Shown here piece by piece: positions 1 to 64,000 of a DNA stretch of 64,000 nt. This stretch comes from Bacteroidota bacterium (GTDB lineage Bacteria; Bacteroidota; Ignavibacteria; Kryptoniales; JAKASW01). The translations under genes were made by a program, and so were the position numbers. Under the pieces are notes generated by a model that ran no database searches, was not told where the DNA came from, and was given only the letters and a program-made list of their open reading frames with translations. Location of the stretch: NCBI GenBank assembly GCA_021825585.1, contig JAKAGT010000002.1:186001-250000 (forward strand). The letters are read 5' to 3'. Numbering within the stretch: the stretch's first letter is position 1; each line of letters begins with the position of its first letter.

Positions 1-793
1 CGGTACCCTTCTGCCCGGCAGTATCCAGAATCTTGTCGACCAGCGGCATGCCGTCCGCGTCTTTGAACGCAAGGATGTCTCTTGTAATCTCGATCAAGTA
101 GCTGTCCAGGCCGCCCGTGTTCCACTTCCTGAACACCTCGTGCATCTCTCCGGCGTTCATCCCCAGCAGCTCTTTCATGATATGGTATGCTTCACTTATC
201 AGCTGCATATCGCCGTACTCGATGCCGTTGTGAACCATCTTCACGAAGTGTCCCGCTCCGTCACTGCCGACCCAGTCGCAGCAGGGTGTGCCATCGGCGA
301 CTTTTGCGGCTATCGACTGGAAGATCGGTTTGACGTGCGGCCAGGCTGCGGGTGATCCGCCGGGCATTATGGACGGGCCGTGGAGGGCTCCCTCCTCACC
401 GCCGGACACACCCGTTCCGATAAACAACATTCCCTTGCTTTCCAGGTATTTTGTTCTCCGAATCGTGTCGGGGTAATGAGAGTTGCCTCCGTCAATGACG
501 ATGTCACCTTTTTCCAGGTGAGGGACCAGCACTTCAATGAACTCGTCCACCGGCTGTCCGGCTTTCACCATAAGCATGACTTTGCGGGGAGTCTTCAGAG
601 TCGAGATAAGCTCCGTGATGGAGGTCGTGCCGATTATGTTCTTTCCTTTCGCACGGCCGCCGACAAAGTGCGTAACCTTATCGACGGTCCGGTTGAAGAC
701 GGCAACGGTAAATCCCCTGCTCTCGATGTTCAGCACGAGATTTTCACCCATAACCGCCAACCCTATCAATCCAATATCAGCTTTTTGAGACAT
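1..793 (-). CDS. gnd: 6-phosphogluconate dehydrogenase, decarboxylating (partial, C-terminus outside window)
   Basis: The gene encodes the NADP(+)-type dehydrogenase that converts 6-phosphogluconate to ribulose 5-phosphate and CO2 in the pentose phosphate pathway, in the cytoplasm. The first 264 residues are visible. They carry the N-terminal dinucleotide-binding loop GLIGLAVMGENL, the DGGNSHYPDT motif, the substrate-binding run GTGVSGGEEGA and the segment KMVHNGIEYGD with the catalytic lysine. The family is usually 470-480 residues, so about 55% is present. The ATG at 793 is preceded by an AGGAAG ribosome site. It is the last visible gene of the uronide locus, 80 bp after the LarA homologue. 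That position suggests 6-phosphogluconate is made by this pathway. This is inference; the motifs make the enzyme assignment itself secure. Confidence 0.95.
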   Translation of the reverse strand, partial: MSQKADIGLIGLAVMGENLVLNIESRGFTVAVFNRTVDKVTHFVGGRAKGKNIIGTTSITELISTLKTPRKVMLMVKAGQPVDEFIEVLVPHLEKGDIVIDGGNSHYPDTIRRTKYLESKGMLFIGTGVSGGEEGALHGPSIMPGGSPAAWPHVKPIFQSIAAKVADGTPCCDWVGSDGAGHFVKMVHNGIEYGDMQLISEAYHIMKELLGMNAGEMHEVFRKWNTGGLDSYLIEITRDILAFKDADGMPLVDKILDTAGQKGT

Positions 794-873
794 CTTCTAC
801 TTCCTTATGAGTAAGAGTTTTATCGCAATGAGGCCTGTCGAATATCTGATCAGCAGAAAAAAAAGCAGTGCTT

Positions 874-2145
874 CTACTCGAATCTTCCTTTGAATGCCCA
901 CAGCCCGAGGGCCGGGTTGGATATGTAAAAAATTTCCTCCCCATCCGGCATCGTATTGAAACCGTCGGAGAGTTTATTAGGATCGTACTGTTTCATCATC
1001 GAGTCCAGGTTGGCATATCGGAAATTTACGCTCTCGATTTCCTCTTTGGTCAGGTGGCCCGGGCAGTACGTGATGGAAAATCTCCCTTCGGATGAACCGT
1101 GTACCAGGTGCGCAGCGGCCCCTAAACTGTTCTTCAAGTCATCGTTCTGTATGACGAGGTCCAGCACTTTCATGGTGCCGACGTACCCATACTTACGAAT
1201 GATCCTGTCGTTTCCGGGGTCCTCCCCGAACTCTTTCAGACCGGGTGCAAGCACGATAAGCTCGCCTCCGTCTGCGATTGCCATCCTGGTACGATAGACG
1301 GACTTGTTTCCAAGCCACGTTGTCTTGAACTCGGTAGGGTCGAGATATACGACCACTTTTTTAAGCGGCCTGTCCAGCATGAAGAAATTCACCTTGAGCG
1401 ACAGAGCTGCGGCAAGATTGAAACATTCGATATCGTCGCCGATGAAAAGACCCCTCACGACAATATTGTCACTTTCATCTTTGTCAATGACCGTCAGGAC
1501 GTACACGATAGGGATGTCACTGGCAAAATGGTCTGCACCGTAGTTCAACACCCGCTTCACCGGTGTATCCGCTCTACCCATTATCCTTTCGAGTCCGTAA
1601 ACCGCGCCCAGGAAATGAGTCTTGTTTATCCCTTCGCTCCCGCCCGTTCCAATTAGCACGTTCTTGTTGTGGTTCGCCATCCCGACGACCTCGTGCGGAA
1701 CGACCTGGCCGATTGAGAGGATAAGGTCGTGGCCGCCCACGGCAACAAGTCTATCCACCTGGATCGGGATCGGATAATCAACTGCATCTTCCGAAACGTG
1801 CTTGATGTAATCGGAGGGCACTTCGCCGAGTGTCGTGCAGCCGTTTCTCCAGTCGTGTATCCTGAAGAGGTCTTTCGGCGTCTTACCGTACATCATCCCG
1901 ATTTCCTTCTCGCTCATCGGGTAATGCGTTCCGGTTGACGGCAGCACATCGGACAAATTGTTCCCGTAATATTCCCAAACCAACTCCGTCAGAATACCTG
2001 CCTGTGAATGATATCTCGTAATGTCGGGCGGAATGGCCATCACCTTCTTGCGTGCGCCGAGTCTGTCGAACGCAGCGTACAATCCCTCCTTCAGTTCCTC
2101 GCCCGTGAGGGCCCCATCCACCGATCCTTTGCTATATAACAGCAT
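874..2145 (-). CDS. LarA-family nickel-pincer racemase/epimerase (DUF2088), likely sugar-acid C2 epimerase
   Basis: This 423-residue protein belongs to the lactate racemase LarA superfamily, whose members use a nickel-pincer nucleotide to move a hydride at C2 of 2-hydroxy acids. The landmarks are in order: DITR (Arg44), the GTH motif (His74), PHEVVG (His151), then a Lys exactly ten residues later (Lys161) and a His sixteen after that (His177). The 10 and 16 spacing matches the His174 / Lys184 / His200 set of Lactobacillus LarA, where the Lys carries the cofactor and the last His binds nickel. The gene lies between uxaE and gnd in a uronate operon, so lactate is an unlikely substrate. A gluconate 2-epimerase-like activity (mannonate to gluconate) fits the neighbours best, but that is inference. 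The cofactor genes larB, larC and larE are not in the window. Confidence 0.85.
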   Translation of the reverse strand: MLLYSKGSVDGALTGEELKEGLYAAFDRLGARKKVMAIPPDITRYHSQAGILTELVWEYYGNNLSDVLPSTGTHYPMSEKEIGMMYGKTPKDLFRIHDWRNGCTTLGEVPSDYIKHVSEDAVDYPIPIQVDRLVAVGGHDLILSIGQVVPHEVVGMANHNKNVLIGTGGSEGINKTHFLGAVYGLERIMGRADTPVKRVLNYGADHFASDIPIVYVLTVIDKDESDNIVVRGLFIGDDIECFNLAAALSLKVNFFMLDRPLKKVVVYLDPTEFKTTWLGNKSVYRTRMAIADGGELIVLAPGLKEFGEDPGNDRIIRKYGYVGTMKVLDLVIQNDDLKNSLGAAAHLVHGSSEGRFSITYCPGHLTKEEIESVNFRYANLDSMMKQYDPNKLSDGFNTMPDGEEIFYISNPALGLWAFKGRFE

Positions 2146-2213
2146 CGCTCATCTCATAAATTCCCGTTATGCCGGCAGACAGCCGGGCGGCTTCTCGTCA
2201 AACTGATCTCTGT

Positions 2214-3773
2214 TCATCCGACTCTTCTGAACGGGTCCATGTGCCGGTGAAAATGTCTGACAAGGAGCCCGTAATGCAAATCTTCATTCCGGTTCAGACA
2301 ATCGTATATTCGGCTCCGGAATGTGTACCCGGATGCGTTCTTCTTTTCTGTGAGCACTCTTCCGTAAGTGACATGAAGCGCCTGACGAACAGCTTCGGAA
2401 GCAAACATGTTCTCCAACTCGTCATCCCTGTAGTTCTTTCCGGGTTTGATCTTTTTCATGTCTCCGGACACATGATAACTCTTCTTTTCCGTCTCATACA
2501 AGCCGACCGCATAATCGAGTATTTCTCTGAACAAGTCCGGTTCTCTGATTGCAAGCACTTTCAGTGCCTCGAGATAGCTGGTCCCCGCGGTCTTGATGTG
2601 GACGTTGCCGCGGTTGATTTCACCGACTGCCTCGTACACCCTGAACTTGTCACTACCCGAGTGAAAGCTGATCTTGTAAGATCCAAAGTGTTCAGCTATT
2701 GCAACATGCTTCAGATATTCGCTCTTGAAGAGATCGATGCTCCCTTTGTAATCGATTCCTTTTTCGAAGTCGCCTACAAATCTCGGGGCGAGACTGATGA
2801 ATGCAATATTCAGCCTGTTGAGTTCGTTGACAATATAGAAATGCTCGAACGGAGTTGTCACTGTATCGGTCTCGTCGATCGACACTTCAATCTCACATTC
2901 ATGTTTTGGATATGTTGATTTCAGGTAGTCATGCATCCTTTTGATGTGCACGAGCGCCGCATTGTATTTCAGGCACGCCTCGTGGATTTCTCTGGAAGCC
3001 GGCTTGAGTGACAGGGCATCCGAGAGAATTATAGTTCTGTGATCGTACCTTGCCAGGAGTCCTGCATATGAATCCTGGAAATTACTCCATGCCAGCTTGC
3101 TGGTTCTTTCCTTCAGCTCATCATCGCTCATATTCCCCACACCGCTGACGACGTGGTCGCTCGGATCAATTGTGAACATCGTGTACCCAGCTTTCACCAG
3201 CAAATCGACGTCCGCGATGGTCTTCAGATGGTCCGCATCTGCGCCGAAACCACTCTTGTAGCCTTCTTGAAAGACCGCCCAGACCGCCGCGTCCATTACA
3301 TCCTCGGGCGTCCTGTTGGTCCTCGTCAGCTCGCGTATTGACTGCTGCGCAAGAACAGGCTTGAAGTTGTAGCCGTTCAACGACCTGATGTGACCTGGAT
3401 TTGCCAGCCCCAATCTGTCACCGAAACCGAATGAGTCTCTCAATCCTATCGTAACAGGCCGTGTAAATGGGAAGAGCTTCTGGAGTTGTGAAGCGTTGTG
3501 GTGATTCAGCGGACATCGCCTGATCAGGATGCCCGTTCCGTTGGATGAACCGTGAATTTCTTCGCCTGCAAAGTCATCCAGAGTACCCGATACACCGTCC
3601 GTGGCCAGGAGGTACAGAAACTTGTTTTCCTTTTCACGGCCTATGAATAACCGTGCACCTCTGACTTCATTGACGGACTCAGGATACGTTCGCACCGTGA
3701 ATCCACCGCCGAAGGTCATAGAGGTTAACCTCTCTAAGCTGCTATTTTCAGATAAATCTTCTTCAGTTTTCAT
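2214..3773 (-). CDS. uxaE: Tagaturonate/fructuronate epimerase
   Basis: The 519-residue product matches the UxaE family first recognised in Thermotoga. These enzymes interconvert D-tagaturonate and D-fructuronate and so merge galacturonate and glucuronate catabolism. Supporting features are the family-typical length, the segments GFGADADHLKT, FTIDPSDHV and SFHSGSDKFRVYE, and the C-terminal run KSYHVSGDM, which are rich in likely metal-binding His and Asp. The ATG at 3773 has GAGG seven bases upstream. It sits between the hexuronate transporter and the LarA homologue, in the same operon as uronate isomerase, which supplies both of its substrates. The function is inferred from family and context, and the substrate direction is not decided by sequence. 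Confidence 0.85.
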   Translation of the reverse strand: MKTEEDLSENSSLERLTSMTFGGGFTVRTYPESVNEVRGARLFIGREKENKFLYLLATDGVSGTLDDFAGEEIHGSSNGTGILIRRCPLNHHNASQLQKLFPFTRPVTIGLRDSFGFGDRLGLANPGHIRSLNGYNFKPVLAQQSIRELTRTNRTPEDVMDAAVWAVFQEGYKSGFGADADHLKTIADVDLLVKAGYTMFTIDPSDHVVSGVGNMSDDELKERTSKLAWSNFQDSYAGLLARYDHRTIILSDALSLKPASREIHEACLKYNAALVHIKRMHDYLKSTYPKHECEIEVSIDETDTVTTPFEHFYIVNELNRLNIAFISLAPRFVGDFEKGIDYKGSIDLFKSEYLKHVAIAEHFGSYKISFHSGSDKFRVYEAVGEINRGNVHIKTAGTSYLEALKVLAIREPDLFREILDYAVGLYETEKKSYHVSGDMKKIKPGKNYRDDELENMFASEAVRQALHVTYGRVLTEKKNASGYTFRSRIYDCLNRNEDLHYGLLVRHFHRHMDPFRRVG

Positions 3774-3834
3774 GTCGAAGCCTCATGTAGTTTTATTTCC
3801 ACACTGCCGCAGAAATATTCTTCAGCAGAGATAA

Positions 3835-5118
3835 TCATATTGCCGCTGCTTGCATCTTCGGGGCAAGTAACTGGAAAATCAGCAATGCGAGCAGGTAAAC
3901 CGTTCCGCATATCATAAACAGGATTACGTAACTATGTGTGAATTGCAGAATGAATCCCGCGCCCGTAGCTATGAACATCCCGCCGATCGCTCCCGCCATT
4001 CCTCCCAGGCCCACGACCGATGCAACAGCCTTTTTCGGGAACATATCCGAAGCTGTCGTGAAAAGATTTGCGGACCAGCCCTGGTGTGCTGCCGCCGCGA
4101 GTCCGATCAGAAATACCGCCCACCATTCCGGTACTACTGACGCAAATACAATTGGAACTATGACGATGGCACAGATGAGCATCACGATTTTTCTTCCCTT
4201 GTTTATACTCCAGCCCTTCTTTATGAACGCTCCCGACAGCCAGCCTCCGCCGATGCTCCCAACGCTTGTCATCGTATAGATGACGATCAAAGGCAATCCG
4301 ATCTGAGACAGGTCAAGATGGTACCTTTCGTTGAGAAAGAGCGGCAGCCAATACAGGTAGAACCACCATATCGGATCGGTGAGAAATTTTCCGATGACGA
4401 AAGCCCATGTCTGCTTGTGCTTCAGAAGACTCAGCCAGGGAATTTTTGCGGATTCCGGCTCTTCAGGGTCGCTTTCGATATAGGCAAGCTCCTCTGCGCT
4501 CACCTTTTTATGCCTCTGCGGAATCTGGTACATAAACGCCCACAGGACAACCCAAATGAAACCTAATGCACCTGTGAAGATGAAGGCCTCTCTCCAGCTC
4601 CAGGTCATCGTCAGCCACGGCACCACAAGAGGCGCAATGACAGCCCCGATATTAGCGCCGGAATTGAAAATCCCAGTGGCAAGGGCCCTTTCTTTTTTCG
4701 GGAACCATTCGGCAGTCGATTTGATCGCGGCCGGGAAATTTCCGGACTCGCCGAGTCCGAGAAGGAACCTTGCGATGCCGAAACCAAGGACGGTGTTTAC
4801 AAGCGCGTGCGCCATGGCGGCAATGCTCCAGACGAAAATAGAAATCCCGTAACCGATCTTGGTCCCGACCTTGTCGACAAACCTTCCGACCGTCAGAAGT
4901 CCGATGGCATACGCCGCCGAGAAGGCGGTGACTATGTAACCGTAGTCGATCTGGTCCCACCCGATCGCCTTCTGCAGGGTCGGCGCCAGTATCCCAAGGA
5001 CCTGCCTGTCTATGTAGTTGATCGTGGTCGCGAAGAAAAGCAGTGCGCATACGGTCCAACGGTAATAGCCGGTCCTTGATGGAACCGGGTTGTCCGATAG
5101 GGAGTCTATTTTAGTCAT
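3835..5118 (-). CDS. exuT: MFS hexuronate transporter (ExuT-like)
   Basis: This 427-residue, roughly 12-helix major facilitator is of the anion:cation symporter type that imports galacturonate and glucuronate across the inner membrane. The N-terminal segment INYIDRQVLGILAP and the helix pair with GRFVDKVGTKIGYG are typical of ExuT/GudP relatives. Further support comes from GLGESGNFPAAIK, the family-specific loop after helix 4, and from the operon position between uxaC and uxaE. The central cytoplasmic loop carries QIPQRHKKVSAEEL. A second importer, the sodium-solute symporter further upstream, may handle a different form of the sugar, for example glucuronides rather than free uronate. Which of the two takes which substrate cannot be read from sequence. 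Confidence 0.88.
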   Translation of the reverse strand: MTKIDSLSDNPVPSRTGYYRWTVCALLFFATTINYIDRQVLGILAPTLQKAIGWDQIDYGYIVTAFSAAYAIGLLTVGRFVDKVGTKIGYGISIFVWSIAAMAHALVNTVLGFGIARFLLGLGESGNFPAAIKSTAEWFPKKERALATGIFNSGANIGAVIAPLVVPWLTMTWSWREAFIFTGALGFIWVVLWAFMYQIPQRHKKVSAEELAYIESDPEEPESAKIPWLSLLKHKQTWAFVIGKFLTDPIWWFYLYWLPLFLNERYHLDLSQIGLPLIVIYTMTSVGSIGGGWLSGAFIKKGWSINKGRKIVMLICAIVIVPIVFASVVPEWWAVFLIGLAAAAHQGWSANLFTTASDMFPKKAVASVVGLGGMAGAIGGMFIATGAGFILQFTHSYVILFMICGTVYLLALLIFQLLAPKMQAAAI

Positions 5119-5166
5119 GTCAAGGTCTTCGAGGATTTAGTTTTCGCTTAAGGGGCACGACATCTA

Positions 5167-6579
5167 TCATAATTTATATGCTTTCTTAGCCAGGTCATAA
5201 GCAAGAGCTTTGCAGAGAACTAATGCTTCTTCAAAGCTGATTATGTGTCTTGCAACCATACCGGCAAGGAAGTTTGAGTCCATGCGGCGTGAGAGGTCGT
5301 GCCTGGCTGGAATAGATAAGAACGCACGTGTGTCATCAGTGAAACCAACCGTGTTGTAAATGCCGGCGGTCTCCATTACACTCTCCCTGAACCTCTTCAT
5401 GCCCTGGATACTGTCGTTGAACCACCATGGTGCACCAAGCTTCATGGCCGGGTAATGACCGGCCAGAGGCGCCAGTTCCCTCGAGTAAGTCGACTCGTCA
5501 AGAGTGAATACTACGATGGTGAAGCCGCGATCATTGCCAAATTCGTTGAGCAGTTCGCTCATATTCCTCGTGTATTCCGTCTGGACAGGTATGTCCGCTC
5601 CCTTATCCAAACCGAACCTATCAAAGATGTGCCGGTTGTGATTCCTGAAAGAGCCGGTGTGGATCTGCATCACAAGCCCGTCTTCGACGCTCATCCTCGC
5701 CATCTCCATTAACATATTTGCCGTGAATCCCCTCGCATCCTCTTCTGTTGCCTTCCCTGCCAGCGCTCTCTCGAAAATTGCCTCAGATCGGGCAGTAGAA
5801 AGTTTATGAGTCCACGGACTTTCAACTCCTTGGTCTGTTGAAACGGCCCCCAGCGACTTGAAGTACTCTCGCCGATTCTCGATGGCCTTTATATAATTCT
5901 TGTATGAACCGACTTCAATTCCGGCCGCTTTGCTAAGGCCATCAATCGCCGCTTTCCAGCCTCTTGATAATACGTTCACGACCGAGTCAGGACGGAAACA
6001 GGGAATCACTCTTCCCTTTAAACTGGACAGCTTGAGTTTCTTGTGATACTCCAGTGTGTCTCCGGGTGCTTCAGTTGTTGTTAACACTTCAATACCAAAT
6101 CTTTCAAAAAGGGTCCTCGGAAGAAATGCCTTTGTCTGAAGTTTTCCCACAATCTGGTTGTAGACCTTCATCGCATTTTTCGAATTCAAAACCTCACTTA
6201 TCCCGAAAATTTCCGCAAATTCATGTCGAAGCCATGCTCCAGTGGGAGTCCCCACAAACAAGTGGAAATTATCTCCGAATATCTGCCAAATCCTGCGATG
6301 ATCCCTTTCGACTCTCGTACCATCAGCGGCGGGGATCCCGAGTAACTCAAGAGGAATTCCCTGTGAGTATAACATCCGATACACGTAGTGGTCGGGAATT
6401 ATTATCAACTCTGTCGGATCCGGAAACGGCTTATTCTCCAGCAAGAGTCTTGCGTCGATGTGCCCGTGCGGACTTATTATTGGCAGGTCTCTTACGATTT
6501 GATACAATTCGTAAGCGACATCTCTCGTATTCTTGTCCGGGTCGAAGAAACGATACTCGTTCAGGATTCTCTTTGCCAT
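5167..6579 (-). CDS. uxaC: Uronate isomerase (glucuronate/galacturonate isomerase)
   Basis: UxaC, of the amidohydrolase superfamily, converts D-glucuronate to D-fructuronate and D-galacturonate to D-tagaturonate, the entry step of the pathway. The protein has about 470 residues, the usual size. It shows the metal-binding SPHGHIDARLLLENKPF start, the DHYVYRML segment, MQIHTGSFRNHN, and GAPWWFNDSIQGM near the C-terminus. Two starts are possible: a GTG at 6591 and the ATG at 6579. I chose the ATG because AGGTGAG lies at a workable distance upstream, and because it directly follows the TGA of a short upstream reading frame (TGA-A-ATG), a typical coupled arrangement. The gene is followed by the hexuronate transporter. 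Confidence 0.95.
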   Translation of the reverse strand: MAKRILNEYRFFDPDKNTRDVAYELYQIVRDLPIISPHGHIDARLLLENKPFPDPTELIIIPDHYVYRMLYSQGIPLELLGIPAADGTRVERDHRRIWQIFGDNFHLFVGTPTGAWLRHEFAEIFGISEVLNSKNAMKVYNQIVGKLQTKAFLPRTLFERFGIEVLTTTEAPGDTLEYHKKLKLSSLKGRVIPCFRPDSVVNVLSRGWKAAIDGLSKAAGIEVGSYKNYIKAIENRREYFKSLGAVSTDQGVESPWTHKLSTARSEAIFERALAGKATEEDARGFTANMLMEMARMSVEDGLVMQIHTGSFRNHNRHIFDRFGLDKGADIPVQTEYTRNMSELLNEFGNDRGFTIVVFTLDESTYSRELAPLAGHYPAMKLGAPWWFNDSIQGMKRFRESVMETAGIYNTVGFTDDTRAFLSIPARHDLSRRMDSNFLAGMVARHIISFEEALVLCKALAYDLAKKAYKL

Positions 6580-6580
6580 T

Positions 6581-6757
6581 TCAGTACTCACCTTTTAAAA
6601 AGTTGAAATCCACCAATACGACCTTTCGATATGGGCTATGCCCTTTCATCATTTCGCCGGTCCCCGCATTTATGGCATCATAGGACATCCCTTGCTCTGG
6701 AAGATAGTAGTTTTCTTGCAGCGCAGGCACAAAGTCAACTGCCAAGAGACTAACCAA
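6581..6757 (-). pseudogene. Short coding remnant upstream of uxaC
   Basis: Between the symporter stop and uxaC there is an open frame that ends in a TGA one base before the uxaC ATG. Its roughly 55 residues include YYLPEQGMSYDAINAGTGE. About 13 of 21 positions match YLPKEGLFYDRINAETGE and its neighbours in the alpha/alpha-barrel protein encoded at 13639-14898. No ATG with a ribosome site opens the frame, and it begins inside the symporter 3' end. The simplest reading is the C-terminal or internal scrap of a deleted paralogue of that protein. A small intact gene using a TTG start is the alternative. Its function is unknown. Confidence 0.45.
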
Positions 6758-8450
6758 TTCTCGCGGCTATGAGTCCAACCACAAATATTCCCAGAACGAA
6801 GAGTAAAGCCACACCGAAACCTTCGAGATCGACTCTATATCGCTTGAAAGAAAACTTCTTGCGTAAAGACAGGAGGTCAACCAAGATCAGGCTGTGGCCT
6901 CTCTCTTCCAACGGCACGTCAGTGATTTCATCGTCTGGTTTTGAATCTCCTTCGAACTTCATCTCTATTCCTCTCTCCTTCAGCTTGAATTCCTCTCCGA
7001 CCGGTGTGTGCAACAATGTATAAATGGCATTCAGCTTCTCCTCCGGTTCAGGCTTTGTAAGTAAGCTGACAATTATCAGTGCGATGAACCCCGCAGGAAG
7101 AAATACAGCAATCTGATACGGAACCCCAAGTTGAAACCCAAACGACAGATAAGGGCCGACAATGAGGTTTGTGAGGAATGCCACGACGACGCTTGCCCAG
7201 ACTCCATAACGATTTGTTCTTCTCCATATGATCCCCATATAAAACGAGATCCCAAAGTATGACGTGAGGAACATTTGCAAAATTAGACCCTTGACTATAC
7301 TCGGTATAGTGATTGCGATGCTGACCCCGCAAACTATAATTAGTACGGACACCAATCTGCCGACTCTCAACTCGTCTTTATCCACCAAGTCTCGCTTGAA
7401 GTATTTTTTGATGACATTTCGAGTAAAGAGTGCGGAACCTGAGACCATGTAGTTGTGGCATACCGGAAGGGCTGCCGCAGTCATCGCCGCCACCATCAAG
7501 CCGATCAGCCCAACCGGCAATAGATTTTTCACTGCAATCCCAAAGGCAAGCTCCCTATTATGTTCAGTCAATCCGGGGAACAGAGCGGCGGCAAATACTC
7601 CGACGAAAGCCCAGCCAAGTGTGGCTATCCTCTTCGTGAAGGTCCCATAAGTCCAACCCATCCTGCAGCTTTTCTCCGTCTTGCCCGCGCTCGCCACGGC
7701 TAAATTGTGGGGTTGGGTCACTACCCCTATCAGTCCGTTTATGACGATCATTACTATAAAAAAGAGAGTCACCTCATGCGGCGCGACAAAGCTGAACATG
7801 TATGCAGGCAGCTTGGCTTTGATTGCCTCGATGCCTCCTCCACGGGCAAGCGCGAATGGAATCAACAAGAACGACAAGAGGAGAATGAATAAACCCTGCA
7901 AGGGATTGAGAGACAAAGCGGATGCCATGCCGCCAAGGACGCTATACGCCAAGAAGAAAATCGCGATGAAGAGCACTATCGAGTCGGCAGAGATTTGACT
8001 CCCCATTATCGCACTAATCGCTATCGCCGTACCTTTCAGGATAAGACCGAGGTCCATTGCAAAATAAAGCAGCGCCATTACAGTATATGCGGCGGACAAC
8101 TTAGAGCCGAATCTCTCTTCATAGAAATCGGCAGTCGTAACGTACCTCAACCTTCTGTAGATCGGAGAGAGGAGCCAAAAGAAAGGGGTGACAAAAAGAT
8201 AAACCCACTGGTACCAGATCCCTGCCAACCCAATTTTGTACGCTGCTCCGGCCACGGCTATTGCCTGATCAGTGTGAGTCCCTGCACCGAGAGCATTGGC
8301 AATCATCTTGATCTTGCTCCCGCGTCTGCCCGCCATGAAGTAATCGCCGCTTGTCTTGACCTTGCGTTTTGCCCACCAGCCCAGAAGGACAATTACCACC
8401 ACGTAGGCAGCAACGACCAACCAATCCTCGATCGCTAATCCGAGAAACAT
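6750..8450 (-). CDS. Sodium:solute symporter (SSS family)
   Basis: The 566-residue inner-membrane protein has about 13 predicted helices. Characteristic parts are LLGWWAKRKVKTSGDYFMAGRR at the end of helix 1, the GAGTHTDQAIAVAGAAYKIG segment at the sodium/substrate site, TADFYEERFG, and MVAAMTAAALPVCHNYMVSGS, the helix-8/9 region that precedes TRN in this family. A C-terminal charged extension of about 90 residues (EEKLNAIYTLLHTPVGEEFKLKE) is common in the sugar- and sugar-acid-transporting branch. It follows the cytoplasmic beta-glucuronidase by 4 bp, so I infer that it imports an intact glucuronide or uronide oligomer. The exact solute cannot be assigned from sequence alone. Confidence 0.87.
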   Translation of the reverse strand: MFLGLAIEDWLVVAAYVVVIVLLGWWAKRKVKTSGDYFMAGRRGSKIKMIANALGAGTHTDQAIAVAGAAYKIGLAGIWYQWVYLFVTPFFWLLSPIYRRLRYVTTADFYEERFGSKLSAAYTVMALLYFAMDLGLILKGTAIAISAIMGSQISADSIVLFIAIFFLAYSVLGGMASALSLNPLQGLFILLLSFLLIPFALARGGGIEAIKAKLPAYMFSFVAPHEVTLFFIVMIVINGLIGVVTQPHNLAVASAGKTEKSCRMGWTYGTFTKRIATLGWAFVGVFAAALFPGLTEHNRELAFGIAVKNLLPVGLIGLMVAAMTAAALPVCHNYMVSGSALFTRNVIKKYFKRDLVDKDELRVGRLVSVLIIVCGVSIAITIPSIVKGLILQMFLTSYFGISFYMGIIWRRTNRYGVWASVVVAFLTNLIVGPYLSFGFQLGVPYQIAVFLPAGFIALIIVSLLTKPEPEEKLNAIYTLLHTPVGEEFKLKERGIEMKFEGDSKPDDEITDVPLEERGHSLILVDLLSLRKKFSFKRYRVDLEGFGVALLFVLGIFVVGLIAARIG

Positions 8451-8454
8451 ATTC

Positions 8455-10242
8455 TCAAAACACTTTCCTTCCGTTGTTCCAGAGCTCCTTCAGTTTGAAA
8501 GCGGCGAGCTTCGGTTCCCTGTCTCGGGTGAAAACGCCCTTCAAGTTTAGTACGACCCTCCTGAAATGCTGAGGCGTCCTGAAGTCGGCAAAATTCCAAA
8601 CCATTTCTCCAATTGTATACGGTTTGGACTCAATGCAGCGGATATATTCCTCGATGAGCTTTGCCTGATATTCTTCGGTAAACATTTGAAGAGAAGTGGA
8701 ATGAGAACCTGCCAAACTATCCGCGCCAAACTCGGTAATTAAAATTGGTTTCTTATATCTTGCGTGCAATTCTTCCATATCGAGCTCTAATTTCTCTATC
8801 GCAAGTTTCAGGTTGCCCGGGTATTCGTACCATCCGTAATATCTGTTTATCGAAAGGACACCGGAAAACTCAAAGACCGGATCCTCTAACCCCGCACGCG
8901 TACAGTTTGGAACGGTAATAGGGCGGGAATTATCCAGACTTCTGGTAAAATCAAAGACTTCCTTCCAATAGTTTCTGCCACTTCCATCATAATACCCCTC
9001 ATCGCCAACTATGTTTGGCTCATTCCCAATCGACCAGATAATTACGCTAGGATGATTGTAGTCCCTCTCCACCATTCTCTGCACGAATTGCCTGTGGTTT
9101 TCTAACGTCTTAGGAGTAACGTGGCGGAAATCCAGGCTGACCGCCGGCGCCTCTGAAATCACGAGTATTCCCCTATTGTCAGCATACGAAAGCACTTCTT
9201 CCGCATAGGGGTAGTGAGAAGTCCTGAACGAGTTTGCATTTATCCATTTCATCAATTCAAAATCTTTAATCACTAACGGAAGGAATAAACCCCTCCCGAT
9301 AACTGCGAAATCCTCATGCTTACCGAACCCCTTCAGAAACACCTCCTTCCCGTTCAGCAACAACTTGTCGCCGTCGATCCTGACTTCCCGGATCCCGATT
9401 TTCAAAGAGTATTGGTCTACAGTCTTCCCATCTTTATGTAATGCTACATTAAGCGTGTAAAGATGGGGATTGTCGTTAGACCAGAAGTGGCAGTCATTGA
9501 CAATAAGTTCGGTGCGCAACGCAACTTCTTCGGGACTTGATCTGGAAACCGATGCGCCCTTTGCATCAATTAGTTCGGAAGAAAAAGAATCGAACTCCTT
9601 GCCATCCGTCTCAGCGGTGATTTCAACTTTTCCGGTTAACGAGTTCGCGATCGAGGTATTTACTCGCACACCTCTGATGCACGTTGCCGGAGTGGAGTGG
9701 ACGATGACGGGACGATGTATGCCTCCGAACGGAGAGAAGTCAAACCGTGTAGGTGGGTTCGTTTCCTCTCTCATTCTGTTCTCGTTAGTATAATGGTCCG
9801 CCGTTATTCCTTGAGGGATCGAATCGTCGTCTAGCTCGTTGCTGACGGAGATGACAATGAGGTTCTCCTGCCCGGCTCTTGCGAAAGTTGTTATCTCCAT
9901 CTCGTTTGGGAGAAAGCCGAATTCACTTTCGCCCGCAAAAGAACCGTTGACCCAGACTCTCGACGAAAAATCTGCAGAGCCAATTCTCAACCATATTCGC
10001 TTGTCAGAAAAATGCGTCGGGAGAAAAAACTTTCTTGAGTACCAGGCTAATCCGACATAATGCAGCAGCCCGAGTTCCTCAAGCTGCTCATTCCAACTTC
10101 CAGGCACGGCAATTTCAATATCGCTTTCAAAATCATTATACCACTTCTCATTCTCCCCCTTTTTTTCAGAATCGACTCTGAACTTCCAGAGAGAATTGAT
10201 TTCGAGTATGTCTCTGAACGCATTCCGGATGGGGTATAACAT
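8455..10242 (-). CDS. uidA: Beta-glucuronidase, GH2, cytoplasmic
   Basis: This 595-residue GH2 enzyme hydrolyses beta-D-glucuronides to free glucuronate, which uronate isomerase downstream then takes. The order is sugar-binding jelly roll, immunoglobulin-like domain and TIM barrel. The catalytic acid lies in SIGNEPN (near residue 408) and the nucleophile in LITEFGAD (near 504). The beta-glucuronidase-specific Asn-x-Lys motif is present as NLKG, at about 566-568, just before VFTRDREPK. That motif reads the C6 carboxylate and separates these enzymes from beta-galactosidases. There is no signal peptide, so the enzyme is cytoplasmic and needs imported substrate, consistent with the symporter 4 bp downstream. 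The protein starts like E. coli UidA (MLYPIRNAFRDI). Confidence 0.93.
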   Translation of the reverse strand: MLYPIRNAFRDILEINSLWKFRVDSEKKGENEKWYNDFESDIEIAVPGSWNEQLEELGLLHYVGLAWYSRKFFLPTHFSDKRIWLRIGSADFSSRVWVNGSFAGESEFGFLPNEMEITTFARAGQENLIVISVSNELDDDSIPQGITADHYTNENRMREETNPPTRFDFSPFGGIHRPVIVHSTPATCIRGVRVNTSIANSLTGKVEITAETDGKEFDSFSSELIDAKGASVSRSSPEEVALRTELIVNDCHFWSNDNPHLYTLNVALHKDGKTVDQYSLKIGIREVRIDGDKLLLNGKEVFLKGFGKHEDFAVIGRGLFLPLVIKDFELMKWINANSFRTSHYPYAEEVLSYADNRGILVISEAPAVSLDFRHVTPKTLENHRQFVQRMVERDYNHPSVIIWSIGNEPNIVGDEGYYDGSGRNYWKEVFDFTRSLDNSRPITVPNCTRAGLEDPVFEFSGVLSINRYYGWYEYPGNLKLAIEKLELDMEELHARYKKPILITEFGADSLAGSHSTSLQMFTEEYQAKLIEEYIRCIESKPYTIGEMVWNFADFRTPQHFRRVVLNLKGVFTRDREPKLAAFKLKELWNNGRKVF

Positions 10243-10282
10243 TATTGTTCTCTGTTAGTTAATGGGATCGGTGGATTAATAT

Positions 10283-11446
10283 TCATGGCGCTACCTCTTC
10301 ACGACTCAACGAACCCGACAGAGGAGCTCTCTTTGAGGCACCGCACGAGTCTCTGACCACGAGTGTTGGATTCAGAATAGTCCGGTTGCCTACATCAATT
10401 CCGTCAATCCGTTTTTGAATAATATCAACCGACATTCTTCCCGTCTTTTGCGCGGGTTGATGCACCGTGGTTAATGGGATGTTCGCGTAAGCAGCCATCA
10501 CGATGTCGTCAAAGCCGACAATCCCGACATCATCAGGTATCGAGACGCCTTCTTCAAGGAGAGCCTTCTGCAGTCCGAGAGCAACCAGGTCGGTGTAGAC
10601 AAAGAGTGCCTCAGGCTTCTTTTCGATGGACTTCCACTTCCTCCCGAAGTCGTAGCCGAGCTTGAACCTATCCGCGACCGAAGCCGGATGTTCTTCGTCC
10701 AAATAAAAAATAAACTTCGAATCATAGGGCACATCGTATTCCGTCAATGCCCTGTAGTAACCGTTCTTCCTGATTTCGCTCAGAATATTCCCCCTGCCAG
10801 CATGCAGGTAACCAATTGACTTGTAACCAACCTTGATGAGATGTTGAGCAGCGAGGTACCCTCCCAACTCCTGGTTGGTCCCTACATACCAGTATTCGGG
10901 ATCGTGAATGTAGGACACCATTACATAGGGGAAGCCTTCCTCATGAACCTTCCTTATGTAATCGGTGGCTTTGTACTGAAGTGATAGCGAAGCTATGACC
11001 AGGCCGTCGACACCCAAATTCCTGAAATGTTCTATCTGACTCTCTTCCTTCTCAATTCTGTTAGAGGAATTCGATATCAGAATATTGTAGCCGAGCTCGT
11101 ATGCCCTTTCTTCGATACCGTGCACCACCATCGAAAAATATGGATGATTCAAATCTTGCAGAACCAATCCGATGGATTTGTGCTTCGACAAATCGAGTTT
11201 CTCTCTGCTTGGTTCGGCCACGTATATTCCTTTCCCGACACGCGTAAAAACGTCTCCTTTGTTGATCAGATTGGAGACGGCCTTCTTTACCGTAATGATG
11301 CTGACGGAATATTCCTTGCTTAGTTCACTGTAGGAACCGATCTGGTCACCGGGCTTTAGTTTCCCATCCTTTATTTTTCTTCTTATGTCTCTCTCAACCT
11401 GTGCGTAAAGCGGGCTGGGACTAGACAGACTAAGCTCTCTCTTCAT
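10283..11446 (-). CDS. Transcriptional regulator: GntR DNA-binding domain with LacI/GalR-type ligand domain
   Basis: The N-terminal 70 residues form a GntR-type winged helix (SPLYAQVERDIRRKIKDGKL ... SIITVKKAVSNLINKG). The remainder is a periplasmic-binding-protein-like sensor (SIGLVLQDLNHPYFSMVVHG, DDVGIVGFDDI, IPLTTVHQPA). This architecture is that of AraR from Bacillus, which is released from DNA by a sugar ligand. It sits inside the uronide operon, between the periplasmic GH2 and the beta-glucuronidase. The obvious inference is that it controls the operon, perhaps through the inverted repeat at 22420-22442. I chose the Met at 11446, which has GGAG ten bases upstream, over the ATG at 11464, which has no ribosome site. 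The ligand is unknown. Confidence 0.88.
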   Translation of the reverse strand: MKRELSLSSPSPLYAQVERDIRRKIKDGKLKPGDQIGSYSELSKEYSVSIITVKKAVSNLINKGDVFTRVGKGIYVAEPSREKLDLSKHKSIGLVLQDLNHPYFSMVVHGIEERAYELGYNILISNSSNRIEKEESQIEHFRNLGVDGLVIASLSLQYKATDYIRKVHEEGFPYVMVSYIHDPEYWYVGTNQELGGYLAAQHLIKVGYKSIGYLHAGRGNILSEIRKNGYYRALTEYDVPYDSKFIFYLDEEHPASVADRFKLGYDFGRKWKSIEKKPEALFVYTDLVALGLQKALLEEGVSIPDDVGIVGFDDIVMAAYANIPLTTVHQPAQKTGRMSVDIIQKRIDGIDVGNRTILNPTLVVRDSCGASKRAPLSGSLSREEVAP

Positions 11447-11553
11447 AAATTTATCACTCCACATAAATGGTTGTTATCAAATCCTTGGAAATCATCCGAG
11501 CGCCATGGCTTCTTGAACAATTAAAGTTACTGATTTAATCATGTTTGTCTTCC

Positions 11554-13632
11554 TCAAGGCTCGTACCACCAGCGGCACGAATCCGTATATTGTTGGCCAT
11601 TCATCAGGCCTCTCACCAGAACAAAGTTATTTCCGTCTTTGAGTTTGACGTTCTTCCACTCGAAAACCTTAATGTCGTTTCCTTTGCTCCGTCCGATCTC
11701 TTTTCCGTTGACAAGTAGTCCGACCTCGTCCATGTTCGAATAGACTTTTACATTGATGTGCTGCCTTTCGCGCACGCGAAATATCTTGTTTACAAGATGA
11801 ATTACAGGTTCATTGCTCCAATTGGCCTTGTAGAAATAAAACACGTCTTTCTTAGTCTTTCGATCATACGTCACCAACCCTTTATCATTTCTCCCATCTG
11901 TGTCACCTTCTCTCCTTGTGGCAGATGCAAAGTCGAACATGTTCCAAATGAGCTTACACCAAACGTAAGGTCTCGTTTTCAAAACGCTCCAATAGACTTC
12001 ATGGAAATGATCCTGCCATTCTTCGGGATGCCATTTCCCTTTTGGCTCGACAGGTTTGTCGAAACTCTCCTCGTGCATGCGAATACTCCCGCCCGCACCG
12101 TATTCGCTCAATCCTATACATCTGTCAGGATATACAGCGTGCATGGAATCCAACCACGTTGAAATATAGTGCGCCTTCCCGGCGTACCAGCCGAAGTATC
12201 TGTTCCAGGCTATCACGTCTGTGATTGTATCAAACGAGGCAGATATATCCGTAGCAGCTGTAGTAATCCTGTATTTGTCTATCTCCTTAGCCACCTCTTC
12301 AAGTTTCTCCACGTAGTTCGTGGGATCGTCCTGATTGACGCGCAATTCGTTAAATAATCCCCAGAATATTATCGACGGATGATTGTACAGTTGATGGATC
12401 ATTTCCTCAAGCTGCTCAATGCCGTTCTTTTCGAAAGCGGCGGACTTAGTATAGAGGTTTACGAACGGAAGTTCCGACCAAACGATCAAGCCCGAGGAGT
12501 CGCACAGGCTAATGAAATACTGAGACTGCGGATAATGGCACAGTCTGACTGCGTTTGCGCCCAACTCGAGAATGAGCGAGATATCCTCTTCGTGGTCCTC
12601 TTTGGTAAGTGCGTTGCCCCGATCCAAACGATCCTGGTGCCTCGACACCCCATACAGATCCAGGTACTTTCCGTTCAGAAAGAATCCCTTTTGAGGATCG
12701 ACGCGGAAATACCGAAAGCCCAAGGGCTGGCTGATTTCGTCAGTGACCCGACCGTCGGAAAGCAGCTGAACTTTGACATTATAAAGGTACGGATATTTCT
12801 TCCCGTTCCACAAATGAGGTTTTTCAACCACAAAGTCTTGAACTAACGATTCGTTCTGATTAGCTCCCATCTGTGCCTTTGAGCTCTTATGTCCGACCTC
12901 TTTGCCATTTTCATCATATATAATAGTTTTCACAAGGAAGTTCTTTGCCTCGTTATGACCATTTGAGAGTACCGTCCTCACTTCCATCTGTGCGGACTCA
13001 TGAGAAACATTTGATTGAGTGAGATAGACACCGGACGAAGCAAAATCGAGAGGCGAAATACATATCGCGTCGGTTATGATCAGATGAACAGGCCGATAAA
13101 TCCCGCCAAAGATATTAAAATCACCGGTCAAGGGCATGATACCCGAGCGCCATGAGTTATTCACCTCTACGGTAATCAGATTCTCTTTGCCATATTCCAA
13201 ATATGGAGTGATCTCATAGCAGAATGCCGTGTAACCTCCTCTGTGCTCGCCCACAAATTTGTTGTTGATAAAAAGATCGGCGACTAAACTTGCAGCGTCG
13301 AATCTCAAGAAGACCCTCTTCCCATCGAGACTTTCGTCGAAAAATATTTCCTTCCTGTAAACGCCGACTCCCCGATAATAGTCGATCTTGCCTGACTGTA
13401 TGTCATGATTGTTCCATGTATGAGGAAGGTTAACATGTTCTGCCGTCGACTCTTTCCTTCCGCCGTCATAAGAGATCGAGAACTTCCAATCCTTGTCGAT
13501 CAAAGTATCAATTCGATTCTGCGCTTGCGCCGGTTTTAGGAAAACGAACAGGAGAAGAAACAAAAAGAAGACTTCGAACCTTGAGGTTGCAATTGGAATT
13601 AAGTTGAACTCTCTTCTTGTCATCTTAGACAT
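11554..13632 (-). CDS. GH2 glycoside hydrolase, exported (beta-galactosidase-like)
   Basis: The 692-residue GH2 protein has a hydrophobic export signal (FFLFLLLFVFLKPAQAQ), so it acts in the periplasm or at the cell surface. It has the usual sugar-binding, Ig-like and TIM-barrel domains. The acid/base Glu is in WGLFNELRVN and the nucleophile in IGLSEYGAGG. The barrel entry LYGVSRHQDRLDRGNAL resembles beta-galactosidases. There is no Asn-x-Lys glucuronidase motif at the equivalent place (NDKGLVTYDRKTKK instead), so an exo-beta-galactosidase-like role on side chains is more likely than glucuronidase. The C-terminus carries an extra beta domain (VYSNMDEVGLLVNGKEIG). It lies 6 bp downstream of the alpha/alpha-barrel gene. 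Confidence 0.88.
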   Translation of the reverse strand: MSKMTRREFNLIPIATSRFEVFFLFLLLFVFLKPAQAQNRIDTLIDKDWKFSISYDGGRKESTAEHVNLPHTWNNHDIQSGKIDYYRGVGVYRKEIFFDESLDGKRVFLRFDAASLVADLFINNKFVGEHRGGYTAFCYEITPYLEYGKENLITVEVNNSWRSGIMPLTGDFNIFGGIYRPVHLIITDAICISPLDFASSGVYLTQSNVSHESAQMEVRTVLSNGHNEAKNFLVKTIIYDENGKEVGHKSSKAQMGANQNESLVQDFVVEKPHLWNGKKYPYLYNVKVQLLSDGRVTDEISQPLGFRYFRVDPQKGFFLNGKYLDLYGVSRHQDRLDRGNALTKEDHEEDISLILELGANAVRLCHYPQSQYFISLCDSSGLIVWSELPFVNLYTKSAAFEKNGIEQLEEMIHQLYNHPSIIFWGLFNELRVNQDDPTNYVEKLEEVAKEIDKYRITTAATDISASFDTITDVIAWNRYFGWYAGKAHYISTWLDSMHAVYPDRCIGLSEYGAGGSIRMHEESFDKPVEPKGKWHPEEWQDHFHEVYWSVLKTRPYVWCKLIWNMFDFASATRREGDTDGRNDKGLVTYDRKTKKDVFYFYKANWSNEPVIHLVNKIFRVRERQHINVKVYSNMDEVGLLVNGKEIGRSKGNDIKVFEWKNVKLKDGNNFVLVRGLMNGQQYTDSCRWWYEP

Positions 13633-13638
13633 AATGGG

Positions 13639-14898
13639 CTACTCGAATTTAAACTTGTAATATGCTGTCAGGAATCGCAGCGCAAATGAAGTCCCGATGT
13701 CCCGCTGGGTAATCCAGGCTTTTCCGTCCTTGGATCGTGTATTTAGATCGATGAAAGCACCCGCAAGATTCTTGTCGGGCAGATCCGGTGAGAAGCGGTT
13801 GGCAATCACCCATTCAGCACAGCGCTCAATATTCTCCTTCAACTGTGGAACTGCTCCTAATTGGTACAATCTGATCTCCAGCAGTCCAAGAAAGGAAACC
13901 GCGGAGCCCGCAAACGAATCTTCTCCATACCCATGAAGAGGAATTCTATAAGGTATAGAGCCGTCCTTCGCCTGGTGTTTGATGTACCAATAGATTGTTT
14001 TCTTAGCGGCATCAAGGTATTTGTTGTTGCCGGTGAGTTGATATCCTTTGATCAGAGATTCGGCGTACCACAAATTGAATCGCGGATGGACAATTCCCTT
14101 GGCAGCGTTATTGGGACGGAACTGCATCCAAAGGCCTTCTGAACCTTGTTTTTGTACTAAGCTCTCACACAGGTGCAAGAACACCCCCTTATATTTCCGG
14201 TCCTTCGTGAATTCATAGATATCTTTGAAAAGGTAGCCTTCGTTGTTGGGTCGAGCAACTTCATCCAGCTTGCTCCGCAAAGCGAGCGCAGCCTGTCCTT
14301 TCTTGCCCTTTCTTACACCCGATGTTTTCAAAACTTCGCCTGTTTCTGCATTTATCCTATCGTAAAACAACCCCTCCTTTGGCAAGTACATGTGCTGCAA
14401 CATCCACTCACCCGCGCTTGTCGGCAGTTCTGCATAACGTTTGTCATGAGTGGCGCTGTAGAGATTGAACAGCCCAGGAGTGCCATCACTGATGGTAGAA
14501 AATTGTATTTCTTGCACAGTAGTGTCTTCGCCGGGAACAGCCTTTAACATCCCCTGCAGTTTCGGGTTACCGACTATCACCAAGCTGAGCCACCAATCCC
14601 CTGCCTTCTTCGCAGCATTCAGATAATTCCCTTCCCCCGTCAAGTTGTAGACATCAACAAGGGCATTAATGATCTGACCAGTGTGCCAGGCCGGCTCGTA
14701 TGGATACCACTTCCCGTCCATCATATTGTAATCGCATTTAGACTCTCCTTCTTTGCTCAGCAGGACATTGCACGCATAGTTAGCACCGGAGCGGATTGCT
14801 CTCATGACCTCTTCTTTAGTAGGTGTCTTGGATTGCGCAAATGAAGCGGCAAATGTCAGCACGATGTTGAAGAATATTGCTACAGTTCTCCTGGTCAT
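13639..14898 (-). CDS. Exported (alpha/alpha)-barrel-like protein of unknown family, probable uronide-active enzyme
   Basis: The 419-residue protein has a signal peptide (AIFFNIVLTFAASFAQ). Its body looks like an alpha/alpha toroid: repeated helix pairs with LVDVYNLTGEGNYLNAAKKA and GYQLTGNNKYLDAAKKTIYW, and a WYPYEPAWHTGQIINA aromatic patch. Such folds occur in unsaturated glucuronyl hydrolases, GH127-like enzymes and polysaccharide lyases. I cannot place it in one of these, and I see no catalytic signature I would trust. It lies in the operon between GH28 and GH2, so a role in degrading the same glycan is inferred. A 20-residue stretch (YLPKEGLFYDRINAETGE and neighbours) recurs in the remnant at 6581-6757. 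Confidence 0.7.
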   Translation of the reverse strand: MTRRTVAIFFNIVLTFAASFAQSKTPTKEEVMRAIRSGANYACNVLLSKEGESKCDYNMMDGKWYPYEPAWHTGQIINALVDVYNLTGEGNYLNAAKKAGDWWLSLVIVGNPKLQGMLKAVPGEDTTVQEIQFSTISDGTPGLFNLYSATHDKRYAELPTSAGEWMLQHMYLPKEGLFYDRINAETGEVLKTSGVRKGKKGQAALALRSKLDEVARPNNEGYLFKDIYEFTKDRKYKGVFLHLCESLVQKQGSEGLWMQFRPNNAAKGIVHPRFNLWYAESLIKGYQLTGNNKYLDAAKKTIYWYIKHQAKDGSIPYRIPLHGYGEDSFAGSAVSFLGLLEIRLYQLGAVPQLKENIERCAEWVIANRFSPDLPDKNLAGAFIDLNTRSKDGKAWITQRDIGTSFALRFLTAYYKFKFE

Positions 14899-15019
14899 TT
14901 CTTACGAGTCTCCTTACGAAAAAGATTGTCCTTTGTCAGAAACACTTTCCCTGTTGTATCTGCAGGTTCGGAAATGCTCTGCATAGATCTCAGATCATTC
15001 TCTTTCCTCGAATCGGGCA

Positions 15020-16621
15020 TTACTTCTTTCCTTCTCGATTCCAGACATGGACAGCACCTTTCGATGCCCCACCGCCGAGTATCACATCCTTCGATGTTCC
15101 GGTGAGATCGTTGTCAATTAACTTGATGTTATGCGAGTCTCTTCCTTCAATTCCCAGGAAACCGGCTTTGTTCGAATCAGGTTCACAGTCGCGAATTATT
15201 ACGTCCCTGCCGTCGATCAATTCCATAGTCGGATACGACTTGTTCTTGATTATCTGCTCTGTCTTCATTCCATCAATCAAAACATTTTCCATGTCTTTCC
15301 CCCAGAATGAATACCTTTCGAAGTCAGTATCCGGGTCATCATCTTTGATATTGAAATTACGAATCGTCAGCCCGTTGACATAAGCGAAGGTAAGGTGCGA
15401 AGAGACGTAAGCATAGTCGTTCGATGCAACATTCTCAAGTGTCCTGGTTCCACGCGGCTTGTGCCTCTTTGAATAGTCGATTCTCTTGAGCACCTTCATC
15501 GTGATATCGTTCATTACAACGTCTTTGATTTCGTCGTCAGGCTGTCCAAGGAATAGGCAATTCCCGTTATATGTTTCAATATTTATGTTGTCGAAACTTA
15601 TGTTTTTTATTTGACCCAGGGGAGACCCCTCAGTCCTTTTTTCGATGTCCATGAAGATTGGGAAACTGTAGCGGCCAGGTTTAGCAAACTCGGCAGTTTC
15701 GGTTTGCAGAAGAATGTTGGAGAACTTTAAGTTCTCGTATTTTCCTCCATCTTTCATGAACAGAGCGATACCATACCGGCTATTCTTTATGACGACATTG
15801 TTGAAAGTGGAATTTCGAATTATCCCCCATGAAGCAGTGCCGCACTTGATGGCAGAATCATCAGTCTCAAGAATGCAATTCGAGACGACAACGTTGCTGG
15901 TGACGGACTTTGCGTCATCAGATTTAAGACAGATCGCATCGTCTCCTGTCGAGATGTAACAATCGCTTATGAAAACATTTGACGAGCCGCTCGGATCAAT
16001 TCCGTCAGTGTTAGGAGCATCTCTGTCGTTTATTATGCTAATGCCATCCACCCTAACTATATCGCAGCCCCTCAGATAAATCGAGAACCTTGGAGCATTT
16101 CTAATGTTGATGTCTTTGATTGTGACGTTCTCGCAATCATGGAAGTATATTACAAAACGCGGTCGGAGATAAGGCCTTTCCTTCCCCTTCCAGAACGAAT
16201 CCCCCTGCCCGTTTATAAACCCCGAGCCGATGATGCCGATGTTCTTTGCGCCCTCGGCGTAGATAAAATTGCTATCTTTGTAATCCGAAATGCTTGTGCT
16301 TCCCAAGATTGTGGCGCCGCTGCCAATTTCCAGAAACACATTGCTCTTCAATAGAATGCTGCCGGTTAGATACCGACCAGCGGGGAAAAAGACGATCCCA
16401 CCTCCGCTTCTGTAACAAGAATCTATGGCAGCCTGAATATACTTCGAATCTAGAGTATTGCCGTCTCCGCTCGCACCAAATTCCCTGACATTGAACGAAC
16501 CATCTATGCCGTCATTGGCATAAATGCGATTCGCTGAGACCACAAGAAAAAAGACAAAAAACGAGATGGCTAATCCCGATACGTAATAAAGCTTTCTAAG
16601 AATTTTCATTGCCACCCTCAC
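15020..16621 (-). CDS. GH28-type polygalacturonase-like beta-helix protein, exported
   Basis: The 533-residue protein has a signal or anchor helix (LAISFFVFFLVVSA) followed by the standard GH28 opening FNVREFGASGDG. It shows the two core acid motifs NTDGID and TGDDAICLKSDD. These correspond to the three aspartates of polygalacturonases, which cleave alpha-1,4-galacturonan. The usual GHG and RIK motifs are altered: at those places there are CGTASWG and SRYGIAL. The enzyme may therefore be an exo-acting or otherwise divergent member, for example on rhamnogalacturonan or substituted uronans. The C-terminal third continues as right-handed beta-helix. Its 5' end is four bases inside the 3' end of the barrel-protein gene (ATGA overlap), so the two are translationally coupled. 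Confidence 0.82.
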   Translation of the reverse strand: MRVAMKILRKLYYVSGLAISFFVFFLVVSANRIYANDGIDGSFNVREFGASGDGNTLDSKYIQAAIDSCYRSGGGIVFFPAGRYLTGSILLKSNVFLEIGSGATILGSTSISDYKDSNFIYAEGAKNIGIIGSGFINGQGDSFWKGKERPYLRPRFVIYFHDCENVTIKDINIRNAPRFSIYLRGCDIVRVDGISIINDRDAPNTDGIDPSGSSNVFISDCYISTGDDAICLKSDDAKSVTSNVVVSNCILETDDSAIKCGTASWGIIRNSTFNNVVIKNSRYGIALFMKDGGKYENLKFSNILLQTETAEFAKPGRYSFPIFMDIEKRTEGSPLGQIKNISFDNINIETYNGNCLFLGQPDDEIKDVVMNDITMKVLKRIDYSKRHKPRGTRTLENVASNDYAYVSSHLTFAYVNGLTIRNFNIKDDDPDTDFERYSFWGKDMENVLIDGMKTEQIIKNKSYPTMELIDGRDVIIRDCEPDSNKAGFLGIEGRDSHNIKLIDNDLTGTSKDVILGGGASKGAVHVWNREGKK

Positions 16622-17379
16622 AGTTCAATCCCGAAGATTATTTGAAACATCTCCACTCTCCTTTGGTCGCCTAAAATATTTGACTGTGTTGTCACAATGG
16701 TCGGGAAATATTGTGGTGATAACGTTCTGGTACCGGTAAAAGAAGGGGTATCCAAGTCAAGATATCTCGCACTGAGATTGTACCTGTCGAATAATATCAC
16801 GCCAATCCCTGCCTGGAAACCGAAACCGATATAGGGATTGAACTTCGTATCCTCTGCAACATTGCCAGACACAGTAATCTTTCGGTTCGGCTCCTTGGAT
16901 ATGTTTATGCCGCCCTGAAGCTCCGCATAGAGATTGACTCCATCGATTATGTCTCGCTTGTATCTCATGCCCGTCATGATTGGAATGTTGATCCAATTGA
17001 AGAAATTAAGTCCGAGCGTCAGAGAATCACCTATATCACTTTGGAAAATGCTTCTAATCGTCGACACGTCCGGCGAATTCATCAAGAACTGAGCACTGAA
17101 CACCCAGTCAACGTTCTTGAGATCATTTATTGGCAGATACGCTTCTGCCCCGACCCCCCAGCCATCTTTTGCCAAACCAACCAAGTCACCAAAGTAATAG
17201 CCATTCCTTCTCGTTATGTATGCGCTTGTGCCGACGTCGTACCCGAAATCACCGTGAGGAAGAGAAAAGGTCCCGAAGACTAAATACTTGTACTTGACAT
17301 CATTTTTCACTTCCTGCGCACTGAGATGCTGCACAGAGACGATCACTAATAACAAAGCCAATGCAGCATATTTTGTCAT
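16618..17379 (-). CDS. Outer-membrane beta-barrel protein
   Basis: The 253-residue protein starts with a clear signal peptide (YAALALLLVIVSVQHLSAQ). It continues as alternating amphipathic strands ending in aromatic residues, and closes with the terminal barrel strand RRVEMFQIIFGIEL. I cannot name a characterised family. Its size and pattern fit an eight-to-ten-stranded outer-membrane barrel. Its position between the secreted T9SS protein and the GH28 gene suggests an accessory surface role in the same glycan-use locus, for example as a small porin for oligouronides. This role is inference. Its start at 17379 is preceded by AAGGAGAAT, a good ribosome site. Confidence 0.65.
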   Translation of the reverse strand: MTKYAALALLLVIVSVQHLSAQEVKNDVKYKYLVFGTFSLPHGDFGYDVGTSAYITRRNGYYFGDLVGLAKDGWGVGAEAYLPINDLKNVDWVFSAQFLMNSPDVSTIRSIFQSDIGDSLTLGLNFFNWINIPIMTGMRYKRDIIDGVNLYAELQGGINISKEPNRKITVSGNVAEDTKFNPYIGFGFQAGIGVILFDRYNLSARYLDLDTPSFTGTRTLSPQYFPTIVTTQSNILGDQRRVEMFQIIFGIEL

Positions 17380-17470
17380 AACTTCATTCTCCTTGAATAT
17401 CTATTTGTTGTCTTGGTTCGCTGTTCATATGCCTGGTATCACCGGAACAGATCCCATGAAAGAACATCTG

Positions 17471-17502
17471 CCGGGGCTGTCGACTGAAGCCGACTGCCCC
17501 GG
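17471..17502 (-). terminator. Strong intercistronic hairpin
   Basis: The sequence folds as CCGGGGC-T-GTCG, an eight-base loop, then CGAC-T-GCCCCGG: eleven base pairs with one T:T mismatch. It lies between the T9SS-protein gene and the barrel-protein gene. No run of U follows in the direction of transcription, only TTCTTTC. A partial terminator or an mRNA-stabilising hairpin that sets relative expression of the upstream genes is more likely than a full stop. Confidence 0.45.
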
Positions 17503-17524
17503 GTACCGGGAGGAAAAATGTCTA

Positions 17525-19222
17525 TTATTTCATGAGAACTAATTTCTTGGTAATGGAGGCACTTCCGGCCTCCAGTCGATAGAAGTAAACCCCGCTGGCA
17601 AACTTGCTTCCGTTAAATGTAGCTGTGTAGTTGCCGGGAGTCAGGATACCGGAGAACAGGGTAGCTACTTCCTGCCCAAGCACATTGTATACCTTTAAAG
17701 TCACATGACTGGTCATTGGTAATTGATAATTGATCATTGTAGAGGGATTGAACGGGTTCGGATAGTTCTGCGCGAGCGAGAAGCCAGCAGGAATCTTTGG
17801 ACCACCGCGTTCCACCACGGGCGTTAGCCAATAAGCATATTTGTCCGGGAACCAATTCAGGTCGCCGACAGGAAGACCATGCTCGGCATAAGTATAAGCT
17901 TGAGAGTTAGTGTTATAGCTGAACGTAAACGGATTGGGACCTGTTCCAAAGCTTCCTGGATCAGAACTGAACTGTCCAACTCCATTCTCATCCGCAAATA
18001 TATTCGGATTGTTAGTGCCGGCAAAGCCGGTCTGTTCCCTATACTTGATGTATGCGAGAAGGGAATCGTCTTTGGGTGCATTTGAGAATGCCACAGTATC
18101 ATTGAGGTTGTTCTTCGCGACAAAATTCGGATTCCCGCTTATCATGAGTGAATCGTATTTATTGAGAAGCACGAACAGTTTTATTGAGTCAGTTGATGCG
18201 TAATAATTCAACAGGTCAGAAGTATATCCCCAAACGTTGTTTGTGATTGTGTAATGCCGCTGACTCTCGCCAGCGATGCTCGGAGCGTTCAATGAATCGA
18301 TGCAAATGATAGGAGCATCGGTGGTGTCTAGGAGTGAATTTGGTCCTGTCTTCGCGTGCCAGTCTCCTTCGAAACCTACGTTGATTAACAAATTATTGGT
18401 GAATTTCAGATTGACGCAGCGTGAGACATCGAAGACTCCCGTACTATGCGAGTTGTCGACACCATTGGCAAAGTTAGATCCTGCACACTGGTAGAAAGTG
18501 CAATGGTCAATTACAACGTTTTGTATGACATTGCCGCCGTCTCTTATCACTGCATCCGAACCGACATAGAGCGTACTGTTCAGAAGATAAATCGTATCTT
18601 CGACATTGCCTCTCGTGTCGATAAACCTTCCGTTCGCAGGATCTGCCGGAAGCATGGTGTTTCTCAATTGGGAATTAATGAAGAATACCGACTGGCCCGG
18701 AGCATTCATTCTTACGAACGACTGTGCCTCATAATCAAGGAAACAGCTGTCGACCACTAGCCTCATTCCAGTTGCGTTCATTCGGAGCATGTTCTTATCA
18801 CCCGGATTCCCTATGTTATTAATGCCTGAGATGTACAATCCTTTAAGAAGTGCATTGCCGCTGAAGCTGAATGGCCGCGAGGAAGAACCCGAAGTGCTGG
18901 CCGCCGGAATCAGCATCGGCATCGCTCCGACACCCTCAGCAGCCACGATTCTCAATGTGGAACCTTTGACATTGCTTATCGAGCCGTTGAGAAGATAGAC
19001 GCCGCCTCTCTGTAACCTGTAGACTCTGTTCGTATCCTGAGGAGCTCCGGTTGTTGTAGTGTCCCCAATGACAGCCAGGTTCAATGTTTGGTATCCGGGT
19101 GCTACATCCAAAGTGTCCGAGCTTTGAGCGAGCACATTTACCGGCACCGATATCAACATCAACAATAGAAGGAAGATAACAGCTTTTGAGATCTTCCCTA
19201 CTAATAACTTAATCTTCATCAT
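17525..19222 (-). CDS. Secreted beta-helix protein with type IX secretion sorting domain
   Basis: The 565-residue protein has a signal peptide (VIFLLLLMLISVPVNVLAQ). A right-handed parallel beta-helix region of the PL6 / chondroitinase-B-like kind follows (LKGLYISGINNIGN, VIDHCTFYQCAGSNF, LKFTNNLLINVGFEG). The last 75 residues are a T9SS sorting domain (NYPNPFNPSTMINYQL, VYNVLGQEVATL, ASGVYFYRLEAG). The protein should therefore be exported across the outer membrane and attached to or released from the surface. The fold and the neighbourhood suggest a polysaccharide lyase or binding protein for uronic-acid polymers. I cannot see a definitive catalytic Lys/Arg pair, so the activity stays open. 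Confidence 0.8.
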   Translation of the reverse strand: MMKIKLLVGKISKAVIFLLLLMLISVPVNVLAQSSDTLDVAPGYQTLNLAVIGDTTTTGAPQDTNRVYRLQRGGVYLLNGSISNVKGSTLRIVAAEGVGAMPMLIPAASTSGSSSRPFSFSGNALLKGLYISGINNIGNPGDKNMLRMNATGMRLVVDSCFLDYEAQSFVRMNAPGQSVFFINSQLRNTMLPADPANGRFIDTRGNVEDTIYLLNSTLYVGSDAVIRDGGNVIQNVVIDHCTFYQCAGSNFANGVDNSHSTGVFDVSRCVNLKFTNNLLINVGFEGDWHAKTGPNSLLDTTDAPIICIDSLNAPSIAGESQRHYTITNNVWGYTSDLLNYYASTDSIKLFVLLNKYDSLMISGNPNFVAKNNLNDTVAFSNAPKDDSLLAYIKYREQTGFAGTNNPNIFADENGVGQFSSDPGSFGTGPNPFTFSYNTNSQAYTYAEHGLPVGDLNWFPDKYAYWLTPVVERGGPKIPAGFSLAQNYPNPFNPSTMINYQLPMTSHVTLKVYNVLGQEVATLFSGILTPGNYTATFNGSKFASGVYFYRLEAGSASITKKLVLMK

Positions 19223-19284
19223 TAGTCTCCTTTCTGTTAGGATTTGTTATCTGATGATTCTGGAAAGCAACTTCTATTGTCCAT

Positions 19285-22209
19285 CTAAAATTGGAATCGA
19301 AATCCTAAGTCACTGGTCATCCCGTAATAGGCTATGCTGGTGGGATACTGAGACTGTTCTTGAAATGTTTGATCGGGTCTGTTAGTCAAGTTTTCAATGC
19401 TCCAGAAGATGCTCAGGCCGCCGGTCAGGCGATATTTCAAAGATATGTCCCACCTGATCAAAGGGGATGTGAAGATATCCAACTCAGGCCTTTCACCGAT
19501 GAAGGAGAGTGTCTTGCCTTGATAGAGCATTGATATTCTGCCGGAGAATGGTCCGTTGTCGTAGCCGATTGAGAGATTCGCAACATCCCGAGGTTGGTCC
19601 GGCATATCCCCTGCTCGGAAGGTATCCACAACTGTCGTCTTGAGATACGGAGGTCCAGGGAGTATTTCCTGCCGCACGTATGATATCGGGTATTCTGTGT
19701 TTGAATAGATGTGTGTATAGTTTAAGTTAAACACCAAGCCGCTGAACGGCTCGGGCAGCCACATTAGATTCGACTCGAGATCTACTTCTATTCCTCTCAC
19801 CGTGGTCTTGTTCGGATTGTTTTCGGGAATGGACAGAGAAAAGCCCTGTAGGTTAGGGGGATATCCTTCCTGAACGGCATTCAAAATGACGTGCCCGACT
19901 CTTTCAAATATCAAATTGTCTATACTCTTGTAAAACAGCCCGAAGGTCAGCAGGCCGAACTCGTTCTTGTAGGCCGAGAAGTACAGATCATAGTTTTGAG
20001 ACGTCTGAGGTTTCAGATTAGGGTCTCCAAATTCCACAGTCATCGCGGAACCCAGTACCTGCATCATCGGCACTATATAACTGAACTGCGGCCGCGAATA
20101 CGAGCGCGTGTAAGCCAATCTTATATCGAACCAGTCCAATGGCTTTATTCTGGCGTTGATCATAGGAAACCACTCCCCGTAATGACGCATTGATGTCGAA
20201 TCTTTGATTGCGGGACTGTTGAGATTGCCCTCACTAAAGTCCTGGTACGCTATGCCTCTTTCGCCTGTGTTATTGTCTGTGACATATTCATAGCGAACTC
20301 CGGGCAGGAGCATGAGGAAATCGCCGTAGTTAATCCGAGCCATTACGTAGCTGGCAGCCACATTTTCCCTCACTATGTAATCATTCAACATCCCCAGGGT
20401 CGTGTTAGCATAGAGGGAGTCGAGCAAGTAGTTTTGGAAGAAACTATTGAGTTCATAAGCGCTTAAGCCCGGGCCAAACTGGTATTGGCCATTCAAGAAA
20501 TTGCCCGGGTTGAATCCTTTATCCATGTAATTGACCATTGAAGCAAGACCTGAAGAAGGCGTATACAGGAAAGTGTAGTTCGGATCGTTGGTTACAAAGT
20601 GCTGAGTTGCCGCAATGGTCACACTCTTGCTCAAATCCAGACGGCTGTAGTACTTGTTGAAGGTCACGTCGCGATAGTCGCTGCTGTACTTGCCGCCGTA
20701 CTGGAGGTTTACTGATAGAAGCGAGAACAGATTTAACGGAATTTGCATGTCGGCATGCGCGGTCAGATTCTCCTGGAGCGATCTGTTCTGATTCGAATAA
20801 CCATCGTAAAGAAATGTGTTCAAGTAATTGTTACTCGCATACTTTATTATATCCTGAGGGGTTGCTTGAGTCGGAAGACTCGCCTGGTTGAAAGCACCTA
20901 ATTCTCTTAGACGAATCTCATTCTCGTACGGCTGGTTGTTGGTGGAAACAGAATTTGCCAGTCCCCATTTTATGTCTGACCAGGAGAGATGGTGCTCACC
21001 TTGAAGTGCATCGGAATAAACAACAATCGCGGAACGCGTTTGGTCGAAAATGTATTGATGATAGTTGTCCTGCGGACTATAATAGTTGGTCATTTGCACC
21101 TCATCATCACTCATTCTGCTCAGGAAATTTGCGAACTTGATTTTGCCGTTGTGATACTCATAGTCGAGGATAATGCTTGCGCCGTATCTCTGTCGCGGGT
21201 CGACGCTATACTTTAGCTTAAGCCCCGACGTAGTAATCGGCGCGTATGTTTCTCCCGGTAATTTCTCTCTGGTAATCATGTAGTTAGCACTAAACTGGTC
21301 TGCCCCCCTTTGAACTCTCTCAATATTACCTGTCACAAGCAGCCCAAGTTTTTCATTGAAGAATCTTTCGCTAAATGACAGGTCGCCCTTGTACTGACCC
21401 GGTTGTTGCCTGAGGCCGTTGTAACCGTACTGAAGATCTATCCTGTGCCTGACGCCTCCCTTGGGCGCTTGTGCCAGCTCAAGGTTTACTGTGCCGCCGA
21501 TGGCGTCAGCATCCTGGTTGGGAGTCAGAGTCTTCGAGACTTCAATCCCCGCAAGAGCGCCCGGAGATATCATGCTCAGGTCGACGCTTCGATCCTGGAG
21601 GTCGGTTGATGGTATCCCTACGCCGGCAATCTCAATTCGATTGTATGTCGGAGCGAGTCCGCGTATCACGACCTGGCTGGCTTCGCCGCCGCTCCTAATT
21701 ATCGATATCCCAGGCAATCTCCCGACCGATTCCGCGGCATTGGCATCAGGCAGCTCCTGTATTCTGTCTGCCGAGACGATGTTTGTGATTGAATTGGAGC
21801 TAAGCTGCTGGTTTATCGCCTGAGTTTGTCCTCTCGCCTGTGCCGTTACGACAACGGTGTCTCCGGTGATAGCCTCGGCTACCAGATAGACATTCAGGTG
21901 TTTTACCTTACCCGGCTCAAGGTTTACCTTCATTATTCGAGTCCTATAACTGAGGTATGAAAATCGGACATCGTAAGTGCCAGGTTTTACCTCCAGCAAT
22001 TTGAATCCGCCATTCAAGTCTGTCGATGCGCCAATCCCCGTACCCATTAAAAAAACATTGGCACCCGGCAAAGGCTCTTTTGTTACCTCATCCAATACCC
22101 TTCCTTCAAGGGTTGCATTTTGAGCAAACGAAGTGGTGTACCATGATATAAGGAGAAGGGTCAGAAGGAAAAGAGAAAGAGGAATGCTGCGAAAGGGTCG
22201 AAGATTCAC
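19285..22209 (-). CDS. TonB-dependent outer-membrane receptor with carboxypeptidase-regulatory-like domain
   Basis: This is an outer-membrane importer of about 974 residues. After a signal peptide (PLSLFLLTLLLISWYTTSFAQ) comes a carboxypeptidase-D regulatory-like domain (ATLEGRVLDEVTKEPLPGAN). It is followed by the plug (LPDANAAESVGRLPGISI; QVVIRGLAPTYNRIEI) and a 22-strand barrel ending in the aromatic strand TSDLGFRFQF. I set the start at the GTG of 22209, which has GGAG seven bases upstream and opens the signal peptide as NLRPFRSIPLS. A longer frame from an ATG at 22248 would add 13 residues that are only an out-of-frame reading of the upstream leader ORF. No SusD partner follows, so it is a stand-alone receptor, probably for oligouronides. 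Confidence 0.9.
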   Translation of the reverse strand: MNLRPFRSIPLSLFLLTLLLISWYTTSFAQNATLEGRVLDEVTKEPLPGANVFLMGTGIGASTDLNGGFKLLEVKPGTYDVRFSYLSYRTRIMKVNLEPGKVKHLNVYLVAEAITGDTVVVTAQARGQTQAINQQLSSNSITNIVSADRIQELPDANAAESVGRLPGISIIRSGGEASQVVIRGLAPTYNRIEIAGVGIPSTDLQDRSVDLSMISPGALAGIEVSKTLTPNQDADAIGGTVNLELAQAPKGGVRHRIDLQYGYNGLRQQPGQYKGDLSFSERFFNEKLGLLVTGNIERVQRGADQFSANYMITREKLPGETYAPITTSGLKLKYSVDPRQRYGASIILDYEYHNGKIKFANFLSRMSDDEVQMTNYYSPQDNYHQYIFDQTRSAIVVYSDALQGEHHLSWSDIKWGLANSVSTNNQPYENEIRLRELGAFNQASLPTQATPQDIIKYASNNYLNTFLYDGYSNQNRSLQENLTAHADMQIPLNLFSLLSVNLQYGGKYSSDYRDVTFNKYYSRLDLSKSVTIAATQHFVTNDPNYTFLYTPSSGLASMVNYMDKGFNPGNFLNGQYQFGPGLSAYELNSFFQNYLLDSLYANTTLGMLNDYIVRENVAASYVMARINYGDFLMLLPGVRYEYVTDNNTGERGIAYQDFSEGNLNSPAIKDSTSMRHYGEWFPMINARIKPLDWFDIRLAYTRSYSRPQFSYIVPMMQVLGSAMTVEFGDPNLKPQTSQNYDLYFSAYKNEFGLLTFGLFYKSIDNLIFERVGHVILNAVQEGYPPNLQGFSLSIPENNPNKTTVRGIEVDLESNLMWLPEPFSGLVFNLNYTHIYSNTEYPISYVRQEILPGPPYLKTTVVDTFRAGDMPDQPRDVANLSIGYDNGPFSGRISMLYQGKTLSFIGERPELDIFTSPLIRWDISLKYRLTGGLSIFWSIENLTNRPDQTFQEQSQYPTSIAYYGMTSDLGFRFQF

Positions 22210-22388
22210 AATCGAACTCCAGTTCCATCCTGCGACAATTGCTTCCATGTAGAAAGAGCGCCCCAGTTGCCGGACGCCACAGACCCGTAGTCTCCGGTTG
22301 CCGGTGTAGGTGCCTGTGCGAATGAGGCCGGACTGAACATCACCATGATGATTATCGCAAGGGCAGAAGAGAGTAGCTTTCTTAGCAT
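22206..22388 (-). pseudogene. Truncated 5' end of a secreted-protein gene, now the leader ORF of the TonB receptor
   Basis: The 60-codon frame has a strong ribosome site (AGGAGG, five bases) and a complete signal peptide (ALAIIIMVMFSPASFAQ). It then reads GDYGSVASGNWGALSTWKQ. This is the conserved mature start of large T9SS-secreted proteins, typically GDYRS..SGNW....TW. Such proteins are hundreds of residues long, but this frame stops after only about 20 mature residues. Its TGA overlaps the GTG of the receptor gene (GTGA). I infer a deletion that removed the body of the gene and fused its promoter and leader to the receptor. It may now serve to couple receptor translation. Confidence 0.6.
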
Positions 22389-22419
22389 GCCGTCCTCCTA
22401 TTATGCTTATTATTATATA

Positions 22420-22442
22420 CTTGGCATACCTTGTATACCAAG
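22420..22442 (-). promoter_or_regulatory. Inverted-repeat operator in front of the uronide operon
   Basis: The 23-bp site consists of half-sites CTTGGyATAC and GTATrCCAAG around a three-base centre. Every position of the ten-base arms pairs except the y/r pair. It overlaps the -10 box and the expected start of transcription. The arms resemble the TTGGTATACCAA sites of uronate-responsive GntR repressors (UxuR/ExuR) but with three extra central bases. The regulator encoded at 10283-11446 is the natural candidate to bind it. This is inference. Confidence 0.65.
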
Positions 22443-22468
22443 ATACCTCCCGGAAGTATTTCTGTCAA
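22440..22468 (-). promoter_or_regulatory. Promoter of the uronide utilisation operon
   Basis: On the minus strand a perfect TTGACA -35 box (22463-22468) is followed by a 17-base spacer and TATCTT as -10 (22440-22445). The -10 overlaps the inverted-repeat operator, as expected for a repressed promoter. A perfect 12-bp palindrome TTCTTTAAAGAA (22474-22485) lies immediately upstream of the -35. It could bind an activator or act as an AT-rich upstream element. Confidence 0.65.
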
Positions 22469-22499
22469 GTAATTTCTTTAAAGAATTAGAGCCGCCCGT

Positions 22500-22845
22500 C
22501 TAATATTGTCCGCATGCCTGTTTGCGACCGCCGACCCGACGGCGGATATCAGGAAGAGAACCGCCGCAACCATCAAAGACAACTTCCTGCCGAATCGATT
22601 GCTCATATATCCCGCAATGGCTCCTCCGATTACACATCCGACCAGCGCGCCGGAGACGGTAAATCCGAGGAGCGAATTCGATGCTGCTTCCGTCAGGTTC
22701 CTGGGAAGGACGAAGTAATGGTTGAGTGCGCTAACCGCCCCGGGGATAACGCTGTGTCGTATCCGAACAGCAGGCCTCCGAGCGTCGCCACGAGCGTCAG
22801 TGCAACTATATAAGCCGAGTTTTCCTTTTCCGCATAATATTCCAC
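22500..22845 (-). pseudogene. xylE: xylE-type xylose:proton symporter, truncated and frameshifted
   Basis: After a GTG with a GGAGG ribosome site five bases upstream, the frame reads AYIVALTLVATLGGLLFGYDTA. This is the first helix of the sugar-porter MFS transporter XylE. The frame then shifts: the family sequence resumes in another frame as ALNHYFVLPRNLTEAASNSL and GFTVSGALVGCVIGGAIAGY, followed by MSNRFGRKLSLMVAAVLFLI. It stops after about 110 of the roughly 480 residues expected. Both a frameshift and a truncation are therefore present and no functional transporter can be made. It follows xylA in the operon by 36 bp, so the original operon probably carried its own xylose importer. Confidence 0.85.
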
Positions 22846-22881
22846 CTTGCCCTCCGTCCTGTGAGTGAGAGAATAATCAGC

Positions 22882-24216
22882 TCAGAGATAACTTGCTATG
22901 ATGGATTCGTAAAGTTCCTGTTTGCCGCTGACTTTGGCAGGCTCTCCGTTCTTGAGCGCGAGCTTCCTCAGGTCTTCCAGCCCGAGTTTTCTCTTCTCAA
23001 AATCGGATCCGGCGCCGCTGTCGAACGATGAATATCTCTTCTTCCTGAGCTCCAGGTAATCGGACTCCTTCAGAATCCTGTCGGCTATTGCGAGTGCCCT
23101 TGCAAATGTATCCATTCCTGTGATGTGGGCGATAAACAGATCGTCGAGATCGGTGGAGCTTCTTCTTGTCTTGGCGTCGAAGTTCACCCCGCCGGTTTTG
23201 AATCCGCCCGCCTGGAGTATCACCAGCATCGCTTCGACAGTCTCCAACACATTGACGGGAAATTGGTCTGTGTCCCAGCCGTTCTGATAATCTCCGCGAT
23301 TGGCATCAATGCTTCCGAACAAACCCGCGTCCGCGGCGGTCTGAAGCTCATGCTGGAAAGTATGACCGGCCAGCGTAGCATGGTTCACTTCAATATTCAG
23401 CTTGAAATCATTTTCAAGTTTATTTTGCCTGATGAACCCGATGACGGCATCCGCATCATGATCATATTGATGCTTAGTAGGTTCCATCGGCTTAGGCTCG
23501 ATGAGAAAAGTGCCTTTGAAACCTTTACTCCTCGCATAATCCCGACACGTCTTCAGAAAAGCGGCAAGATGCTCCTTCTCCCGCTTCATGTCGGTGTTGA
23601 GAAGTGTGAAATATCCTTCACGTCCGCCCCAGAAGACGTAGTTTTCCCCGCCCAGTTCTATCGTCGCATCAAGCGCGCGCTTAACCTGGGTCCCGGCATA
23701 AGCAATTGCATTGAAGTCCGGGTTCGTGGCGGCGCCGTTCATGTAGCGCGGGTTCGAGAAAAGGTTCGCTGTCCCCCAAAGGAGCTTCACGCCCGATGCG
23801 TCTTGTTTCTCTTTTGCGTAATCGACCATCGCCTGCACGCGGGTGTCCGACTCCGCTATGGTTGCCCCTTCATCGACCAGATCGAAGTCATGGAAGCAGT
23901 AGAACCGCGTCCCGACTTTCGTGAAAAACTCGAAGGCGGCGTCCATTTTTGCCTTCGCCCTCTTGAGAGGCTCGTCCGATTTGTCCCACGGAAAAATCTT
24001 TGTGCCGGGCCCAAACGGATCGGATCCCGTGTTGCAGAACGAATGCCAATAAGCGGTCGCAAACCTGAGATGGTCGCTCATCTTCTTTCCTGCAACGACC
24101 TTCTCGGCGTCATACCATTTGAATGCGAGCGGATTCTTTGAGTCCGATCCCTCATATCTGATCTGCCCGATGCCTTCGAAATACTCACTCTTGCCAACCG
24201 TCAATCTAATGCTCAT
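22882..24216 (-). CDS. xylA: Xylose isomerase
   Basis: The 444-residue class II xylose isomerase converts D-xylose to D-xylulose with two divalent metals in the cytoplasm. It carries the catalytic FHDFD motif (His and Asp of the hydride-shift site), WGGREGY, the metal-ligand Glu in [17 protein letters not shown], and [12 protein letters not shown]. The length matches the family. The ATG at 24216 is 15 bp downstream of xylB. In this window it is coexpressed with KDG kinase and KDPG aldolase, which suggests that the natural substrate contains both xylose and uronic acid, as glucuronoxylan does. That last point is inference. Confidence 0.96.
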
Positions 24217-24231
24217 GTCTGCCTCCGCTTA

Positions 24232-25716
24232 TCACAGGTGAATTTTCAATTCATTTAACCATCTGGTGTAAGCCGAAACGTACCTGTCACGGTTACTCAT
24301 GTCTGGCTCAACAGTCTTCAGACATTTCAGGCCTTTGAACGTCTCATCAAAAGAAGAATAGAATCCGGCGCCATATGCTGCAGCTCTCGCGGCTCCCAGG
24401 GCACCGTCTGTGTTGTACAGTTGTATCATCGTACCGCTGAGAGTTGAGACCGTGTCTCTGAACACCTCACTCAAAAACATGTTTGCCATGCCGGCGTGCA
24501 CTATCTTTGCGTCGACAGCAAGCTCTTTCAAAATTGTTATTCCATAATAGAAGGAGAACGCCACGCCTTCTAGCACCGAGCGAACCATATGCTTCCCGGA
24601 GTGAACATTGAAATTCAAACCGGAAAATGAAGCACCCGGTTCCCTGTTCGACAGCATCCTCTCCGCCCCGTTTCCGAACGGAAGAAACACAAGGCCTTCG
24701 GATCCTACGGGTACCTGATCCGCAAAGCGGTTGAGGTCTTCATACGAAGTGGACGAATCGTAGAGTGTCTTTCTTATCCAGCTGTTTGATATACCGGTCC
24801 CGTTTATACATAGAAGTATGCCGAGCCTTTTCGCATCCTTCGAGTGATTCACGTGGGCGAATGTGTTTACTCGTCCTGCTCTGTCGTATTTCATACGGTC
24901 GCTGACGCCGTAAACGACACCGGACGTCCCCGCAGTGGCGGCCACCTCGCCTGGGCGGAGTACATTCAGCGAAAAAGCATTGTTCGGCTGGTCACCCGCC
25001 CTGTATGTAATTGGAGTGCCTGCCTTGAGACCGAGTTCGTCCGCGGCAGATTGCGATAAGGCTCCCTGGACGCCGAACCCGGGAACGAGTCGCGGAAGCA
25101 ATTCCTCAACGATTCCGAGATGCTTCATAAGAAAATGAGCAGGCTCATCGGAGACGAAATCCCAGAGGATGCCCTCCGAAAGACCCTGCGCCGTCGTGGT
25201 CGCCTCACCGGTTAGCTTCATCGCAATGTAATCGCCGGGAAGCATAAACTTGTGAACCCTCTCAAAAAGTGCGGGCTCGTTTTCGATTACCCATCGGAGC
25301 TTTGAAGCGGTAAAATTGCCGGGAGAATTCAGGAGCGTCCCAAGACATTTCTCTTCGCCCACTTCAGAGAACGCTCTGTCCCCTGCTTCCACTGCCCTGC
25401 TGTCGCACCAAATGATGGATGGCCTCAGAACTTTCAGCGCTTTGTCCACCAGCACCAGACCGTGCATCTGGTAGGTTATCCCTATTGCGGATATATCGGA
25501 TGCGGCCAGATGTGATGAGCCCAGGACATCAGCCGTGATAATCTTGACCGCATCCCACCATATCCCGGGATCCTGCTCGGCCCAGCCTGCTTTCGGTGAG
25601 TCGATCTTCATTTCGGTTTTCGGATGAGATGCCTGTGCAACTGCTCTGCCGGCCTCAACGTCGTAGAGTGCAGCCTTGACGGAAGAGCTGCCGATGTCAT
25701 ATCCGATCGTAATCAT
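24232..25716 (-). CDS. xylB: Xylulokinase (FGGY family)
   Basis: The 494-residue FGGY carbohydrate kinase phosphorylates D-xylulose to xylulose 5-phosphate, feeding the pentose phosphate pathway. It begins with the ATP-binding IGYDIGSSSVKAALYD and continues with ITYQMHGLVLVD, the substrate-side Met-His-Gly segment of xylulokinases. TAGTSGVVYGVS and GAARAAAYGAGFY complete the second ATPase half. It is 24 bp downstream of the KDG kinase gene and 15 bp upstream of xylA, in one operon. The xylose-specific reading rests on the family motifs and the xylA neighbour; ribulokinase and gluconate kinase relatives lack the same segment. Confidence 0.92.
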   Translation of the reverse strand: MITIGYDIGSSSVKAALYDVEAGRAVAQASHPKTEMKIDSPKAGWAEQDPGIWWDAVKIITADVLGSSHLAASDISAIGITYQMHGLVLVDKALKVLRPSIIWCDSRAVEAGDRAFSEVGEEKCLGTLLNSPGNFTASKLRWVIENEPALFERVHKFMLPGDYIAMKLTGEATTTAQGLSEGILWDFVSDEPAHFLMKHLGIVEELLPRLVPGFGVQGALSQSAADELGLKAGTPITYRAGDQPNNAFSLNVLRPGEVAATAGTSGVVYGVSDRMKYDRAGRVNTFAHVNHSKDAKRLGILLCINGTGISNSWIRKTLYDSSTSYEDLNRFADQVPVGSEGLVFLPFGNGAERMLSNREPGASFSGLNFNVHSGKHMVRSVLEGVAFSFYYGITILKELAVDAKIVHAGMANMFLSEVFRDTVSTLSGTMIQLYNTDGALGAARAAAYGAGFYSSFDETFKGLKCLKTVEPDMSNRDRYVSAYTRWLNELKIHL

Positions 25717-25740
25717 ATTTTTTCGGGCGGAGAGGGGCGG

Positions 25741-26775
25741 TTACCTTTCGACTCTTCCGGATCCGCTTCCTTTGGCAAGCTTCTCCACTTCGTCGACGGA
25801 AACCAAATTGAAATCGCCGGGGATCGTCTGCTTGAGGCACGATGCAGCGACGGCAAACTCGAGCGCCTCTTTTGAATTTGTCTTGGTCACGAGTCCATAG
25901 ATCAGGCCGCTGGAGAATGAATCGCCGCCGCCGACCCTGTCCACTATCTGCACGTCGTACCTTTTAGACCGGTAAGGCTGCTTGCAATCCTTGTCGTCGT
26001 GGAGCAATCCGCTCCAGCCGTTTCTTGATGCGGAATAACTTTCACGAAGCGTGATCGCCACGCTCTTGAAACTGAATTTCTCTTTCAGACGCCGCGCCAG
26101 TTCAAAATATCCCTTCTCGTCGAGCTCGGCGCTCTCCACGTTCGTCGTTCCCGCCTTGAAGCCGAGGCTCTTTTCCGCGTCCTCCTCATTGGCGATGCAG
26201 ACATCGACATACTCCATCAACGGGACCATCACCGACTGAGCTTCCTGTGTCGTCCACAGTTTCGCGCGGTAATTCAGATCGGAGCTGATAGTGACTCCGT
26301 TCTTCTTGGCGGCGATGCAGGCCGCCTTCAAAGCCTCCCGGGCCTTCTTCCCAAGTGCCGGAGTGATTCCCGTCCAGTGGAACCACCTTGCTCCTTTGAA
26401 CACGTCATCCCAGTCAAGATCGTCCACGCCGAGTTCGGTGACAGCGGAATGAGACCTGTCGTAAATAACCTTGGAAGCTCTCTGGCTGGCGCCGGTCTCC
26501 AGGAAATATATGCCGAGTCTGTCACCGCCGCGAACGATGTAATCAGTCCTGACTCCGTAGCGCCGCAGACTGTTTACCGCAGACTGGCCTATCTCATGTT
26601 TCGGAAGTTTGGTGATGAAATGGCTGTCAAACCCATAGTTGGACAGCGCGACCGCGACGTTCGCCTCGCCGCCGCCATAGTTCACATCGAACTGCTGTGA
26701 TTGGACAAATCTTGAATAGCCGGGAGTCGACAGGCGAAGCATTATCTCTCCCATAGTTACAACTTTTTCAGCCAT
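25741..26775 (-). CDS. kdgK: 2-keto-3-deoxygluconate kinase (PfkB family)
   Basis: The 344-residue ribokinase/PfkB-type enzyme phosphorylates 2-keto-3-deoxygluconate to KDPG, the substrate of the aldolase encoded just upstream in the operon. It has the N-terminal glycine pair in NYGGGEANVAVALSNYG and the ribokinase anion-hole motif RVGGGDSFSSGLIYG with the catalytic Asp. The TMGEIMLRLSTPG start is typical of KDG kinases. Together with KDPG aldolase it forms the common lower end of galacturonate and glucuronate breakdown. The upper end is encoded in the adjacent locus. Spacing to eda is 34 bp. Confidence 0.93.
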   Translation of the reverse strand: MAEKVVTMGEIMLRLSTPGYSRFVQSQQFDVNYGGGEANVAVALSNYGFDSHFITKLPKHEIGQSAVNSLRRYGVRTDYIVRGGDRLGIYFLETGASQRASKVIYDRSHSAVTELGVDDLDWDDVFKGARWFHWTGITPALGKKAREALKAACIAAKKNGVTISSDLNYRAKLWTTQEAQSVMVPLMEYVDVCIANEEDAEKSLGFKAGTTNVESAELDEKGYFELARRLKEKFSFKSVAITLRESYSASRNGWSGLLHDDKDCKQPYRSKRYDVQIVDRVGGGDSFSSGLIYGLVTKTNSKEALEFAVAASCLKQTIPGDFNLVSVDEVEKLAKGSGSGRVER

Positions 26776-26809
26776 GTAAGTTATCCTCTGAAAAATCGTT
26801 TGCGAAATT

Positions 26810-27469
26810 TCATGATTTCTTCAGATCCTGCCTTGCCTTTGCGATGCTCTCCATCAGGATCATTGCATTGTCGGTAAGCGCCTTGTAATTCTCTGAATCG
26901 ATCGCTTTCTTGTCAAGCAGCGCGGTACCGACTCCGACCGCGCAAGCCCCGGCCTTCAGCCAATCGCCCGCGTTGGTGAGACTGACTCCGCCGGTCGGCA
27001 TTAGTTTCAGGTGAGGCATGGGAGCAAGCACTCCCTTGAAAAACGCCATCCCTACCACGTCCGCGGGAAAAACTTTCACTATGTCCGCGCCGCATTCGTA
27101 TGCCGTCTGAATCTCGGTCGGGGTGAACGCACCCGGCATGGCGGGCACATCGTTCCTGTGTGCTATTTCGATTATTTCCTTCTTGAATATCGGGCTGACA
27201 ACATACTTCGCGCCTGCGTCTATTGCCTTCTGCGCAGTCTCGACGTTCAGGACAGAACCAACACCGACGTTCATGTAGCTCCCGATCTCTTTGCTGGCAT
27301 CGGCTATCACCCTGATGGCATCCGGGACGGTCATCGTTATCTCGATTCCCGAAACTCCGCCTGCATATATTGCCTCCGCAACTTTGATAAGCTTCTTCGG
27401 ATCAGCCAGCCTGATTACTGCGATTGCCCCGGAGTCGATCAATATTTTTACAGTGTTTTCTCTACTCAT
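26810..27469 (-). CDS. eda: 2-keto-3-deoxy-6-phosphogluconate aldolase
   Basis: The 219-residue class I aldolase splits KDPG into pyruvate and glyceraldehyde 3-phosphate. Its TIM-barrel motifs are GAIAVIRL at the start, GIEITMTVP with the catalytic Glu, VGVGSVLN, VSPIFKKEI and the Schiff-base Lys in DIVKVFPAD. MPTGGVSLTNAGDWLKAGA forms the phosphate-binding end. It is the first gene of the operon eda-kdgK-xylB-xylA-xylE'. The ATG at 27469 is preceded by GAGAAG. The upstream region is only about 115 bp long before the IS4-type element begins. It contains a perfect palindrome ACAAATTTGT at 27555-27564. Confidence 0.95.
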   Translation of the reverse strand: MSRENTVKILIDSGAIAVIRLADPKKLIKVAEAIYAGGVSGIEITMTVPDAIRVIADASKEIGSYMNVGVGSVLNVETAQKAIDAGAKYVVSPIFKKEIIEIAHRNDVPAMPGAFTPTEIQTAYECGADIVKVFPADVVGMAFFKGVLAPMPHLKLMPTGGVSLTNAGDWLKAGACAVGVGTALLDKKAIDSENYKALTDNAMILMESIAKARQDLKKS

Positions 27470-27584
27470 GTTTCTTCTCGACTTTCACTTTATCGGTCTT
27501 AATGTAGCTCAAAAGAGCCTGAATTGGTAGCGTTACCCCCTGTTTGGGTGTGCGACAAATTTGTAAGAAGCAATAGATTAACCG

Positions 27585-27606
27585 CACGAGTTTACCTACT
27601 TTTTAG
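27585..27606. repeat. Left terminal inverted repeat of the IS4-type element
   Basis: The 22-bp end repeat pairs with 28933-28954 in inverted orientation with a few mismatches. The perfectly shared core is CACGAGTTTACC. Confidence 0.7.
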
Positions 27607-28860
27607 CCAGAGATTAAGGGCCAAGACAAAGGCGGTGGCCATCTGTAATGCATCAAGGACTCTGTAGTAGACAAACTTTGCATCTGGGTCGAGTTCAGAT
27701 TGCGTTCCGCATAAAATCGGGAAGAGGCGCTTTCTCTTGGCACAGATGTACTCAACAAACTGGACGAGGAAAGCGAATGCAAGCATGACGGACAGACACA
27801 ACCGCTCGATCGCCTTCCAATGTCGAACTCTAATGTCTTCCAATTGTAGACGCTGTTTTAAGAACTGCAACTCTTCCTCTATAGCCCAGCGGTCGGAATA
27901 CCGGCGCGCCATCTGACGCGTTATAGAATCACTGGCCAATGGAACGTTCGTGTAAAAGAACGACCTGTTCCCCTTATCACCGTATCCCTCAACAACAAGC
28001 AGCCATAGCTCTTGATGAACTTGCCGGTGGCGAGTCCCGTCCCACCACTCGGGTAAAACAATCCGGCATGAACCGTAACGAATTGTCACCGGTCTTCTCG
28101 TTTTTCCACGTCTCCCAACATACATCGATCCATTTAGTTCTAGTCCTCCAACCACTCCGTGCACTTCTTGTTCTACCCCATCTACCTTCAATCGACGTTC
28201 CCGAAATCCACACACCAGGAATCGCAAACCACGCTCTGCTAACTCATTGAATAACCATTTGTTATCAAAACCCCTATCCGCTACCCACACGCCATTGTTC
28301 CCTATCTCTTTTACCACCGTGTCCACTCCCCGAATAATCTCCTTGTTCTCGCTTTCGTATCCTGGCGCTGCCACACTGAACGGCGCCATGTATAACGGCA
28401 TTTGTCGACCTTTCCCCAACACCGCCGTTATCGTCAGCAGATTGTATCCTAATGCCGTCTCTCCTGTGCTTCCGTCGTACACTCGCGACATGTACTCGAA
28501 CTTCCTTCCTCTGTCTTTCCTGATGTCACTCGTATCCATTACCACACTCGTCTCTCGGCCTACCATCCTTCCTATCCCTCGCAAGTGATTCTCCCTCAGT
28601 GGCGTATTATCCCAGTCATCTCCCAATTGCCGACTCATCCGCTTGATCCGGCTCAGCAACCTTGTCCCTACTCCTCCTATCCATCGACCTATCTCACTTA
28701 ATCTCACCGTCCCACTTTGCAATATCCCCCACACTATCTCTTCCATCACTCGCCTTTGTGCCTTGTGCATCCCCAACGTTACCCCTTTCATGAACACATC
28801 ATACCTTTTTCGACTCCTCTCCGATATCAGCTCTGACTTCGATACCATTACTCCCTCCAT
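27592..28860 (-). CDS. IS4-family transposase
   Basis: This 422-residue DDE transposase catalyses cut-and-paste movement of the surrounding element. The catalytic acids are visible as VMDTSDIRKD (first Asp), VWVADRGFDN (second Asp) and the IS4 signature Y-x2-R-x3-E-x6-K in YSDRWAIEEELQFLKQR. The frame is intact, and its stop lies only a few bases inside the left inverted repeat. The coding strand is noticeably poor in C compared with the neighbouring genes, which supports a foreign origin. There is no frameshift or internal stop, so it could still be active. Confidence 0.88.
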   Translation of the reverse strand: MEGVMVSKSELISERSRKRYDVFMKGVTLGMHKAQRRVMEEIVWGILQSGTVRLSEIGRWIGGVGTRLLSRIKRMSRQLGDDWDNTPLRENHLRGIGRMVGRETSVVMDTSDIRKDRGRKFEYMSRVYDGSTGETALGYNLLTITAVLGKGRQMPLYMAPFSVAAPGYESENKEIIRGVDTVVKEIGNNGVWVADRGFDNKWLFNELAERGLRFLVCGFRERRLKVDGVEQEVHGVVGGLELNGSMYVGRRGKTRRPVTIRYGSCRIVLPEWWDGTRHRQVHQELWLLVVEGYGDKGNRSFFYTNVPLASDSITRQMARRYSDRWAIEEELQFLKQRLQLEDIRVRHWKAIERLCLSVMLAFAFLVQFVEYICAKRKRLFPILCGTQSELDPDAKFVYYRVLDALQMATAFVLALNLWLKSR

Positions 28861-28932
28861 CGCTCTCCTCCTGATTCCTTACCGTCGCCTCCCCTCCGCA
28901 CTACTCACACCGCCTAAATTTTACCCCTTTCC

Positions 28933-28954
28933 CTTAAAAATGGGTAAACTCGTG
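28933..28954. repeat. Right terminal inverted repeat of the IS4-type element
   Basis: This is the inverted partner of 27585-27606. The core reads GGTAAACTCGTG on the plus strand. The 248 bp from here to the histidine kinase stop show no gene or clear signal. Confidence 0.7.
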
Positions 28955-29202
28955 ATTTTTGAGACGGCCTGGCTGCTGCGCATACGCGAACCGGCGTGAT
29001 GGAGGCCCGGAAATGCTGCCTTGACCTAAGCGGCTCAGTTTGCGGTGCCGGTGGTGAAAAGAGGGAATTTAAAGGGAAGGTGGCGGCGGGTGATTAAACG
29101 AGTCAGGAAAGAAGACAATTCGCACTTCTGACAATCCGGCCGTTCGGTGCAACGATTGTCGTTCCAGTATCCCCATGATACTCATGTACGATATCCTCTA
29201 TG

Positions 29203-30621
29203 CTACGTCTTCGAACCTACCGCTGCCGGCAGATCGATCTTCACAGTGGTTCCGCTGCCGACTTTGCTGCTGATGGCAATTGTCCCCCCGTGCTCCTCGA
29301 TGATCCTCTTTGCAATTGAGAGACCGAGTCCGCTCCCCTTTTCATCTCCGCTCCTGGCACTCCTGGTCCTGTAAAATCTGTCAAAGACCCTCGGCAATTC
29401 CTCCGCACTTATCCCAGCACCGTGGTCTCTGATTATCACCTCAGCTTTTGAAGACCCTTCGTCATGCTTTGTGCCCACCGAAACTTCGCTCCCCCGCTCA
29501 GTGTACTTTATTGCGTTTTCAAGCACATTAGATAACGCACGCTTCAGCAGTTCACGGTCGGCATCCACTTTGCAGCGTCCGGTGAGTGAAGTGTGCAATT
29601 TGATCTCTTTACGAGCCGCAATCGACATGTAGTGAGAAACCGTTTCCTTCACAATTGAATCCAGATCTTCCCGGGAAGGGTTTGAAATGACAGACGATTC
29701 CAACCTCGAGAGATAAATGAGATCTACCGCCAGTTTGGAAGCGTATTCGACTTCCGAAAGGAGCTGCTGTAAATTCTCTCTCTCTTCCTCCGTCAGATTC
29801 GGTTTCATCTGAAGCATCTCTATCTCGGTCTGTATGACGGTCAGTGGAGTCTTCAGCTCGTGAGAGGCATCAAGAAGGAAATTTCTCTGGGAATCGATCA
29901 GGGACACAACTCTCTGTATCAGCGAGTTAAAGGACTCGGCGACTCTCTGTATCTCGTCGCCGGTACGGGGGACCTCAAGCACTGCCAGCGGCCGGTTCAC
30001 CTGTATGCTGTCTATATCCAGTGCCATCTTCTCGAGCGGGTAGAGGGCCTTTCTCGCTATCAGGACAGACCCTATTCCGACGAGAAGTATCGTTATAGGG
30101 GCGATGATGAACGCAAGATCGTGTATCCTGTCAATCGAATCCCTTGTGGCAGAAAGCGAGGCGAGCGCCACGACCGTACCCTGACCCGGTAAGGCCGACC
30201 TATTGTCCTCGATTTCGAAATGAGTTATGGCGGCACGATATTTCTTGCCGTCCTTCCAGACGGATCGGAATTTTCTTCCGGATTCGCTTCCGACTTTATC
30301 CGAGATGGCGTCGTTGTCGTGCAGCGAAAAGATCTTCTTGCCCGTGGCATCGAAAATCCCGACGTGGATAAGGCCGAGCTTGTTTTCAAATGTCGAGATC
30401 GTCTCGCCCACGTCTTCGCTCAACTCATTCAGTCTTACTCGTGAACCGTCTTCGGAAACCCGGTTGGCAATACTCGTTGCCGCCGCTTCAAGCGTCACAT
30501 CGAAAGAACGATACGAATAACGCTCGTAAAGTTCCGTCAGGACCAAACTGAGTGTGATGATGACGACGGAAAACGACAACGTGACATACAGCGCTACTCT
30601 TAACCTGATCGGGAGCTTCAT
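29203..30621 (-). CDS. Two-component sensor histidine kinase
   Basis: The 472-residue membrane kinase has an N-terminal helix (ALYVTLSFSVVIITLSLVL), a periplasmic sensor of about 130 residues and a second helix (FIIAPITILLVGIGSVLIA). A HAMP-like linker follows. The phosphoacceptor His is in FLLDASHELKTPLTV. The ATP-binding domain shows NVLENAIKYTERG, DHGAGIS and GSGLGLSIAKRI. It is the last gene of the RND efflux operon and overlaps the response regulator by four bases (ATGA). It presumably senses an envelope or metal/toxin signal and drives its own operon. The ligand cannot be read from the sensor domain. Confidence 0.93.
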   Translation of the reverse strand: MKLPIRLRVALYVTLSFSVVIITLSLVLTELYERYSYRSFDVTLEAAATSIANRVSEDGSRVRLNELSEDVGETISTFENKLGLIHVGIFDATGKKIFSLHDNDAISDKVGSESGRKFRSVWKDGKKYRAAITHFEIEDNRSALPGQGTVVALASLSATRDSIDRIHDLAFIIAPITILLVGIGSVLIARKALYPLEKMALDIDSIQVNRPLAVLEVPRTGDEIQRVAESFNSLIQRVVSLIDSQRNFLLDASHELKTPLTVIQTEIEMLQMKPNLTEEERENLQQLLSEVEYASKLAVDLIYLSRLESSVISNPSREDLDSIVKETVSHYMSIAARKEIKLHTSLTGRCKVDADRELLKRALSNVLENAIKYTERGSEVSVGTKHDEGSSKAEVIIRDHGAGISAEELPRVFDRFYRTRSARSGDEKGSGLGLSIAKRIIEEHGGTIAISSKVGSGTTVKIDLPAAVGSKT

Positions 30622-31298
30622 TCTTCATCTTCGTCGGAGACTGTGTACCCGACTCCTCTCACTGTTCTTATGAGACTTTGCTTCGAGCCGGAGTCCACTT
30701 TTTTTCTTAGAAGCTTAATGAAAGCGTCGACGACGTTGCTGTGCGGGTCGAAATTCAAATCCCATACGTGCTCCGATATTTCTGCCCGGCTCACGATCCG
30801 TCTTCGATTCAGCAGGAGGTACTCCAACAGTGCAAATTCCTTGCCCGACAGCTTAAGGTCTTTCCCATCCCTGAATGCCTTCCGTGCAGCGGTGTCCAGT
30901 TCGATACCATGGCTCGACAGAACCGCGGTTTTTTCCTCGAGTGATCTGCGCCCCAATGCCCTCAGTCTGGCCAGCAGTTCCCCCGCGTGGAACGGCTTCG
31001 GGAGATAGTCATCCGCACCAGTATCGAGCCCTTTTATCCTGTAGTCTACGTCGTCCAGCGCCGTCAGCATGAGGATTGAAGTCGCCACTTTCTCCTTCCT
31101 GAGCCGCTTGCACACTTCGAACCCGTCGATATCCGGAAGCATCACGTCGAGAACGATTACATCAAAATCATTCGTCTTCGCCAGAAAAACAGCTTCCTTC
31201 CCCGAAGCAGTTGCGTCGACGGCGAAGCTTTGTGTTTTGAACAGTTTCATCAATGTTCTTTGAAGACTTCGGTCGTCTTCCACCAACAGGATTCTCAT
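30618..31298 (-). CDS. OmpR/PhoB-family response regulator
   Basis: The 226-residue regulator has a receiver domain (ILLVEDDRSLQRTL; phosphorylated Asp in VIVLDVMLPDIDGFEV; Lys in YLPKPFHAGEL). It also has a winged-helix DNA-binding domain (LSGKEFALLEYLLLNRRRIVS; VVDAFIKLLRKKVD; IRTVRGVGYTVS). It resembles the CusR/QseB group that often controls efflux. Its ATG overlaps the pump stop codon by four bases, and its own stop overlaps the kinase start. The regulatory pair is therefore co-translated with the pump, which implies autoregulation. Confidence 0.95.
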   Translation of the reverse strand: MRILLVEDDRSLQRTLMKLFKTQSFAVDATASGKEAVFLAKTNDFDVIVLDVMLPDIDGFEVCKRLRKEKVATSILMLTALDDVDYRIKGLDTGADDYLPKPFHAGELLARLRALGRRSLEEKTAVLSSHGIELDTAARKAFRDGKDLKLSGKEFALLEYLLLNRRRIVSRAEISEHVWDLNFDPHSNVVDAFIKLLRKKVDSGSKQSLIRTVRGVGYTVSDEDEE

Positions 31299-34200
31299 TT
31301 TATTCTCTTCAGGAAAACATACAGCATCGGGAGCTCAAAGAGCAACAGGAAACTCGAAAGTATAAATCCTCCGATCACCGCCACCGCAAGTGGTTGCTGC
31401 ATCTGCGCACCTGCACCGATACCGAGGCCGAGCGGCATAAGCGCCAGAACGGCTGCGAACGTGGTCATGAAAATGGGTCTCGCTCTGACTTTGCATGCCT
31501 CGATAACGGCGTCGATCGTGTAGCCGGTTTTTTTCCCGATCTCCTGTATCATGTGAACCACGAATACGCCATTCTCCTGAACTATGCCGACCATCATAAT
31601 CATTCCGACAAAGCTCGATATGTTGAAAGTTATTCCCGTTACATCCAGCGCAAGGAGAACTCCGAACAATGAAGTAAGATTCGTCAGAAGGAGAACGACC
31701 GGTATCGTGAAGTTCTCGAACTCAAGGATCATCACCGCGATCACGAGGAGCAACGCTGCAATCATAACGAAAAGCAAACTGCTAAACGACTCCTGCTGGC
31801 TCTCGTACAGGCCGCCGAACGAGTAGGTGACTCCCTGCGGAAGGATGAGGTTTGCCTGGAGCGTCTTCTTAATATCGCCGATTGTGCTTCCCAGGTCTCT
31901 GCCTGAAATTCTAGCCGTTACTGCGAGCATCGGCTTCAGGTTCTCGCGGTCGATCTCGCTCTGTCCCTTCAGGATAACTACCGTCGCAATATCATCCAGC
32001 GGCACATAGAAGCCGTTCGGCGACCGCATCCTCACGGACTGAATGTCCTGGAGAACCGTGTGGTAGCGGTTCGGGTACCTCACCCTTACACCGATGAGTT
32101 TCTCACCTTCCAGCACATAAGTGTCGGCGTTTCCATTCATGATCGTGTGAAGCTGCGATTCGACATCCGCCATCGTGAACCCTGCCCTTGCGGCCAGGAC
32201 GGGATCGGGGTGGATTACGATAGACGGTCCGCTTATCGTGATTCCGTTGAACACGTCAACCACGCCGGGCACCTTCGAGATGAGATCGGCGACTTCCTGT
32301 GCCTTCTGTTCGATGACAGCCTGACTCTGACCGAAAATCTTGATCTGGATCGGGGCGGGCGAATTCGTTAGATCGCCAATCAGGTCCTGCATCGCCTGTC
32401 CGAAGTCGATATGGAGCGCAGGTTCCGTCGATTCAATTTTTCTTCGAAGCTCGTCCATAATCTGGAACACCGAGCGTTTCCTGTTCTTCTTCAGCTTTAT
32501 GAGGAAATCGCCGTTGTTGGGCTCGGTAATGTAGAATCCCAACTGAGTGCCTTCTCTGCGCGAATACGATTCGACCTCCGGAATGGACATTATGATCTTT
32601 TCGACCTTCATGAGTATCCGGTTTGTCTCTGTAAGTGAAGTGCCTGGCGGCGACTTGAAATCCAAAACGAACGCGCCCTCGTCCATGCGGGGCATGAAGT
32701 CCGAGCCGATATTGCCATAGAGGAAGAACGTTCCACCAAGAAGTATCACCGCGACAATTAGACCGATGTAGCTTCTTCGAAGAAGGACCCTCATTACATT
32801 CCCGTACCAGTTTGCAATCCTATGTCTCCCCTTCTCTTCTCTCGCCGCCTCCAGTTCGACATCCTTTTTCCTGATGAATGCTTCCGAAAGCACCGGAACA
32901 AATGTCAGCGAATAGACCATCGAGACGATGAGCGAGACCGCCATCGTGACGGCGAGCGGCTTGAAAAAAGCGCCGGTGACGCCATACAGAAATGCGAACG
33001 GGGCAAATACTATAATCGAGCTGAAGCTTGATCCGATCACTGCCGGGAGGAGCTCCCTCATCGACTCCGCTACCGCCCGTCCGATGCTTTCTTTCTCATA
33101 CCTCATCGTCCTGAAGATGTTCTCTACCATCACGACAGTATCATCGATAACGAGGCCGACAGCCGCTGCGATGCCCCCCAGTGTCATGATGTTCAGGGTG
33201 TTGCCGAGCACGTATAGGAAGAGGACCGACGTAGCGAAGACGGCCGGCACCGTTATGACGGCGACCGATCCGATGCGAATGCTCCTCAGGAAAACGAAGA
33301 TTATGATAATGGCAAGGAATAAACCGACGAGAATCGAGTCTCTGGCACTTCCGATGGAACTGCTGATGAAGTCTCCCTGATCGTAAAAGTATTTCATGTG
33401 CACGCTGGGCGGAATCTCGTTCTTCATTCCTTCAAGTGCGGCGCGAACCTGCTTCCCTATTTGTACGGTGTTTCCACCCGGCTGCCGGATTACGTACACA
33501 AGAACGGCAGGCTTCCCGTCGGCAGTTATGCGGACGTACTCGATTTTTTCAGAAGGCTTTACCGTGGCGACGTCTCCGACTCTAATCGGCATACCGTGCG
33601 TGAAGGATATCACCGTGTTCCTGATGTCGTTCAGTCCCTTGTAAAGCCCGTCGACGAGCGTCAGGTATATCTGATAATTCCGCTGCACGAGTCCGGACGC
33701 GGCTACGAAGTTCGTCCTGTTAATCGCGTCAGTGACCTGGTTGACATCCAGGCCGTAGCTCTGCAGCTTCTGAGGATCAACCTCAACCAGGAATTCGCGT
33801 TGTCTCCCGCCCTGCACCTTGACCTGTGCGATCCCGTTTATTCGGGTCAGCACCGGTCGTATCGTGTAGTAAGCGAGGTCGCGAAGTTGCACCTGATCGA
33901 GAGAATCGGATACGAGGCTGAAGCCTTCGATTGGGAATACGGTCGCGTTCATCCTGGCGATCTGTATCGAGACTGTCGGCGGGAGCTGGTTTCTGATGCC
34001 GGAGACCTGTCCCTGCAATAGTTCGAGCGCCTGGATGATATCCGTGCCCCATTTGAAATTGACGTCGATCTCGGACGATCCCCTGCTCGTGGCCGAACGA
34101 ACAACCGTCACGCCCGGTATCGCCCTGGCCGCTTCTTCCAGAGGCCGGGTTACGTCTATCATCATCCTGCTCGCGGGCTCTTCGCCGTTGTCGGCAAGTA

Positions 34201-34339
34201 TGACTATGCGGGGAAAGTCTATATTGGGAAAGAGCGAGATCGGCATCTGGAATAGACTGACAATCCCACCAATACTGAATATCGCAACCAGGAAGAATAT
34301 TCCCTTTCGATGCGACGAAATGAATTTATAAAATTTCAT
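31295..34339 (-). CDS. RND-family efflux pump, inner-membrane transporter
   Basis: The 1,014-residue AcrB-type trimeric pump uses the proton gradient to drive export through the adaptor and TolC-like channel encoded upstream. Twelve helices with two large periplasmic loops are evident. The N-terminal signature ISLFPNIDFPRIVI and the helix-4 motif AAAVGLVIDDTVVMVENI with paired Asp are of the hydrophobe/amphiphile exporter type. Heavy-metal pumps of the CzcA group instead carry a DGAV-type helix 4. Other landmarks are VNFKWGTDIIQALELLQGQV and QENGVFVVHMIQ in helix 10. The gene is preceded by the adaptor with a 15-bp gap. The substrate is not determinable from sequence. Confidence 0.93.
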   Translation of the reverse strand: MKFYKFISSHRKGIFFLVAIFSIGGIVSLFQMPISLFPNIDFPRIVILADNGEEPASRMMIDVTRPLEEAARAIPGVTVVRSATSRGSSEIDVNFKWGTDIIQALELLQGQVSGIRNQLPPTVSIQIARMNATVFPIEGFSLVSDSLDQVQLRDLAYYTIRPVLTRINGIAQVKVQGGRQREFLVEVDPQKLQSYGLDVNQVTDAINRTNFVAASGLVQRNYQIYLTLVDGLYKGLNDIRNTVISFTHGMPIRVGDVATVKPSEKIEYVRITADGKPAVLVYVIRQPGGNTVQIGKQVRAALEGMKNEIPPSVHMKYFYDQGDFISSSIGSARDSILVGLFLAIIIIFVFLRSIRIGSVAVITVPAVFATSVLFLYVLGNTLNIMTLGGIAAAVGLVIDDTVVMVENIFRTMRYEKESIGRAVAESMRELLPAVIGSSFSSIIVFAPFAFLYGVTGAFFKPLAVTMAVSLIVSMVYSLTFVPVLSEAFIRKKDVELEAAREEKGRHRIANWYGNVMRVLLRRSYIGLIVAVILLGGTFFLYGNIGSDFMPRMDEGAFVLDFKSPPGTSLTETNRILMKVEKIIMSIPEVESYSRREGTQLGFYITEPNNGDFLIKLKKNRKRSVFQIMDELRRKIESTEPALHIDFGQAMQDLIGDLTNSPAPIQIKIFGQSQAVIEQKAQEVADLISKVPGVVDVFNGITISGPSIVIHPDPVLAARAGFTMADVESQLHTIMNGNADTYVLEGEKLIGVRVRYPNRYHTVLQDIQSVRMRSPNGFYVPLDDIATVVILKGQSEIDRENLKPMLAVTARISGRDLGSTIGDIKKTLQANLILPQGVTYSFGGLYESQQESFSSLLFVMIAALLLVIAVMILEFENFTIPVVLLLTNLTSLFGVLLALDVTGITFNISSFVGMIMMVGIVQENGVFVVHMIQEIGKKTGYTIDAVIEACKVRARPIFMTTFAAVLALMPLGLGIGAGAQMQQPLAVAVIGGFILSSFLLLFELPMLYVFLKRIK

Positions 34340-34354
34340 TTTTTCGGCATTCGA

Positions 34355-35344
34355 TCAGTTGTTGGCAACAGTGATTGCTGTGGAATCCGGAAGGCCATAT
34401 CCTCCGACGGTGGCGACCACGTCGCCGGGTTTGATCCCGGAAGTTATCTCGAAGCTGGAGGAATCCGACAGGCCGACCTGCACGGGTGTGAGGAGCGCTA
34501 TTGAGTCTCCCTGAATTCGCCACACAAAATACTGGTTCAGCTCATCGTTGTGATACACCGCGGGCTTCGGGACAAGGATTACAGACCTGGCCTCGCCGAT
34601 TTTTATCTGCACATTTCCAAAAGTGCCCGCGGCCACCAATGGAGGGATCGAGCGCAGGCTTATCCTCACCTGTATACTCTGTGTGTTGGGATCGGTGGCA
34701 GGATTGATGGCCTGGACGGTTCCGTAAACCGGCCGGATGTTCATTCCAGGAATTGTCACAATGGCGAGCTGACCGGGGTTAATCGAAGCCACGTAGTTTA
34801 TCGGGACATTCGCTACGAAGTATTCGCTATTCAGATCGACCATTTCAACGAGATCTGTTCCCTGGTTGACGAGCTCGCCTTCGGTGACGAATCTATGTAT
34901 GATAGCGCCGGAAAACGGGGCGGTAATCGAAGCGGCCGCCTCGGTGGATTCGGCAAGGTGTAGCGCCTCCTCGGCCTGTTTCTTCTGAGATGGCGTCGTC
35001 GCCTGAGCAAGCAGCTCCGTGGCGCCCGCTATCGCTGCATAGGACTCCTGAGAAAGAACCTTCACAAGCAACTGGCCCTTGTGAACTGCATCTCCCTCGA
35101 GGACGTACACCTTCATCACTTTGCCGGCTATCGTGGATTTCACCTTTTCGTCCCGCAATACATCGAACGAACCGGTCGCGTCGACCATGTTGTCGATGTT
35201 CCCGAGCCGGGCACTTGCCACCTCGACAGTCGCGCGCGGCTTTATATCGGCCTGGGAATCATCGCTCTTGCGACCGCAGCCTGAAAAGAAATAGCCGAAG
35301 GTTGCCAACACTAGAACAATTGAGAGCTTTCTCATAACGGTCAA
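34355..35344 (-). CDS. RND efflux adaptor (membrane fusion protein), lipoprotein
   Basis: The 329-residue periplasmic adaptor links the pump to the outer-membrane channel. A lipoprotein signal ends in YFFSGC, so it is anchored in the inner membrane. The barrel-sandwich lipoyl halves are VKSTIAGKVMKVYVLEGDAV and ITAPFSGAIIHRFVTEGELV. Between them is an unusually short helical hairpin (about 40 residues), shorter than in AcrA. The beta-barrel and membrane-proximal domains follow. Its ATG overlaps the TolC-like stop by four bases. Confidence 0.9.
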   Translation of the reverse strand: MTVMRKLSIVLVLATFGYFFSGCGRKSDDSQADIKPRATVEVASARLGNIDNMVDATGSFDVLRDEKVKSTIAGKVMKVYVLEGDAVHKGQLLVKVLSQESYAAIAGATELLAQATTPSQKKQAEEALHLAESTEAAASITAPFSGAIIHRFVTEGELVNQGTDLVEMVDLNSEYFVANVPINYVASINPGQLAIVTIPGMNIRPVYGTVQAINPATDPNTQSIQVRISLRSIPPLVAAGTFGNVQIKIGEARSVILVPKPAVYHNDELNQYFVWRIQGDSIALLTPVQVGLSDSSSFEITSGIKPGDVVATVGGYGLPDSTAITVANN

Positions 35345-36609
35345 TAGACTCCGGAATAGTTAATCCTGTTCAATTTTAATACACCCAGCTCCCTCGATGC
35401 ACGGGCCTCTTCCAGCGCCAGCCTTATCCGATTTACCATTTGAATTGCATTCAGAACATCCAGACTTATACCGATACCACCCGCGTATTGAGCTTTCGAT
35501 AGTAACATGTTTTTTTCGGCAACGACTAAATTGTCTCCGAGGGCGGCGATCTGTGCATCGACTCCGGCGATTTCGTTCAATGTCAATTCGAATTGACGTT
35601 CAAGCACGCTCCTGGAATACTCGTTCTGCAGGGCGACACTCTTTGCGGTCGCCTCAGCCGCGCTGTAACTATCATGGAGCGAACCAAGAGTAAATACCGG
35701 CACCGAGACAGATATGCCTACGGACGCTCCGAAGACGTTCGCCAGGCCCGGCTGCAAATTTGGCAGCGATGTGAGGGCCCCGGCATCCGCCCCTATCGAC
35801 ACTGTAGGACGCAGCTTTGATTCCGCAATTTGCGCGTCCAGTTCAGCCTGTTTCAGCATGAGGTGCTCCGACATAAGGTCAACGTTCCGCGCAGGGACGA
35901 AAGTCGTGTAATATGAAAGCGACGGCATGACCGAATCGACCTCCGTCACTTCAGACGTAGGAAGTCCCGATGCCTGGGCAAGCACTACAAGAGAATTCTT
36001 ATAAGATATCTTCCTGCTGTTAATTTCAATTTGGGCATTGTTGAGATCGACGGTGGTCCTCAAGACATCGGTCTCACTCCCCTGCCCGGACGCATGCAGC
36101 TGGTTTACCAGCCGGAGGTAATCGCTCAGCGAGCGATATTCCTGTTCCACCACATCAAGTTCTCTCTCTTCCCTGACTGCATCTATGTATGCAGTAGAAA
36201 CCGAATAGATTATATCAGCCCTTACCCGGCTCTGATTGACGGTTCCCTGCTCGACTCCGATGCCGCCTCTTCGGATTTCAAGAGACCTGGCACCCCCGTC
36301 GTATATCGTGTATGAGCCGGAAATCTGAGCCCCGAACTCACCGCCGTTCGTAATAGCCGGGTCGTACCCGGGAGCGACGATGAGATGAGAGCCGACTCCG
36401 ATCTGCGGATAATATCCCTTTGTTATCGCTTCGCTGTGGTACCGGGCCGATTCCTTCGCCAGTGCGGCGGAACCAACAAGCGGATTACTTTTAAGCGCAG
36501 CTTCCAAATAATCGCTCAACGAGACCGGCCTGGTCTGCGCGTTTCCAATCGATGTAATTGCAAAAACTGCTGAAGCAAAGAAAACCGTGAGAGTTTGCCT
36601 AAGATTCAT
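35341..36609 (-). CDS. TolC-family outer-membrane efflux protein
   Basis: The 422-residue protein has a signal peptide (VFFASAVFAITSIGNAQ). The two repeats of the outer-membrane efflux protein family follow, with long amphipathic helices (ALEEARASRELGVLKLN at the C-terminus; DALKSNPLVGSAALAKESA at the N-terminus). It forms the trimeric exit duct of the tripartite pump encoded downstream. It is the first gene of the efflux operon, so the promoter should lie in the 116 bp before it, which also hold a 9-bp-stem hairpin. Confidence 0.9.
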   Translation of the reverse strand: MNLRQTLTVFFASAVFAITSIGNAQTRPVSLSDYLEAALKSNPLVGSAALAKESARYHSEAITKGYYPQIGVGSHLIVAPGYDPAITNGGEFGAQISGSYTIYDGGARSLEIRRGGIGVEQGTVNQSRVRADIIYSVSTAYIDAVREERELDVVEQEYRSLSDYLRLVNQLHASGQGSETDVLRTTVDLNNAQIEINSRKISYKNSLVVLAQASGLPTSEVTEVDSVMPSLSYYTTFVPARNVDLMSEHLMLKQAELDAQIAESKLRPTVSIGADAGALTSLPNLQPGLANVFGASVGISVSVPVFTLGSLHDSYSAAEATAKSVALQNEYSRSVLERQFELTLNEIAGVDAQIAALGDNLVVAEKNMLLSKAQYAGGIGISLDVLNAIQMVNRIRLALEEARASRELGVLKLNRINYSGVY

Positions 36610-36638
36610 ACCTATTCTTCATCCCAAGTGATATTGAA

Positions 36639-36688
36639 TTGGAGAGGCAACGGGACGGCGGCAGAATCGGCGCCCGACACCTCTCCAA
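36639..36688 (-). terminator. Hairpin between the PepSY gene and the efflux operon
   Basis: Perfect 9-bp arms TTGGAGAGG and CCTCTCCAA enclose a GC-rich 32-base centre that can fold further. It lies after the double-PepSY gene and before tolC on the same strand. No U-run follows, so termination is possible but not certain. Confidence 0.4.
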
Positions 36689-36725
36689 ATTTAGATGATT
36701 ACTGCCATCTTTCTCCAGCCGTTTT

Positions 36726-37253
36726 TCAATCCTTTTCGTGCGCCTCGTCCTTAGCGCTCTCTGTTGTGATCTTCACCACTTTGCCGGATTGGGGATTGAT
36801 CCATACCTCTTTAATAACCTTCCCGGACTTTACATCCAGTGACCAGATATGCATTCCCGACTCATGTTCGAGTTCGGCTTCCATCACCTTACCGCCAGGC
36901 ACGGCTTTGAGAGCGATCTTCTCCGCCTCCTCTTTTGTGATCTTTGCCGACTTCATGTCTTCAGATTTTTCTTTCTTCTCATTTGCCATCGATTCATCTG
37001 CGACTTTGATCACCCTGGCCGTGTTCGGGTCAACCCAAACCTCATTGATCCGATTACCGCTCTTGATGTCGAACGACCAGATGTATTTCCCGGCTTCATG
37101 CTCATACTCGCCACTTAGTACCTTGCCGCCTTCTACTTCCGCAAGTGCGGCTTTCTCTGCCTGGGACTTTGTGATCTTGGGTTTAGACTGAGCCTGGGCA
37201 AAAATGGGCAGGCACAATGCCATGGCAACCATTACCGTACTTCTGAATTTCAT
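36726..37253 (-). CDS. Exported protein with two tandem PepSY domains
   Basis: The 175-residue protein has a signal peptide (STVMVAMALCLPIFAQAQ) and two adjacent copies of a roughly 60-residue PepSY unit. Copy 1 includes GEYEHEAGKYIWSFDIKSG and copy 2 includes AELEHESGMHIWSLDVKSG. The copies are about half identical, so the gene arose by internal duplication. PepSY domains bind and inhibit peptidases or sit near envelope sensors. In this position, just upstream of an RND operon with its own sensor kinase, it may feed a signal to that system, which is inference. I start it at the ATG of 37253, with GGAGG four bases away. A longer frame to 37406 would overlap the next gene and precede the signal peptide. 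Confidence 0.85.
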   Translation of the reverse strand: MKFRSTVMVAMALCLPIFAQAQSKPKITKSQAEKAALAEVEGGKVLSGEYEHEAGKYIWSFDIKSGNRINEVWVDPNTARVIKVADESMANEKKEKSEDMKSAKITKEEAEKIALKAVPGGKVMEAELEHESGMHIWSLDVKSGKVIKEVWINPQSGKVVKITTESAKDEAHEKD

Positions 37254-37348
37254 ATAACCTCCATTTCTTGTTCCCTGTAAGCTAGCGCGAGAGAATGAAA
37301 CTGACATGAAACCATGATCGTACCACCAAGTCTTCTCAGGTGTTCCAT

Positions 37349-38998
37349 CTAATTGCGGATTACGATCGACTGCCCGGGCCGCAGTTCCGCGGGATCTCCG
37401 TTCCACATTCTAAGGTTCGCAACCGACACGCCGAATTCCCTGGCTATCCCCCACAACGAGTCGCCTTCCTTGACTTTGTACAATTTTCTTGCACCAGGAT
37501 CCTCAGCATACATCCTGTCGCGCCTTTTCACGGCATATTGCGGCGGTGCGACCCGAAGATACTGTCCTGCCCGTATGAAACTGCCGTGAATCCCGTTCCA
37601 AATTTCGAGGTCGCGCACAGTGACTCGGTACAGTGACGCGATCTCACCGAGGTTTTCACCCGCTATGACCCGGTGATAATCTCCGGGCGGCCGCGGATCT
37701 TGTCCGGCAATTCTGCTGTAACTGCCGGCGAAGTGATATACAACGGAGAGCCTCGCGCCCGGTCTTATGAAAGATCCTCTGAGATGATTAAGCACCATTA
37801 ACCTGTGAACCGACATACCGTACTGCGCCGCAATTCCGCTCAATGTCTCCCCTCGCCGGACAGTATGATACATCCACACCGGCTTCTCAGAGACCGCAAA
37901 CTTAGAGTAATCTTCGGCGAACAGCTTGTCGGTACCTGACGGAACATTCAGTCTGAATTCACCGTGATAATCCGGCGGCGTGATATTGCGTGTGAGCATC
38001 GGATTCAAGGTCATGAGTGAATCGAGGGGGACACCGGTTACTCGGGAGATATCGGCTAACTCAACGCCACAGGGTACTGTTACTGTGTCGTATTCAATAG
38101 GAGCAGTTCTCACATCGCCGTCGAATCCGAATTTACCCGGATCTGTCATTATTAGTGTCACTGCAATATATTCGGGTACATAATTCCTCGTCTCCCACGG
38201 GAGATACCGACGGATCTTCCAGAAGTCCCTCGACCCGCCGCTTCGCTGTATTGCCCAATCGACCGCGAGCTCTCCGCAGTTGTACGCTGCGATCGCAAGA
38301 TACCAGTCGCCCAAGTCGTCGTGAAGATTCTTCAGGAGTCTCGCAGCCGCTTCCGTAGCCAGGACAGGATCCCTGCGCTCATCGTACCACCAGTTGAACT
38401 TGAGCCCGTATCGCAGCCCCGTCGATGGAACGAACTGCCACAGCCCGACCGCACTCGCCCAGGAGCGCGCCTTCGGGTCGAGTCCGCTTTCCTGAAGGGA
38501 CAAATATGCTAAGTCAGATGGAATATGCTCTTTCTCAAATATGCCCTTCATCATGGGCATATATTCGCCTGAAAGATGCATCCAGTTCTTCATGTACCAT
38601 CGACCGCGCGTTTGCAGGTACCGGATATTATCTCTGACATAGCGATTCATGACAAGCGGCACAGTCCTCACCGGTAAATTCTCTGATTCAAGGCCCATCT
38701 CATTCGCTTCGTTGGAATCAAGCATATCTGCAAGTTCCTCACACAAAGCGGAGGGTGATGAGCTGGGAGAAACATTCCCGGATGCGATGCGGTATTTTTC
38801 GTCATCAGTGGCGATTTCCCGGCTCAGCTTCACAGGCTTGCAGTTCTTCAAAACGTTCAGGGCGGAATTGTCATTTGACGCTGTTTCGTTCTCTTCAACG
38901 GTACGGGATTTCTGAAGCATTCTATTCGATGAGCAGGAAGAAACCGAAAGTGAAATCAATATTCCACATAAAGTCAGAAAGAAGTACCTTGCGCTCAT
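37349..38998 (-). CDS. mltD: MltD-like membrane-bound lytic murein transglycosylase with three LysM repeats
   Basis: The 549-residue lipoprotein has a lipobox ending in SVSSC. The catalytic SLT domain contains LSLQESGLDPKARSWASAVG with the catalytic Glu, LWQFVPSTGLRYGL, and the IAAYNCGELAV end. Three LysM peptidoglycan-binding repeats follow (HTVRRGETLSGIAAQYGMS, HRVIAGENLGEIASLYRVT, YKVKEGDSLWGIAREFGVS). It cleaves the glycan strand of murein with anhydro-muramyl formation, at the inner face of the outer membrane. It seems to be a single gene, with 106 bp to the upstream propeller gene. Confidence 0.92.
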   Translation of the reverse strand: MSARYFFLTLCGILISLSVSSCSSNRMLQKSRTVEENETASNDNSALNVLKNCKPVKLSREIATDDEKYRIASGNVSPSSSPSALCEELADMLDSNEANEMGLESENLPVRTVPLVMNRYVRDNIRYLQTRGRWYMKNWMHLSGEYMPMMKGIFEKEHIPSDLAYLSLQESGLDPKARSWASAVGLWQFVPSTGLRYGLKFNWWYDERRDPVLATEAAARLLKNLHDDLGDWYLAIAAYNCGELAVDWAIQRSGGSRDFWKIRRYLPWETRNYVPEYIAVTLIMTDPGKFGFDGDVRTAPIEYDTVTVPCGVELADISRVTGVPLDSLMTLNPMLTRNITPPDYHGEFRLNVPSGTDKLFAEDYSKFAVSEKPVWMYHTVRRGETLSGIAAQYGMSVHRLMVLNHLRGSFIRPGARLSVVYHFAGSYSRIAGQDPRPPGDYHRVIAGENLGEIASLYRVTVRDLEIWNGIHGSFIRAGQYLRVAPPQYAVKRRDRMYAEDPGARKLYKVKEGDSLWGIAREFGVSVANLRMWNGDPAELRPGQSIVIRN

Positions 38999-39104
38999 TT
39001 GTTCTCCTCGTTCTGGTCATCGGGCATGTTCTGTCACTCAGATATCATCTTCTTCCATAGAAGTTTCTCCCTGCTTTCATCGATCTATTGAACTGACGGG
39101 GCTG

Positions 39105-40145
39105 TCACTTAAGGGGAGCCACTTCCAATACCGTGAACGAATTCGGCTTCATCGTCGGGCGCGGATGAGGATGCTCGGCAGTCGGCGCGGCCGGCGGATT
39201 GAATTCTGCTGTCGGGAGGAAGAGATGGTGAGTCTTCACATCTATCGTAATGGTCCTTGCTCCAAGCTGAGTCGGAAACTGCTCGAGGACGGTGAACTTG
39301 TCTTTCCCTTCCTCCTGAACCACCGTAAGAGTTCCCTGGCCGTTTGAACTGAAAGCCCGGCGGAGTACCGGATCAAATGCGGCACCGTCGACTCGCTCGC
39401 CGATCGGAAGAGTGGTCATTACTTTTCCGTTCAAGGCGTTCATCACAACCATTAACTTGTTATGGCATGTCGAAAAAAGAATGTGTCTCTTCGCATCGAT
39501 TGCCAGCCCGCTCGGGTGCTCACCAGGGGCCAGGGGCCAAACGTTTTCTATCTTCATGGTTCGCGGATTAATCTCGTCGACCTGACTGTTGTCTTCGATA
39601 TTGATGTATATCCTTCCCTGTCCGTCTGTAGCTGAGAACTCCGGGCTTCCCGATAGCTTGATCGTTCCTATCACTTTGTCGGTGCGGGCATCGATGACAG
39701 TTGAATTGCCGGATCGGCCGTTGCATGTAAAGACGCGATGGGTGAACGGGTCGTACAGAATGGCGTCCGGGTCCCGGCCTGTCACCTGTATTGTTCCGAT
39801 GACTTGCAGGGTTTTGAGATTGAAAACTGTAACCGACGAGTCAGCACCGTCGCTTATGAACCCTTTGTTCAGATCCTCGGCAAGGGCAATGCCGTGCACC
39901 CCTTCAGTATTCGGTATAGTCGCGACCAGTTTTCCGGTTTTTACATTGACCACCTGAACCATCGTCCCGCGGGATACAAAGAGTCTGCCCGTGGCGGCAT
40001 CGAGGGATGGATAGTCCCACCAGGCCGTCTCAGGAAGGTGGATCCTTCTCACGATTTCATACTGTGACTTCGTGGTTTGAGCGTTCGTGCGAGCGCACAA
40101 AATGAGAACTGAGAGAACACTCAAAGCAATAGTAAGTTTTTTCAT
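39105..40145 (-). CDS. Exported YVTN-type beta-propeller protein
   Basis: The 346-residue protein has a signal peptide (LTIALSVLSVLILCARTNAQ) followed by repeated blades of the YVTN/NHL kind (LFVSRGTMVQVVNVKTGKLV, GADSSVTVFNLKTLQVIGTI, GRSGNSTVIDARTDKVIGTI). The repeated pattern is a name-value pair plus TGKV / IGTI. The fold is a seven-bladed propeller, and the protein sits in the periplasm. Members act as binding or scaffold proteins, and no enzymatic role can be shown. I start it at the ATG of 40145, with GGAG just upstream; a longer frame lacks a signal peptide at its end. Confidence 0.82.
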   Translation of the reverse strand: MKKLTIALSVLSVLILCARTNAQTTKSQYEIVRRIHLPETAWWDYPSLDAATGRLFVSRGTMVQVVNVKTGKLVATIPNTEGVHGIALAEDLNKGFISDGADSSVTVFNLKTLQVIGTIQVTGRDPDAILYDPFTHRVFTCNGRSGNSTVIDARTDKVIGTIKLSGSPEFSATDGQGRIYINIEDNSQVDEINPRTMKIENVWPLAPGEHPSGLAIDAKRHILFSTCHNKLMVVMNALNGKVMTTLPIGERVDGAAFDPVLRRAFSSNGQGTLTVVQEEGKDKFTVLEQFPTQLGARTITIDVKTHHLFLPTAEFNPPAAPTAEHPHPRPTMKPNSFTVLEVAPLK

Positions 40146-40511
40146 CGCGAATCTCCTGAGTTTGGTATTACCGTTTTTCCCGACTGCCGGCAAGGATCTG
40201 GTGCAAGCCAAGAAATGCCTCTGCCGCAGTTATTTGATTTAGCAGCGGATGGTGGACGCGGTCCGCACACAACGGGAATTACAGCCTTCTCGAGCTTACT
40301 TCGCCTTACCATAATAATAACTTAAGATGAAATGAGTATGAAATTTCCGTGGCATTCCGCGTATTCTGCCGACGGGAAGCGCATCCGACTTCCCGGCATC
40401 TTAAGGCCGCATTGACGCCTGCCTCTCTCCCATCTGTTCTTTTCATTCGCATTTCATTTACATGGAGTAAATTGTTCCTTAATTTTATTGCTTGCGGTGC
40501 AAAAGGATCCG
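40146..40511. other. Divergent intergenic region with a hairpin
   Basis: These 366 bp separate the minus-strand propeller gene from the plus-strand outer-membrane gene, so two promoters should face outward here. I find no box pair good enough to call. A hairpin is visible at 40368-40397 (GCC-gac-GGGAAG ... CTTCCC-GGC). An AT-rich stretch (ACCATAATAATAACTTAAGA, 40310-40329) may hold the minus-strand -10. Confidence 0.4.
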
Positions 40512-43004
40512 ATGCCTGATCCTTTCCATTCGCTTAATGCCGGGACAAAATCTTATAAACTGATATTCCTGATCCGGAGACCTGAAGTGCGGAGTGCAAT
40601 TTTCGAAAAAGTGTACATTCTTTTCATCCTGTTGATCTTTACGAGTCCGCTTTACGGCCGGCTGGTGCGGCCAAAGAACGACACAGGCACCATAATCGGG
40701 ACGGTCCTGGACAAAGCTACCGGATCTCCCATAGAATTTGCCAACGTCATCCTATTCAACAAGGCGGACGGCAGACAGATAACCGGTGCGATGACGGGCA
40801 AATCGGGAGAGTTCAGACTTACCGGGGCCAGGGAGGGCCGATATTATCTGCATATCCAGTTTATCGGCTACGTGACCAAAACCATTCCCGATATCCATAT
40901 CTCGAAACCCAATTCAAGTCTGGACATGGGAAGGATCTATTTGACATCTTCCGCCATAAACCTGCCCATGGTCGTTTCGGAAGGCAGAAGATCGCCGATC
41001 TCATACCAGCTTGGCAAGCAGGTCATTGACGTGAATCAAATCAAGACCGCGCTGTCGGGCACGGCGGCGGACGTACTTCAAAACGTCCCGTCGGTCAGCG
41101 TGGACATCAACGGAAACGTCAGTCTGAGAGGCAGCACTAATTTCCAGGTTCTTATTAACGGCCGCCCCTCGATCATGAGCGCCCAGGACGCCCTGCAGGA
41201 GATCCCGGCCAGTTCGATCCAGAATATCGAAATCATGACAAACCCTTCGGCAAAGTACGATGCCAGCGGCACGGCCGGAATCATCAACATCGTCCTCAAG
41301 AAAAATTCGGACCTCGGCCTGAGCGGCATCGCGAATGCGACGGGAGGGCTGGATGACAAATATGGCGGCAATTTCCTTATCCAGTACAAGACTCATTTTA
41401 TGACTTATGATCTCGGCGCTTACTTCAACCGCCGCACTTTTCCGGGAACAAACAGACAGGAGAAGGAATTCATAATCGGAAACAATACGTCATATCTCAA
41501 CTCGAACGGAAACGTTCTCTGGCAGCGGATATTCTCCGGGGTGAGGGGCGGAATCGGCTTCAACTTAAGCGAGAACGACAACCTTATGTTCAGCGGTAGA
41601 TACGGAGACGGGGCCTTTCACCATTACTCAACTCTAAACACTCTGCAATCGTCGGGTGCAGAGCTGCAGCAGCTCGATTACATAGACACCCATAATTATA
41701 ACCACTATGGCACGTACTACAATTTGAATATGAATTACCTGCACAAGTTCGGACAGGAGGGTAATCAGCTCATGGGGTACCTTTCCTACGGCCACAATAA
41801 TTCGAATAACTCGGGGTTAAGTACGGCCACACAACCGGATACGACACTTAGCGGCACACAGAATACGGAGTTGGGCCCCTCTGATCAGCTTAGAGGGAAC
41901 ATCGATTACACCCTCCCTGTCAGCAAGTTTGAAAATTTCTCGGCCGGCTCGGAATTTTTCAGCAGGAACTACCAGGACATAAACAAGCTCTTCCGATTAG
42001 ATACAACTACCGGCCTGTACAATTTTCAAGCGCCCTTCAGCCACACGAATGACTTCAAGCGGGCACGATTCGCGGCGTACACCATGTTCTCGGATAAATG
42101 GGACAGCCTGCAAGTTCAGGTCGGTTTCCGCACGGAGTACACTTATCAGCTCGTGGCGCAGGCGGACGCGAGCCGGCGCTTCACATTCAGCAGATGGGAT
42201 TATTTCCCCTCGATCAGCACTTCGTATAATCTCGGCGGCGGCACCCAGCTCATGGCCAGCTACACAAGAAGGATAGAAAGGCCCGACGGAGGCGACCTTG
42301 AACCTTACTACTCCTGGTTCGATGCAAATACCGTCCACATCGGAAACCCTTCGTTGAAACCGGAGCTCATCGACTCCTATGAGATGGGCCTCGAGACCTT
42401 TTTCGGCAAAGCATATTTCTCGAACGATCTTTACTACCGCTTCACCCAGGACAAGATTGAAGACATTAATTCCGTGTATGCCGAAAACGTGACATTGACT
42501 TCGGTCGCAAACGTAGGAAACGATTATTCCCTCGGATACGAATTCAGCATTCTGTTCAATCCGATCAAGATGTGGGAGCTGAATTTTATGGGCAGCGCAT
42601 ACGACTATAAGATAACCGGAGCCTTAAGCAACGAATCATTTGCGAGACAGAGCCTCGACTGGAGCGTGAAGTGCAATAACACATTTACAGTCACACCTGC
42701 CACTGAACTTCAACTGAACGCACGGTACAATAGCCCTTCCGTTACCGCACAGGGAAAGTGGGGCGGATTCTTTACCGCCGATCTTGCTCTGAAACAGGAT
42801 TTGATACCAAAGGCCCTGTCACTGACGCTCCAGGCAAACGACTTACTGAGCACAGGGAGACGCGAGTTCACTTCGCAGGGAGTCGGCTTCTACGAGTACA
42901 ACTACTACTACAGGCGGGCTCCGATCGTCATGCTGGATATCCAGTACGTATTCAATAATTACAAATCGACGGATCAGCAGGGCAACGCCCAGAGAGACAA
43001 CTGA
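40512..43004 (+). CDS. TonB-dependent outer-membrane receptor-like protein (OMP_b-brl_3 type)
   Basis: The 831-residue protein has a late hydrophobic export segment (VYILFILLIFTSPLYG), then a carboxypeptidase-regulatory-like domain (GTIIGTVLDKATGSPIEFAN). A plug with VLQNVPSVSVDINGNVSLRG and INGRPSIMS follows, then a large barrel ending in IVMLDIQYVFN. It belongs to the outer-membrane beta-barrel family common in Bacteroidota-like bacteria and likely imports or senses a ligand unrelated to the uronide locus. The start is uncertain. I use the ATG at 40512, with AGGA five bases upstream; a TTG at 40488 is another option. It stands alone on the plus strand. Confidence 0.85.
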   Translation: MPDPFHSLNAGTKSYKLIFLIRRPEVRSAIFEKVYILFILLIFTSPLYGRLVRPKNDTGTIIGTVLDKATGSPIEFANVILFNKADGRQITGAMTGKSGEFRLTGAREGRYYLHIQFIGYVTKTIPDIHISKPNSSLDMGRIYLTSSAINLPMVVSEGRRSPISYQLGKQVIDVNQIKTALSGTAADVLQNVPSVSVDINGNVSLRGSTNFQVLINGRPSIMSAQDALQEIPASSIQNIEIMTNPSAKYDASGTAGIINIVLKKNSDLGLSGIANATGGLDDKYGGNFLIQYKTHFMTYDLGAYFNRRTFPGTNRQEKEFIIGNNTSYLNSNGNVLWQRIFSGVRGGIGFNLSENDNLMFSGRYGDGAFHHYSTLNTLQSSGAELQQLDYIDTHNYNHYGTYYNLNMNYLHKFGQEGNQLMGYLSYGHNNSNNSGLSTATQPDTTLSGTQNTELGPSDQLRGNIDYTLPVSKFENFSAGSEFFSRNYQDINKLFRLDTTTGLYNFQAPFSHTNDFKRARFAAYTMFSDKWDSLQVQVGFRTEYTYQLVAQADASRRFTFSRWDYFPSISTSYNLGGGTQLMASYTRRIERPDGGDLEPYYSWFDANTVHIGNPSLKPELIDSYEMGLETFFGKAYFSNDLYYRFTQDKIEDINSVYAENVTLTSVANVGNDYSLGYEFSILFNPIKMWELNFMGSAYDYKITGALSNESFARQSLDWSVKCNNTFTVTPATELQLNARYNSPSVTAQGKWGGFFTADLALKQDLIPKALSLTLQANDLLSTGRREFTSQGVGFYEYNYYYRRAPIVMLDIQYVFNNYKSTDQQGNAQRDN

Positions 43005-43315
43005 ATCTACTTGGGCATTAATTGACCAAGGCTTGAAGCATCTCGACTGAGCGAGTGAAGCAACTCGACAGTAAGTAATTTGGCCATCATGTCTTCCGAC
43101 AGGCTTTGTTCCGGACCTCCCCGATGCCGGTGAGCGGTTAGTTGTTCCGCCATCTCGACATTTTCATTCAGAATTCATAAAAGAATTCGATATTAGTTTT
43201 CAATAGGCCTTACGCCAGTCTGTTGGTACAGCACGATATGGGGTCTCGGGTTTTTCGAGCAACGAGGCCTTCCGGTCCCTGACTAAGTGATTCAATAATA
43301 AGCACGAGGATATCG
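43005..43315. other. Intergenic region without a recognised feature
   Basis: These 311 bp lie between two plus-strand genes. I see only a weak hairpin right after the receptor stop (CTTGG ... CCAAG, 43010-43035). There is also a repeated GAATTC pair at about 43172-43189 (GAATTCATAAAAGAATTC) that may lie in the promoter of the next gene. No reading frame looks coding. Confidence 0.35.
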
Positions 43316-44158
43316 ATGATGGATAAGATGATGAACAAGCAGTACGAAATGACCAAGGTTCCGGAGATTACGTTATACTTCTGGGTTGTAAAAATTCTGA
43401 CGACGGCTATGGGAGAAAGCACGTCGGACTTCCTTGTATTTCATATCAACCCCTTCGTAGCAGTAGCGGTCGGAGCCATCGGATTTATATTTGCTCTCGC
43501 ACTTCAATTCCGGACACGGCGGTATATTGCATGGATCTATTGGTTCGCGGTCCTCATGGTTGCCGTTTTCGGGACGATGGCCGCTGATGTATTGCATGTC
43601 GTGCTCGGTGTTCCTTACATCGCTTCGACAACGCTTTTCGCGATCACCCTGATAGTAGTATTCATCGCCTGGTATGCAAGCGAGAAGACCCTCTCGATTC
43701 ACAGCATCTACACGGTTCGCCGGGAATCTTTTTACTGGGCGACAGTGTCTGCCACATTCGCTCTCGGCACTGCGACGGGCGATTTGACGGCAACGACATT
43801 CGGCATCGGATATTTCCTATCAGGTCTGCTGTTTACCGTCCTCATTTTCGGCGTCGGCGTTCTGTACTACCTGACAAAAATGAATTCCGGCACCGGATCA
43901 AAACATCGTCTCAGCAGCGAGGTGCTGACATTCTGGCTTGCGTACATTCTCACTCGTCCTCTTGGTGCATCGTTCGCCGACTGGATGGGCAAGCCGCTGA
44001 GCTGGGGCGGCCTCGGATGGGGCGACGGCACCGTCAGCCTTCTTCTCTTCGTACCCATTCTCTGCCTCGTTTGGTACCTCGCGGCAAGCCGAAGGGACAT
44101 TAAGGCTCGGAAAAGCAACAGGGAAAATGAAAGTGAGCTGGCGCTTCCGGCGAAGTGA
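43316..44158 (+). CDS. COG4705-like multi-spanning membrane protein
   Basis: The 280-residue inner-membrane protein has about eight helices and recurring half-repeats with small-residue-plus-Asp motifs: GESTSDFLVF, GTATGDLTATTFG and GASFADWMGKPLS. This triple occurrence is the mark of the uncharacterised COG4705 family of membrane-anchored proteins. Its molecular role is unknown; transport is plausible from the repeats. The ATG at 43316 is preceded by GAGGA at five bases. The gene is followed by a hairpin that may terminate both it and the convergent gene. Confidence 0.85.
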   Translation: MMDKMMNKQYEMTKVPEITLYFWVVKILTTAMGESTSDFLVFHINPFVAVAVGAIGFIFALALQFRTRRYIAWIYWFAVLMVAVFGTMAADVLHVVLGVPYIASTTLFAITLIVVFIAWYASEKTLSIHSIYTVRRESFYWATVSATFALGTATGDLTATTFGIGYFLSGLLFTVLIFGVGVLYYLTKMNSGTGSKHRLSSEVLTFWLAYILTRPLGASFADWMGKPLSWGGLGWGDGTVSLLLFVPILCLVWYLAASRRDIKARKSNRENESELALPAK

Positions 44159-44175
44159 AGCTCCCGGGCGAAAAT

Positions 44176-44208
44176 AAGCTGTATCGCCGGCCTGTGAGGC
44201 ACCAGCTT
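44176..44208. terminator. Candidate bidirectional terminator
   Basis: The arms AAGCTG and CAGCTT enclose an inner GCC...GGC pairing. On the plus strand CTCTTTT follows, and on the minus strand ATTTTC follows. It lies between convergent genes that end at 44158 and 44214. Confidence 0.45.
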
Positions 44209-44213
44209 CTCTT

Positions 44214-45560
44214 TTATCTAGTCTGGAGAGAAACGCGATTACGGATGAACACGGGCTCCATCCGTTCCGATTCCACGCTTCTGAGGACTACGTCGACGTC
44301 CCCAGCTATCCTGTCTACGTCGACAAACTCGAAGCACCGAAGCGTCTTGCATGTCTTTGCCATCTTGTTGATACATGTGATGTTTCGGCAAGGGCTCTGG
44401 GAAACGTAGGTATGAGAGGGACTATCCTGATTAGCGGCGAAAGAATTGGAGTACCGCGAGTCATATCCGTAAATCCGGGCTGGCGTCGCGCCGAAGATGG
44501 AAAAGACCGAAGTCCGGTTCCTGAATTCATAGTTACCCGACCTTGACCGTTTGCGGGCGGCCGCAATATGAAGCGGGCCGGCGTCGCCGGATATGTAGAC
44601 CTGCGTAAAATCTATCAATGCGGCGTACGCATCTATCGGCAGCGAAGGCGGAACTACGGTGATTCTCGAACGCTCGAAATGTGAGAGCGATGTCAACAAA
44701 TGGTTCTCGATTCCCGGATTTGAATGCCCCCCGCCCAGCAGCACCCTCGACGTTGAGCGAGTTAATTTCTTCAGGAGATCCACTTGAACCGCTGTAGGAA
44801 TTCCGGTAAACCTGGTTGAGGCGTCGGGATTTAGAAAGACCATGGGACCTTCATCGAGGATTTCGTTCTTCCTTAAGAATTGTACAGCCAGTCCGATAGC
44901 TTCGTCCGACAGTGTCACGCTAACGCCGTTGAAGGGAACGTTCCTCACCGGCTCCAGGAATCTCGAGAAGATCCCGTGTACGAATCTATGCGTCTGATGC
45001 ACGACATGGTTCTTCACTGTCTTCAGCCGTTCCCCCTGCACAAGCATGGATGCAAGGGTAGTATAGTCGATCACACGGCTGTGTTTTGAGAAATGTTTTC
45101 TGAGTTGGAAGAAGGGTGAGAACGTGAAGATTACGTCGTACCTGCGCGAAGCCGAAATTCTCCTGACCGAGTCAAAATCACCCTGATCAGGAAATGGAGC
45201 GCCATGGAAATCCGGCATCAACCGGCTGACCTCCGGATTGCCTTCTATCAGGCTGCGTGCCGCCGCACTTATGACAAGATCGATCTCCGCCGATGGGAAG
45301 AAATCGCGCAGAGCCGTCACGCTCGCCTGCGAGAAAAGGGCATCCCCGATATTCAGATCGCTGAATACAAGTATCCGATGAATCCCGTTTCCGGTGCCGA
45401 TACGCTTCAGAGCTTTCTCAAACTTTTTTCTGACAATGAGATCACTCCCCAGGGTACTTGTCAGCGACGCATCGAGGGCGCGTGCACCCCGCCGGGGAAA
45501 AAGATCGGTGAGCAGACTTGTAAGGTGGAACAGACTGCTGTAAAGGTCCTTGTTCTCCAT
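44214..45560 (-). CDS. Glycosyltransferase family 9 (heptosyltransferase-like)
   Basis: The 448-residue GT9 enzyme adds a sugar, typically heptose, to the lipopolysaccharide inner core at the cytoplasmic face of the inner membrane. The first Rossmann half shows RILVFSDLNIGDALFSQASV, SAEIDLVISAAA. The donor half shows VFLNPDASTRFTG, VLLGGGHSNPG, and YISGDAGPLHIAAARK with the GDxGPxHxAAA motif of the family. Downstream SVFSIFGATPARIYGY replaces the common LFGPT stretch. No other envelope sugar genes surround it, so the acceptor cannot be named. Its 70-residue N-terminal extension (ALDASLTSTLGSDLIVRKKF) is longer than in WaaC/WaaF. Confidence 0.85.
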   Translation of the reverse strand: MENKDLYSSLFHLTSLLTDLFPRRGARALDASLTSTLGSDLIVRKKFEKALKRIGTGNGIHRILVFSDLNIGDALFSQASVTALRDFFPSAEIDLVISAAARSLIEGNPEVSRLMPDFHGAPFPDQGDFDSVRRISASRRYDVIFTFSPFFQLRKHFSKHSRVIDYTTLASMLVQGERLKTVKNHVVHQTHRFVHGIFSRFLEPVRNVPFNGVSVTLSDEAIGLAVQFLRKNEILDEGPMVFLNPDASTRFTGIPTAVQVDLLKKLTRSTSRVLLGGGHSNPGIENHLLTSLSHFERSRITVVPPSLPIDAYAALIDFTQVYISGDAGPLHIAAARKRSRSGNYEFRNRTSVFSIFGATPARIYGYDSRYSNSFAANQDSPSHTYVSQSPCRNITCINKMAKTCKTLRCFEFVDVDRIAGDVDVVLRSVESERMEPVFIRNRVSLQTR

Positions 45561-45720
45561 CTCGCTCCAGCCATCGTGGCGGTTAGTTGAACATATGTTT
45601 CAGCCAGCCAGATCTTGCTTTTCCCGCGCTGCTTAATCGTACGACCCGGTGGGTGATCACATGCCTCTAACCTGTATTGAATATAATCAAGTTAAAGCGG
45701 CAAAATGAAACAGATGTGAA

Positions 45721-45728
45721 AAAATTAA
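45721..45728. repeat. Target-site duplication, left copy
   Basis: The octamer AAAATTAA is adjacent to the left inverted repeat of the IS1595-type element and is repeated exactly at 47108-47115. Eight bases is the duplication length known for this family. Confidence 0.75.
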
Positions 45729-45773
45729 TATGCTTTTCCGGCTTGCGCATAATTATTTTGCTTTCTATATTGC

Positions 45774-46040
45774 ATGATGTTCATCCTACCATTTGTAATT
45801 GAACTAAGCCGATATACCGATCCAAAAGGAACCGAAGATAGACTTGACAAGCTAATCGACAGATTTGAAACCCTCTTGACTGGCACTAACGAGCGGTTAT
45901 CAAAAACGCATCGATTAGTACGTTGGACTCTCATCGTTGCAATTCTAACTCTATTCGTGATAGTTCTTGGTTGGTTACTGCCAATCCACGGTTCAATTTT
46001 AGATATGCTAAAGCGAACACGAGCTGTATCAAAACCATAA
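45774..46040 (+). CDS. Small single-helix membrane protein, passenger of the IS1595-type element
   Basis: The 88-residue protein lies wholly inside the element ends, convergent to the transposase and 45 bp from its 3' end. It has a charged, probably coiled-coil N-terminal half (GTEDRLDKLIDRFETLLTG) and one hydrophobic helix (WTLIVAILTLFVIVLGWLL), followed by a short charged tail. The composition is that of a real protein and not of a shadow frame. Accessory or passenger genes are known in IS1595 elements. I cannot assign a function, and no ribosome site near the ATG pair is convincing. Confidence 0.5.
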   Translation: MMFILPFVIELSRYTDPKGTEDRLDKLIDRFETLLTGTNERLSKTHRLVRWTLIVAILTLFVIVLGWLLPIHGSILDMLKRTRAVSKP

Positions 46041-46085
46041 CAAATAAAATAACATCTACGAGTTTTTCCCACCTTTCCCGTGTCA

Positions 46086-47078
46086 TTATACCTCCCTTGG
46101 ATTCGGATGAATCCAGCCTCTCGCTTTTCCTGTGTGATAAAGTTGATAATAAGTTGGCCCCTCTTTGCTGGTTCCGATTCCCAAAAGCGTGTTGAATGCC
46201 TCGAATATTAGGCGGCGTCTATTGAACCGGAACACATATTCATTGAGATAGGCTTGTAAATGCTTCTTTGAAACTCCGTGATATGTTCCATTAAGGAACG
46301 CCTTGAGATTCCCGAAAACAATATGAATGAGCTGCATTTTCTTAGCGACATCTTCGGAATCTTCACCAGTAACGATTTTATGTTTATAGCCTTTACCGTC
46401 TATTCCTGAATATCCCCGATAACCATCAGTTACTATCGTAGATCCTTTCTCCACGTTGTCCAGAATGAAGCGTTCCAGATAGTTGCTTGCAATGGAGGGA
46501 ATTTTTCTCATTCGTATTCTGCCACCGACCTGTTTATCGGATGTATCTATTATCTCAACGGCAGCAATCACGATTGACTTGTTTCCAGCTCCGCGTCCAC
46601 GCTTGCCGGAGGCCTTTGCACCTATATAAGTTTCGTCAATCTCTACCGTACCCGTAAGTTTCGTGCGGAATGGATTCACCAAAGCAGAACGCAGTTTCAT
46701 TAGAAGCATGTACGTCGTTTCTAATCTCATTCCTAACTGCTGAGAAAGCTGTAAAGCAGAAACCCCAGGTTTAAGCGTCGCCATTAGATATGCAGCATAA
46801 AACCAATGAGTGAGAGGCGTTCTTGTTTTGTGCATGACGGTTCCGGCTGTAACCGTTTGCTGAAAATGATTGGGAAATTCCCAAACTTTTCGAGTTGAAC
46901 AAAATCCGATCGATTTTGTCTTTCCGTCTCTATAATCGACGACTCCGTCCGGCCACCTCATTTCTTTGAGATAATTCCAACATGCTTCCTCGGTTCCGAA
47001 CATGCGATTGAACTCAAATAGTGATTTGGGAAAATTCTGCATATAATGCAAGATGGCTGGATTAGTCCGCATAGTCAA
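46086..47078 (-). CDS. IS1595-family (ISXO2-like) transposase
   Basis: This is a 330-residue DD(N/E)-type transposase of the ISXO2 group. The catalytic core has VEIDETYIGAKASGKRGRGA with the first Asp. It continues with STIVTDGYRGYSGI (second Asp), HIVFGNLKAFLNGTYHGVS and YLNEYVFRFNRR. The N-terminal region normally contains a zinc ribbon with two CxxC knuckles (GF-CPxCG and yxCxxC). Here it reads RWPDGVVDYRDG and GFCSTRKVWEF, so most zinc ligands are gone. The helix-turn-helix part (TPLTHWFYAAYLMATLKPG) is preserved. The reading frame is complete. Confidence 0.88.
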   Translation of the reverse strand: MTMRTNPAILHYMQNFPKSLFEFNRMFGTEEACWNYLKEMRWPDGVVDYRDGKTKSIGFCSTRKVWEFPNHFQQTVTAGTVMHKTRTPLTHWFYAAYLMATLKPGVSALQLSQQLGMRLETTYMLLMKLRSALVNPFRTKLTGTVEIDETYIGAKASGKRGRGAGNKSIVIAAVEIIDTSDKQVGGRIRMRKIPSIASNYLERFILDNVEKGSTIVTDGYRGYSGIDGKGYKHKIVTGEDSEDVAKKMQLIHIVFGNLKAFLNGTYHGVSKKHLQAYLNEYVFRFNRRRLIFEAFNTLLGIGTSKEGPTYYQLYHTGKARGWIHPNPREV

Positions 47079-47107
47079 CGCCTATATGTGTTAAACGGAA
47101 AAGCATA

Positions 47108-47115
47108 AAAATTAA
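47108..47115. repeat. Target-site duplication, right copy
   Basis: This is the exact repeat of 45721-45728 on the other side of the IS1595-type element. Confidence 0.75.
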
Positions 47116-47371
47116 TATTCGGGAGGGTTACATGGGCAATTTAGCCGGTTGAGGCCGACAATCTACGATTTTTGACAGTCCCGTTGAGGAGAAGACGCCG
47201 AATTCATACCTTTTTACCTGCCACGACATACCCCGCTCCGCGGGCAACGACCGGCTCGAACAATGCGTGCCGGCGTTCAGGTTATACTATTCAGCTGCCT
47301 GCGGGCCGGATGCGATTATTCAGCCATCTGCAAATACCGTTGATGCAGCCTCTCATCAAAATAGATTGCGA

Positions 47372-48994
47372 CTATTTCCAATCCGGCATTGCACCATTTT
47401 GAATCAGCATATGACGGCTGTTGTCATTGCTGCCGTTTGCGCTGCTGCTCATGACCCAGATGTCGCCCTGGGAACCTGGAGTGTTAGGTGCATTTTCAAA
47501 TATAATGTAAGCGCCGTCTGGTGAGTATCTTGGATACAGATCGTTTCTCCCGTCTGGCTTGCTGTCGCCTGTATACTGGGTGTTGGCAGACAGGTCGAAT
47601 GTCTGCTTTGTATTGATGTCTATCTCGAATATGTGGGAGTCGAGCATTCTCCCCTCGTTGTCTTCATAACCCGAGACGTCGTGTGTGTACAATACCTTAT
47701 TTCCATCGATCGAAAACGATGGACTTGCAGTGACCCCGGGTGTCTCAGGTACCAGCAATGTGGTGTCGCTGCCGTCTAAGTTCATCAAATAAATCTCGGA
47801 GTCATACAAATTGGGTCCGACGGCCAGCGCAACGATCTTGTTTCCCTGCGGTGAGTAGGAGCAGTCGGTGAAGTTCATGCCTGCAGGAGCGGTTGCTATC
47901 AGTGTCAGGCCGCTTCCATCCGAATTGATTCTGTATAAATTGTTGTTGTGGCCGTATATGAGATAGGCTCCGTCAGGAGACCAGCCAAACCCCGTACCAT
48001 TGTTTCCGTATCCGGTTACTCCCACCGTAGTTACCTGGAAGACGTTGCTTCCGTCAAGATTCATCGTGTATATCTGCGGGTCTACATTCGCATCGGAAGT
48101 AAACGCAATGACGTCATGACGCGGATTGAATCTCGGCCACCAGTCCCGGTAGTTATCGTTTGTCAGTCGAACAACGTTCGCGGCTCCGCTGTCAGAGGAG
48201 AATATCTGATAGTTGCCATCCACCATGCGCGCAAAGACATAGGGATTGTCCGGCAGGGGCATAGTAGTGAAACTCCAGACGTTCCCGTTTGTCGAAATTG
48301 TATCCGTCCCCTTCGCGACGACCTGCCAGAAATAAGTCGTGTTGAATCTAAGATTTGACACCGTCGTCGTTGTGTCGGCGATGTCTGACGCAATAAGGTC
48401 CGGGATGTTGGATCCCGATTGATATAGATAGACGTTGAACCGCGTTGTATCCGCATTGCCTGATGCCGCAGCCGGGTTGTGCCATGATAAGGCAACCGAG
48501 ACCGGCTGGTCAGCGGCCTGATCGGCGGGAGAAGGATCAGTAGGCGCGCTCGGAACATTGCTTGAACTTGTGCTCAGGAAAATCACCGCCTGGACCGTTC
48601 CGCCACTGCCGACGGCAATGGCCACCGAGGTCGGCTCGTAACCGGTCTTGGAGGCGGTGACAGTGTAATTGCCAACTGTGACTTTCGAGATCGCGAACTC
48701 TCCGTTCGTATCGGTGGCTATTGCGCTGGTCGGAGGATTTGTCGTTACGCTTGCTCCCGCGACAGGCGTCTTGCCGTCCGGCGTGAATACGATGCCCGAA
48801 ATTGATCCATAGAGTGTGGGTGAAACCGTGATCTTCGCGTCGTTGTTCGCGGCAATCAGGCTGCTCGACAGGTAGACGTTTTCGACCTGTGTAATTCCGG
48901 CGGGATTTATCACAAGGCTTGGATCGGTGGCATTCAGGACCGAGGACGGAGTCTGTGCCTGCACGCCGCCGACGAAACATGCAGTCGCTATCAA
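47372..48994 (-). CDS. Exported protein with carboxypeptidase-regulatory-like, FN3 and TolB-type WD40 domains
   Basis: The 540-residue exported protein has a short signal region (LIATACFVGGVQAQ). A carboxypeptidase-regulatory-like domain (GSISGIVFTPDGKTPVAG) is followed by a fibronectin-type-III domain (VALSWHNPAAASGNADTTRF) and a WD40/TolB-like propeller. The propeller repeats are of the type IAFTSDANVDPQIYTMNLDG, WSPDGAYLIYGHNNN and YSPDGAYIIFENAP. The role is probably surface binding. The only usable start is a TTG at 48994, which cuts the signal peptide short. A nearby ATG at 49036 opens MHRLEIKQTL in another frame, and a one-base shift would join it to YKLLIATACF. The gene may therefore carry a 5' frameshift. 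Confidence 0.75.
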   Translation of the reverse strand: MIATACFVGGVQAQTPSSVLNATDPSLVINPAGITQVENVYLSSSLIAANNDAKITVSPTLYGSISGIVFTPDGKTPVAGASVTTNPPTSAIATDTNGEFAISKVTVGNYTVTASKTGYEPTSVAIAVGSGGTVQAVIFLSTSSSNVPSAPTDPSPADQAADQPVSVALSWHNPAAASGNADTTRFNVYLYQSGSNIPDLIASDIADTTTTVSNLRFNTTYFWQVVAKGTDTISTNGNVWSFTTMPLPDNPYVFARMVDGNYQIFSSDSGAANVVRLTNDNYRDWWPRFNPRHDVIAFTSDANVDPQIYTMNLDGSNVFQVTTVGVTGYGNNGTGFGWSPDGAYLIYGHNNNLYRINSDGSGLTLIATAPAGMNFTDCSYSPQGNKIVALAVGPNLYDSEIYLMNLDGSDTTLLVPETPGVTASPSFSIDGNKVLYTHDVSGYEDNEGRMLDSHIFEIDINTKQTFDLSANTQYTGDSKPDGRNDLYPRYSPDGAYIIFENAPNTPGSQGDIWVMSSSANGSNDNSRHMLIQNGAMPDWK

Positions 48995-49068
48995 TAGTTT
49001 ATAAAGTCTGTTTAATCTCTAACCTATGCATAAATATTTTAGAAGGTCAGACTATAATCGGACAAACG

Positions 49069-49842
49069 CTACCGCTGTACTATCCCGTAAGCCTTGATCT
49101 TGTTATACAGGGTGTGCCTTGAGATGTTCAGCAATTTTGCCGCCTCAGTTTTGTCCCAGTTGGTTTTGCTGAGGACGTACTCTATGTGCTCCTTTTCGAC
49201 GAGGTCAAGGCTTAAATTCTTGCGTTCATCCATTCTATCATGGTCTACCTTGTCACGGAAGATTATGTTTTCCCTATCGAGTGTGTCTCCCTTGGCGAGA
49301 ACGACGGCCTGCATCAATACATTCTCCAGTTCTCTTATGTTTCCTACCCATGGATGGTTTTGGAGAATCTGGAGGACTTCATGCGGAATCATCGTGACGT
49401 TCTTGTGGAGGTCCCTGTTGATCTTTTGCAAAATATGCGCGACAAGGGCCGGCAGGTCTTCCTTTCTTTCACGCAGAGGGGGAAGGTCGATTCTGAAGAC
49501 GCTGATGCGATAGAACAAGTCTTCTCTGAACTTGCCCTGCCGCACCAGTTCCTCTAGATTTCTGTTCGTCGCGGAGATGATTCGAGCCTTCATGGGAATA
49601 GTGACCCCGTCTCCGACAGGCTCGAACTCCCTCTCCTGCAGTATTCTTAAGAGTTTGACCTGGAGGTTCAGTGGAATTTCGGAAATCTCATCGAGGAATA
49701 CGGTGCCGTCGGAGGCAATTTCGAACCTTCCTTTCCTGTCCTTCACAGCGCCGGTGAACGCCCCCTTCACGTGCCCGAAAAGTTCACTCTCGACGAGCGT
49801 TTCGGGAAGCGTCGAAAGGTCCACCGCCACAAAGGGAAGCCC
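49069..49842 (-). pseudogene. Sigma-54-dependent activator, 5'-truncated (no Walker A)
   Basis: The readable protein carries the AAA+ domain of NtrC-type activators from [19 protein letters not shown] onward: the sigma-54-contact loop [13 protein letters not shown], Walker B GTVFLDEI, and the arginine-finger region [32 protein letters not shown] and a Fis-type helix-turn-helix ([20 protein letters not shown]) follow. The Walker A segment G-E-x-G-x-G-K that must lie about 20 residues before GLPFVAV is missing. So is any receiver or GAF domain. The same frame stays open back to 50058 but reads a Cys-rich sequence ([16 protein letters not shown]) with no family resemblance. The protein cannot hydrolyse ATP as it stands. 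Confidence 0.75.
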
Positions 49843-50058
49843 CTTCGTGATGCCAGAGCTGCAATAACAGACATCCTTAATGCATCGAATGTCCGGACAC
49901 TCCGAAGAATAACCACAGCCGGGATAAGATGTCCTCTCATCGTTCACCAGTACATAAACATCGTCGGTTGAATTGAACCGGCAGGGGAGTCGGACGGTTT
50001 TTCTGCCCCATGAAGTTGGCTCCAAAACCAAGAGTTGGAGGGATGAAAACGTGCCCAT

Positions 50059-50395
50059 TGCAAAGCAAATTGTGCATCTCTTTCACGGTGCTTTCGCCTC
50101 CACTGTCGATTCGTTCTATCGCCAGCTAACTTAAGACCCGTACCGCAAAAAACCTCGGGTCCAGCCTTTGTTCTAATACCATAAGTGGTCCTCGGAAGGA
50201 TCTGCTGAATCTTTCTGCTAACCACTCATCCAAAAACGTGAAATAACTTGAAAAAAGTTAAATCGTCCATAGCTTAAAATCAAGTTTTTCAGGCGATGCG
50301 AAACAAACTTCGGTCCTTTGTTGTTTTAAGAATCGAACTATGAAACCGCATGTGTCAACGGACAATCTCCAGCTTAGAATTCGGAAAGAGAGATC
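50059..50395. other. Intergenic region, probably decayed regulator sequence
   Basis: These 337 bp lie between the truncated activator and the divergent dehydrogenase gene. No frame resembles the lost N-terminal half of the activator. AT-rich sequence from 50230 to 50330 probably holds the dehydrogenase promoter, but I see no convincing box pair. Confidence 0.35.
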
Positions 50396-51235
50396 ATGAA
50401 GAGCCTATCAGAAAAAGTGATTATGATAACAGGATCCACGGATGGGCTGGGAAGATTGGTGGCCCAGCGTCTTGCTGCAAAAGGTGCCACCCTATTGCTG
50501 CACGGCCGCAGACAAGATAAGGGAATGTCGACTCTGGATGAGCTCTGCCGACTCACCGGCAATGAGAAACTGCATTACTACAACGCGGATCTGTCTTCGC
50601 TTGATGAGGTGAGAGGCCTCGGAGAGAACATAATTGCAGACCATAAAACACTGCATGTCCTCATAAACAATGCCGGTATCGGTGGCGGCCCAAGGGGAAA
50701 TTCGAAACGGGAGCTGAGCAAAGATGGTCTCGAACTCAGGTTTGCGGTGAATTATCTGTCCCACTTCCTCCTGACATACAAGCTCCTCCCGCTCCTCCGG
50801 ACTTCCGCTCCATCTCGCATAGTCAACGTGTCGTCCATCGGGCAATATCCTCTCGACTTCAAGAATCTCATGCTCGAGAAGAAATACGAGAGTTTCAGGG
50901 CGTACAGGCAGAGCAAACTTGCACAGATAATGTTCACAATAGATCTCGCGGAAGAGTTGAGAGGGACCGGGGTAACCGCCAACTGTCTTCACCCGGCAAC
51001 GCTGATGAACACCAAGATGGTGGAAGAGTTTTTCGGAAGCACCATCACGTCCGTTGTGGACGGCGCCGACGCGTTGGAATATGTGGCCTTGTCGGATGAG
51101 ACTGCGAACTATACCGGCGTCTACTTCGACATGAAACGACCTTCAAAGCCGAATGCACAGGCTTATGACGAAGATGCGCGCAGGCAGTTGAGAGAATTAA
51201 GCTTGAGACTCACAGGGTTAACGGCAAACGCGTAG
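50396..51235 (+). CDS. Short-chain dehydrogenase/reductase
   Basis: The 279-residue Rossmann oxidoreductase uses NAD(P) on an alcohol or ketone. The cofactor motif is MITGSTDGLGRLVAQRLAAK, followed by LINNAGIGGG, the catalytic Ser in NVSSIGQYP and the YRQSKLAQ segment supplying the Tyr-x3-Lys pair. It resembles the retinol-dehydrogenase-like group of SDRs, whose bacterial substrates are mostly unknown. It stands alone on the plus strand, with a ribosome site (AGAGA) before the ATG at 50396 and a candidate terminator after it. Confidence 0.9.
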   Translation: MKSLSEKVIMITGSTDGLGRLVAQRLAAKGATLLLHGRRQDKGMSTLDELCRLTGNEKLHYYNADLSSLDEVRGLGENIIADHKTLHVLINNAGIGGGPRGNSKRELSKDGLELRFAVNYLSHFLLTYKLLPLLRTSAPSRIVNVSSIGQYPLDFKNLMLEKKYESFRAYRQSKLAQIMFTIDLAEELRGTGVTANCLHPATLMNTKMVEEFFGSTITSVVDGADALEYVALSDETANYTGVYFDMKRPSKPNAQAYDEDARRQLRELSLRLTGLTANA

Positions 51236-51275
51236 GACCGGCATCTCCTGACCGCCACCGCCTGCGTAAATAGAT

Positions 51276-51306
51276 CGGGGTTGATCGAGAAGCCCCGGCT
51301 TTTCCT
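51276..51306 (+). terminator. Candidate terminator of the dehydrogenase gene
   Basis: The arms CGGGG and CCCCG enclose a 12-base loop, and GCTTTTCCTTCC follows on the plus strand. It lies between convergent genes. Confidence 0.45.
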
Positions 51307-51312
51307 TCCTGG

Positions 51313-52287
51313 CTATTTCTGCGCAACGACAAATGTGAAGTCGCTTGCGATCAAGTGTGCGCTCATAAGGAAATCCTCGGCGGTGAAAAGGAAGCGAAGA
51401 GATCCCTCCCTTTCGGGCGTCATCTCGATGAAGTGGTGAGAGATATCTTTCAGCAGAGGCTGAAGTATTGTCCCCCCGTAATCCCTGCGCTCGAGCAGTT
51501 TGAACCGGTGCTGGAGAGCACCGATAATCCTTGATGATTCTATCGCCTCTGACGGATCATAAACCAGCATCGACAGTGTACCCGGCTTGTATACCCTCGA
51601 CTTTATGCGGCTCGTACCTCGATAAGTCCTTAAATCTGCGGGCAATATGGCGAGCAGAGCATCACAGTATCTCAGCTGTTCGTTTGTCCACTGAAACCGG
51701 TCGGGACCGACATACTCGTTTACCATAAGTATCCCACCCGGTTTCAGGGACCGGTGAATGTTTTCAAGTGCTTTTTCAACCGGCGACAAGTGGTGAAGAA
51801 TCCCCTCCGCGATGACTACGTCCAGCGATTCATCTTCAAATCGATGCTGCATCACGTCTCCCGTCACGAACTCAATCACGCCGGCAAAAGGCGTTCCGGC
51901 CAGCTTGCTCCTGGCGTTCTTCACCCTTTCTTCAGACAGATCGATGCCTGTAATCCGTTCGAACTTACCTGTTTCCGCCCAGGAGATCTCCCTCGATCCC
52001 GACCCCGATCCTAACGAAAGTGCCGTGAGGCGGCTGCCCGCAAGAAACTTCTCAGCCGCATAAGCGCTGGGACTGGTATGAGGATTCCCCGTGATCAACT
52101 CGTTCTGCCGCATCTCGACCAGCGGGATCTCGTACCAATTGCGAATGGAATCCCGTTCCTGCCGCCAGGTCATTTTCACTCTCGCTTTGCCGGGAGAAAG
52201 AACCCGCTGAAACAAGCTTGTTCCCCCCTTTTTCTCGAGTGACCTCAGCAACAGAGTAATTATATCACCGCGTGTTACAAGCGCCAT
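51313..52287 (-). CDS. SAM-dependent methyltransferase
   Basis: The 324-residue class I methyltransferase is cytoplasmic. Motif I is present as ALSLGSGSGSREISWAE, followed by the acidic ITGIDLSEERV, the FVTGDVMQH segment and motif IV VVIAEGILHHLSPVEKAL. The RSLKPGGILMVNEYVGPDRF region follows. The C-terminal 120 residues hold a substrate domain with YDPSEAIESSRII. The substrate is unknown. The 37 bp to the upstream permease are short enough for cotranscription, but no functional link is apparent. Confidence 0.85.
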   Translation of the reverse strand: MALVTRGDIITLLLRSLEKKGGTSLFQRVLSPGKARVKMTWRQERDSIRNWYEIPLVEMRQNELITGNPHTSPSAYAAEKFLAGSRLTALSLGSGSGSREISWAETGKFERITGIDLSEERVKNARSKLAGTPFAGVIEFVTGDVMQHRFEDESLDVVIAEGILHHLSPVEKALENIHRSLKPGGILMVNEYVGPDRFQWTNEQLRYCDALLAILPADLRTYRGTSRIKSRVYKPGTLSMLVYDPSEAIESSRIIGALQHRFKLLERRDYGGTILQPLLKDISHHFIEMTPEREGSLRFLFTAEDFLMSAHLIASDFTFVVAQK

Positions 52288-52323
52288 TTGGATTCCTTCG
52301 CAGGAAGAGTATTGAAGGTAACG

Positions 52324-54345
52324 CTATATTTCGAACTTCATTTCTCCGTTAGGACCGACTGTGCGAATGACGACATGATGATTCTCATCCGCCTCTACCA
52401 TACCCCAATACAATGCGAACTGCTGCATCTGGTACTCAGTGGGATACCGCTCGGACGCACCGAGAAACACTTCTTCGGCGCCTATCTGGACGGTCGTGTG
52501 CGCCACTGCATAGCCGGGATTATTGGTGGGAACCACGATTGGAAGAATCGTCTTCCCCTCCTTCTCCGCCATCTTAATCACCTCGCTGAAAAGCTCTTCC
52601 TCGGGCAGGTCGATAGTCTGTGCAACCGCCGTGCTCTGTCCGGGGATGACTTTTGCAGTCATCACTACAACATCCGACTTGTCCGGATCCGTTTCTTCCA
52701 GGCACCTTTGCAGGTGATGAAGCCTGTTCGGGGCTCTTACCGCGACCAGCTTCCGCTGTGAATGTTTACAGCCGACGGCCTCAGCGGTGAGATTGTTCTG
52801 GGCGTAGATATTGAATTTCTCCAGGTCCTTGTCTCTGGACGCTGCAATTCGGCGATTAGCACGTTCCGAGAAGGCAAACAGCCCGAACAGCACGACTGTA
52901 AAAGTCACGCCCCCCTCGGTTGCCAACGGCTTTGTGAAAAGGTTTGTAAAGCCGAGTGCAAAAAGGATGATGAAAACGACGATCAGTCCGATAGGGATCT
53001 CAAACTTACCGAACTTGACGTTCGGCGGGACCCGCCATTCACGCGGCGACTTATCCTTGTAGCGGAGCACCAGAATCGAGAAAGTTGTCATTATGAAGGT
53101 CCACACAACGCCGAAGGCATAGGCTTCACCGAGCAAAAAGACGTTCCCTCCGCTCACGATGATCGCGAACAGCTGGATAATCGCCAGCATGTTTATAATC
53201 CTGTACGATGTTCCGAATCGTCCATGCGGTTTGCGAAACCATTCGTGAAGTACGCCGTCCTCAGCTACGCGGTTCAAAACGCTGTTGGCGCCGATCAGCG
53301 ATGTGTTGACCGCACCCGCCAGAATCAAAAATCCGACAACCACGACAAACACCTGAAGAACCAGCAAGACTACGTGAGGGCCGATCAGATTCATTGCCAG
53401 GCCGCTCAAGGCATTGTCATTGTACTTGCCAATTAGATCGCTTGCAGGAACTATCATTGCGGCAAAAAGCGAATTCAGTCCCGTGAATATAAGACTGAAT
53501 ATAAACATCACCAGGGCCGTCTTCTTAAGGTTCTCAAGCTTCGGCGATTCTATTTCTCTGTAAACCTGGGCGAGGGTCTCCTCTCCGCTTACCGCGAGTA
53601 TCGAATGTCCCATCCCGATGATCACTCCAACCAGACCGATGGTCTTCAGCCACCCCAGATTTCTCAACCATCCCATAGCGTCGTCCGACAGGTGAACGGA
53701 GAATGATGGGAGATGTGCTCCGCGGACGAGAATCGTGGCAAACGACCAGAAGAAGAGAATAACCGCCAGGACCGAGGTTATCTGAAAGATCCTGAGGGCC
53801 TTCTCGCTTGACTCTTCGATACCGATGATATTGTTTCTCCAGAAATACAGCTCGATGAGCACGGCCGCGCCGACTGCGATCCAGTTTCCAGGAACCTGGT
53901 AGCTGTAACCCATTGAATGAAGGAGCGAATTGATAAGTCCTTCGAGATATTGCCCGGCAGATACGGCGCTTATCGGCGCCGTCAGGAGGTAATCGAAGAC
54001 AAGAGCAGACACCGCCAGTTTGGCAAATGTGCTACCAAGTGTCTTTCGCACGACGCGGTAGCTCCCTCCGCGTACGAACATGCTTGACGATTCCATGTAA
54101 ACTGCCCGAATTCCGTAGGCAAAAAGCATGACGAATAAAATGAACCAGGGAGCCGATGGGCCGACCGCTTGCTCCGCGATTCCTAATGCATAAAATGCAC
54201 TCGAACCGATATCGGAAACTACTACTGCCGCAGCCCGCCAATATGAGATGAACGAGAGCATGACAGTGGTAATTACTACCACCTTCACTTTCTTCATGTC
54301 GATGCTGGCAGAATCCTTCGGAACGTCTATATATTCTTGCTTCAT
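52324..54345 (-). CDS. APC-family amino-acid/polyamine permease with C-terminal USP-like domain
   Basis: The 673-residue inner-membrane permease starts its APC core with FISYWRAAAVVVSDIGSSAF, where the unwound helix 1 binds substrate. VRGGSYRVVRKTLGSTFAKL follows. Twelve to fourteen helices are evident. The last 170 residues are soluble and resemble a universal-stress-protein-like or cytoplasmic regulatory fold (KLVAVRAPNRLHHLQRCLEE ... EGKTILPIVVPTNNPGYAVA). Such tails occur in APC transporters of archaea and related bacteria and probably bind nucleotides. The substrate is unknown. Confidence 0.88.
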   Translation of the reverse strand: MKQEYIDVPKDSASIDMKKVKVVVITTVMLSFISYWRAAAVVVSDIGSSAFYALGIAEQAVGPSAPWFILFVMLFAYGIRAVYMESSSMFVRGGSYRVVRKTLGSTFAKLAVSALVFDYLLTAPISAVSAGQYLEGLINSLLHSMGYSYQVPGNWIAVGAAVLIELYFWRNNIIGIEESSEKALRIFQITSVLAVILFFWSFATILVRGAHLPSFSVHLSDDAMGWLRNLGWLKTIGLVGVIIGMGHSILAVSGEETLAQVYREIESPKLENLKKTALVMFIFSLIFTGLNSLFAAMIVPASDLIGKYNDNALSGLAMNLIGPHVVLLVLQVFVVVVGFLILAGAVNTSLIGANSVLNRVAEDGVLHEWFRKPHGRFGTSYRIINMLAIIQLFAIIVSGGNVFLLGEAYAFGVVWTFIMTTFSILVLRYKDKSPREWRVPPNVKFGKFEIPIGLIVVFIILFALGFTNLFTKPLATEGGVTFTVVLFGLFAFSERANRRIAASRDKDLEKFNIYAQNNLTAEAVGCKHSQRKLVAVRAPNRLHHLQRCLEETDPDKSDVVVMTAKVIPGQSTAVAQTIDLPEEELFSEVIKMAEKEGKTILPIVVPTNNPGYAVAHTTVQIGAEEVFLGASERYPTEYQMQQFALYWGMVEADENHHVVIRTVGPNGEMKFEI

Positions 54346-54544
54346 AATCCTTCTATTTACAAGTGGATAAGCTATCAGGTCTAAGCTGAAAAATCAAATG
54401 TACCTCGGTCATTAAACACATCGCTGCTAATTTTCTCAGCCACAACGCTCTAAGGGCCCGTTTTTTCGCGACTATTCGTTTCATCATATCCCACTGGCAG
54501 CGAGGTTTGCCCAATCCCAATGATTTCCCGTCTCGATGCAGAGC

Positions 54545-56533
54545 TCATTTCTCAACGACAATCTTCAGCGTCTTGCTTCCAAAGTCAGTGTTCATTCTGA
54601 CAAGATATGCGCCGCTTGCAAGCTCCTTTCCGCTCAGAACAAATGTGTAACTCCCGGCAATGCGATACCCCTGATCGATGGATTCTACTTCCCTCCCGAG
54701 TACGTCATACAAATCGAAGCTCACCTTGCTGTCGGATCCGATAAAATACTGAATTCTTGTCGTCGTGCTGAATGGATTGGGATAACTGACGCAACTGAAA
54801 GAGCGGGGTTGCGACTCCGGCGTAATGGGGCCGCTCCACGCTACAGTCTGTTTCATTATCTTGTTCCCCGGATCAAGGACAATTGAATCGGCGGCCATAT
54901 GGTATACAAAGCTCGTGGACTGAGACTCCAGCGAGTCCACGAACCGGAACGTCGTCTCCTGACCTCCCGAATAAACGCCAAACTCGACCGGCATCTTGAA
55001 AATCGGCGCGTTTACCTGCTCCTGCTTCAGGTAGAATTTCAGGGAATCTCCCGTCGTACGCGTGGTGAAGGCATATACCGGGTATCCCTGTCCGTATATC
55101 CACTCGTCGAAGAACCAATTCATGTCGGAGCGCGTGACCTGGTTCACGACGTTGATGAAGTCGGAGGTGACCGCATTACCATATGCAAACGCGGAGCGAT
55201 AAGCCCTGAAAATCGCAAAGAAGGTCGAGTCACCGACTATGTTTCGAAGCATGTGCAGGACCCACGCTCCCTTGTAATACTCTGCCAGGCCGAAGATATA
55301 CCCGGGCGGAGGTGCATAAATAGGATATCTAATAGTGCTGTCTTCAGCGAAGAACTGGGAGGCGTAGAAGTTAAGCTCATCCTCGAAGGCAGCATGGTTA
55401 AGATGTTGAAGCTGCATAAGTTCCGAATATGTTGCAAAGCTTTCGTTTAACCAGATATCCTTCCATGTCCCGAGCGTGACCATGTCACCCCACCACTGGT
55501 GCGCAAGCTCGTGGGCAACGACCCGCCTGTTGAACTCATAACTTCGCCGCAGGGTAGTAATAGTCTGATGCTCCATCCCACCATAGTAGAAAGGCTCGAT
55601 GCCCGTCATGCCGTATTTGTCGAAAGGATATGGACCGTAAAGCGATGAATAGAACCTGATCATCGATATCACAGTGTCGATGTTGCACTCGCCGTTCGAG
55701 ACGGCTGCGGCCGAGTCTTCGGGATAGACGTAATACTGAACGGGAATCGATACGCTGTCGTTCTCAACGTACATGTGCTGGATTACCGCAAATCTTGCCG
55801 CGGTCGCACACATCAGGTACGTCGCCACCGGGTAGTCCTCGCTCCAATTGAAGGTCGTGCTTCCGTCGCCGTTGTCGATTTTGCTCACCAGCGTCCCGTT
55901 GGAGGCAGCCACAAACCCAACCGGTAGCCTTATGGAAATCTGGCAAAGGGCCTTGTCGGAGGGATCATCATAACAGGGCATCCAGTATCTCGCGTCGCTG
56001 GGCTCGCTCATGGTGTAGGCGAGAGTGTGAGGCACGGTCTCGGTCGGCACCTGCTCTCCCGAGTAGTACAGATAAAATCCGAGCTGCTTGCCGCTGTTTG
56101 CGACGCCCGGATTGTTCACGTGATAGTAGAGGGTCACCACACCGGTATCGCCGTAGGAGTATTCCCTGGTTAATGAGACCCTTACGATGCCGTCCGAGCT
56201 GCTCAGCGTCATCCGCTGCGATCCCGAATATGCGGAGTCGACAAATAGGTACTGCTGCCCGTAGTCAAGACTGATTGAACTGATGGCTCTGGTGCTATCG
56301 GCCTTGAAAGTTATCTGCATTACTCCGCGGTAGCTCGTCGAAAGATCCTTCAGTACGGCATACCAATCCATGAACAGCTTGTAATCCAGAACATCGTACG
56401 CGTGATGCGCGGTGTAATCTTCACCCGCGGGGATCCGATCGAGTACCTGGGCAGGTCTCTCTTGTAAGGGTACCTTCGCAAAAGCGGGCGAAAGGATGAG
56501 AAAAGAGACGAGAGTCGCCAGCGCAACTTTCAT
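54545..56533 (-). CDS. M1-family metalloaminopeptidase with type IX secretion sorting domain
   Basis: The 662-residue secreted peptidase removes N-terminal residues with a zinc ion. It has a signal peptide (ALATLVSFLILSPAFA). The exopeptidase motif is GGMEHQTI in place of GAMEN, and the zinc site HELAHQWW is followed at 18 residues by the Glu of WLNESFATY. After the catalytic region it lacks the long C-terminal helical domain of classical aminopeptidase N. It ends in a T9SS sorting domain (SYPNPFSTTTRIQYF, YDVLGREVESID, SGAYLVRMN), so it is exported to or beyond the surface. Its start overlaps the exporter gene by four bases. Confidence 0.92.
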   Translation of the reverse strand: MKVALATLVSFLILSPAFAKVPLQERPAQVLDRIPAGEDYTAHHAYDVLDYKLFMDWYAVLKDLSTSYRGVMQITFKADSTRAISSISLDYGQQYLFVDSAYSGSQRMTLSSSDGIVRVSLTREYSYGDTGVVTLYYHVNNPGVANSGKQLGFYLYYSGEQVPTETVPHTLAYTMSEPSDARYWMPCYDDPSDKALCQISIRLPVGFVAASNGTLVSKIDNGDGSTTFNWSEDYPVATYLMCATAARFAVIQHMYVENDSVSIPVQYYVYPEDSAAAVSNGECNIDTVISMIRFYSSLYGPYPFDKYGMTGIEPFYYGGMEHQTITTLRRSYEFNRRVVAHELAHQWWGDMVTLGTWKDIWLNESFATYSELMQLQHLNHAAFEDELNFYASQFFAEDSTIRYPIYAPPPGYIFGLAEYYKGAWVLHMLRNIVGDSTFFAIFRAYRSAFAYGNAVTSDFINVVNQVTRSDMNWFFDEWIYGQGYPVYAFTTRTTGDSLKFYLKQEQVNAPIFKMPVEFGVYSGGQETTFRFVDSLESQSTSFVYHMAADSIVLDPGNKIMKQTVAWSGPITPESQPRSFSCVSYPNPFSTTTRIQYFIGSDSKVSFDLYDVLGREVESIDQGYRIAGSYTFVLSGKELASGAYLVRMNTDFGSKTLKIVVEK

Positions 56534-57468
56534 TTTGAAGGAGCTTCTCCTCTTTCCGGCATTACTACATCCGGCTTCGGCTTTCCTCCTCCGTAAAGGT
56601 TCATGAGGAGAATTCCGCCGAGAATCATTGCAGATCCGACCAGAGTGCCCGACGGGAATTTCTCGCTTAAGAAGACGGCACCGGAGGTTATAGCCAGCAA
56701 GGGCGTAATAAAAGAAGTCATGGAAAGAAGAACGACGCTCATGTGTTTAAGGAGATAGAAATAAATGCCGAACGCAACTGCCGAACCGAATATCGCCAGA
56801 TATAGTATGGCAATGATCGTCGACACATTCAATTGGATGGTGCTCCAGTCTTCTACGAAGTAACTTGTCGCAAGAAGAGTGACCGCACCCAGTGCCATTG
56901 GAATGAGATTTATGAAGATGGGATCGATATCGCCGCCATGCTTCTTGACGGCTACGGCCACGGCGGCATTCATGAAGGCACTCAGGACCGATGCAAGGAT
57001 TCCTTCGATAGTACCGATGGATCCTATGCTTAGATCATTCCAGAAAATCACGATCAGCCCGAAAAAGCCGAGGGTTATCCCGAAGACCTTCCAGAATGTG
57101 AATTTTTCGTCTTTAAGAAAGACCTTCGACAGGATGGCTGCAAAGAACGGCATCACCGCAAACGTCACTGCCGTAAGCCCCGAAGTGATTCTCCCTTCCG
57201 CCCAATAAACGAGCCCATACGGAACGCTGAAAGATCCTAATCCCACCAGCAGGAGAAAAACAGTCTGCTTGAGATCAAAATGATATTTAAAATTCCTGAT
57301 CTTAAGAATAGCCAGGATCACAAGCGATGCTATTACGAACCTCACCCCGGCGCTGAAAAAAGGAGGCAGCGTGAATATTGAGACTTTGATTGCAAGCCAG
57401 GTTGTTCCCCATATAAGACAAACCAGGATGTATCCGGCCAAGATCCTGAACCTGCTGTTGCCTAACAA
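56530..57468 (-). CDS. EamA-family drug/metabolite transporter
   Basis: The 312-residue inner-membrane protein consists of two EamA repeats of five helices each. Repeat 1 opens with CLIWGTTWLAIKVSIFTLPP and includes GLVYWAEGRITSGLTAVTFA. Repeat 2 includes LASVLSAFMNAAVAVAVKK and SMTSFITPLLAITSGAVFL. Such exporters release amino acids or metabolites. The substrate cannot be deduced. Its stop overlaps the start of the aminopeptidase gene, and a PAP2 gene lies 11 bp upstream, so these are cotranscribed. Confidence 0.88.
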   Translation of the reverse strand: MLGNSRFRILAGYILVCLIWGTTWLAIKVSIFTLPPFFSAGVRFVIASLVILAILKIRNFKYHFDLKQTVFLLLVGLGSFSVPYGLVYWAEGRITSGLTAVTFAVMPFFAAILSKVFLKDEKFTFWKVFGITLGFFGLIVIFWNDLSIGSIGTIEGILASVLSAFMNAAVAVAVKKHGGDIDPIFINLIPMALGAVTLLATSYFVEDWSTIQLNVSTIIAILYLAIFGSAVAFGIYFYLLKHMSVVLLSMTSFITPLLAITSGAVFLSEKFPSGTLVGSAMILGGILLMNLYGGGKPKPDVVMPERGEAPSK

Positions 57469-57479
57469 ATCCGTATCTC

Positions 57480-58211
57480 TCAGAAATCGACTCGCAGGTT
57501 TACCAGTGTCGGCGCGACGCTGAGCCGGATGCCGAGGTCATCGCCCAGGATTCTCTCCCTTAATCTCGTGATTTCCGGACTAAGGAAGTGGACGGCAACA
57601 GCAGAGGCAGTCCCGAGCATCGCTCCTGCGAGTACGTCGCTGGGATAATGCAGGCCGAGGTACATTCGCCCGTAACCCACGAAAGCCGCCCACGCGTAAG
57701 CCGGGATGTATATGTACGGCTTGGGATATCGGAATGTCAGTGCAGTCGCTATGGCGAATGCCGCCGTCGTATGACCTGACGGCATTGAATACTTGTCGGC
57801 ACTGTCGAGATGCCCGGTATGCACCCCGGCTAGCGCCACATAAGGTCTCTCGCGCTTGACGATGAAGTTCTTTATCGGATAGTAAAGGACGTACGCCAGC
57901 ACCTCCGTCACCCCTATTATCGCGCCGGTATCAAATGTATAACCCTTGTCCTGTGCAAGCCCAACTCCGGCGAATGCGATCGGCATGCCGATGGCGATTG
58001 GCAGGACCATATTGTCGTTTGCACCTACGCTCGCATCCAGGAACGGCGAACGCGCGTCATTTATGCTTCTGAATATGCTAACGTCCCACTTCGGCGGCTG
58101 AGCGTGAAGTACTGCGGGAAATAACAGCAGAATCAGACAAAAAAAGGCGGCGTTCCGAAGTGACGCAAGCCTTTCGGAATGCCGCCTGGATAGACTGGAT
58201 TCAGTATTCAT
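57480..58211 (-). CDS. PAP2-family phosphatase (exported or membrane)
   Basis: The 243-residue phosphatase belongs to the PAP2/haloperoxidase superfamily, which acts on lipid or prenyl phosphates at the outer face of the inner membrane. The three motifs are KNFIVKRERPY (motif 1), MPSGHTTAAFA (motif 2, catalytic His) and GRMYLGLHYPSDVLAGA (motif 3, with GR instead of SR, His and Asp intact). A hydrophobic signal (AFFCLILLLFPAVLHAQ) is present. Its start overlaps the lytic transglycosylase stop by four bases, suggesting a common role in envelope turnover. Confidence 0.9.
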   Translation of the reverse strand: MNTESSLSRRHSERLASLRNAAFFCLILLLFPAVLHAQPPKWDVSIFRSINDARSPFLDASVGANDNMVLPIAIGMPIAFAGVGLAQDKGYTFDTGAIIGVTEVLAYVLYYPIKNFIVKRERPYVALAGVHTGHLDSADKYSMPSGHTTAAFAIATALTFRYPKPYIYIPAYAWAAFVGYGRMYLGLHYPSDVLAGAMLGTASAVAVHFLSPEITRLRERILGDDLGIRLSVAPTLVNLRVDF

Positions 58212-58933
58212 TGCCTCTGGAGAACATTTCGGTAAATATTGTAATAGTGCATAACATTTTCAACGTAAGTTATCGTTTGATGGTAATCACCGAAATATCC
58301 GCTCGAGGGTCTGCCTCTTCCCCAAATGTGTCTCTGAAGAGGCGCGTACCTTGACGATAGGAGGGGCAAGGCGCACTTCACAGCAGACCATTTGCCGGGG
58401 CTGTCGCCCAGAAACTGAGCCACTGCCTGCGCGTCCTGGACGCGAGCGAGGCCGCAGTTGTAGGCAGCGACTGCCAATTCAATCCGGCTCCTCCCTTCTG
58501 AATCGGTGAAGTCTCTCAGCATGTTCCTCAAATGGATGACACCGAGCTGAATATTCACAACCGGATTCGATAGATCATCGACGTTATATAATGAGGCGAG
58601 CTGCAGGCCGGTTCCAGGCATCAGCTGCATGAAGCCTTCGGCTCCCCTATCGGAAACTGCCTGTGGATTGAAGGCCGATTCCTGCCTGAGCACCGCGAGA
58701 GCCAGCCGCCAATCGACCCCGTAGGTCGAACTAAGCTTCTGTAGTTGGCTTCCGTACTCAGTCAAGAAGATGTACGTTTGTCGGTCTAGCTTCGGTATGG
58801 AGTTTTCCGGTACTACGGTGCTGTCATATGAATAGCGAGCAGCGTCAGATTCCCCGGTTACTACGATAACGGCTCCCAGCACCACTAAAGCACTTATCCT
58901 GATAAGAAGACCGATCAGGTGTGGTCTTTTCAT
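58208..58933 (-). CDS. Soluble lytic transglycosylase-like protein (SLT domain)
   Basis: The 241-residue exported protein has an N-terminal hydrophobic helix (LLIRISALVVLGAVIVV). Its lysozyme-like SLT domain has the catalytic Glu in VLRQESAFNPQAVSDRGAEG, then FMQLMPGTGLQLASLYNVD, IQLGVIHLRNMLRDF and VAAYNCGLARV. It cuts peptidoglycan glycan strands. It is smaller than MltD and lacks LysM repeats. A promoter lies at 59099-59127. GGAG in the leader stands five bases from the ATG. Confidence 0.88.
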   Translation of the reverse strand: MKRPHLIGLLIRISALVVLGAVIVVTGESDAARYSYDSTVVPENSIPKLDRQTYIFLTEYGSQLQKLSSTYGVDWRLALAVLRQESAFNPQAVSDRGAEGFMQLMPGTGLQLASLYNVDDLSNPVVNIQLGVIHLRNMLRDFTDSEGRSRIELAVAAYNCGLARVQDAQAVAQFLGDSPGKWSAVKCALPLLSSRYAPLQRHIWGRGRPSSGYFGDYHQTITYVENVMHYYNIYRNVLQRQ

Positions 58934-59098
58934 TGTTTCTCCGTAATTGGTTTATGATGCGCAACGCTCAGTGACGGATATCTTTCCGACACCGTTCCCC
59001 CGGACGCCTCAGATGAGTTCTGGAGTCTGGCTCCGATGGAAAGCAGCCTTATAGCCGACTGCTGGGCTTCTCCTCTCCTAGTATTGGACTGCACTAAT

Positions 59099-59127
59099 AT
59101 TTTAAGTCCAAAAGTGTAATTCACCAA
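59099..59127 (-). promoter_or_regulatory. Candidate promoter of the transglycosylase operon
   Basis: On the minus strand TTGGTG (-35, 59122-59127) is followed by 17 bases and TAAAAT (-10, 59099-59104). The 345 bp between the transglycosylase and the small gene at 59279 hold this promoter and a leader of about 160 bases, and no gene that I trust. Confidence 0.5.
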
Positions 59128-59278
59128 ACATTTTTTGCGCGTTGTTTGTCGAACGTCACACCATCCCCCAAAAATGGCCCAATTTCCAGCATTCATCGGC
59201 CGGATAATTTTCTGGTAACCTATCCCGATGGTCCTCAATCGGCCGATTAGCAGCCTTAGCTATCGGCGATCCTGACCC

Positions 59279-59461
59279 TTACTTTTTCTCTGCGTATTTC
59301 TCGAAGAGCTCTTTTAGTCTCTTCATGGACAGTGAGTCTAAGTCCTCGTCGTCCTTGTCGCGCTTCACAAACATCTCATAATCGTATTTGTCCTTGGAGA
59401 GCATCCTTGATGTCTTGTACTTCAAGCCTTCGAGCAGTTTTCTCTGTTCTGCGCTTGTCAT
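59279..59461 (-). CDS. Small, highly charged protein coupled to the GlmU-like gene
   Basis: The 60-residue protein (TSAEQRKLLEGLKYKTSRML ... KELFEKYAEKK) is rich in Lys, Glu and Asp and likely all helical. Its ATG follows the TGA of the uridylyltransferase by one base (TGA-A-ATG), with GGAAG just upstream. It is thus translated from the same message. I do not recognise the family. The coding-like composition and the tight coupling argue that it is real. Confidence 0.6.
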   Translation of the reverse strand: MTSAEQRKLLEGLKYKTSRMLSKDKYDYEMFVKRDKDDEDLDSLSMKRLKELFEKYAEKK

Positions 59462-59462
59462 T

Positions 59463-60227
59463 TCAGCTTCCAAAAACCTCACTGTTTGTTTGAAGTGCCT
59501 TCTCAGCCTCCATCAGCTGAGTCATCGTGTTAACACCCCTGATTTCATCAAAATGCTTTGCAAGGACGGCGCTAACCTTCATTCCCCGATGAACGAAGTA
59601 ACCGAGGACATCCGTCAAATAGTACTCATTTTGCGAGTTTTCCTTGCCAATATGATGAAGCGCATCAAAAAGCTCTTTTCGCCTGAAAATGTATATCCCC
59701 GAATTAATCTCGCTGATTGCCTTCTGCTCGGGCGAGGCGTCCTTCTCCTCGACAATCCTGTCGACGGAGCCGTCATCCAGCCGGATTATCCTGCCATAGC
59801 CTGTCGGGTCGTCCATGCGTGCAGTCAACACTGTCATTACAGAGTCTCCAAGGCGGTGGGTGTCCAGCAGTTGTTTCATGGTCTTTTCGGTCAGGAGCGG
59901 CACATCTCCGGAAAGAACAAGCACGTCACCATCGAAATTCCTTAGAATTTCCTCTGTTTGAAGGACCGCATGCCCGGTTCCAAGCTGTTGTTCCTGGACG
60001 GCATAACCGACTCTCTCATCAAATGCCGCCGTTAAATGGTCAATTACAATCTCCCTTTTGAATCCGACGATCGCCACCGTCGAAATACTTCCCAATTTCA
60101 TGGCCAGTTCCACAACATGGTCAATCATGGGCTTGCCATTGACTTTATACATCACTTTTGGCAAAGTCTGGTCGGCCATTCTCTTTCCCTTGCCGGCCGC
60201 CAGAATTAGTGTCAGAAATGGTCTCAT
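59463..60227 (-). CDS. glmU: UDP-GlcNAc pyrophosphorylase-like nucleotidyltransferase (GlmU N-terminal domain only)
   Basis: The 254-residue NTP-transferase has the nucleotide loop LILAAGKGKRMADQTLPKVM, QEQQLGTGHAVLQTEE, VLSGDVPLLT and EINSGIYIFRRKEL. These are the active-site stretches of the uridylyltransferase half of GlmU, which makes UDP-GlcNAc from UTP and GlcNAc-1-phosphate. The C-terminal left-handed beta-helix acetyltransferase half (about 200 residues) is absent. The protein ends naturally at GlmU residue 230 or so. The acetylation step must be provided elsewhere if this is the cell's UDP-GlcNAc enzyme. It sits 10 bp from panD. Confidence 0.88.
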   Translation of the reverse strand: MRPFLTLILAAGKGKRMADQTLPKVMYKVNGKPMIDHVVELAMKLGSISTVAIVGFKREIVIDHLTAAFDERVGYAVQEQQLGTGHAVLQTEEILRNFDGDVLVLSGDVPLLTEKTMKQLLDTHRLGDSVMTVLTARMDDPTGYGRIIRLDDGSVDRIVEEKDASPEQKAISEINSGIYIFRRKELFDALHHIGKENSQNEYYLTDVLGYFVHRGMKVSAVLAKHFDEIRGVNTMTQLMEAEKALQTNSEVFGS

Positions 60228-60237
60228 TTATGCTACC

Positions 60238-60627
60238 CTATTTCGAGTTTTCCGATTCTTCCAGATGCCCTTTTAGGACCTGTTTTATCATGTTCCTTGA
60301 GTCAACGAGTACCACCGTCGGCTCATACCCCAAAGCCTCTTTGTCCTCGAATTCAGCGTATGAGATTATAATGATCTCGTCTCCGACGCTTCCCATCCTC
60401 GCAGCCGGGCCGTTCAGGCATATTACGCCCGATTTCGGTTTCCCGGGAATCGTGTATGTCTCGAATCGTGCGCCGTTATTCACATTCACAATCTGCACCT
60501 TTTCGTACGGCAGGATCCCGGATGCATTGAGAAGTTCCTCGTCAATAGTAATGCTTCCCTCGTAATAAAGTTCCGCCTCCGTAACTTTAACTCGATGAAT
60601 TTTCGCCTTACAAAGTGTTACGAACAA
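60238..60627 (-). CDS. panD: Aspartate 1-decarboxylase
   Basis: The 129-residue proenzyme cleaves itself at the Gly-Ser bond of YYEGSITID to create the pyruvoyl group. It then decarboxylates L-aspartate to beta-alanine for pantothenate and CoA synthesis. Family motifs include KAKIHRVKVTEAELYYEGS, EKVQIVNVNNGARFETYTI and VICLNGPAARMGSVGDEII. The start is a TTG at 60627, with AGGA upstream. It gives exactly the usual 12-residue spacing to KIHR, so the rare start codon is well supported. Confidence 0.94.
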   Translation of the reverse strand: MFVTLCKAKIHRVKVTEAELYYEGSITIDEELLNASGILPYEKVQIVNVNNGARFETYTIPGKPKSGVICLNGPAARMGSVGDEIIIISYAEFEDKEALGYEPTVVLVDSRNMIKQVLKGHLEESENSK

Positions 60628-60732
60628 TTTTATTCCTATTAATTAGTCCCAGTGTGTTGAGTCGCACTCATGCCATCGCAAAAATCTAACTGTTGAAGCT
60701 TCCTTTTACAATACCAAAATCTGATGATTCAC

Positions 60733-60762
60733 CCTAATGAGAACTAACCAGTTGTCATTAGG
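60733..60762 (-). terminator. Perfect hairpin downstream of pyrB
   Basis: The arms CCTAATGA and TCATTAGG enclose a second stem (AACT/AGTT) with a four-base loop. It lies 20 bp after the pyrB stop and about 105 bp before panD. No U-run follows, so it may be a terminator of unusual type, a processing site or a regulator-binding palindrome for panD. Confidence 0.45.
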
Positions 60763-60782
60763 CACATTATGAGGCTGTTCGC

Positions 60783-61706
60783 TTATCCGAGCACTGATAC
60801 GAGCAGCGCCATCCTGACATAAATTCCGTTCTTTGTCTGCCTGAAATAGGCTGCCCGTGGGTCGGAATCTACGCTCGCAGCGATCTCGTTAGAACGCGGA
60901 AGCGGGTGCATGATTATCGCCTTCTGAGGAAAAAGCCACATCATTGAATCATCAATGTAATATCTTGATCTCTCAGTGGTGGTCCCACCTGCTTCCTCCG
61001 GCTGGATAGAAGACTCGCTCCTCGTCATGTAAACCACATCTACGGCCGGAAGGATCTTAGAGAGGTCATTTTCAATCGCAAACCACACATTATGATGCGT
61101 GAGGTAGTCTATGATGTCCTGCCTCATCTGCAGTTCGGGAGACGCGACGAAGTAGAGCCTGACTCTCTCGAACTTCCCGAGCAGGTAGGCAAGCGACCGG
61201 ACCGTCCTTCCCTCCGCCAGGTTCCCTACCATCGCAACCCTGACGCCGTCTATCGTCCTTATCTCCTTGTAAATGGTATAAAGATCAAGGAGGGCCTGAG
61301 TCGGATGCTGCCCGCCCTTTCCGTCACCTGCATTGATGACAGGTACGACCGAGACTTTTGCGGCCCGCGCCGCACCGCCAACCTCGTTGTGACGAAGGAC
61401 GATTACATCACTGTAGTTACCCACAACTCTGATCGTGTCCTCTAAAGTCTCTCCAGAGACATCGGATGAAAAGCTCTGGGCATGCTCGGTCACCAGGACC
61501 TTCCCGCCGAGCCGTGACATCGCCGATTCGAATGAGAACCGTGTTCGGGTTGAATTAGCGTAAAAGAGAGAGGCCATGATTTTATTGCTGTAGTCTCTCG
61601 TCCCCCCGCGTGCTACGATCCTTTCCATTTCCTCCGAGAGCCTGAAAAGCTCGCTGAGCATGGGGACCGTAAATTGCTGTGATTCAATTACATGAGCTAG
61701 CTTCAT
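60783..61706 (-). CDS. pyrB: Aspartate carbamoyltransferase catalytic chain
   Basis: The 307-residue enzyme joins carbamoyl phosphate and aspartate in pyrimidine synthesis. The carbamoyl-phosphate loop is ANSTRTRFSFESAMSRLGG (Ser52-Arg56) and HPTQALLDLYTI follows. MHPLPRSNEIAASVD near the C-terminus binds aspartate. The length is normal for the catalytic chain. No regulatory chain (pyrI) is adjacent. Its ATG directly follows the TAA of the carbamate kinase gene, so the two are translated together, which suggests that the kinase supplies or removes carbamoyl phosphate for this reaction. Confidence 0.95.
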   Translation of the reverse strand: MKLAHVIESQQFTVPMLSELFRLSEEMERIVARGGTRDYSNKIMASLFYANSTRTRFSFESAMSRLGGKVLVTEHAQSFSSDVSGETLEDTIRVVGNYSDVIVLRHNEVGGAARAAKVSVVPVINAGDGKGGQHPTQALLDLYTIYKEIRTIDGVRVAMVGNLAEGRTVRSLAYLLGKFERVRLYFVASPELQMRQDIIDYLTHHNVWFAIENDLSKILPAVDVVYMTRSESSIQPEEAGGTTTERSRYYIDDSMMWLFPQKAIIMHPLPRSNEIAASVDSDPRAAYFRQTKNGIYVRMALLVSVLG

Positions 61707-62663
61707 TTAGTCTTTGCGTGTTCCCTCCCTCCTGATGTGAGTTCCGCTATCGCCTTTCAGTCCGGCCAGAAGATGAGCGGGATCGGTAATGATCACTTCC
61801 TCGCCGCCGCGTTTCAGAAATTCAATAGCCGCCTCGATCTTAGGGCCCATGCTTCCCCCGAGGAATTCTCCCCAGGCGAGAAACTTCGTCGCATCTACGA
61901 CCGACATATCGCGAATCGCCTCCTGGTTGTGTTTCTTGTAGTTAATGTAAACAAATTCCACGTCGGTCGAAATCACCAACCGGTTCATCCCAAGCTCACC
62001 GGCGAGGAGAGCGGAACTTCTGTCCTTGTCTATTACCGCCTCGACTCCTGTGACGTCGCCGTTCTCGAAAACAACGGGTATCCCGCCTCCGCCAGTTGCG
62101 ATGACTATTATATTGTCTGCAACACATCTGCGGATTACTTCAATCTCCATTATTTCCACCGGCAACGGCGAAGGGACAACCCTCCGGTAACCGCGGGCAG
62201 CGTCTTCAATGATGTCCCATCCCAACTCGCTGCGCTTCTGCTCGGCAGTTTCCTTGTGATAGAATGGCCCTATCGGTTTGCTCGGAGCGGAAAAAGCAGC
62301 GTCGCTTCTCTTTACCGCAACCCGCGTAAGCACGACGGCCACGGGTGTATGAATATTGCGCGCTCGCAGCTCGGATTGCAGCGAGTTGAGCAATATGTAA
62401 CCGATCTCGCCTTGAGTAGATGCGACACAAACGTCGAGGGGCTGTGAATAGGTCTGATTCGAAGCGGCTTCTGAACGCAGGAGCTGTGAACCGACCTGCG
62501 GGCCGTTACCGTGAGTTATGACAATCCTGTAACCAAGCGCGGCTATCTCTGCGATGTTGGATGCTGTCATCCGGGCGTTTTCAAATTGCTCTGAAATCGT
62601 CCCCCGCTGTCCGGATCTTATGAGCGAGTTGCCGCCGACAGCTACCAACACCGCACGATGCAT
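61707..62663 (-). CDS. arcC: Carbamate kinase
   Basis: The 318-residue enzyme transfers phosphate between ATP and carbamate, reversibly with carbamoyl phosphate. It has the amino-acid-kinase fold with LVAVGGNSLIRSGQRGT, ITHGNGPQVGSQLLRS, VIATGGGGIPV and WGEFLGGSMGPKIEAAIEF. The start at 62663 (TAG-A-ATG after argF, with GGAG upstream) is preferred over an ATG at 62705 inside argF. It lies between argF and pyrB. This could reflect a catabolic role in arginine/citrulline use, or an anabolic supply of carbamoyl phosphate. No arginine deiminase is in the window. Confidence 0.93.
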   Translation of the reverse strand: MHRAVLVAVGGNSLIRSGQRGTISEQFENARMTASNIAEIAALGYRIVITHGNGPQVGSQLLRSEAASNQTYSQPLDVCVASTQGEIGYILLNSLQSELRARNIHTPVAVVLTRVAVKRSDAAFSAPSKPIGPFYHKETAEQKRSELGWDIIEDAARGYRRVVPSPLPVEIMEIEVIRRCVADNIIVIATGGGGIPVVFENGDVTGVEAVIDKDRSSALLAGELGMNRLVISTDVEFVYINYKKHNQEAIRDMSVVDATKFLAWGEFLGGSMGPKIEAAIEFLKRGGEEVIITDPAHLLAGLKGDSGTHIRREGTRKD

Positions 62664-62664
62664 T

Positions 62665-63603
62665 CTATTTCTCCATGAAATCTTCCTGACCGGCAAAGAG
62701 TGCATACATTATCGCCTTCTGCGAATGGAGCCGGTTCTCCGACTCATCCCAGACAACCGACTGTTTCGAGTCGATGACCTCATCCGTGACTTCTTCTCCA
62801 CGGTGGGCCGGCAGGCAATGCATGAAAATTGCCGACTTCTTTGCCAGACTCATCAGCTGTTTGTTAACCTGGAAATCGCGGAATACCTTCAGTCTCTCCT
62901 CCTTTTCGCTTTCCTGTCCCATGCTGACCCAGACATCGGTATAAACGACATCGGCATCCCGGACGGCTGCCCTGGGGTCGTGTTCAACTCCGATTGTTGC
63001 GCCCGTCTCCTTTGCCGCTTCCCCCGCGAGTTTGAGAACATCCTTGGGCGGTTCATACCCCCCCGGCGTAGCAGCTACGAAGTCCGTCCCCATCTTCGCT
63101 GCCATCAACATCAGGGAATTGCATACGTTATTGCCGTCTCCGACAAACACAAATTTCTTCTTCCTTAAATCGCCGAGATGCTCTTTGACGGTAAGGAAGT
63201 CGCCCACAGCCTGGCAGGGATGCTCGTAATCCGTGAGCGCGTTGATCACGGGGATCTTCATGTTCGCCCCCATGTCGACGCATCCCTGGTGAGCGTAAGT
63301 CCTTAGCACGACGCCGGACATCCATCTCTCCAGGTTCTTCGCCACGTCATGTATGCTTTCCCGCTTCCCGAGACTTATGTCAGACTGGGAGAGGTAAACA
63401 GAATGTCCACCGAGCTGGTAAACCCCAACGTCGAACGTGACGTGGGTTCGCAGGGATTGTTTTTCAAATATCAAAGCTACCGATTTCCCCTTGAGCGAAT
63501 CGCTGTATTTTTCCGGCTGAGCCTTCATTTTCATAGAAAGGTCGATGAACCGCTTCATTTCCCGGGATGACCAATCTGCAATACTGAGAAAGTCTTTCTT
63601 CAT
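62665..63603 (-). CDS. argF: Ornithine carbamoyltransferase
   Basis: The 312-residue enzyme converts ornithine and carbamoyl phosphate to citrulline. The phosphate loop is EKQSLRTHVTFDVGVYQLGG. The usual STRTR is SLRTH here: the third-position Arg is kept and the last is His. HPCQAVGDF, NVCNSLMLMAAKMG and the ornithine-side FMHCLPAHRGEEV are present. The latter with its HCLPAHRG confirms OTCase rather than aspartate transcarbamoylase. It is followed by carbamate kinase with one base between stop and start. Confidence 0.92.
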   Translation of the reverse strand: MKKDFLSIADWSSREMKRFIDLSMKMKAQPEKYSDSLKGKSVALIFEKQSLRTHVTFDVGVYQLGGHSVYLSQSDISLGKRESIHDVAKNLERWMSGVVLRTYAHQGCVDMGANMKIPVINALTDYEHPCQAVGDFLTVKEHLGDLRKKKFVFVGDGNNVCNSLMLMAAKMGTDFVAATPGGYEPPKDVLKLAGEAAKETGATIGVEHDPRAAVRDADVVYTDVWVSMGQESEKEERLKVFRDFQVNKQLMSLAKKSAIFMHCLPAHRGEEVTDEVIDSKQSVVWDESENRLHSQKAIMYALFAGQEDFMEK

Positions 63604-63641
63604 TCAATCTTCTCCTTTATAAGTAAATCGCCATTCAGAAG

Positions 63642-64000
63642 CTACGGTAATTTATGTTCTGTCAAAAAACCTTCCAATATTTCTTTGACGCCCGGCCTGG
63701 TAATCTCGGCGAGCTCGTAACGGACCCTAACCGAAGGCCTTTTTATTTTCACGACGCGCCGCAAATCGATAGGAGTTCCAATTATCACCGTGTCGCAATC
63801 GGACCTGTTAATCGTAGCCTCCAGCTCTTTGACCTGCTTGTCACCATATCCCATCGCGGGAAGCAGAGTCCCGGTCTTCGGATATTTTCTGAAGGTTTCG
63901 GAAATCGAGCCGACCGCCCACTTCCTCGGATCGACCAGTTCGCTTGCGCCGAATTTCTGAGCGGCTATGACGCCGGCTCCGTACGACATACCTCCGTGCG
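63642..64000 (-). CDS. Cyclic 2,3-diphosphoglycerate synthetase-like protein (partial, N-terminus outside window)
   Basis: The last 119 residues are visible. They contain HGGMSYGAGVIAAQKFG, VDPRKWAVGSISETFRKYP, LLPAMGYGDKQVKELEATI and DCDTVIIGTPIDLRRVV. These resemble the C-terminal part of the GTPase/cDPG-synthetase-like family (about 440 residues), often found beside argF and arcC in thermophiles. The reading frame continues open beyond base 64000. Its role in this neighbourhood is unknown. The family name comes from the archaeal enzyme that cyclises 2,3-bisphosphoglycerate, and bacterial members need not do this. Confidence 0.75.
   Translation of the reverse strand, partial: HGGMSYGAGVIAAQKFGASELVDPRKWAVGSISETFRKYPKTGTLLPAMGYGDKQVKELEATINRSDCDTVIIGTPIDLRRVVKIKRPSVRVRYELAEITRPGVKEILEGFLTEHKLP

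Follow-up and report, generated by a model that had tools for sequence, protein, structure and literature searches.

A compact insertion in a 64,000-nt stretch of a Bacteroidota genome (assembly GCA_021825585.1, contig JAKAGT010000002.1; this whole stretch is called the window) raises the question of what small membrane-protein genes are doing between the ends of an IS1595-type insertion sequence, and whether they serve the element or the cell that carries it. The original prediction, made from the letters of the window, was of a recent insertion carrying one small membrane-protein gene convergent to the transposase. In this report, we describe the element, its transposase and its cargo, together with relatives of each in other genomes, and weigh what the cargo may be for.

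Element boundaries and insertion

The insertion is a complete IS1595-family element of 1379 bp at 45729-47107, and its features are as follows (window positions; a dot where no strand applies).

45721..45728, strand., target-site duplication AAAATTAA, left copy, 8/8 match to the right copy
45729..45740, + strand, terminal inverted repeat TATGCTTTTCCG at the cargo end, 12/12
45774..46040, + strand, ORF for an 88-aa predicted single-pass membrane protein, reading inward from the element end and convergent to the transposase
45931..46040, strand., tail-to-tail overlap of the 51-aa and 88-aa genes, 110 nt
45931..46086, - strand, ORF for a 51-aa predicted single-pass membrane protein, its start codon sharing an A with the transposase stop (TAATG)
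46086..47078, - strand, IS1595-family transposase, first start TTG at 47078, ATG at 47072
46091..46097, - strand, Shine-Dalgarno-like AGGGAGG seen by eye, 4 nt upstream of the 51-aa start codon
47096..47107, - strand (reversed), terminal inverted repeat TATGCTTTTCCG at the transposase 5' end, 12/12
47108..47115, strand., target-site duplication AAAATTAA, right copy, 8/8 match to the left copy

An alternative parse of the same bases gives a repeat of 10 bp, AAAAATTAAT, and ends of 11 bp; the 8-bp duplication is preferred because it fits the IS1595 family, for which a duplication size of 8 bp is given (PMC8101967). Chance would be expected to supply such a structure of ends plus duplication within 2.5 kb either side about 6e-6 times under equal base frequencies, a figure somewhat low for the real site, which is AT-rich. 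The host genome holds one full-length copy of the element; a DNA search of that genome found one further relative (70%, contig C18), and a protein search added a partial relative on contig C73, with two weak matches. The predicted insertion, with perfect 12-bp ends, a perfect 8-bp duplication and an intact transposase, was correct in coordinates and anatomy, and calling it recent is fair, given the perfect ends and duplication and the single full-length copy in the genome. A sigma-70-like match lying across the duplication and the element end (45725-45753) was discarded as being at chance level (4 sites against 3.1 expected in the scanned region).

Transposase and family assignment

The transposase frame is open for 330 codons from TTG 47078 and for 328 from ATG 47072. 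Its product covers positions 1-153 of the 153 in PF12762, the DDE_Tnp_IS1595 catalytic domain (E 1.2e-34), and matches NF033547 at 189.8 bits (E 5.6e-56; cut-off 75), so that the element has the catalytic domain, the 8-bp duplication and the terminal inverted repeats of an IS1595-family member. ISAcr1 and other named plasmid IS1595 elements share this transposase family (39.5% identity across 94% of the query), and all 261 of the 261 matching plasmid records lie below 60% identity to the window transposase. In a tree of 27 rows (L022 and L023 left out), six transposase-bearing elements, namely those of the window and of loci L007, L033, L066, L067 and L072, form one branch at 100/100.

This clade has lost the zinc-ribbon ligands found elsewhere in the tree. 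Zinc-ribbon CxxC motifs number zero in all five clade members that hold the region (the window, L007, L033, L067 and L072) and two in each of the 21 other rows that hold it, three rows of the comparison being without the region. Against Zn_ribbon_IS1595 the window transposase scores 19.3 bits, under the cut-off of 25.4. The N-terminal segment has kept its length across the clade, which points to loss of the ligands and not to deletion. An N-terminal zinc finger is described for every IS1595 group except IS1016 (PMC8101967); because its CxxC pairs are absent, the element is placed inside the IS1595 family and outside all non-IS1016 subgroups. The IS1016 group, taken here from its description in PMC8101967, is likewise without the N-terminal zinc finger, whereas in the window the N-terminal region is full-length and it is the CxxC pairs that have gone.

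Cargo of the element and of its clade

Between its ends the element holds two small ORFs with relatives in other elements, and thereby the extra genes that mark a transporter IS (tIS). Transporter IS of the IS1595 family are reportedly the subject of work by Siguier, Gagnevin and Chandler in 2009. Since passenger-bearing IS1595 elements are a named class under that term (PMC3129680, PMC8496243), the earlier view that a membrane passenger is unexpected in an insertion sequence was too strong. As these sources describe tIS, the window element has in common with them an IS1595 transposase, an 8-bp duplication and passenger genes between the ends; compared with the same descriptions, it differs in carrying two small membrane genes that converge and overlap, one of which starts on the transposase stop. 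Among the papers listed for IS1595 passengers, small membrane proteins, translational coupling and toxin-antitoxin systems, no title or abstract opening describes such a pair. At the level of those sources, passenger genes in IS1595 are already known and the overlapping pair is a new variant at most.

The reading that we favour, with roughly even confidence, is that of an IS1595 transporter IS in which the transposase is followed by a 3' module of two convergent, overlapping single-pass membrane genes, both of them host-directed passengers. Ribosomes reaching the end of the transposase would restart to make the 51-aa protein, and transcripts that run into the element from its end would supply the 88-aa protein. 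Both small proteins would reside in the host membrane, and their action would be directed at the host cell, not at transposition.

Predicted membrane-protein cargo is present in all six elements of the clade and is mostly of different kinds.

Window, 88 aa and 51 aa, 3' of the transposase
L066, 66 aa and 50 aa, convergent, 3' of the transposase
L007, 41-aa ORF, starting 8 nt before the transposase end
L033, 110 aa and then a 96-aa ORF, 5' of the transposase
L067, two antisense ORFs, one of 169 aa 5' of the transposase and an HNH-like one of 96 aa 3' of it
L072, 227 aa, 5', overlapping the transposase start

Both ends and the duplication were found in the window, L033 and L067; L007, L066 and L072 are each without one end, so that their cargo is assigned by position only. 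Hydrophobicity was judged by KD19 with a threshold of 1.9 of our own choosing, which is reached by 14 of the 48 long ORFs of the window and exceeded by the membrane cargo of all six elements. Among the other elements with ORFs listed (n=10), two (L008 and L013) have an ORF with KD19 >2, in a comparison that is small and hand-picked and whose filter missed two membrane ORFs inside the clade. The listing covered 13 elements chosen from those with ends and was restricted to ORFs of >=60 aa, the longest being taken where they overlapped; because it passed over the 51-aa ORF of the window and the 110-aa ORF of L033, it may miss membrane ORFs elsewhere too. Four elements with ends and duplication (L016, L017, L019 and L025; 1053 to 1175 bp) have room for little or no cargo; such cargo-free members are distant from the clade, at ~38 to 41% identity, and none was seen inside it.

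Two of the cargo-bearing relatives have features of their own. The window's own genome contains a second such IS1595 element on contig C18 (L033:810-2452, 1643 bp, duplication TTCCACTA), in which the start of the 96-aa ORF overlaps the stop of the 110-aa membrane ORF (ATGA), both lying upstream of the transposase. The 96-aa product has what we take to be a resemblance to Cas2/SinR-like proteins; this identity was rejected, there being no Pfam or NCBIfam match and no support from PDB matches, the best of which (E 2.7e-5) is to 26 residues of a designed alphaRep chain. The element at L067:2030-3923 (genome G011; 1894 bp, duplication GATATCTA) carries an antisense protein with two membrane segments and an antisense HNH-like ORF. 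PADLOC matches of the HNH-like ORF to ZorE2 (E 1.8e-4) and of the L033 110-aa protein to a 2TM effector (E 0.033) are too weak for a defence call. Similar-looking ORFs were seen by eye in the Myxococcota IS1595 elements L013 and L015, the L015 ORF giving a sub-threshold match to GIY-YIG (E 0.0059).

Close relatives of the window element indicate where its cargo changes. The window and L007 are sisters (100/100) with transposases 89% identical, and their DNA similarity stops 12 nt past the transposase stop; the DNA match of the window to the more distant L066 extends 88 nt into the 51-aa gene. L007 and L066 lie in the same genome (G411, the assembly behind L007, gives places and scores identical to those of G002, the source of L066). 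The 41-aa ORF of L007 was considered as a homologue of the 51-, 50- or 66-aa proteins and rejected (z 0.8 against the 51-aa protein). As the similarity boundary falls at about the transposase stop, modules seem to have been exchanged there, and a swap of 3' modules near this stop seems the simplest reading of the window, L007 and L066 sequences; alternatively, the 3' end of L007 being missing, a deletion or second insertion there could mimic a swap.

The same cargo could instead serve the element by regulating transposition: the 51-aa protein would tether or limit at the membrane the transposase made along with it, and the opposing transcript would damp the transposase message. Such a role would fit a small-ORF start codon that overlaps the transposase stop in the window and lies no more than 8 nt from it in L066 and L007, as well as membrane cargo in six of six clade elements; yet in L033, L067 and L072 the cargo stands 5' of the transposase, its kind varies, the L007 protein is unrelated to the 51-aa protein, and the family has cargo-free members, so that we regard regulation as unlikely. 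Host-directed action is preferred because the family includes cargo-free members and the membrane cargo of close sisters is a different one, and passengers unrelated to transposition are favoured because the cargo differs in kind among sister elements. We judge host-directed passengers to be about three times likelier than transposition regulators.

A more elaborate version would make the transposase stop of this zinc-ribbon-less lineage a docking point for exchangeable membrane cassettes, with the pair in the window working as one unit, either as an addiction module or in membrane control of transposition. We hold this to be rather improbable and retain the host-directed passenger pair as the working explanation.

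The small membrane ORFs and their relatives

Each of the two small ORFs encodes one strong hydrophobic segment, with KD19 values of 2.86 (88 aa) and 2.79 (51 aa). Single-sequence AlphaFold modelling gives one long helix over residues 20-86 for the 88-aa protein (mean pLDDT 72), and a single-sequence model of the 51-aa protein is one confident helix (pLDDT 93.8). An 88-codon ORF convergent to the transposase, with one membrane segment, is thus present as predicted; its proposed coiled coil is not proven. The idea of a membrane passenger gene also stands, although as a single-gene account it was incomplete, the second, 51-aa membrane gene coupled to the transposase having been missed.

A similar pair is found in the same genus in L066 (genome G002, contig C38), where 220 transposase residues, 64% identical to those of the window, precede the contig end. 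After this transposase comes a 50-aa ORF in the same place as the window 51-aa ORF (E 5.4e-4); the two proteins match at z 11, a score equalled by 0 of 2000 shuffles, and at z 5.6 (0/5000) with the membrane segment fixed in place. Opposite the 50-aa ORF, and overlapping it by 89 nt, is a 66-aa membrane ORF, giving the same convergent arrangement as in the window. The direct match between the 88-aa and 66-aa proteins is not significant (141/2000 and 310/5000, and 967/5000 with the membrane segment fixed). A profile built from these two proteins found a third member, a 71-aa ORF on contig C209 of genome G003 (L098; E 1.4e-8), in which an IS-like end starts 48 nt before the 71-aa start codon. To this protein the 66-aa protein is unmistakably related (z 21.6, 0/5000) and the 88-aa protein moderately so (z 4.8, 5/5000, weakening to 41/5000 with the membrane segment fixed). 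The original prediction had proposed a search for homologues of the 88-aa protein in related elements; this search yields relatives beside IS1595-type ends in G002 (L066) and G003 (L098), the protein's own match being moderate to the latter and not significant to the former.

In the stretch of L098 that was read no transposase relative was seen, the sole transposase match in G003 being on another contig; no 8-bp duplication was seen in it by eye, and a six-frame reading showed no 51-aa relative. L098:1408-1682 may be a transposase-less mini-element of ~275 bp with only the 71-aa gene, one IS-like end and one degenerate end. Further matches to the 88-aa family in genomes G014 and G016 were rejected because of internal stops (two TGA and one TAG) and because, at two of the three profile matches, the opposite strand reads as an open, unrelated-looking protein.

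Overlap on this scale raises the question of whether the 51-aa gene is the sole real one and the 88-aa frame a shadow of it, hydrophobic because many of the 51-aa-tail codons opposite end in A. The non-significant direct 88/66 match would agree with this, as would a start codon with no Shine-Dalgarno seen before it by eye and a protein with no family match above cut-off. Null models in which the 51-aa protein was kept and the rest recoded or shuffled argue against it: they gave an antisense ORF of >=88 aa in 50/20000 cases, and one equal to the 88-aa ORF in both length and hydrophobicity in 0/20000. The corresponding null for L066 (50-aa protein kept) gave 701/20000 as long and 2/20000 as long and as hydrophobic; moreover, the 66-aa protein has its unmistakable homologue in L098, a locus whose six-frame reading showed no 51-aa relative. 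In the reverse null, with the antisense protein kept, the 51-aa frame was open in 616/20000 and as hydrophobic in 26/20000 for the window, and the 50-aa frame in 3824/20000 and 353/20000, respectively, for L066. Homologues and null models together indicate that the 51-aa and 88-aa frames are probably both genes, the 51-aa more securely, and a shadow appears quite improbable.

Libraries offer no function for either protein. Neither has a Pfam or NCBIfam match above cut-off; sub-threshold Pfam matches are to SUR7 (E 0.11) and TraL (E 0.12) for the 88-aa protein and to DUF4389 (E 0.023) for the 51-aa protein, and PHROGs gave three matches to the former, none better than E 0.17, and none to the latter. 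Plasmid searches with the 88-, 51-, 66- and 50-aa proteins returned no match. A phage search with the 71-aa protein returned one match at E 0.9, taken as chance, and scans of viral contigs with the small proteins gave nothing convincing, the single match of one scan spanning 28 residues (L087).

Bacillus pairs such as txpA/RatA have a tail-to-tail overlap geometry similar to that of the window. An addiction pair of this type I toxin-antitoxin kind, with a small hydrophobic toxin and an opposing transcript across its 3' end, could account for a small hydrophobic protein in a 110-nt convergent overlap, but we consider it quite improbable, as the likeness is one of geometry only, the opposing strand would itself code for a separate protein family that has relatives, L098 contains a member of the 88-aa family but showed no relative of the 51-aa protein, and no Pfam or NCBIfam match rises above cut-off. 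Host-directed membrane passengers remain the reading that we carry forward.

Distribution among genomes

In class-wide samples, strong matches to the 88-aa family were found in 4 of 361 genomes (G000, G002, G003 and G453) and to the 51-aa family in 3 of 341 (G000, G002 and G453). Three further genomes with 88-aa-family matches at E 6.5e-4 to 9.9e-4 only, and six further genomes with 51-aa-family matches at E 5.6e-4 to 0.0075 only, were taken as chance; most of the weak class-wide matches lie inside much longer frames or contain a stop. Used alone, the 88-aa sequence matched 1 of 395 genomes of the phylum, the window's own. In G453, which belongs to another family than the window genome, the match lies at a contig end; it shares 97.5% identity with the window along 161 bp and is cut short within the 88-aa gene. 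A transposase search of G453 gave no relative. So near-identical a cargo sequence suggests movement between families, the alternative being a misbinned or misassembled piece in a draft genome. At L109 (G453:C320, ~12890-13053) the piece of window cargo adjoins an ORF that by eye resembles a DNA cytosine methyltransferase.

Significance

The elements compared here suggest that a minimal insertion sequence can carry membrane cargo and that close sisters can differ in it, the switch falling at the transposase stop. Genes so short and overlapping are easily missed in annotation. If the proteins are active, each jump would bring the host a membrane function, and the 1.4-kb element would be a very small system for cargo capture and overlapping genes.
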